Shown one piece after another: positions 1 through 26,925 of a stretch of DNA of 26,925 nucleotides. The position numbers and the translations under genes are program-made. Under the pieces are notes generated by a model. That model saw only the letters and a program-made list of their open reading frames with translations, did not search any database and was not told the origin of the DNA. Position 1 is the stretch's first letter, and each line of letters opens with the position of its first letter. The stretch is from a virus: the IMG/VR virus record IMGVR_UViG_3300030117_001114, positions 4,828-31,752 of that record, one strand, 5' to 3'.

Positions 1-1089
1 GCAAGAGGCACTACAGCAGTTGCAGATGGAGATGGCTTACTTGTAAATGATGGTGGCACAATGAGAATGACTAATGTTACAACATTAAAAACATATTTTA
101 CAAGTGGTGTATCTTCAGCAGCAGATGATTTAACAGCTGGTGATTCAGCGGTTAATCTTACAACTACATCAGGTAATATTACAATTGATGCAGCAGCAAA
201 TGACTCTGATATTATATTTAAAGGAACAGATAATAGTTCAGATATTACTATGCTTACACTTGATGGTAGTGAAGCAGGAGCCGCTACATTTAATAACAAA
301 GTTGTAGCAACTGAATTAGATATTTCAGGCGATATGGATATTGATGGCACATCAAATTTAGACGCTGTTGATATTGATGGTGCTGTGCAATTAGATGCAA
401 CACTTACAGTTGGAGCAGATGATCAAGGATATGATGTAAAATTATTTGGAGATACAGCAAGTGCATATATGCTATGGGATACTTCAGCTGATGATTTAAT
501 ATTAGGTGGAGCAGCAGGTCTTATCGTACCAGATGGTCAATTTACATTAGGTAGCACAGCAGTTACTTCAACTGCAGCAGAACTTAACTTACTTGACGGA
601 GTATCAGGATTAGTACAAGCAGATTTAACAAAATTAGCAGCTGTTGATTCAACAGCAGCAGAGCTAAATATAGTAGATGGTGGCACATCAGCCACAAGCA
701 CAACTTTAGTTGACGCAGATAGAGTTGTTGTTAACGATAATGGAACAATGGTCCAAGTTGCAATGACTGATGTTAAAACATACATTGGTGGTGGTACTTC
801 TTGGCAAGCAGTTAAAACATCAAATTTTACAGCAGCAGCAGGACAAGGGGTATTTTGTAATACAACTTCTTCTGCATTTACAATTACACTTCCAGCAGGA
901 ACTATTGGTGATGAAGTATCTATTGTAGATTACGCTGGAACTTTTGACTCAAACGCATTAACAGTGGCAGCTAATGGTTCAGAAAAAATATTTGGATCTA
1001 CAGATGATTTAACAGTATCAACGGAAAGAGCAGCCTTTACTTTAGTATTTACTGATTCAACACAAGGTTGGCTATTCAAGAATGATTAA
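1..1089 (+). CDS. Phage tail fibre-like protein, C-terminal part (5' end outside window)
   Basis: The frame is open from base 1, so the ATG at 61 is probably internal and 362 residues of a longer protein are visible. It is rich in Thr, Ala, Asp and Gly with almost no Cys. It carries tail-fibre repeats of the type STAAELNLLDGVSG (about nt 565-610) and STAAELNIVDGG (about nt 650-690), which are typical of long tail fibres in marine myo- and podophages. The last 100 residues (CNTTSSAFTITLPAG to TQGWLFKND) resemble the C-terminal domain of cyanophage fibre or structural proteins. The first visible segment (nt 1-110, VNDGGTM then LKTYF) is echoed at nt 690-787 (VNDNGTM then VKTYI), so the shaft is modular. 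Likely role: trimeric virion fibre for host adsorption. Stop TAA at 1087-1089; the next gene follows after an AGGAGA ribosome site. Family assignment is by motif recognition; the receptor is unknown. Confidence 0.8.
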   Translation, partial: ARGTTAVADGDGLLVNDGGTMRMTNVTTLKTYFTSGVSSAADDLTAGDSAVNLTTTSGNITIDAAANDSDIIFKGTDNSSDITMLTLDGSEAGAATFNNKVVATELDISGDMDIDGTSNLDAVDIDGAVQLDATLTVGADDQGYDVKLFGDTASAYMLWDTSADDLILGGAAGLIVPDGQFTLGSTAVTSTAAELNLLDGVSGLVQADLTKLAAVDSTAAELNIVDGGTSATSTTLVDADRVVVNDNGTMVQVAMTDVKTYIGGGTSWQAVKTSNFTAAAGQGVFCNTTSSAFTITLPAGTIGDEVSIVDYAGTFDSNALTVAANGSEKIFGSTDDLTVSTERAAFTLVFTDSTQGWLFKND

Positions 1090-1101
1090 TAGGAGAATAG
1101 T

Positions 1102-2124
1102 ATGTCAACTTATAGACAAGTAAAAGGTTATAGTATTAAAAAAGTAGAAAGTGATCCTTCTAACACTAAAGAAGGTCAAATTTGGTATAATGATATAACT
1201 AAACAACTTAAAGTTACACCCCTTGTTCAATCATGGTCTAGTGGTGGTAATTTAAATACAGGTAGAACTGGGCTAGCTGGGGCTGGATCTCAAACAGCAG
1301 CGTTAGCTTTTGGAGGAACAGTAGCAACACCAAGCACACCTCAAAACCCATATAAAAATGAATCTGAAGAATATAATGGCTCTTCTTGGACAGAAGGAAA
1401 TAATTTAAATCAAGCTAGATCAGGTATTGGTGGAGGAGGAACACAAACTGCAGCTTATGGTTTTGGAGGTTTACCTGGATCTGGTCAAAGTGCTACAGCT
1501 AATTCAGAAGAATATAATGGGACATCTTGGTCAGAAGGAAATAATTTAAATACTGCAAGTTATCAAGTGGTTGGAGGTGGACCTCAAACTGCTGGGATGG
1601 CTATTGGTGGAGCAACTTATACTACTCCACCATCAAGTTTTGCAGTTACTGATAGATTTGAATATTATGATGGTACATCGTGGAGTGAGCAAAATGATTT
1701 AAACACTGGAAGATATCTTTCTGCAGGTTGTGGACTTCAAACTGCAGCTTTATATGTTGGAGGAAATGATGGTACTGGTACAACTGCAATTGTAGAAGAA
1801 TGGAATGGAACTTCTTGGAGTGAAGTAAATAATTTACCAACAGCCACTCAACAACAAACTATGAGTGGAACTCAAACAGCTGCTTTAGGTGCAGCGGGAT
1901 CAGACGGCAGTGTTACTACCGCAGCTTTTTTTTACGATGGAACTAATTGGACAACTGCTCCTAGTGTAGCAACTGCAAGATCAGGTTTAGGTGCAGGAGA
2001 TATTGGAGCAACGCAAACATCTGGTATAATTTTTGGAGGACATATTACTCCTAACCCATCAGGTTATCAACAAACAGAAGAATTTTCAAGTTCAGTAACA
2101 ACAAAAACGGTAGATGTATCATGA
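1102..2124 (+). CDS. Kelch-like repeat tail protein, one set of six repeats
   Basis: 340 aa. An N-terminal segment of about 44 residues (motif EGQIWYN) is shared with the genes at 2121 and 4360 and is probably the virion-docking part. From Trp45 there are six repeats of about 45-55 aa, each of the form WSEGNNLNTAR, then GTQTAALAFGG, a variable loop, then EEYNGTS. The last repeat ends in TEEF followed by a short Thr/Val-rich tail. Six such repeats are consistent with one six-bladed beta-propeller of kelch or galactose-oxidase type. This is an inference from repeat number, since no structure was computed. Likely role: tail tip or fibre protein binding a surface glycan or receptor; the variable loops would form the binding face. 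The start follows AGGAGAATAG. The stop overlaps the next start as ATGA, indicating translational coupling. Confidence 0.8.
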   Translation: MSTYRQVKGYSIKKVESDPSNTKEGQIWYNDITKQLKVTPLVQSWSSGGNLNTGRTGLAGAGSQTAALAFGGTVATPSTPQNPYKNESEEYNGSSWTEGNNLNQARSGIGGGGTQTAAYGFGGLPGSGQSATANSEEYNGTSWSEGNNLNTASYQVVGGGPQTAGMAIGGATYTTPPSSFAVTDRFEYYDGTSWSEQNDLNTGRYLSAGCGLQTAALYVGGNDGTGTTAIVEEWNGTSWSEVNNLPTATQQQTMSGTQTAALGAAGSDGSVTTAAFFYDGTNWTTAPSVATARSGLGAGDIGATQTSGIIFGGHITPNPSGYQQTEEFSSSVTTKTVDVS

Positions 2125-3998
2125 CAGATTATAAAACTATACGTGGTAAAAAAATTAAAATTTTTTCAACCGATCTTGATAATGCTGAATCAGAAGGACA
2201 AATATTTTATAATAGCACAGATTTTAATTTTAAAACATCTATAGCTACTGCTGCATTTTCTGCAGGTGCTAATTTAATTACATCTAGATCAGATTTTAGA
2301 GGAACTTTTGGTACACAATCTGCTTTTAAAGGTGCTGGTGGTTTTACAACACTACCACCTGGTAATACACCTGCAATAACAAATGTTGAAGATTATGATG
2401 GCACAGGTTTTAGCACTGCTACTGCTTTACCATTAGCTACAAGAAATCAAGCTGGAGGAGGAACACAGACTGCTGGATGGATTGCTGGAGGAAGAAGATT
2501 TCCAACTTCGCCTGCAGATAGAACTGCCGAGACACAAGAATGGGATGGTTCAAGTTGGTCTGAAGGTGGTGATTTAGGATCAGCTAAATACGGTAATTCT
2601 GGTACAGGAACAGCAACTGCAGGTTTATCTTCTGGAGGATATAATACTGCAAACTTAAATGAAACTGAAGAATATAATGGAACTTCTTGGGCTGAACAAA
2701 ATAATTTAGGAACAGCAAGATATAGAACGGCAGCAGTAGGAACTCAAACAGCAACTATTTTATTTGGAGGGGGAGTATATCCTGGTTCACCTCAAGATGT
2801 AAATAATGTTGAAGAATATGATGGTACATCTTGGACAGCATTGACTAATTTACCTGCTGTTCGTGGTATGGGTTATTCTTTTGGAACTACAACAAATGCA
2901 ATTGTAACTGGAGGAAGAACAGGCTCTCCAGGTGCTTCAAACACATCTCTTTCTTGGAATGGATCAGCTTTTTCATCTGCTCCAAATCTTGGAACTGCAA
3001 GGTTTAATGGTGGTGATGGTCAAATTACAACAAAAGGTGCAGGTATAGTTGCTGGTGGATTTACACCACCTACTAATGCTATGTCAATCACAGAAGAATT
3101 TAACATAACAGCAGCTACAATTACAGCTGCAGCATGGTCTGGTGGTGGTAATTTAGGATCAAGTAGATATGAAATGGGGTCAGCTAATCAATCTCCTCAA
3201 ACAGCAGCGTTAGGTTTTGGAGGTTATGAACCAGGAGGTTCTCCTAAAAGATCTGCAAAAACAGAAGAGTATGATGGAAGTTCATGGACTGAATCTGGAG
3301 ATTTAAGCACTGGTAGAAATGGTTTAGGTGGAGCTGGTACACAAACTGCTGGTTTAGCGTTTGGTGGTTATGATGGCAGTAATCATCAAAATTCTACTGA
3401 AGAATATGGAGGTTCGTCTTGGACAGCAGGTGGAAATATGGTTGTTGGAAAATCAAGTAATTCTGGTTGTGGAACACAAACTGCAGGATTAAGTGCTGGA
3501 CAAAATAACGGAGATGGAATTAGTTCTAATATAGAAGAGTATAATGGAAGTTCTTGGTCAGAGGTAACTAATATGTCTAATGCAAGAAGAGACGCAACAG
3601 CTTTTGGAATTCAAACTGCAGCTGTTGTTGCTGGAGGAGAAATATCAGGAAATGCATATAGTGGTGTTGTAGAAGAATATGATGGTACATCTTGGACAAC
3701 TGGTGGGGCATTAATGATTGGTCACAGAAAACACGGTAGTGCAGGAACATCAACTTCAGGAATTGTTTTTGGAGGTCAAAATAGTGTTCCTAATAATAAT
3801 TCTGCAAAAACACAATTTTATGATGGAACTTCTTTTATAACATTTCCTAGTTTAGCAACTGGTAGACAAGGTATAGCTGGTTCTGGAACAAGTACAGCTG
3901 GTTTAGCTTTTGGAAAAAACCCACCCGGTAATGGATTAACAGAAGAATTTACAGGAGAAACAACAGCAATAAATTTAAAAACTATAACAGATAGTTGA
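2121..3998 (+). CDS. Kelch-like repeat tail protein, duplicated set (12 repeats)
   Basis: 625 aa, paralogue of the genes at 1102 and 4360. The N-terminus has the same docking segment (EGQIFYNSTDF). Twelve repeats follow, each starting with Trp or Phe and ending EEYDGTS-like. After the sixth there is an EEFNITAATITAAA linker that matches the C-terminal end seen in the single-set gene, and repeat seven begins at Trp339. The C-terminus is TEEFTGETT followed by an LKTITD tail. The layout is thus two propeller-sized halves, most simply from an internal duplication. Likely role as for the neighbour: receptor-binding or decoration protein of the tail. The start overlaps the upstream stop by four bases. 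A 40-base gap with a strong ribosome site for the 103-aa gene follows. The enzymatic activity of some kelch proteins is not indicated by any residue I can identify. Confidence 0.8.
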   Translation: MTDYKTIRGKKIKIFSTDLDNAESEGQIFYNSTDFNFKTSIATAAFSAGANLITSRSDFRGTFGTQSAFKGAGGFTTLPPGNTPAITNVEDYDGTGFSTATALPLATRNQAGGGTQTAGWIAGGRRFPTSPADRTAETQEWDGSSWSEGGDLGSAKYGNSGTGTATAGLSSGGYNTANLNETEEYNGTSWAEQNNLGTARYRTAAVGTQTATILFGGGVYPGSPQDVNNVEEYDGTSWTALTNLPAVRGMGYSFGTTTNAIVTGGRTGSPGASNTSLSWNGSAFSSAPNLGTARFNGGDGQITTKGAGIVAGGFTPPTNAMSITEEFNITAATITAAAWSGGGNLGSSRYEMGSANQSPQTAALGFGGYEPGGSPKRSAKTEEYDGSSWTESGDLSTGRNGLGGAGTQTAGLAFGGYDGSNHQNSTEEYGGSSWTAGGNMVVGKSSNSGCGTQTAGLSAGQNNGDGISSNIEEYNGSSWSEVTNMSNARRDATAFGIQTAAVVAGGEISGNAYSGVVEEYDGTSWTTGGALMIGHRKHGSAGTSTSGIVFGGQNSVPNNNSAKTQFYDGTSFITFPSLATGRQGIAGSGTSTAGLAFGKNPPGNGLTEEFTGETTAINLKTITDS

Positions 3999-4020
3999 TT
4001 TATGATAGTAATAAGTTATA

Positions 4021-4032
4021 AAAGGAAGGAGG
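4021..4032 (+). promoter_or_regulatory. Consensus Shine-Dalgarno site for the 103-aa gene
   Basis: AAAGGAAGGAGG ends six bases before the ATG at 4039. It contains the full AAGGAGG anti-16S complement, the strongest ribosome site I see in the window, where most genes rely on overlaps or weak AGGA-like sites. It fixes the start and suggests a high translation rate for a small protein between large tail genes. Confidence 0.75.
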
Positions 4033-4038
4033 ATTAAT

Positions 4039-4350
4039 ATGGCACTATTTATATACGGTACAGCGACTAACACAGGTAAAGGATTTTTTACTCATGATGA
4101 CAGAAGAAATTTTTCATTAAGAGGATACACTGGACATGATGGATCTAATTATGTTGATGTTTGGTGTGTTGGCAATAATGAAAAAGGAGCATACTGGTTG
4201 GCTGAAAAAAACGGAGTGGAAAAAACTAAAACAGAAGCACAAAATTTAGTTAACGCTGCTGTTACTTTAGCACAAAATGAATGGGATGGTTTATCTGATG
4301 AACAAAAAGCAAGAAGAGGACCTAGACCTACAGCTATAACAATCCCATAA
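4039..4350 (+). CDS. Small protein of unknown function between tail genes
   Basis: 103 aa, not recognised. The N-terminal half is rich in aromatic residues and Gly (FIYGTATNTGKGFFTHDD) and looks beta-rich. The middle has a VDVWCVGNN strand and an AYWLAEKNG segment. The C-terminal half is a predicted helix (KTEAQNLVNAAVTLAQNEWDGL) followed by a basic Arg/Pro tail. There is no signal peptide, membrane segment or known catalytic motif. It lies between two kelch-like genes behind a near-perfect ribosome site, and its stop codon overlaps the AAGGA site of the next gene. Position suggests an abundant small tail component, a fibre cap or an assembly helper. This is inference from context only. Confidence 0.7.
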   Translation: MALFIYGTATNTGKGFFTHDDRRNFSLRGYTGHDGSNYVDVWCVGNNEKGAYWLAEKNGVEKTKTEAQNLVNAAVTLAQNEWDGLSDEQKARRGPRPTAITIP

Positions 4351-4359
4351 GGAATTTTA

Positions 4360-6159
4360 ATGTCAACTTACCAAGAATTAAAAGGATTAAAGGTAAAATA
4401 TTTATCTTCTGATACTTCAGGAGATAGATTAAAAGAAGGTGAAGTTTTTTATAATTCTACAGATTTTAAACTTAAAGTTTTTGCATCCACTGCTGCTTGG
4501 CATAGTAGTTCAGCCTTAAACACTGGAAGATCTCGTATGTCAGGATGTGGAACAAATACAGCGAGTTTAGGTTTTGGAGGATATACACCTACTACAGGTA
4601 AAACAGAAGAGTACAATGGTTTTGGTTGGGCAGAAAGTGGTGATTTAAATACAGCAAGATATGTTATGGGCGGATGTGGAACACAAACAGCAGGTTTAGG
4701 ATTTGCTGGATATGACGCATCAAATGTTAAAAATGAATCTGAAGAATATAATGGTACTGCTTGGACTGAAGGAAATAATGTAAACACATCAAGACAAATG
4801 TTAGGATCAGCAGGTACACAAACTGCTGGTTTAGGTTTTGGTGGTTTAGTTCCCCCAAATACTAATAAAAATGAAACAGAAGAGTATGATGGTACTTCGT
4901 GGTCAGAACAAAATAATTTAAATACTACAAGACGTATTTTAGCTGGAGCAGGAACTCAAACTGCAGGATTAGCTTTTGGAGGATTTGTATCTGCAAATTC
5001 AGCTTCAACTGAAGAATATGATGGTACTAGTTGGTCAGCAAGTAATGATATGGGAACAGCAAGATATTCATTAGCTGGTTCAGGAATTCAAACATCAGCA
5101 TTAGCTTTTGGAGGAAACGCTAACAGAACTGAATTTTACAATGGTACTAGTTGGTCAGAAATGGGAGATTTAGCTACAAGTAGAGCTTATATAGCAGGAT
5201 GTGGAGCTACTGCACCTGCAACAGTTGCCTTTGGTGGTAATCCTAATAGAAATAACACAGAAGAATTTACAATATCACTATCAGCTACAACTGCAGCATC
5301 TTGGGCTAGTGGTGGAAACATGTCTACAGCAAGAGTTGGACTGGGTGGATTTGGAACTCAAACTGCAGGAGCAGGAGCTGGGGGATATACCTATCCAGGT
5401 TTTACTAGGGAAACAGAAGAATATAATGGAACTAGTTGGTCAGATGGTGGAGACTTGGCTCACACTGATAATAAATATGGATTAATGGGAGCTGGTACAC
5501 AAACTGCAGGTTTAGCTTTTGGAGGTGGTGCAGGAACTACTGTTTATGGACAGACAGATGAATATGATGGTTCCTCTTGGACAGCTAGTAATGCTATGAA
5601 TACAGAAAAAATATTTGGATCTGGTGGTGGAACTCAAACTGCAGGATTGTCAGCTGGAGGTGAAGGACCTAGTGCTGGAAATAATACATCAGATACCGAA
5701 GAATATAATGGCACATCTTGGTCAGAACAAAATAATATGTCAACAGCTAGAAGAGGATGTGGAGTTTCATATAACTCACAAACTGCAGCTCTTGTTGTTG
5801 GAGGTTTTACTAGTACAAGAGTTACTAGTACAGAAGAATATGATGGAACTAATTGGACAGCTGGTGGAGCTTATCCTACTGCTCTTAATGCCATAGCTGG
5901 ATTTGGCACATCTTCTGATTTTATTGCTTTTGCTGGTTCAGCACCATCATCTCAATCATTAGTAAGTAGTTATGATGGAACTGCTTTTGCATCAGCACCT
6001 TCTCTTCCTACTGCTAATAATGACATGGATTCTTCTTCGGCATCTCCTGCTGCAAGCGCAATTGGTTTTGGTGGTAATGATCCATCTAGAGCTAATACAT
6101 ATGAATTTACAGGGGAAACAACTGCAGCAAGAGCGGTTAAAACAGTTGACTTTGATTAA
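4360..6159 (+). CDS. Kelch-like repeat tail protein, duplicated set (12 repeats)
   Basis: 599 aa, closest in plan to the gene at 2121. The N-terminal docking segment (EGEVFYNSTDFKLK) is followed by twelve repeats with conserved cores such as GTQTAGLGFGG, EEYDGTSWSEQNN and DLNTAR. The sixth repeat ends in EEFTISLSATTAAS and the seventh starts at Trp315, so the protein again divides into two sets of six. The C-terminus is YEFTGETTAARAVKTVDFD, close to the ends of its two paralogues. Likely role: receptor-binding or decorating tail protein. The AAGGA site overlaps the upstream stop with six bases to the ATG. The third member of a tandem family implies repeated duplication with loop diversification, as expected for host-range proteins. 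The stop codon sits inside a 12-bp palindrome described separately. Confidence 0.8.
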   Translation: MSTYQELKGLKVKYLSSDTSGDRLKEGEVFYNSTDFKLKVFASTAAWHSSSALNTGRSRMSGCGTNTASLGFGGYTPTTGKTEEYNGFGWAESGDLNTARYVMGGCGTQTAGLGFAGYDASNVKNESEEYNGTAWTEGNNVNTSRQMLGSAGTQTAGLGFGGLVPPNTNKNETEEYDGTSWSEQNNLNTTRRILAGAGTQTAGLAFGGFVSANSASTEEYDGTSWSASNDMGTARYSLAGSGIQTSALAFGGNANRTEFYNGTSWSEMGDLATSRAYIAGCGATAPATVAFGGNPNRNNTEEFTISLSATTAASWASGGNMSTARVGLGGFGTQTAGAGAGGYTYPGFTRETEEYNGTSWSDGGDLAHTDNKYGLMGAGTQTAGLAFGGGAGTTVYGQTDEYDGSSWTASNAMNTEKIFGSGGGTQTAGLSAGGEGPSAGNNTSDTEEYNGTSWSEQNNMSTARRGCGVSYNSQTAALVVGGFTSTRVTSTEEYDGTNWTAGGAYPTALNAIAGFGTSSDFIAFAGSAPSSQSLVSSYDGTAFASAPSLPTANNDMDSSSASPAASAIGFGGNDPSRANTYEFTGETTAARAVKTVDFD

Positions 6160-6175
6160 TCAATAGTTATATTAT
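6146..6175 (+). promoter_or_regulatory. Candidate sigma70-type promoter with a palindrome in the spacer
   Basis: TTGACT at 6146-6151 and TATATT at 6168-6173 are separated by 16 bases (or TATTAT at 6170-6175 with 18). The perfect 12-bp palindrome TTGATTAATCAA occupies 6152-6163 of the spacer. Initiation would fall near 6180-6182, giving a leader of about 17 bases that contains the AAAGGA ribosome site of the gene at 6198. This would separate transcription of the accessory cassette from the tail-fibre genes. Promoter-like strings are common by chance in DNA this AT-rich. Confidence 0.4.
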
Positions 6176-6197
6176 TTTTAAATGAAAGGATTACAAA

Positions 6198-6884
6198 ATG
6201 ACTAAAGAGAAAAGAAATATAAAAGAGCTTATTGAAAAAGAAGCTCCTAATCTTAATAACATATTAGAGCCAGAAGATGTTTCTGTATTTAAAGAAATGA
6301 CAGAAGAGCTTCGAGATACTTGGACTAAAAAACAAATGTTTAGAACAGAAACAGAAATGTCTTTTTCTGTATTAAACGATGCAAAGTATCCAACTAAAGC
6401 TGCTAAATATTGGCAGTGCGTTAGAGAACAAAATGTTTTTTTAGAAAATTTAATGTCATTATCTTTTGATTATAGAAGAACTGAAGTTAAAATAAAAAGA
6501 TTACAAGAAAAATTAGATAAAGAAGAAGATCCATTAAAAAGAGAATTACTACAAATTGATATAGATGAAAAAGTATACGGTAAAGCATCTATGCAATTGG
6601 TTGCAAGAGATAGAATGAGAGAAATTAAATTGTGGTCTAAATTTAAAAAGAAATTTGACGACGGTTCTTTTGATACTAAAGATGTCAATACACACCAATT
6701 ACATTCTTATCATTTAACAATGAAAAATAAGGCAGAAACATTAACATCTGGTTCAAGTCAACCAGAAGTATTTAATGTATTGGGTCAATTACAATCTATT
6801 GAACGAATAAAGAAAGAAAATGGACAACTGGAATACGATAAAAAAGACAAGCTTACACACGAACTTGGAGCAAAACCCAAGTAA
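6198..6884 (+). CDS. Charged helical phage protein of unknown function
   Basis: 228 aa, not assigned to a family with confidence; it resembles hypothetical proteins found near tail genes in marine phages. Lys plus Glu content is very high. Residues about 90-125 (RRTEVKIKRLQEKLDKEEDP) are predicted coiled coil, followed by more amphipathic helix with WSKFKKKFDDGSF. There is no signal, membrane segment or catalytic motif. The start follows AAAGGA with eight bases of spacing. Its last 65 bases overlap the next gene if that gene begins at 6820. It is the first gene after the candidate promoter at 6146. A structural or assembly role is possible but unproven. Confidence 0.7.
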   Translation: MTKEKRNIKELIEKEAPNLNNILEPEDVSVFKEMTEELRDTWTKKQMFRTETEMSFSVLNDAKYPTKAAKYWQCVREQNVFLENLMSLSFDYRRTEVKIKRLQEKLDKEEDPLKRELLQIDIDEKVYGKASMQLVARDRMREIKLWSKFKKKFDDGSFDTKDVNTHQLHSYHLTMKNKAETLTSGSSQPEVFNVLGQLQSIERIKKENGQLEYDKKDKLTHELGAKPK

Positions 6885-7653
6885 AAAACTTTTCTTTTTA
6901 GTTGCAATGCCAAGATCAGGTAACACTTTGTTTGCATCTATTATGAATCAAAATCCTAGTGTGGCAGCTACAGCAAATTCTATTACATTAGAAATTATAA
7001 AAGATTTATTTTTACTTAAAAAAACAGATGTGTTTTTAAATTTTCAAGACCACAAATCTTTAGATAATGTTTTAGATTCTGTGTTTGATACCTATTATAA
7101 AGATTGGCCGCAGCGTATAATTATTGACCGTGGACCTGTAACAGCAATAGGTAATTTTCACTTAATGCAAAAACATTATAAACGTCCCTTTAAGTGTATT
7201 GTGTTATTAAGAGATTTAATGGATGTGTTAGCTAGTTACATGCAATGGTACACAGAAAACCCTAGTGCTTTTATTAATAGATACAACCTTAAAAATGATG
7301 AAGAAAAATTATCTATGATAATGAATACAAAAGGTGCAGTTGCTAAAGAATTAGAAGCAATTAAAAATTCGTATAATTATCCTGGTTTGTGTCATTATGT
7401 AAAGTATGATGACATAGTTACTAATCCTGAACAAGAATTTAAAAAAATATATAAATTTTTAGATGAACCTTACTATAATCATAGATTTAACAATCTTGAT
7501 CAAGTGTCTGTAAATGGTTTGTCTTACGATGACACAGTAGTTGGTAGTAACATGCATAAACTATTTGATGGACCTGTTAGAAAAGTATATAACCCTTACA
7601 TAGAAAAAATTCCAGAAAGGATTAGACACAAATATGAACACATCAGATTTTAA
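6820..7653 (+). CDS. P-loop sulfotransferase family protein
   Basis: 277 aa with this start. It should transfer sulfate from PAPS to a hydroxyl or amine of an unknown acceptor. The 5'-phosphosulfate loop is at residues 24-36 (LFFLVAMPRSGNT), directly after the first beta strand. The 3'-phosphate site is LLRDLMDVLASY, with Arg131 and Ser139 in the usual R-x7-S spacing. A YDDIVTNPEQEFKKIYKFL segment near residue 190 matches the family's C-terminal helix region. The length suits a single catalytic domain without transmembrane anchor, so it would act in the cytoplasm. The start is uncertain: ATG 6820 overlaps the upstream gene by 65 bases, TTG 6865 overlaps by 20, and ATG 6907 would remove the first strand and is unlikely. 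Phage sulfotransferases are known in marine phages, but their substrates are not. Confidence 0.85.
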   Translation: MDNWNTIKKTSLHTNLEQNPSKKLFFLVAMPRSGNTLFASIMNQNPSVAATANSITLEIIKDLFLLKKTDVFLNFQDHKSLDNVLDSVFDTYYKDWPQRIIIDRGPVTAIGNFHLMQKHYKRPFKCIVLLRDLMDVLASYMQWYTENPSAFINRYNLKNDEEKLSMIMNTKGAVAKELEAIKNSYNYPGLCHYVKYDDIVTNPEQEFKKIYKFLDEPYYNHRFNNLDQVSVNGLSYDDTVVGSNMHKLFDGPVRKVYNPYIEKIPERIRHKYEHIRF

Positions 7654-8290
7654 ATTTGTATTTTTAGGACAATCTGTTTTACGGTATCAAGTGCCATTAG
7701 ATGTTTATAATATTATAAATGATATATACGAAAAACGTAGAGATGAATTGTATCCTGCAAACAAACAATTAGTTGGAAAAATAAAAAATGAACATTCTTT
7801 ATTTTTTGACGGAGAACCTAACAATATAATGAAACCACACAGACATTTACCTGATAATGTTATGCAATGGTTTTGGCAAAAATTTAAACATTATTTAAAT
7901 TGGAATAAAATAGATGGATATGAAATGCATTTAAATTCTATTTGGATTAACGAAATGAAAGAACATGAATATAATCCAATACACGTTCACCAAGGCACCT
8001 TGTTTACAGGTTTATCTAGTGTAATGATTTTAAAATTACCACAACAAACAGGCATAGAATATTCAGCAGAAGATAAACCTATGAATGGTAGGTTACAAAT
8101 ATTAGGTAATTCATCTGGACATTTTTGTAAAACAGATTATTCACCAAATACTAAAGAAAGAGATTTTTATGTATTTCCATATGATATGAAACACGCAGTA
8201 TATCCTTTTAATGGTCAAGGATTTAGAAGAACTTTATCTTGTAACTGTGATGTAAATTATGACCCAATAAAAAATAGAAGTGCATTATGA
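7634..8290 (+). CDS. Putative 2OG-Fe(II) oxygenase (HxH variant)
   Basis: 218 aa. The fold signature matches the phage 2OG-Fe(II) oxygenase group related to the gene at 8865. The segment NSIWINEMKEHEYNPIHVH corresponds to the WANINPPGG..HIH region there. Probable metal ligands are His117, His119 and distal His187 (FPYDMKHAVYP), with Arg198/Arg199 to bind 2-oxoglutarate. The usual Asp of the HxD pair is absent. The expected chemistry is oxidation of a substrate coupled to 2-oxoglutarate decarboxylation; the substrate is unknown. The start overlaps the sulfotransferase gene by 20 bases and the stop overlaps the next start by four, so it is in a tight operon. Family assignment is moderately sure; activity is not. 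Confidence 0.65.
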   Translation: MNTSDFKFVFLGQSVLRYQVPLDVYNIINDIYEKRRDELYPANKQLVGKIKNEHSLFFDGEPNNIMKPHRHLPDNVMQWFWQKFKHYLNWNKIDGYEMHLNSIWINEMKEHEYNPIHVHQGTLFTGLSSVMILKLPQQTGIEYSAEDKPMNGRLQILGNSSGHFCKTDYSPNTKERDFYVFPYDMKHAVYPFNGQGFRRTLSCNCDVNYDPIKNRSAL

Positions 8291-8868
8291 TAATAACAGA
8301 ACCTAAATGGAAAAGTTGGATAGTAGAAACTACTACACCTATATTTACACCAGATCAATGTAAACAAATTATTGAGTGTGGAAGAAGACAACCTCCTCAA
8401 CAAGCAAAGGTAGGTATGGGTAAACCTGAAGGTGGAACAGATACAAAAAAACGATTGACTACTATTAGTTGGATTCCTTTTAAAGAAATGGATCACATGT
8501 ATCAAGATCTTAATAAATTTATACAAAGATGTAATGAAAATCATTTTGGTTTTGGTGATATACAAATAACAGAAAATGCACAGTTTACAGAATATCCTCA
8601 AGGAGGGTTCTACGACTGGCATATGGATTGTGATGTAAACATGCAACACGAACCACCGGTTAGAAAAATATCTATGACATTACTGTTAAATGATCCTTCA
8701 GAATTTGAAGGTGGTGATTTAGAACTTATGGGACCAGGTAAATTTGCAAAACTTAAACAAGGTCATGCAATTATATTTGCATCGTTTTTAAACCACAGAG
8801 TTAATATTGTTACACGTGGAGTTAGACAATCTTTAGTTGTTTGGTTTGGAGGTAAACCTTTCAGATGA
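8287..8868 (+). CDS. 2OG-Fe(II) oxygenase, prolyl-4-hydroxylase/PiuC-like
   Basis: 193 aa with a complete set of catalytic residues. His112 and Asp114 are in FYDWHMDCD, the distal ligand His170 is in ASFLNHRVN, and Arg180 (GVRQSLVVWF) lies ten residues later for the 2-oxoglutarate carboxylate. The core ISMTLLLNDPSEFEGGDLEL followed by GHAIIF is the classical double-stranded beta-helix sequence of this superfamily. Length suits a stand-alone catalytic domain. Related phage genes are annotated as prolyl hydroxylase-like, and candidate substrates include protein side chains, nucleobases or small molecules. It overlaps its neighbours by four bases on each side, so all are probably translated together. 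This is the most clearly functional oxygenase of the four. Confidence 0.85.
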   Translation: MIITEPKWKSWIVETTTPIFTPDQCKQIIECGRRQPPQQAKVGMGKPEGGTDTKKRLTTISWIPFKEMDHMYQDLNKFIQRCNENHFGFGDIQITENAQFTEYPQGGFYDWHMDCDVNMQHEPPVRKISMTLLLNDPSEFEGGDLELMGPGKFAKLKQGHAIIFASFLNHRVNIVTRGVRQSLVVWFGGKPFR

Positions 8869-9446
8869 TAATAGAAAAATATTTTCCAACTATTATATAC
8901 GGTAAAGATGTGCAATTAAATAATAATCAATTAGCACAAGACATTGTTAATTGGTCTAATCAAGATAAAGGTGTTTCTAAAACAAATGTTAAAGGTTGGC
9001 ATTCAACAACAGACATGGGTAAAAAACCTGAATATCAAGAGTTGGTTACAGAGTTAATGAGAATGCAAAAAGAAATATATGATAACGAACATTTAGATAG
9101 ATACGCAAGATTAGGTAATATGTGGGCTAATATAAATCCACCAGGTGGTATGAACATGCCACACATACATCCTAATGCTTTATTTTCTGGAGTGTATTAT
9201 GTAAAATCACAACCTAATTGTGGTAGACTTAAAATTATAGATTCAAGGCCAGGCGTGCAATACAATATGCCTATGAGAAAACCTGGTGATCCTGGTAAAG
9301 ATTTGTGGAGAGATATAAATATAGAACCTGTTACTGGTAGAATTGTTATGTTTCCTGCATGGTTGTGGCACGGTGTTGAAGAAAATAAATCTAATGATAT
9401 AAGAATATCGGTAAGTTTTAATTTTATACAAGATGGCTTTCAATAA
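8865..9446 (+). CDS. Putative 2OG-Fe(II) oxygenase (2OG-FeII_Oxy_5 type)
   Basis: 193 aa. The opening IIEKYFPTIIY and the core WANINPPGGMNMPHIHP, then LFSGVYYV, are typical of the 2OG-FeII_Oxy_5 family, common in marine phages and bacteria. Probable ligands are His100, His102 and His169 (FPAWLWHGV), with Arg180 in DIRISVSFNF for 2-oxoglutarate. As in the gene at 7634, a His stands where HxD families have Asp. A long loop (residues about 127-152) separates the strands. No export signal is visible. ATGA overlaps link it to the upstream gene, and it overlaps the next gene by 14 bases. The substrate is unknown; context links it to virion or cell-envelope modification only by proximity. Confidence 0.75.
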   Translation: MIIEKYFPTIIYGKDVQLNNNQLAQDIVNWSNQDKGVSKTNVKGWHSTTDMGKKPEYQELVTELMRMQKEIYDNEHLDRYARLGNMWANINPPGGMNMPHIHPNALFSGVYYVKSQPNCGRLKIIDSRPGVQYNMPMRKPGDPGKDLWRDINIEPVTGRIVMFPAWLWHGVEENKSNDIRISVSFNFIQDGFQ

Positions 9447-10080
9447 ATATCAAGTAATAAAAAATGCAATTAGTTACGAGTTAGCTAATTTTATATATAA
9501 TTATTTTCTTCTTAAACGTGATGCAGTTGGATTTATGTATCAAAATAATATTACATATGATAATGGAATGTTAGGAACATGGACAGATGAACAGGTGCCA
9601 AATACTTATTCACATTATGCAGACCCTGTAATGGAAACGTTGTTAATGAAAGTGCTGCCTGTTATGCAACAAGAAACAGAACTTCAGTTAGTGCCAACAT
9701 ATTCTTATGCTAGAATATATAAACAAGGTGATATATTACGAAGACACAAAGATAGACCAAGTTGTGAAATATCTACAACAATACATTTAGGTGGTAGCAA
9801 ATGGCCTATATTTATAGATGGCACAGGAGCAAACACAGTTATAGATGAATATAAAGGAATTATAAAACCAAATGCACCGGCAGGCACAGAAGTCTTACTT
9901 GATGTGGGAGATATGTTGGTGTATAGTGGTTGCCAATTAGAACATTGGAGAGAACCTCTAGAAGGTAATACTTGCGCTCAAGTATTTCTTCACTATAACC
10001 ATGTAAATGGTCCTTTTGCTGAAAAAAATAGGTTTGACAAAAGGCCGATGTTAGGTATTCCACCAATAAGGAATATATAA
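9433..10080 (+). CDS. 2OG-Fe(II) oxygenase-like protein
   Basis: 215 aa, last of the oxygenase run. The iron site is visible as His105 and Asp107 in YKQGDILRRHKDRPSCEIST, with distal His171 in LVYSGCQLEHWREP. The strand TTIHLGGSKWPIFIDGTG and the GDMLVYSG turn fit the double-stranded beta-helix. At the place where an Arg or Lys usually binds 2-oxoglutarate, ten to twelve residues after the distal His, the protein has NTCAQVFLHY with Gln183. The co-substrate site is therefore atypical, unless Arg173 or another residue serves. It overlaps the upstream gene by 14 bases. A 14-base gap precedes the tail stabilisation gene. Confidence 0.75.
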   Translation: MAFNKYQVIKNAISYELANFIYNYFLLKRDAVGFMYQNNITYDNGMLGTWTDEQVPNTYSHYADPVMETLLMKVLPVMQQETELQLVPTYSYARIYKQGDILRRHKDRPSCEISTTIHLGGSKWPIFIDGTGANTVIDEYKGIIKPNAPAGTEVLLDVGDMLVYSGCQLEHWREPLEGNTCAQVFLHYNHVNGPFAEKNRFDKRPMLGIPPIRNI

Positions 10081-10094
10081 TATAATGAGGTTAT

Positions 10095-12251
10095 ATGTTA
10101 CAAAAAGTAAATTTTCAACCAGGGTTTAATAAACAAGTTACAGCAACCGGTGGTGAAGGCCAATGGATTGAAGGTGACAACGTTCGTTTTAGATATGGTA
10201 CACCTGAAAAAATAGGTGGTTGGGCACAATTAGGTTCTGTTGATCTTACTGGTCGTAACACAGCTATCCATCATTTTGTAAATGCTAGTGGTATTAAGTA
10301 TGCAGCTTTAGGTACAAATAGAATATTATATGCATACTCTGGTGGTATTTTTTATGACATTCACCCAATTAAATCTACAACAACTTTAACAAGTGCTTTT
10401 TCTACAACAAATGGATCAGCAATTGTAACTATAACTTTTGCATCTGCACATAATATAAATAAAGGTGATATTATATTATTAGATAATTTTTCATCTATAA
10501 CTAATTCTAATTTTAATTCTGCTAATTTTGATGATAATAGATTTCAAGTAACAACTATACCAACTGATACAACTTTAACTGTTACTCTAGCTTCTAACGA
10601 ATCTGGTTCTGGTGCTACAACATCAGGCGGTATAAGAGTTAAACATTACTATCCTGTAGGACCAGCAATTGAAGTTGCAACAACAGGTTGGGGTCTTGGA
10701 TCATGGGGTGGACAAAAACAAGGACAGTTTACTTCAACATTATCTTCATCAATAAACAATAGTGTTACAAGTTTAACAATGGCAAGTTCTACATCGTTTG
10801 CATCATCTGGAACAGTTATTATAGGATCAGAATTAATTACCTACACAGGTAATAGTGGCGGTACATTAACAGGATTAACAAGAGGTGCTAATGGTACAAC
10901 AGCGGCATCTCATTCATCAGGTGCAACAGTAACCGATGCATCAAATTATTTTGCATGGAATGCTGCAACATCAGGAGATATTGTAACAGCACCAGGTTTA
11001 TGGTCATTAGATAATTTTGGTAATAAATTAATTGCAACAATAAATGGTGGAGAAACTTTTGAATGGGATTCTGACCCAACAGGTGCAACAGGAACAAGAG
11101 CAACTATACTTGCAAATGCACCAACAGCATCATCGTTTAGTTTAGTATCTACACCAGATAGACACTTAATATTTTTTGGAACAGAAACAACTATTGGTAC
11201 ATCAAGTACGAGAGATGAAATGTTTATAAGATTTTCTGATCAAGAAAATATTGATGGTAGTGATGCTTATGCACCAAGTGCAGTTAACACTGCTGGCACA
11301 CAAAGACTTGCTGATGGATCAAAAATTATGGGAGCAATCAGAGGTCGTGATGCTATTTATGTTTGGACTGACACTGCATTATTTATTATGCGTTTTGTTG
11401 GTGCACCTTTTACTTTCTCGTTTCAACAAGTTGGTACCAACTGTGGATTGATTGGACAGAACGCAGCTGTAGAGGTTGATGGTTCTGCTTATTGGATGTC
11501 AGAAAATGGTTTTTTTAGATACACTGGTAAACTAGAATCATTACCATGTTTAGTTGAAGATCATGTTTATGATGATATTAATACAATTCCAAAACAACAC
11601 ATTAACGCAGGATTAAATAACTTGTTTGGAGAAGTAATGTGGTTTTATCCTAACTCTGGATCAGGAACTGTTAATCGTATGGTTTGTTATAATTATTTAG
11701 ACTCAACACCAGAACGTCCTGTGTGGACAACTGGAACTCTTGCTCGAACAGCATGGCAAGACTCTGCTGTATTTGGTAAACCTCATGCAACAGAATACGA
11801 TGATGATGGTACAACAGCTTCAACTAGTAAAGATCATGTTATCGGTTGCACTGATGGTGTATCTACATACTATGAACACGAAACAGGATTAGATCAAATT
11901 AAAGAAGGTGCAACAACATCTATTACTGCAAACATACAATCAGGAGATTTTGATATAGGTAATCAAGGATTACAAGGTGATGGTGAGTTTATGATGAAAA
12001 TTAGAAGAGTGTTACCAGACTTTTTATCACAAACAGGAGACAGTGTTGTTACATTAAATTTAAAAGATTTTCCAAATGATACTGCAGCAAGTTCATCATT
12101 AGGTCCATTTACTATAACAAGTGGCACACAAAAAATAGACACACGTGCACGTGCAAGATCAATATCATTAAAAGTATCTAATAGTAGTACAAGTCAATTT
12201 TGGAAACTAGGAACATTTAGATTAGACATACAACCAGATGGAAGAAGATAA
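10095..12251 (+). CDS. P22 gp10-like tail / DNA stabilisation protein
   Basis: 718 aa. The start MLQKVNFQPGFNKQVT with the following GGWAQLG, and the region about 375-495 (MFIRFSDQENIDGSDAYAP, TDTALFIMRFVG, then NCGLIGQNAAVEVDGSAYW), match the P22 gp10 or phage stabilisation family. That family forms a beta-propeller-like hub closing the portal channel in podoviruses. Two inserted beta modules are visible: residues about 95-200, and about 222-283 (TMASSTSFASSGTVIIG, then GLTRGANGTTAA), a module that recurs in phage tail proteins. With them the protein is longer than P22 gp10 (about 470 aa, from memory). GAGG lies four bases before the ATG. Its stop overlaps the next start (TAATG). The family call rests on recognised motifs, not an alignment. 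Confidence 0.75.
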   Translation: MLQKVNFQPGFNKQVTATGGEGQWIEGDNVRFRYGTPEKIGGWAQLGSVDLTGRNTAIHHFVNASGIKYAALGTNRILYAYSGGIFYDIHPIKSTTTLTSAFSTTNGSAIVTITFASAHNINKGDIILLDNFSSITNSNFNSANFDDNRFQVTTIPTDTTLTVTLASNESGSGATTSGGIRVKHYYPVGPAIEVATTGWGLGSWGGQKQGQFTSTLSSSINNSVTSLTMASSTSFASSGTVIIGSELITYTGNSGGTLTGLTRGANGTTAASHSSGATVTDASNYFAWNAATSGDIVTAPGLWSLDNFGNKLIATINGGETFEWDSDPTGATGTRATILANAPTASSFSLVSTPDRHLIFFGTETTIGTSSTRDEMFIRFSDQENIDGSDAYAPSAVNTAGTQRLADGSKIMGAIRGRDAIYVWTDTALFIMRFVGAPFTFSFQQVGTNCGLIGQNAAVEVDGSAYWMSENGFFRYTGKLESLPCLVEDHVYDDINTIPKQHINAGLNNLFGEVMWFYPNSGSGTVNRMVCYNYLDSTPERPVWTTGTLARTAWQDSAVFGKPHATEYDDDGTTASTSKDHVIGCTDGVSTYYEHETGLDQIKEGATTSITANIQSGDFDIGNQGLQGDGEFMMKIRRVLPDFLSQTGDSVVTLNLKDFPNDTAASSSLGPFTITSGTQKIDTRARARSISLKVSNSSTSQFWKLGTFRLDIQPDGRR

Positions 12252-12415
12252 TGGCTAGAATTGTACAATCACTTACACAACCAACAAAAAATTATGATGA
12301 ACAAATACAACAATCTTTAGTTAGAGATATAAATAGTATTGTACAAAAATTAAATACAACTTTTCAACAAGATATAAAAGAAGAGGCAGAAGCGGAGGCA
12401 TATTTCTTTGGCTAA
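12251..12415 (+). CDS. Small 54-aa helical protein
   Basis: The ATG shares its A with the TAA of the gp10-like gene, and the frame runs 54 codons to TAA at 12413-12415. The protein begins MARIVQSLTQPTKNYDEQIQ, continues as a predicted helix with regular hydrophobic spacing (IQQSLVRDINSIVQKLNTTF) and ends in an acidic stretch plus YFFG. It is not recognised as a known domain. The tight overlaps on both sides (1 base upstream, 8 downstream) and absence of any other frame in this stretch support a real gene. A small virion or neck component is possible from position alone. Confidence 0.65.
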   Translation: MARIVQSLTQPTKNYDEQIQQSLVRDINSIVQKLNTTFQQDIKEEAEAEAYFFG

Positions 12416-12749
12416 TACATTTGTAAATAAAAAAGTAGATTTGACTACAACAAGTGTTACGACATTATATACGGTGCCGTCAGCTACAACGTCTATTATA
12501 AAATCAATAATAGTGTCAGAAGATTCAGGAAACTCTGATACTATAACAGTAACTATTACAGATACATCTAGCAATATATTTAGTTTATTTAAAACTAAAA
12601 CAATATCTGCAAATGGGACCACGGAACTATTAACAGCGCCTCTTGTATTAGAGGAAAGCGAAATACTAAAAGTAACAGCTGCTACGGCAAATAGACTACA
12701 TGTGGTCTTATCTGCTCTAGAAGTTAAAAAAAGAACTGTTACAACATAG
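12408..12749 (+). CDS. Small beta-rich phage structural protein (TTG start)
   Basis: 113 aa beginning at TTG 12408, which gives MANTFVNKKVDLTTTSVTTL. No in-frame ATG or GTG precedes it, and this start retains the conserved ANTF opening. The protein is a run of predicted beta strands: VTTLYTVPSATTSIIKSIIV, then DTITVTITDTSS, then a polar C-terminus. Small proteins of this kind (an opening like MANTF, then TTIYTVPA, then SI.VSN) are common beside tail or neck genes in marine phages. They resemble minor virion proteins, with no proven function. It overlaps the 54-aa gene by eight bases. A 79-base intergenic region with promoter-like sequence follows. Confidence 0.65.
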   Translation: MANTFVNKKVDLTTTSVTTLYTVPSATTSIIKSIIVSEDSGNSDTITVTITDTSSNIFSLFKTKTISANGTTELLTAPLVLEESEILKVTAATANRLHVVLSALEVKKRTVTT

Positions 12750-12750
12750 C

Positions 12751-12779
12751 TTGATTTACTTGACAAAAACAAGTAATAT
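12751..12779 (+). promoter_or_regulatory. Candidate promoter for the internal virion protein operon
   Basis: TTGATT at 12751-12756 and TAATAT at 12774-12779 are 17 bases apart. A 7-bp inverted repeat, TTACTTG at 12756-12762 and CAAGTAA at 12770-12776, fills most of the spacer. The region 12750-12828 is the longest non-coding stretch in the window. It also contains TTAAAA at 12794 and TTTTAA at 12806 as a weak hairpin. The downstream gene at 12829 has no clear Shine-Dalgarno site. Chance matches are frequent in such AT-rich DNA. Confidence 0.4.
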
Positions 12780-12828
12780 AAGAAACCCACAGGTTAAAAT
12801 CCTGCTTTTAAACTAACTTAAAAATTAT

Positions 12829-15447
12829 ATGAAAACAGGATTAGACTCACTAGATACAGGCGCGCCAAAGATTACTTATTCAGGTAATGAAGGACCTAAA
12901 GCACCAATGCAAATGGCTGGACCAGATAGATACTTTAAAATTTTAGAATTTAAAATTAATGAATTAGAAGGTGAACTTGGTAGAGATTTAACTGACGAAG
13001 AGTATAAAGCAGTAAGTGAAGAAGCTTACGAAGAATTTAGTTCTGGTGCTAGAGCACCGCAAGGAATTGAAAGTATGAAAATGGCTAGTTATAGACCAGG
13101 TAAATATGACCCTGAAGATATTGAAATGTACGAACAGTACAAATACGACATGGAAGAACAAAAACCTGGAATGCCTATTATGGAAATAGATGAATTTTTA
13201 AGATTAGAAAGAGAACAAGGAAGAATTGGCGTTGCAGATGGTGGTGTAATGCAACTTGTTAAAAAAAATGCAGATGGTTCAAGACCAGGTTATCGTGGTA
13301 GGGGTAGTAAAGAAACAAGAGACAATAGACAAAGTTACAGTGCAACACAAGCTGCTGCAAATGTGGGTAAAGCTAGTACAGCAGCAAATAATCGAGAATC
13401 AAACATAGGAAACTATACTGGTGGTAACAGACCAGATAGAACTGATCCTAATGTAGGTAACAGATCTGATGCATTTACTCCAGCAAAAACAGCAACACCA
13501 ATGGATGTTAAAGAACAATATAGAGTTGGTAATGATATTACAACAGATACAGTTTTACCACCACCAATGACAACTTTAAGAGATCCTAAAACTAATAAAT
13601 TTATTCCTTTAACTGATGAAACTAAATTATTAAGAAAAAAAGTAGAAGATCAAAATAAACAAAAAATAGAAGATTTTGTTACATATAAAAAACCACCACC
13701 TACAACTGGTCTTAAAACTGTTGATCTTGCACTTAAATTTATAAATAATATTTTACCAACAGAATATGGTAGAGATTATTATGCAAAGACTGTTGTGGGT
13801 AAACCATATTATGACGAAGAAAGTGACACATACAAAACGTTTGGACTAGATCAAGCTAGTTATGACGCGTATGATAAGTTAAGAAAAGAAAACAAAATTA
13901 ATGCTGCTGGTAGAGAATTATCAGAATTTGAACGAACATTAATACAAGGTAATTATGATGGTCCAAACACGGGTAATTTAATTGCTGGACAAACAACGCC
14001 TCCGGGCACGGTTCCACCAGGCACTACACCTCCAGGTACAACACCTCCAGGTACAACAACATCTCCATTTTTACCTGCAACAAATTTTAATCAATACGAT
14101 ACAGATCAAGCAAATAAAGCATATATGTTATCACTAGGAGTTGATCCTAGAATGTTTGCAGCAGACGGTGGAAGAATGGGTTATGCAGGTGGTGGTATAG
14201 CAGATTTAAGACAAGGATATTTTTTAGGTAAGTTAGTTAAAAAAGTAACACGTGGTGCTAAAAAAGTTTTAAAATCACCATTTGGTAGAGCTGCTATAAT
14301 GGCTGGTCTTGGTGCTTTTGGACTTAATCAATATGGACAAGGTGTGGACTTTATGGATAAATTAAAAAATCTTGGTAGAATAGCTTTTTTAAATAAAGGC
14401 GAAACTGAATTTACAAAAGCTAACATAAATCCTTTTAAAATTTTTGGTGGTATAAGTGCATTATCTGCTTTACCGTTATTATTTGGAACAGGAGATGAAA
14501 AAGGAAGTATGGATGGTTACCGTGGTGAAGGATTAAATATAAGAGGTATAAGAGGAGACGTTGCTAAACGTAATTTAAACCCTATAGATTATCCATTTAT
14601 GCCACAAGAATATTATATGGCTAATGGTGGAATAGCAGGTGCAAGAACATCTGCATTAAATGAATTATATGGAATAGATGACGAAGACGAAGTTAAAAAA
14701 TTATCACAAGGTGGTAGCGCAGGTTTACCTCCGGTAACAATGATGTCAGAAGGTCAAAACATACAATCATTCGGTGATGATGAGTCTACAGGTATGCCTC
14801 AAGCAACACCAACAATGCCAAATCAAATGCCGATGAGACCACCAATGATGGATCCTAGAATGCAACAACAAATGATGATGTCTAGAAGCATGAGTCCTAT
14901 GATGAACCCTATGATGAGAGGTATGCCTATGATGGGTGGTAGAATGATGGCTCAAGAAGGTGGTATAATGATGGCAGGTGGTATTGAAATGGATGCTAAT
15001 AATGAAATTAAGGAAAGAATTATAGATGATCTAATGGAAGCAAATCCAAATTTGTCTATGGAAGAAGCTATGGAAGAAGCAAAAAAAATATTTAATCAAA
15101 TGGCTAGTAGACAAATGCCACGACCAAATAGAGTCATGGCTCAAGAAGGTGGCATGATGGATATGGGTGGTATGGAAAAAGATTATAGAAACGAAGGTGG
15201 TTTTGTAGCTATCGGTGGTCAAGAAAGAGCAGATGATGTTCCAGCAAGACTATCAAAAAATGAGTTTGTATTTACTGCAGATGCTGTTAGAAATGCAGGA
15301 GGCGGAGATATAGATAAAGGAGCAGAGATCATGGAGAACATGATGGAGAATTTAGAAGCAGGTGGTAAAGTATCTGAAGCATCACAAGGATTAAAAGGTG
15401 CTAGACAAATGTTTGCAACATCACAAAGATTGGAAGAAGTATTATAA
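12829..15447 (+). CDS. Large Gly/Met-rich virion protein, probable internal or ejection protein
   Basis: 872 aa. Residues about 1-150 are acidic and helical (FKINELEGELGRDLTDEEYK). Gly-rich motifs follow: GRIGVADGGV and NADGSRPGYRGRG near 140-160, then AADGGRMGYAGGG near 445. A PPGT repeat lies at residues 390-411, a Met-rich stretch at 665-707, and twin AQEGG segments at about 707 and 769. Near the end, DDVPARLSKNEFVFTADAVR is a motif shared with tail or tape-measure-like proteins of many phages. A hydrophobic, glycine-containing segment at about 530-570 could contact membrane. It is first of four overlapping genes (TAATG at 15445-15449). Likely a structural protein ejected or assembled inside the virion; exact role unknown. 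The start has no Shine-Dalgarno but follows TTAAAAATTAT. Confidence 0.7.
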   Translation: MKTGLDSLDTGAPKITYSGNEGPKAPMQMAGPDRYFKILEFKINELEGELGRDLTDEEYKAVSEEAYEEFSSGARAPQGIESMKMASYRPGKYDPEDIEMYEQYKYDMEEQKPGMPIMEIDEFLRLEREQGRIGVADGGVMQLVKKNADGSRPGYRGRGSKETRDNRQSYSATQAAANVGKASTAANNRESNIGNYTGGNRPDRTDPNVGNRSDAFTPAKTATPMDVKEQYRVGNDITTDTVLPPPMTTLRDPKTNKFIPLTDETKLLRKKVEDQNKQKIEDFVTYKKPPPTTGLKTVDLALKFINNILPTEYGRDYYAKTVVGKPYYDEESDTYKTFGLDQASYDAYDKLRKENKINAAGRELSEFERTLIQGNYDGPNTGNLIAGQTTPPGTVPPGTTPPGTTPPGTTTSPFLPATNFNQYDTDQANKAYMLSLGVDPRMFAADGGRMGYAGGGIADLRQGYFLGKLVKKVTRGAKKVLKSPFGRAAIMAGLGAFGLNQYGQGVDFMDKLKNLGRIAFLNKGETEFTKANINPFKIFGGISALSALPLLFGTGDEKGSMDGYRGEGLNIRGIRGDVAKRNLNPIDYPFMPQEYYMANGGIAGARTSALNELYGIDDEDEVKKLSQGGSAGLPPVTMMSEGQNIQSFGDDESTGMPQATPTMPNQMPMRPPMMDPRMQQQMMMSRSMSPMMNPMMRGMPMMGGRMMAQEGGIMMAGGIEMDANNEIKERIIDDLMEANPNLSMEEAMEEAKKIFNQMASRQMPRPNRVMAQEGGMMDMGGMEKDYRNEGGFVAIGGQERADDVPARLSKNEFVFTADAVRNAGGGDIDKGAEIMENMMENLEAGGKVSEASQGLKGARQMFATSQRLEEVL
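13996..14061 (+). repeat. PPGT tetrapeptide coding repeat
   Basis: Four tandem 12- to 15-base units encode TPPGT or VPPGT, the last two almost identical at the DNA level (cacctccaggtacaa). They lie in the 872-aa protein between its helical N-terminal half and the DGGRMGY motif and probably form a flexible Pro/Gly linker. Slippage could change the copy number. Confidence 0.75.
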
Positions 15448-16607
15448 TGGCTATAACAGAACAACGAAATTTACCAGCACAGTTTATAGAAGATGTTGGA
15501 AAAGATTATGCAAGACAATTAACTGCAGCAACAGCTGCACCACTTGATACAAGTAAATTTGCACCAACAGTTGCAGGTCAAACAGCGTTACAAAAACAAG
15601 CAACACAATTAACAGGCACAGGTATTGGTTCTTACCAACCATTTTTAACAGCAGCACAACAAGCAGGTGCAACAGCTGGAACTGGTTTAGGTTTAGCACA
15701 AACAGGATTAGGAATTGCAGGTCAAGAATTAACTGGAGCAGGGACAGCTCTTGGCACAGCAGGCACAACAACTGCAGGAGCACAACCTTTTATTGGTGCA
15801 GCACAAACAGGACTTGGAACTGCAGCAGGTTTAACTGGAACAGGTGCAGGAACTGGAGTGGGTTCTATATCTTCTTACATGTCGCCGTACCAACAACAAG
15901 TTATTGATACATCATTAGCAGAATTTGACAGACAAGCAGCAGCGAGACAACAAGCAATATCAGATCAAGCAGTAGCACTTGGTGGTTTTGGTGGTGGTCG
16001 TGAAGGTGTTATGCAATCAGAATATCAAACACAATCAGACAGAAACAGAGCAGCTTTACAAGCACAATTACAAGCTCAAGGATTTAGTCAAGCACAAGCA
16101 GCAAGACAAGCAGATTTACAAAATCAAATGGCATTATCACAAGGTCAATTAGGATTAGGTCAAGCACAACTTGGTTTAGGTGCAGCACAAGCAGCTCAAG
16201 CAGGACAACAAGCGGGCATGGCAGGTCAAAGAGCAACGCTTGCACAACAACAAGCAGCATTAGGTCAAGCACAATTAGGACTAGGTCAATACCAAACAGG
16301 ATTAGGTGGAGCGTTACAAGGGTTCCAAGGAACAGATATAGCAAGAGCGGGTCAGGTGGGCGCCGCGAACCAAGCTCAAACACAAGCTGTATTAGATGCC
16401 TTGAGAGAACAAAACAGATTAGCTGCATACGAACCATTAGAAAGATTAGGTATCTTTGGTCAAGGTGTAACTGGTCTAATGGGAGGATACCCAGCACAAT
16501 ATCAATTTACATCGCAGCCTAATGCATCTCCATTAGCATCGGCTCTTGGAATAGGATCAACATTAGGTGGTATCTACGGCAATGTAATGGGAACAAAGAA
16601 ACCATAA
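15447..16607 (+). CDS. Ala/Gln/Gly-rich internal virion protein, DNA-ejection type
   Basis: 386 aa, extremely rich in Ala, Gln and Gly. Residues about 60-140 are Gly/Ala/Thr repeats (TGLGLAQTGLGIAGQELTG). A conserved core (SYMSPYQQQVIDTSLAEFDR, then ARQQAISDQAV and GGFGGGREGV) lies near 145-190. Residues about 195-320 are long Gln/Ala helices with LGLGQAQ repeats. The SPYQQQVID core and this composition recur in phage proteins annotated as internal virion or DNA transfer proteins, similar in character to P22 ejection proteins. Its ATG overlaps the upstream TAA by one base, and its stop overlaps the next gene the same way. Likely packaged with DNA and released into the host envelope. Function is inferred from composition and operon position. 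Confidence 0.65.
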   Translation: MAITEQRNLPAQFIEDVGKDYARQLTAATAAPLDTSKFAPTVAGQTALQKQATQLTGTGIGSYQPFLTAAQQAGATAGTGLGLAQTGLGIAGQELTGAGTALGTAGTTTAGAQPFIGAAQTGLGTAAGLTGTGAGTGVGSISSYMSPYQQQVIDTSLAEFDRQAAARQQAISDQAVALGGFGGGREGVMQSEYQTQSDRNRAALQAQLQAQGFSQAQAARQADLQNQMALSQGQLGLGQAQLGLGAAQAAQAGQQAGMAGQRATLAQQQAALGQAQLGLGQYQTGLGGALQGFQGTDIARAGQVGAANQAQTQAVLDALREQNRLAAYEPLERLGIFGQGVTGLMGGYPAQYQFTSQPNASPLASALGIGSTLGGIYGNVMGTKKP

Positions 16608-17749
16608 TGAATAGAACTTTAAGAAGACCGATGTTTAGAATGGGTGGTAGCACCGAAGGTATTACATCTGGATTAGATATGCCTAAAACAAATGCATCAA
16701 GACAAAATTTTAAAAATGGTAATTCTGCTGAATATAAATCACCACTAGGATTAAAATTTACTGAAATGGATTTAAGTAGATTTAAAAATCAAAATAATAA
16801 TGACATGGAGTCTAGATATAAACGTGCTATGGATTTTATAGAATCTAAAAGAACACCAAGAACAAATGATTTAAATGATTTTTTAATTAGCATGGGATTA
16901 GATTTGGTATCAAGACCTACATCAGGAAATATATTTGCTGACGTTGCAACATCAGCTAAAGGTCCTTTTGCACAAATGCAAGCTGCAAAAGCATCAAGAG
17001 CCGCGGACCAAGATAAATTATCACAAGCTTTAGTAGGTGATATTATGGAACAGATGAGTAAAGAAGATATTGCAAGAATTAAAGCTAAAAGTGAAGCAGG
17101 TAAAGGAACAAAACAATTTGAGTACAAAGGTAAGTATGAAGATTACCAAGCTTTGTTAAAGACACAAAGAACTTTAGAAGATCAAAAAACCAAATTAGAA
17201 GAACAAAAAACAATTGCAGAAAAAGAATCATTGGATCCTGCAAATGAGTTTGCTATTCCCACAGACACAACTGCAATAGATTTAAAAATTGAACAAATAA
17301 ATAAACAAATAGAAGACAATGCTAAATTACAAGCATTGTTTATAGATAAAGAAGAAGATCAAGTTAGGTCCGCTATACTTAAAGGTATAGCTAATGGTGT
17401 GTTTACTTTTGACGATCTTGTTGTTTATGATGAAACAGGTGTACCGCCAAGAGATGAAAATGCTGACGGTGGTAGAATAGGTTATCAACAAGGCAACATG
17501 GTACAACCAAACACAATGCAAGCAACAATGCCTACGGACCAAGGACCAACACAGGACAGTGCAGTGCAAGATTTAACTTATGAAGAATTAAGATCTAGAC
17601 TTCCAGAATCTATTACAAATGATATAGTACAATTAATTGCAAATAGCCAACAAGCGTTGGTAGAGTTTGCAAATATACAAACACAACAAGACGTAAAAGA
17701 ATTCAATAGAAAATACGAAGTTAATTTAGTATTACCACAGGAGGCGTAA
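16607..17749 (+). CDS. Virion-associated protein of unknown function with DGGRIGY motif
   Basis: 380 aa. The N-terminus has the basic motif RRPMFRMGGSTEGITSGL, seen in other marine phage proteins of this operon type. Residues about 70-160 are mixed helix with FADVATSAKGPFAQMQ. Residues about 175-250 are a strongly predicted coiled coil (LLKTQRTLEDQKTKLEEQKT). A DGGRIGYQQG motif at about 287 matches the one in the 872-aa protein. The C-terminal 50 residues are helical (YEELRSRLPESITNDIVQL). There is no signal, membrane or catalytic motif. It is joined to both neighbours by one-base TAATG overlaps. Best guess: internal structural or ejection-complex protein. Confidence 0.65.
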   Translation: MNRTLRRPMFRMGGSTEGITSGLDMPKTNASRQNFKNGNSAEYKSPLGLKFTEMDLSRFKNQNNNDMESRYKRAMDFIESKRTPRTNDLNDFLISMGLDLVSRPTSGNIFADVATSAKGPFAQMQAAKASRAADQDKLSQALVGDIMEQMSKEDIARIKAKSEAGKGTKQFEYKGKYEDYQALLKTQRTLEDQKTKLEEQKTIAEKESLDPANEFAIPTDTTAIDLKIEQINKQIEDNAKLQALFIDKEEDQVRSAILKGIANGVFTFDDLVVYDETGVPPRDENADGGRIGYQQGNMVQPNTMQATMPTDQGPTQDSAVQDLTYEELRSRLPESITNDIVQLIANSQQALVEFANIQTQQDVKEFNRKYEVNLVLPQEA

Positions 17750-20700
17750 TGGCTTCAAACACTCCGTTTAAATCTAAACAGGATACAGAATACAGCATTG
17801 ATAAAGACACTGTTAATGCAATTATTAAAAAAAGATTTAATACAAAAAAGAAACCTAAAAAATTTACATGGAAAGGTTTATTTGATGCTACAGCTATTTT
17901 AGAAACTAATCCATTTAGTCCTAGAAAATTAGAAAGAATAAAACAATTAATGGAAGGCAGTGAAGCTAATGAAAAAGATTACATAGATACATTTGAAGAT
18001 TTAGAAAAAGGGTTTTACTCTGGTGTACAAAAATTAGGTTATGCTATTGGTGATCTTGCAACAGCAGGTATAGATTTAACTGTAGGTAGAATAGGAGATA
18101 CTAATCTTAATGAAAAACTTACAGAAGTTTATGAAGAAAATAAATTAAAAGAACCCGAAGCTTTAACAGGTAAATTAGTTGAAGTATTAACACAATACGG
18201 TGTGCCAGGTAGTGCTGCATTTAAAATTACAAATAGATTAAGAAAATTATCTTTAGCTAAAAAAGCAAAAGCTGCAAGTGCTGCAGCAATAGGCACAACT
18301 GCTACTAATATAGCATCAAAGTCTGGTGTTATGGCAACTGCATTTGGTATTACAGATTTTTTAGCAACAGAACCTGGTAGAGGAAACATAGTTTTAAAAG
18401 AAGAAGATACAGAAGGGTTGTCAGGCACAGATTTAGCAGCAGCTAGATTTAAAAATAGATTAAGATTTGGTGCAGAAGGTGCAACTATTGGTGCTGGTTT
18501 TAGTTTGTTAGGTAAGCCTGCATCTATTGGATTAAAGTATGGTTTGTTTAAACCACTTGGTCTTGGTATGAAAGGGGTTGGTAAAGTTGTAGGTGGAGCT
18601 TCGTGGTTGTTATCTAAAGACCCTGTTGTTATACCAACGATTGCAAAAAAATTACAGCAAGGAACAGCGTATAGTTTAGAAAAAATTATATCTCCTGTGC
18701 TTGTAGGTAAAGCACCATTTAAAACACAATTACCTGACTTTGAAAAATGGAGAATGTTTTCTGTAAATTCTAACGATCCGTTAAAGGCAAGATTAAAAAA
18801 ATTTGACAACGTTTTATCTTGGTTTAGATCTGTAGGTAAAAATACTAATCAACAGTTTACACTATCATCAAGAGCAGCAAGAGAAATAAAAGCACGATCT
18901 AGAACTATAGAAAAATATTTAGAGTCTATTGAAAAAAAAGCTTATGATTTAGCAAAAGGAAACAGAGATTTATATAATACAAAAACTGTATCACCATCTA
19001 GTCAACAACATTATTTAGATCAAACATTAGATTATTTAAAAGGTAAAATAAGATTAAACCAATTACCAGATACTTTGCAAGAAAGTGCAAAAAATTTAAA
19101 TAAAGAAATGATACAGATTAAAAAGAAATTTGGTCAACTATTACCAGAAAGTGAATTAAAAAATTATTTATTACAAAATGTAAGCACATACATGCGTAAA
19201 TCTTTTTCTATATTTACAGATCCAACATTTAAACCTGATAAAAAAGTGTTTGATGGTGCTGTAGATTTTATGTCAAATCTTATTAAGAACAATAGAGATT
19301 TAAGAAGAGCTGCTTTAGACGAACCAGCACATGCAGGTTTTAAACCAGAAGCTAAAATTAAAAAATTTGGAGAATCCCTTGTACAAAAAATATTGTATGA
19401 AGGTAAACACAATAATGGAGATCCATTAGAATTTTTAAAAAGAGTGGCTAAACAAAATTTAAGATTAAAAGATGTTGTACGAACAGGTGATGAGTTACCG
19501 GACGCTATTAAAAAATTATTAGGTGAAGAGAATAATTTAAAAGCAGCAGTAATGACTACAACTTCACATGCAATTACACAGGCAACTAATAAAAAATTAT
19601 TTGATCGTGTTGCTGCACTAGGTATTAAAGAGGGTTGGTTGTTTAAAGATGAAGCAAGAGCAAATGCAAGAGGTATATTAGATGCAGAAAAAATTAAACA
19701 CGTACCTGGTCTAGGATTTTTAGGATCAAGATTAGATAAATTATTTGGGTCAAGACAAGTTGCAGAAGCAATGAGAGGCACACCTGGTAAGTTAGATGGT
19801 GCCATTCAAAATGCTGCATACAGAGGAATACTACAAATAAAAGTTGCTACACAGTTTGGTAAAACTGTATTATCTCCAGCTACACAAGTTCGTAACGTTA
19901 CATCGGCAAGTTTATTTCCGCTAGCAAATGGCCACATAGGTGGAGGCGCATCTGTTACTGAAGCATTTAGAATGACATTAGATGATATATTTGGTGCAGG
20001 AAAAGTTTTAGATGAAAAAGTATTAATTGATAAAATAGAAGATAAAATTAGAAGAGGAGTGTTAGATGAAAACATTGTAGCATCAGAGCTTGGTGCCGTT
20101 CTTAAAGACATTAAAAAAGGATCTATAAATTCAATAGATGGTTTGTACAATAAATTAACAAACGGTAAATTTATGAAAGGTGCAACACGTGTTTATGCAG
20201 GTGGTGATAATCTTTGGAAATGGTTCGGTGATGAGTATGTGCAATCACAAATGAAAAATACATATAAAGATTTAAATGCAATAAAAAAATGGTTTCCTGA
20301 AGTGCAAGGACAAGAATATATTGCAAGAGATCTGTTTACTAACAAATTAAAAACATACGACGATGCAATAAAAGAAGCTGCAGCTTGGTATATTAGAAAT
20401 ACATACCCAACATACAGTAAAGTTCCAGAAGTAATTAAAGCAATTAGAAAACTACCATTTGGTAACTTCGTATCGTTTCCTGCAGAAATGATGAGAACAA
20501 GTTTTAATATTATGAATATTGGTATGAAAGAAATTGGATCTAGTAATGCTGCATTAAGACAAGTAGGTTATAGAAGAATGATAGGGGCTTACACTGTATT
20601 AGGTGGAGCTTCAACAGCAGCTCTTAACATAGCATCAGAAGTTTCAGGTGTTAGTTTAGATGAATTAGATGCATATAAAGAGTCTTTCGCAGCAGAATGG

Positions 20701-21885
20701 AACAAAAATTCTATTCTTTTACCTATGAATAAATGGAAAAAAGGTAAAGGAAAAGCAATAAACTTTTCATACTTTAGTCCATATGATGTAGTGCAAAAAC
20801 CATTTGAAGCTTTTGCTGCTACTTGGAATAAAGGTAGAATGACTAATCAAGAAATAGATGACATGACAATAGATCTTTTTGCAAATACAACTGGTGAGTT
20901 ATTAAACTCATTTATATCAGAGCCAATTGGTTACGAAAGAATTATTGATGTAGTTCCTAGAGGTAAATTTGGTAGAGGTGGAACTAAAAAAGCAGGTGGT
21001 GTAGTTTATTCAGAAACAGATAGTACTTCAGATAAAATGACAAAAAGTTTTGCTCACATATTAACCGGTTTAGAACCAGGAGCTTACACAACAGGTAAAA
21101 AAATAGTTGGTGCTGTTGAAGGTGATGTAAGAAAAGGTGGTGATCCATATGATTTACAAGATGAAGCACTTGCATTACTTTCTGGTATTAGAATTATAAA
21201 TGTTGATGCACCAAAAAGTATGCAATACAAAATTACAGATTTTCAAAGAGACAAAAGATCTGTAACTACAGCAGAAGATTTTTATAGTTTAAAAAATGCA
21301 CTTAATAGAGGACCAGAAGAATTAGCAAATGAATTTAGAAGAATACAAGATGAATCTTTTAAAGTGCAACAAGATTTTTATATAACTTTGCAAAATGCAT
21401 TAAAAATGGGTTTAACAAAAAAAGATTTAAGACGTATTATGAAAGAAAGAGGTATGGGTGTAAGAGAAATGAATATGTTATTAAGAGGTAAAATGGAACC
21501 ATTTAAATTTTCTGAATCACGTTTTAGAAAAAGAGTTAAGGATGCAAAAAAAGCATATCCTGATGAAGATATTATAAAATCATTTTTCTTTCCAAGAAAA
21601 GAATTTATAAAAGTTATGAGAGAGTATAGAAATAAATCTTTAAAACCTATAGAGCCTGAAGTTAAACAAGAAGTAGAAGAAACAGAAGGTCCGTCTATTA
21701 TTGAAAGATTTAGAAACATGTTGCCCTCTAGCATAACTAATTTAAGATCACAAGTGCCACCATTACCAAACACACCCACTCCAAGAGTGCAAACTACAGC
21801 ATTAAAAAATCCAACAACAGGCTTGACAAGAACAGAGACTGCATTACTATCACCAACAGAACAAGTAATTGCTAGGAGAACATAA
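17749..21885 (+). CDS. Giant internal virion / DNA-ejection protein
   Basis: 1378 aa, the largest gene here. The N-terminal about 100 residues are basic and charged. Residues about 150-300 contain Gly/Ala-rich hydrophobic helices (AAAIGTTATNIASKSGVMAT, then FGAEGATIGAGFSLLG) able to enter a membrane. The remainder is long charged helix, with AAWYIRNTYPTYSKVPEVIK and FVSFPAEMMRTSFNIMN conserved-looking cores near 880-930. The C-terminal 60 residues are Pro/Thr-rich. No lysozyme or transglycosylase motif was recognised, unlike T7 gp16. Size, composition and position last in the operon before lysis suggest the large ejection protein that helps carry DNA across the envelope. An AGGAGGC ribosome site precedes ATG 17749, which overlaps the upstream TAA. 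Role inferred. Confidence 0.65.
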   Translation: MASNTPFKSKQDTEYSIDKDTVNAIIKKRFNTKKKPKKFTWKGLFDATAILETNPFSPRKLERIKQLMEGSEANEKDYIDTFEDLEKGFYSGVQKLGYAIGDLATAGIDLTVGRIGDTNLNEKLTEVYEENKLKEPEALTGKLVEVLTQYGVPGSAAFKITNRLRKLSLAKKAKAASAAAIGTTATNIASKSGVMATAFGITDFLATEPGRGNIVLKEEDTEGLSGTDLAAARFKNRLRFGAEGATIGAGFSLLGKPASIGLKYGLFKPLGLGMKGVGKVVGGASWLLSKDPVVIPTIAKKLQQGTAYSLEKIISPVLVGKAPFKTQLPDFEKWRMFSVNSNDPLKARLKKFDNVLSWFRSVGKNTNQQFTLSSRAAREIKARSRTIEKYLESIEKKAYDLAKGNRDLYNTKTVSPSSQQHYLDQTLDYLKGKIRLNQLPDTLQESAKNLNKEMIQIKKKFGQLLPESELKNYLLQNVSTYMRKSFSIFTDPTFKPDKKVFDGAVDFMSNLIKNNRDLRRAALDEPAHAGFKPEAKIKKFGESLVQKILYEGKHNNGDPLEFLKRVAKQNLRLKDVVRTGDELPDAIKKLLGEENNLKAAVMTTTSHAITQATNKKLFDRVAALGIKEGWLFKDEARANARGILDAEKIKHVPGLGFLGSRLDKLFGSRQVAEAMRGTPGKLDGAIQNAAYRGILQIKVATQFGKTVLSPATQVRNVTSASLFPLANGHIGGGASVTEAFRMTLDDIFGAGKVLDEKVLIDKIEDKIRRGVLDENIVASELGAVLKDIKKGSINSIDGLYNKLTNGKFMKGATRVYAGGDNLWKWFGDEYVQSQMKNTYKDLNAIKKWFPEVQGQEYIARDLFTNKLKTYDDAIKEAAAWYIRNTYPTYSKVPEVIKAIRKLPFGNFVSFPAEMMRTSFNIMNIGMKEIGSSNAALRQVGYRRMIGAYTVLGGASTAALNIASEVSGVSLDELDAYKESFAAEWNKNSILLPMNKWKKGKGKAINFSYFSPYDVVQKPFEAFAATWNKGRMTNQEIDDMTIDLFANTTGELLNSFISEPIGYERIIDVVPRGKFGRGGTKKAGGVVYSETDSTSDKMTKSFAHILTGLEPGAYTTGKKIVGAVEGDVRKGGDPYDLQDEALALLSGIRIINVDAPKSMQYKITDFQRDKRSVTTAEDFYSLKNALNRGPEELANEFRRIQDESFKVQQDFYITLQNALKMGLTKKDLRRIMKERGMGVREMNMLLRGKMEPFKFSESRFRKRVKDAKKAYPDEDIIKSFFFPRKEFIKVMREYRNKSLKPIEPEVKQEVEETEGPSIIERFRNMLPSSITNLRSQVPPLPNTPTPRVQTTALKNPTTGLTRTETALLSPTEQVIARRT

Positions 21886-22079
21886 TGGCTAAAAATGCAT
21901 TACAAAAAATAGAAGATCATGAAAAACTTTGCAGAATTATGCAAAAGCAGACGCATGATAAAATTCACAAAATAGAAGCACAAATAAGTAGATTAGAAAA
22001 AATTGTATTAGTGTCTGCAGGTATGTTAATTATGGGTATGGCTAACATGATATTTATGTTATTATCAAACACACAATAA
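21885..22079 (+). CDS. XhlA/holin-like small membrane protein
   Basis: 64 aa. The first two-thirds are a charged, probable coiled coil (HEKLCRIMQKQTHDKIHKIE, then ISRLEKI). The C-terminal third is one hydrophobic segment (VLVSAGMLIMGMANMIFMLL) ending in a short polar tail. This order, helix then C-terminal membrane segment, is that of hemolysin XhlA-type proteins, which assist host lysis. It sits directly before the endolysin gene, as holins often do. The TAATG overlap joins it to the 1378-aa gene. Holin activity is not proven, and it could be a spanin-like or regulatory partner. Confidence 0.65.
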   Translation: MAKNALQKIEDHEKLCRIMQKQTHDKIHKIEAQISRLEKIVLVSAGMLIMGMANMIFMLLSNTQ

Positions 22080-22084
22080 AAATT

Positions 22085-22561
22085 ATGCAACTTTCTAGAA
22101 ATTTTTCTCTTCAAGAGTTAATTAAATCAGACACTGCTATTAGGTTAGACATTAATAACAATCCTAATTCAGGTCAGATAGAAAAATTAAAAGCACTTTG
22201 TGAAAATATTTTACAGCCGGTACGTGATCATTTCGGCAGAGTAAAAGTGACCAGCGGATTTCGTAGCGAACAACTTTGTATTAAAATAGGTAGCTCTACA
22301 AATTCACAGCATGCCAAGGCTGAAGCCGCAGACTTTGAAGTAATGGGCACAGACAATGCAGAATTAGCTGATTGGATTTATGCAAACCTAGATTTTGACC
22401 AATTAATATTAGAATTTTACACACCGGGTGAGCCGAACAGTGGGTGGATACATTGTAGCTATACTACTGACCAACCAAGAAAACAATTTCTACATGCATA
22501 CAAATCAGAAGGTAAAACTAAATACAAACCTGTAATTGGAAAAGCAAAAGATCTAGTTTAA
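22085..22561 (+). CDS. Endolysin, M15-family peptidase
   Basis: 158 aa. A zinc peptidase of the M15 (Peptidase_M15_3) type that cleaves peptide cross-links or D-Ala-containing stems of peptidoglycan. The core VTSGFRSEQL is followed by the zinc ligands His76 and Asp83 (SQHAKAEAADFE) and by His123 in SGWIHCSY. Glu110 in LILEF is a plausible catalytic base. The N-terminal NFSLQELIKSDTA is typical of these phage enzymes. There is no signal peptide, so release would depend on a holin such as the 64-aa neighbour five bases upstream. Length is normal for a single-domain enzyme. No Shine-Dalgarno is visible; the ATG follows TAAAAATT, which includes the upstream stop. It ends 30 bases before the convergent helicase gene. 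Confidence 0.9.
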   Translation: MQLSRNFSLQELIKSDTAIRLDINNNPNSGQIEKLKALCENILQPVRDHFGRVKVTSGFRSEQLCIKIGSSTNSQHAKAEAADFEVMGTDNAELADWIYANLDFDQLILEFYTPGEPNSGWIHCSYTTDQPRKQFLHAYKSEGKTKYKPVIGKAKDLV

Positions 22562-22567
22562 AAATTT

Positions 22568-22583
22568 TAGCGCGCTACGCGTA
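22568..22583. repeat. Overlapping GC-rich palindromes at a convergent gene junction
   Basis: TAGCGCGCTA (22568-22577) is a perfect 10-bp palindrome, and TACGCGTA (22576-22583) is a perfect 8-bp palindrome sharing two bases with it. The segment is strikingly GC-rich for this genome and fills the 30-base gap between the endolysin stop and the helicase stop. CGCG-CTA-CGCG could also fold as a small hairpin. No run of T follows on either strand, so a standard terminator is not supported. Confidence 0.55.
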
Positions 22584-22591
22584 TAGTCCTA

Positions 22592-24022
22592 CTAAATCCA
22601 TGATTTAAGTTCTTCACCTAACACTTCAGAGGCTATATTTATTTTTTTTCTTAACGCTTTAACAATTTTTTCATCAACAGTATCTTCAGCATTTATATCT
22701 ACATATGTTACAGGTTTTTTCTGTCCCATACGGTGTGCTCTGTCTTCTGATTGTAATCGTTTTTCTAGGTCATAACCATTAGAATAGTAAATTACAGTGT
22801 TTGCAGCTGTCAAAGTAATGCCATAGCCGCCCGTAGAAGGCGTTCCAATAAAAAATCGACACTTGGGGTCGTCTTGAAAACGTTTAATATTGTTTTGTCT
22901 TTCTTCTTTTGGTGTTAATCCATAATAATCAACAAAAGATTTTGGACCATATTCATTATTTATAGCCTCTATAATTTTATTAATATCATATTGATAATGT
23001 GCCCAAATAATAGCTTTACCCTCTACATCTTCAAGCACAGTCATTAATTCATTTATTCTATTATTTTGTATTGATTGAGTTACACCACTGTCATCAGTAA
23101 AATGACCACAAGTTATTTGTTGTAAACGCATTAATTGAGTTAATGAATTTTTTGTACTAGATACTTTTCCTTGTAATATTGCTAATGCTTGTTCTTTCAT
23201 TTGAGCGTACAATTTAAATTGATCTGGTGTTAATTGTATTTGACGTTTAATAAATATTTTATCTGGTAAATCTAAACAATCTTCTTTTAATACACGATAA
23301 GAAAAAGTTTTAATTGTTTCTGATAACTCACCAAGATTTTTAAATTTATCTACAACTTGTATTGATCTGCCATGCGCATGCATAGTTTTCATTTCTGCGT
23401 ATCTATTTCTAAATGCATAATAAGAACTAAAATCTAATAAATAAGGATCAAGAAACTCACATTGACTATACAAATCTAATGGATTTTTAGTAACAGGTGA
23501 ACCTGTCATAATACGTCTGTATTTAGCTTCTTTAGATAAAGTTACAATATTTTTAGTCCGTTTAGCACCTGGATTTTTTATTGTAGTAGATTCATCAATA
23601 GCCATCATTGCATTATGTGATCGCAAAAATTTACCTGCAAAAAGTCTACCCTTATCTGTACTAAAAGCTTCAACATTCATAATTAAAATATGTAAAGCTG
23701 TTTCTACCTCAAACAATGTTTCTAATTTTTCTTGTTGTTTTTTATTTATATTTGGTTGCCATAATACAGTCACATTTTCTATATGGTTTGGTAAATGTGT
23801 TGGTAACTCATTACTATACCAAGTTCCTACAACACCTTTAGGTGCAACAATTAAAGCACCATCTATTTTTCCTTTATCATAAAGCATAGACATATTGTCT
23901 ATTAATACTTTTGTTTTACCCGTACCCATTTCCATAAAATAAGCGTAAGTTTCTTTGTTCCACGATTTTTCCAATGCAGTTATTTGATGTGCATATGGCT
24001 TTGTTTTAAATTTATAATTCAT
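22592..24022 (-). CDS. SNF2-type superfamily 2 helicase/ATPase
   Basis: 476 aa from the chosen ATG, giving MNYKFKTKPYAHQITALEKS. The Walker A motif EMGTGKT is at 31-37, the Walker B AIDEST at 141-146, motif III MTGSP at 172-176, and motif VI QSEDRAHRMGQ at 424-434 with the LTAANTVIYY strand just before. These are hallmarks of SNF2 helicases, ATP-driven duplex DNA translocases used by phages in replication, recombination or remodelling. The frame can be extended to a GTG at 24061, but that lies inside the promoter palindrome. The ATG at 24022 follows a purine-rich AGAAAGAAG site. It is the only minus-strand gene, convergent with lysis and divergent from the replication genes. No nuclease domain is attached. 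Confidence 0.88.
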   Translation of the reverse strand: MNYKFKTKPYAHQITALEKSWNKETYAYFMEMGTGKTKVLIDNMSMLYDKGKIDGALIVAPKGVVGTWYSNELPTHLPNHIENVTVLWQPNINKKQQEKLETLFEVETALHILIMNVEAFSTDKGRLFAGKFLRSHNAMMAIDESTTIKNPGAKRTKNIVTLSKEAKYRRIMTGSPVTKNPLDLYSQCEFLDPYLLDFSSYYAFRNRYAEMKTMHAHGRSIQVVDKFKNLGELSETIKTFSYRVLKEDCLDLPDKIFIKRQIQLTPDQFKLYAQMKEQALAILQGKVSSTKNSLTQLMRLQQITCGHFTDDSGVTQSIQNNRINELMTVLEDVEGKAIIWAHYQYDINKIIEAINNEYGPKSFVDYYGLTPKEERQNNIKRFQDDPKCRFFIGTPSTGGYGITLTAANTVIYYSNGYDLEKRLQSEDRAHRMGQKKPVTYVDINAEDTVDEKIVKALRKKINIASEVLGEELKSWI

Positions 24023-24039
24023 AGTTTTCTTCTTTCTAG

Positions 24040-24073
24040 TTGACAATATAATCAAGAACACTTATATTGTCAA
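24040..24073. promoter_or_regulatory. Symmetric bidirectional promoter / operator palindrome
   Basis: TTGACAATATAA (24040-24051) and its exact reverse complement TTATATTGTCAA (24062-24073) flank a 10-base centre. Rightward promoter: TTGACA at 24040-24045, 17 bases, TATATT at 24063-24068. Leftward promoter, read on the minus strand: TTGACA at 24073-24068, 17 bases, TATATT at 24050-24045. Each arm thus carries the -35 of one promoter and the -10 of the other. The site lies between the divergent helicase and 24076 genes. It could also bind a dimeric repressor. The sequence pattern is exact; promoter function is inferred. Confidence 0.75.
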
Positions 24074-24075
24074 GC

Positions 24076-24435
24076 ATGAAAGAAAATAAAGTTTATGTGA
24101 TCCAAGAAGTTGCTGGAACTAAATCAGGTTCTCCTAAAATAAACATTATGGGTGCTGCTAAATATGGTAAGTTTGAATTTTTACTTCCAGAGTTTTCGCA
24201 AATAATATTTTCTCCTGGACCTTTAATTTTTAAATTAAGAAAAGGATTAAAAAATTTTACAACAGAAGATTATTTATTATTAACTGGTGATCCTGCTATT
24301 ATAGGTGTTGCATGTTCTATAGTTTCTGACATGACAAATGGTAAATACAATTTACTTAAATGGGATAAACAAGAAAGAGCTTATTATCCTATTGAAATTA
24401 ACTTATACGAGAAAGGAGAAATTGATGACAATTGA
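24076..24435 (+). CDS. Conserved phage protein of unknown function (early module)
   Basis: 119 aa starting at ATG 24076 (MKENKVYVIQEVAGTKSGSP). A TTG three codons upstream is also in frame but lies within the -10 box of the promoter. Compact alpha/beta protein with FEFLLPEFSQIIFSPGPL, KLRKGLKNFTTEDYLLL and GDPAIIGVACSIVSDMTNG segments. It resembles a family of hypothetical proteins in cyanophage and pelagiphage replication regions, with no known function. There is no membrane segment; the AIIGVACSIV stretch is probably buried. It is first in the rightward operon, and its stop overlaps the next gene by 11 bases, suggesting coupling. Confidence 0.75.
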   Translation: MKENKVYVIQEVAGTKSGSPKINIMGAAKYGKFEFLLPEFSQIIFSPGPLIFKLRKGLKNFTTEDYLLLTGDPAIIGVACSIVSDMTNGKYNLLKWDKQERAYYPIEINLYEKGEIDDN

Positions 24436-24976
24436 TTTTGAAAAAGACCAAGAAAATGTTTTGCAAAAAACAACAAACATACAGTCACTTGCAGATCAAG
24501 TAGAAAAGTTAGAGGCTTTACAAAAAAGACTTGAGTTACAAGAAGACAATATGAAAAATACAAAAAAAGAATTAGAATATTTATCTGGAGAAGTAATTCC
24601 AACCATGATGTCAGAGATGGGTTTATCACATCTTAAACTTATGGATGGTTCTTCAGTAGATGTAAAACCAAATTATAGCGCTAGTATCTCTGTTGCAAAT
24701 AGAGAAGCAGCGTTTGCATGGCTTCGTAACAATGGACTAGGAGATATAATCAAAAATGAGATATCCGTATCTTTTGGTCGTAACGAGGATAACAAGGCGG
24801 CTGATTATGCCAACCTTGCAGAGAGTCAGGGTTATCAACCTCAACAAAAATTGAAAGTTGAACCTATGACTCTCAAAGCGTTAGTCCGTGAACGTTTAGA
24901 GGCAGGAAAAGAAATGCCAACGGAAATTTTCAACGTGTTCGTTGGAAATAAAACAACAATAAAAAGGAAACAATAA
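24425..24976 (+). CDS. Conserved phage replication-region protein
   Basis: 183 aa. The start is set by AGGAG at 24414-24418, six bases before ATG 24425; an upstream in-frame ATG at 24338 would lie deep inside the previous gene. The first 60 residues are coiled coil (LADQVEKLEALQKRLELQED). The rest is a globular domain with LSHLKLMDGSSVDVKPNYSA, then FAWLRNNGLGDIIKN, EISVSFGRNED and VEPMTLKALVRERLEAGKEM. Related hypothetical proteins occur beside primase, helicase or ssDNA-binding genes in diverse phages, but no biochemical role is known to me. A 2-base gap precedes the next gene. A DNA-metabolism role is inferred from context. Confidence 0.7.
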   Translation: MTIDFEKDQENVLQKTTNIQSLADQVEKLEALQKRLELQEDNMKNTKKELEYLSGEVIPTMMSEMGLSHLKLMDGSSVDVKPNYSASISVANREAAFAWLRNNGLGDIIKNEISVSFGRNEDNKAADYANLAESQGYQPQQKLKVEPMTLKALVRERLEAGKEMPTEIFNVFVGNKTTIKRKQ

Positions 24977-24978
24977 AC

Positions 24979-25728
24979 ATGAACCAAGTAGCAGAAAAAA
25001 AAGAAGGAGCATTAGCTGTCAATATGTTTGAAGCTGATGCAAATCAAGGTGCTCAAAATATATCGCAAGAAGATCTTGCGTTACCTTTTTTAAAAATTTT
25101 GGGTCAACTATCTCCAGAAGTAAACGAAAGAGATGGTAAATATGTCGAGGGCGCAAAGCCTGGCAAGATAATTAACACAGTTACAAACGAATTGTTTGAT
25201 GAAATTTGTGTTGTGCCTTGTCATTATAAAAGACAATACATTGAATGGCAAGACAGAGGTACCAGTGGTGGTGCACCTGTTGCAATTCATGATGCAGGTA
25301 GTGATATCGTTAGTCAAACGACTAGAGATAAATCTTATAAAGATAGATTACCAAACGGTAATTATCTTGAAAATACTGCTAATCATTTTGTATTAGTTGT
25401 TAATGATACTCCGTCAACAGCTTTAATTTCTATGAAATCTACTCAACTTAAAGTTAGTAGAAAATGGAATTCATTGATGATGGGTATTAAATTACAAGGT
25501 AAAAATGGTTTGTTTACACCACCAACTTATAGCCACATTTATAATCTATCAACTGTGCAAATGTCTAATGACAAAGGAACATGGTTTGGATGGGAAGTTG
25601 AAAAGATGGGGCCAGTTAAAGATAAAGCAATGTATGAAATGGCTAAATCTTTTGCACAAAGCGTCGGTCAAGATGAAGTGCAGGTTAAACACGATTCAGG
25701 AAATACCAAAGACTCAACACCATACTAA
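24979..25728 (+). CDS. Conserved phage protein, possible ssDNA-binding role
   Basis: 249 aa. Recognisable conserved parts are LALPFLKILGQLSPEV (about 33-48), EGAKPGKIINTVTNELFD (about 57-74), VVPCHYKRQYIEW and VLVVNDTPSTALISMKSTQL (about 138-158). These belong to a widespread group of phage proteins in replication and recombination regions. They are often annotated as hypothetical, and some have been suggested to bind single-stranded DNA. Predicted as mostly beta with an acidic-polar disordered C-terminal tail (SGNTKDSTPY), a feature common in phage ssDNA-binding proteins. AAGGAAA lies upstream of the ATG. Function remains inferred. Confidence 0.65.
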   Translation: MNQVAEKKEGALAVNMFEADANQGAQNISQEDLALPFLKILGQLSPEVNERDGKYVEGAKPGKIINTVTNELFDEICVVPCHYKRQYIEWQDRGTSGGAPVAIHDAGSDIVSQTTRDKSYKDRLPNGNYLENTANHFVLVVNDTPSTALISMKSTQLKVSRKWNSLMMGIKLQGKNGLFTPPTYSHIYNLSTVQMSNDKGTWFGWEVEKMGPVKDKAMYEMAKSFAQSVGQDEVQVKHDSGNTKDSTPY

Positions 25729-25744
25729 TAGAATCCTAGGAGAT

Positions 25745-25772
25745 GGGCGCTGAAGCGAGAGTGGAGGCGCCC
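25745..25772 (+). promoter_or_regulatory. GC-rich RNA hairpin upstream of the primase gene
   Basis: GGGCGC at 25745-25750 pairs with GCGCCC at 25767-25772 around a 16-base purine-rich loop that contains GTGGA. GTTTAAAA follows, so it could be a weak intrinsic terminator or attenuator between the gene ending at 25728 and the primase. Its GC content stands out from the surroundings. The palindrome TCCTAGGA (25734-25741) lies just before it. A regulatory RNA leader for the primase is equally possible. Confidence 0.5.
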
Positions 25773-25783
25773 GTTTAAAAATT

Positions 25784-26925
25784 ATGTTTGAAAAAATATT
25801 TAAGGGATTGGAGCGTGCGCATGGTTGTACCAAAGTTACAACACCAGCAGAAAATGGTGTCAAACTAAAAGGACAATCATTCGTAGTACGTCAACCAGTG
25901 ACCACGGAACTGTGGAAGATGCACCTAGATGGCACGCAGAGTTTGGGCATCATACCTATTAACGAGGATAACCAATGTGTGTGGGGATGTGTTGACATAG
26001 ATTCATACGCAGGTTTTGATCACAAAAAATTAATAGATAAAATAAAACAATTTAAATTACCTTTGGCTGTGTGTAGGTCAAAGAGTGGAGGGGCACACGT
26101 CTTTCTGTTTACAGATCAACCCGTATCTGCAGAAAGAATGAGAGACAAATTAACAGAAATAAAAACATTATTAGGATACGGCGGATCAGAAGTTTTTCCA
26201 AAACAAATTCAATTAAAATCAGCAGACGACACAGGTAATTTTTTAAATTTACCATATTTTAGAGGCGATGACACAACACGTTATGCATTTAAAGCAGATG
26301 GTTCAGCTGCCTCATTGAGAGAATTTTATGAAATTTATGAAGAAATAAAACAAACAGATATTACAAAAATAAAAATAGAAAGACCACAGTCAGAATACTC
26401 TGATGCACCACCATGTATAGAACTTATGGCTATGAATAAAATACCAGAGGGTGGCAGAAACAATTCTATGTTTCACTTTGGTGTGTATGCAAAAAAGAAA
26501 TGGCCAGCAGAATGGAAAAGTAAAATGACATTGTTTAATGCAACAGCATCAACAACACCATTGAGTGAGTCTGAAGTAGAAATAATTAAACGACAACATG
26601 ATAAAAAAGAATGGGGATACAAATGTAATGATACACCTATGTGTAATCTGTGTGATAAAAAATTATGTAGAGAGAGAAAGTTTGGTATAGGTGAAGAGAT
26701 AGTATTTCCTGCACTAACTGACTTACAAAAAATTAAATTAGAAAAACCATACTACTATCTTAATGTAGATGGTGAAAGACTACACTTGGAGAATGTAAAA
26801 TTTTTAAAACAACAAAGTTTATTCCAAGAAGCATGTATGGAACAGTTAGATTTTAAACCACCAACAGTAAAACCTAAAGACTGGGACATGATAATAAACC
26901 CATTGATGAAGAACCACGAACCAAT
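25784..26925 (+). CDS. Archaeo-eukaryotic-type primase, 3' end outside window
   Basis: 380 codons are visible and the frame is open at the window end. Hallmarks of the archaeo-eukaryotic primase (AEP) superfamily are present: the metal-binding DxD, Asp71 and Asp73 in WGCVDIDSY, and SKSGGAHVFLF at 99-109 with His105, the nucleotide-binding motif. GGSEVFPKQ at 133-141 is typical of the TOTE/phage subgroup. A C-terminal helical part (IPEGGRNNSMFHFGVYAKK, about 220-238) is followed by a Cys cluster, C281, C287, C290 and C295, that may bind zinc or an iron-sulfur cluster. The missing 3' part might carry a helicase domain, as in many phage primase-helicases. The ATG follows TAAAAATT with no clear Shine-Dalgarno. 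Expected to prime phage DNA replication. Confidence 0.85.
   Translation, partial: MFEKIFKGLERAHGCTKVTTPAENGVKLKGQSFVVRQPVTTELWKMHLDGTQSLGIIPINEDNQCVWGCVDIDSYAGFDHKKLIDKIKQFKLPLAVCRSKSGGAHVFLFTDQPVSAERMRDKLTEIKTLLGYGGSEVFPKQIQLKSADDTGNFLNLPYFRGDDTTRYAFKADGSAASLREFYEIYEEIKQTDITKIKIERPQSEYSDAPPCIELMAMNKIPEGGRNNSMFHFGVYAKKKWPAEWKSKMTLFNATASTTPLSESEVEIIKRQHDKKEWGYKCNDTPMCNLCDKKLCRERKFGIGEEIVFPALTDLQKIKLEKPYYYLNVDGERLHLENVKFLKQQSLFQEACMEQLDFKPPTVKPKDWDMIINPLMKNHEP

Follow-up and report, generated by a model that had tools for sequence, protein, structure and literature searches.

The window (the whole stretch of DNA analysed, 26.9 kb out of a 31.7-kb IMG/VR record) is from an uncultivated HTVC023P-type (pelagiphage-like) phage. 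Among named phages it is closest to Pelagibacter phage HTVC027P and phage 023Pt_psg01, with ~70% DNA identity over the helicase, and its gene order agrees with that of HTVC027P. Towards the right of the window an SNF2-family helicase gene diverges from an operon headed by a Pam3_gp32-like gene (Table 1); a sequence-only reading had set a putative promoter pair between a minus-strand helicase and a rightward replication operon, a placement that the Pfam-identified flanking genes bear out. Elsewhere, positions 1102-6159 encode long proteins with repeated TQTAALAFGG-type motifs, kelch-like but below the Pfam cutoff, which are likely tandem tail or receptor-binding proteins, and three successive 2OG-Fe(II) oxygenase-like genes (7634-9446) follow a sulfotransferase-like gene (6820-7653).

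Table 1. Genes and predicted control features at the divergent junction, in window coordinates
Feature	Position	Strand	Basis
SNF2-family helicase, start ATG at 24022	22592..24022	-	Pfam SNF2-rel_dom 3.4e-23 and Helicase_C; start conserved in relatives
Predicted leftward start, 15-nt leader AGAAAGAAGAAAACT before helicase ATG	24037	-	Spacing rule; purine-rich leader in relatives
Putative interlocked divergent promoter element, 34 bp	24040..24073	.	Sequence, promoter scan, arms kept in relatives
Rightward promoter -35, TTGACA	24040..24045	+	Sequence, scan; invariant in 34/34 distinct class-A elements
Leftward promoter -10, TATATT	24045..24050	-	Sequence, scan; TANNTT in class-A relatives; base pair 24045 common to plus -35
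Rightward promoter -10, TATATT, 17-bp spacer	24063..24068	+	Sequence, scan; TATATT in 34/34 distinct class-A elements
Leftward promoter -35, TTGACA	24068..24073	-	Sequence, scan, class-A comparison; base pair 24068 common to plus -10
Predicted rightward start, at the A of the ATG (leaderless mRNA)	24076	+	7-8 nt past -10; element-to-ATG distance in relatives
Pam3_gp32-like, heads rightward operon	24076..24435	+	Pfam PF23992 3.4e-32
Remaining rightward operon in window: Pam3 gp33-like, gp34-like, TOTE-type AEP primase	24338..26923	+	Pfam

A 34-bp element with interlocked boxes

At exactly 24040-24073 the window reads TTGACAATATAATCAAGAACACTTATATTGTCAA, which consists of two 12-bp arms around a 10-base loop, the second arm being the exact reverse complement of the first, TTGACAATATAA. 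This confirms the earlier description of TTGACA, 17 bases and TATATT on both strands with arms that are exact reverse complements. In a promoter scan the plus and minus promoters each matched the consensus at 11 of 12 positions with 17-bp spacing, giving a sigma70-type pair whose -35 and -10 boxes lie 16-18 bp apart on both strands of the same DNA. Each promoter's -35 abuts the other's -10 with one base pair in common (24045, 24068), and one -35 and one -10 cover almost the whole of each arm, only the twelfth base lying outside both. Genes begin close by on both sides, at distances of 17 nt for the helicase ATG and 2 nt for the plus-strand ATG. Since the plus gene starts eight bases past its -10, its mRNA would be leaderless if transcription begins at the usual distance; the predicted plus and minus starts are ~39 bp apart.

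First-order Markov sequence with the window's composition and dinucleotides is expected to hold 0.12 pairs of 12-bp arms with a 3-30 loop per window, and 0.027 interlocked near-consensus pairs (both boxes at least 5/6, spacing 16-18, overlap at least 20 bp). Across the 31.7-kb record, exact TTGACA-N16-18-TATAWT has two matches, both of which belong to this element. Compared with shuffles, loose promoter-like sites showed no excess in the element's region, so the argument against chance stands on the interlocked near-consensus pair and on the relatives.

Conservation at the helicase junction

Both promoters are conserved in relatives at this junction. Among 117 distinct upstream regions anchored on the helicase, chosen without regard to the element, 114 carry paired outward -35 boxes (counted at at least 5/6) that are 33, 34 or 37 bp apart (n = 45, 31 and 38, respectively; length taken arm to arm with nothing between). 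The three exceptions are a contig that ends inside the element (L073), an element ~150 bp further up behind an insert (L419) and a split variant (L036). A later set, the third and partly overlapping the first two, keeps the paired boxes in 70 of 72 cases. HTVC027P and HTVC023P, two cultured phages whose helicases are 62% and 45% identical, respectively, do not carry the element.

In class A, the window's own subgroup, the plus -10 is TATATT in all 34 distinct elements, whereas the minus -10 varies (TATATT 14, TATCTT 14, TATGTT 2 and four single variants), which points to stronger constraint on the plus direction. All of these minus boxes fit TANNTT, which breaks the palindrome at two positions (3 and 4) yet keeps -10 positions 1, 2, 5 and 6. 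Outside class A the final position of the -10 varies freely (TATATG, TATATA, TATATC), and TATATG stands at both -10 boxes of the 33-bp B class. E. coli sigma70 prefers T at this last position. The Sinorhizobium -10 has been reported as poorly conserved (PMC3616915), and the non-T bases would be tolerable only if the SAR11 -10 is similarly loose; they fit an E. coli-like sigma70 poorly. The distance from element to plus-strand ATG is 2-3 nt in 63 of the 76 elements of the 33- and 34-bp classes, and a purine-rich leader before the helicase ATG is visible in relatives. Some classes conserve the spacer as well, which hints at a possible further binding site.

A free-gap scan (TTGACA-N8-38-TATATTGTCAA) was run in viral contigs and in bacterial genomes. 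The viral scan returned 120 stretches, and among the matches listed most had gap 17, followed by gap 16, with the others scattered near background; the pooled viral spectrum includes a scan fixed at gap 17, which inflates its height there, and the free-gap scan alone still peaks. In the bacterial scan 14 of 121 had gap 17, and there were smaller peaks at 20 and 23. Optimal spacing to a second -35 thus shows strong enrichment in these phages, whereas any enrichment in bacteria is modest at most. The gap-17 peak among the bacterial loci (L533 onward) means that similar interlocked pairs may exist in bacteria.

The same design at a second junction

A pattern scan of viral contigs yielded a second family of loci, with the element between the small terminase gene (identified by Pfam Terminase_2) and a divergent gene, for example in L454-L532 upstream of terS and at G002:C1:14683-14715. 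The ATG of the divergent gene is mostly 1-5 nt from the element, as is the terminase ATG in most loci, and both mRNAs are therefore predicted to be leaderless. The 34-bp form is present in 61 of 69 distinct terminase-anchored regions; six of the eight regions without it carry the element further up behind an insert and one is cut by the search window. The spacer AAGGTAA is conserved here, and many -10 boxes read TATAAA, lacking the last-position T. Seven of the eight clade records >50 kb contain both elements (G002, G021, G022, G023, G024, G025, G027), the two loci being assigned by gene in G002 and G001 and by sequence likeness and spacing in G021-G027; G022 has one further match. The eighth record, G001, has a terminase element that remains interlocked, together with the split form at the helicase junction.

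More interlocked elements lie at other divergent gene pairs (L114:1573-1606, L106:1134-1167, L138:389-422, L144:6192-6225), and these four have the sequence ATCCCA within their spacers in common. When L106, L177 and L114 were compared with the named phages, L106 and L177 had no match; the minus gene of L114 matches the HTVC027P protein at 18252-18428, gp35 by position, suggesting a possible third node.

A split variant keeps one promoter per direction

In the 63.6-kb genome G001 (G001:C1:46035-46117; L036-L038, equal to L651-L653) the element is replaced by two tandem degenerate copies, which read, past the helicase start and in window orientation, TTAAGAATATAGGGAGAAAATCTATTTTTGTCAA and then TTGACAATAAAATAATCAACACTATATTGCTAA. 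In the first copy the plus boxes have been lost and TTGACA-17-TATATT remains on the minus strand; in the second it is the minus boxes that have gone, and TTGACA-16-TATATT remains on the plus strand. They are the only two TTGACA-N16-18-TATAWT sites in this genome. A locus with 97% helicase identity to the split lineage (L654, on the contig of L032) retains a single interlocked element, and the simplest reading is that a bidirectional promoter was first duplicated, after which the copies underwent complementary loss; the result has the look of such a promoter divided into two one-way promoters. The variant shows that the palindrome and the exclusion can be lost with both promoters retained, and this lineage is the strongest support for a promoter in each direction.

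Promoters, operator or other functions

Judged from its conservation, the element is a real control element, and we consider it probable (about 0.8) that it is a compact divergent promoter pair for host sigma70 RNA polymerase, built from interlocked -35 and -10 boxes. The unlikely alternative that survives best is that the palindrome serves chiefly as an operator, at which a dimeric phage regulator would repress or switch both directions, with the promoters built around it, as with BirA at bioO, where the geometry is identical. The arms are perfectly symmetric in the window, both sides of the B class show symmetry, genome G002 has the ATGTCAA arm at both loci, and the classes differ in both arms together, with a pooled arm symmetry of 0.69 against 0.52 when shuffled. 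Shared descent of the classes can, however, produce this pooled excess, and within each class tested (A34, A33, B33, C37 and terminase) symmetry equalled that of shuffled arm pairings: classes differ symmetrically, yet there is no covariation inside them. The sequence-only reading had proposed aligning relatives for compensatory arm changes; both -35 boxes proved to be kept (114/117) but the arms did not covary within classes, and its suggestion that a dimeric regulator could use the palindrome is not supported. Class A also departs from symmetry at positions 3-4 of the minus -10, arm position 6 at the terminase locus is nearly free (A/T 12, A/A 9, T/A 5, T/T 4), G017 combines B and A arms, and the split variant drops the symmetry whilst retaining both promoters. 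The annotation of HTVC027P and 023Pt_psg01, in the stretches listed, names no regulator. The lack of within-class covariation favours promoters over a symmetric operator; such a regulator is not needed, although the operator question is kept alive by the symmetry of the B class and by the AAGGTAA spacer at the terminase locus.

It is very improbable that the repeat serves as an RNA hairpin, be it a terminator, an attenuator or a processing site, within a transcript crossing the junction: the repeat folds as RNA at -10.4 kcal/mol (z -3.3), but it lies upstream of both predicted starts, has no T-run, reaches only sub-threshold matches in Rfam with no family at cutoff, and in many class-A relatives has a stem-breaking mismatch that leaves the boxes intact. 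We give equally little credence to a role in replication initiation (an origin) or in packaging at the boundary of the replication module. The repeat does lie at the start of the replication operon, and both published records, of HTVC027P and of HTVC023P, have their ends at this junction; record ends may, however, be convention, the same design recurs at a second locus of the same genomes, and the constraint tracks promoter boxes and spacing. Chance, for all that TATATT is common in AT-rich sequence, is a negligible explanation in view of the 0.027 pairs expected per window and is refuted by the more than 100 relatives that keep the element at the same gene junction, so that the earlier remark that such spacing on both strands is hard to explain by chance holds.

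Proposed mode of action

In the annotation of the first 50 kb each of HTVC027P and 023Pt_psg01, no polymerase, sigma factor or transcription-factor gene is named. In a comparison with HTVC027P, RNA polymerase and MarR genes are called HTVC022P-specific (PMC12753301), and taken together these observations make the host polymerase the expected user of the element. An early or middle expression class for HTVC027P gp01 and gp87 is not given in the main text. Polymerase would bind the promoter pair in one of two orientations, the two directions competing for the same DNA; rightward starts would yield a leaderless mRNA of the replication operon and leftward starts a helicase mRNA with a short purine-rich leader. 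Occupation by one polymerase at a time, and hence mutual exclusion, is likely on steric grounds, as at other bidirectional promoters (PMC12825309), and the near-consensus boxes make competition between directions likely here.

The relative strength of the -10 boxes, not a bistable toggle, would share out expression. Polymerase competition on its own, with no feedback, does not produce two stable states. The toggle or balanced switch first proposed is therefore not supported, as it needs feedback and none was found; in class A, over half of the distinct elements depart from TATATT at the minus -10 whilst the plus -10 is invariant, and one lineage has become un-interlocked. More speculatively, and possible rather than probable, phages of the HTVC023P-type clade may control their genomes through two orientation-exclusive nodes, one at helicase/replication and one at small terminase/next operon. 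These would be almost the only host promoters near consensus in the genome, would split host polymerase between the arms by competition alone, with no repressor, and would feed leaderless mRNAs. With three spacing classes, a varied minus -10 and one split copy, the element forms a natural series for testing the effects of competition on divergent expression.

Comparison with known systems

The helicase/gp01 junction of HTVC027P has the same divergent gene pair, and a leftward TTGACT-17-TATATA is readable there by eye, but it is without the interlocked TTGACA/TGTCAA pair. The overlapping divergent promoters of pLS20 (PMC4207663) likewise form an overlapping pair at a control point of a mobile element; the pLS20 switch is described as involving DNA looping and regulation, of which nothing is shown for the phage element. 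The bidirectional promoters described by Warman, Grainger and colleagues share or overlap their -10 boxes, with starts 7-25 bp apart (PMC10268837); simultaneous binding of polymerases is sterically impossible at them, and competition was negligible at basal activity and appeared once one direction was strengthened (PMC12825309). Near-symmetric DNA in which one polymerase site is used in two orientations is common to both systems. The phage element is nevertheless not a bidirectional promoter in that sense, as its -10 boxes (24045-24050 and 24063-24068) are separate, 12 bp apart and each abut the opposite -35, and the starts are predicted so much further apart.

The closest likeness is to E. 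coli bioO, where the sequence between bioA and bioB, which we checked, contains a 34-bp inverted repeat, TTGTAAACC...GGTTTACAA, with a -35-like TTGTAA, 17 bp and a -10-like hexamer on each strand. We take these hexamers to be the bioA and bioBFCD promoters, and bioO is the operator of the BirA repressor. Both systems have divergent genes, a 34-bp repeat and boxes interlocked in the identical manner, an inverted repeat overlapping interlocked divergent promoters. They differ in that the bioO boxes are weaker and serve with a BirA operator, whereas the phage boxes are near consensus and their symmetry is not selected within classes. Given the same 34-bp geometry, the phage arrangement varies an already known design.
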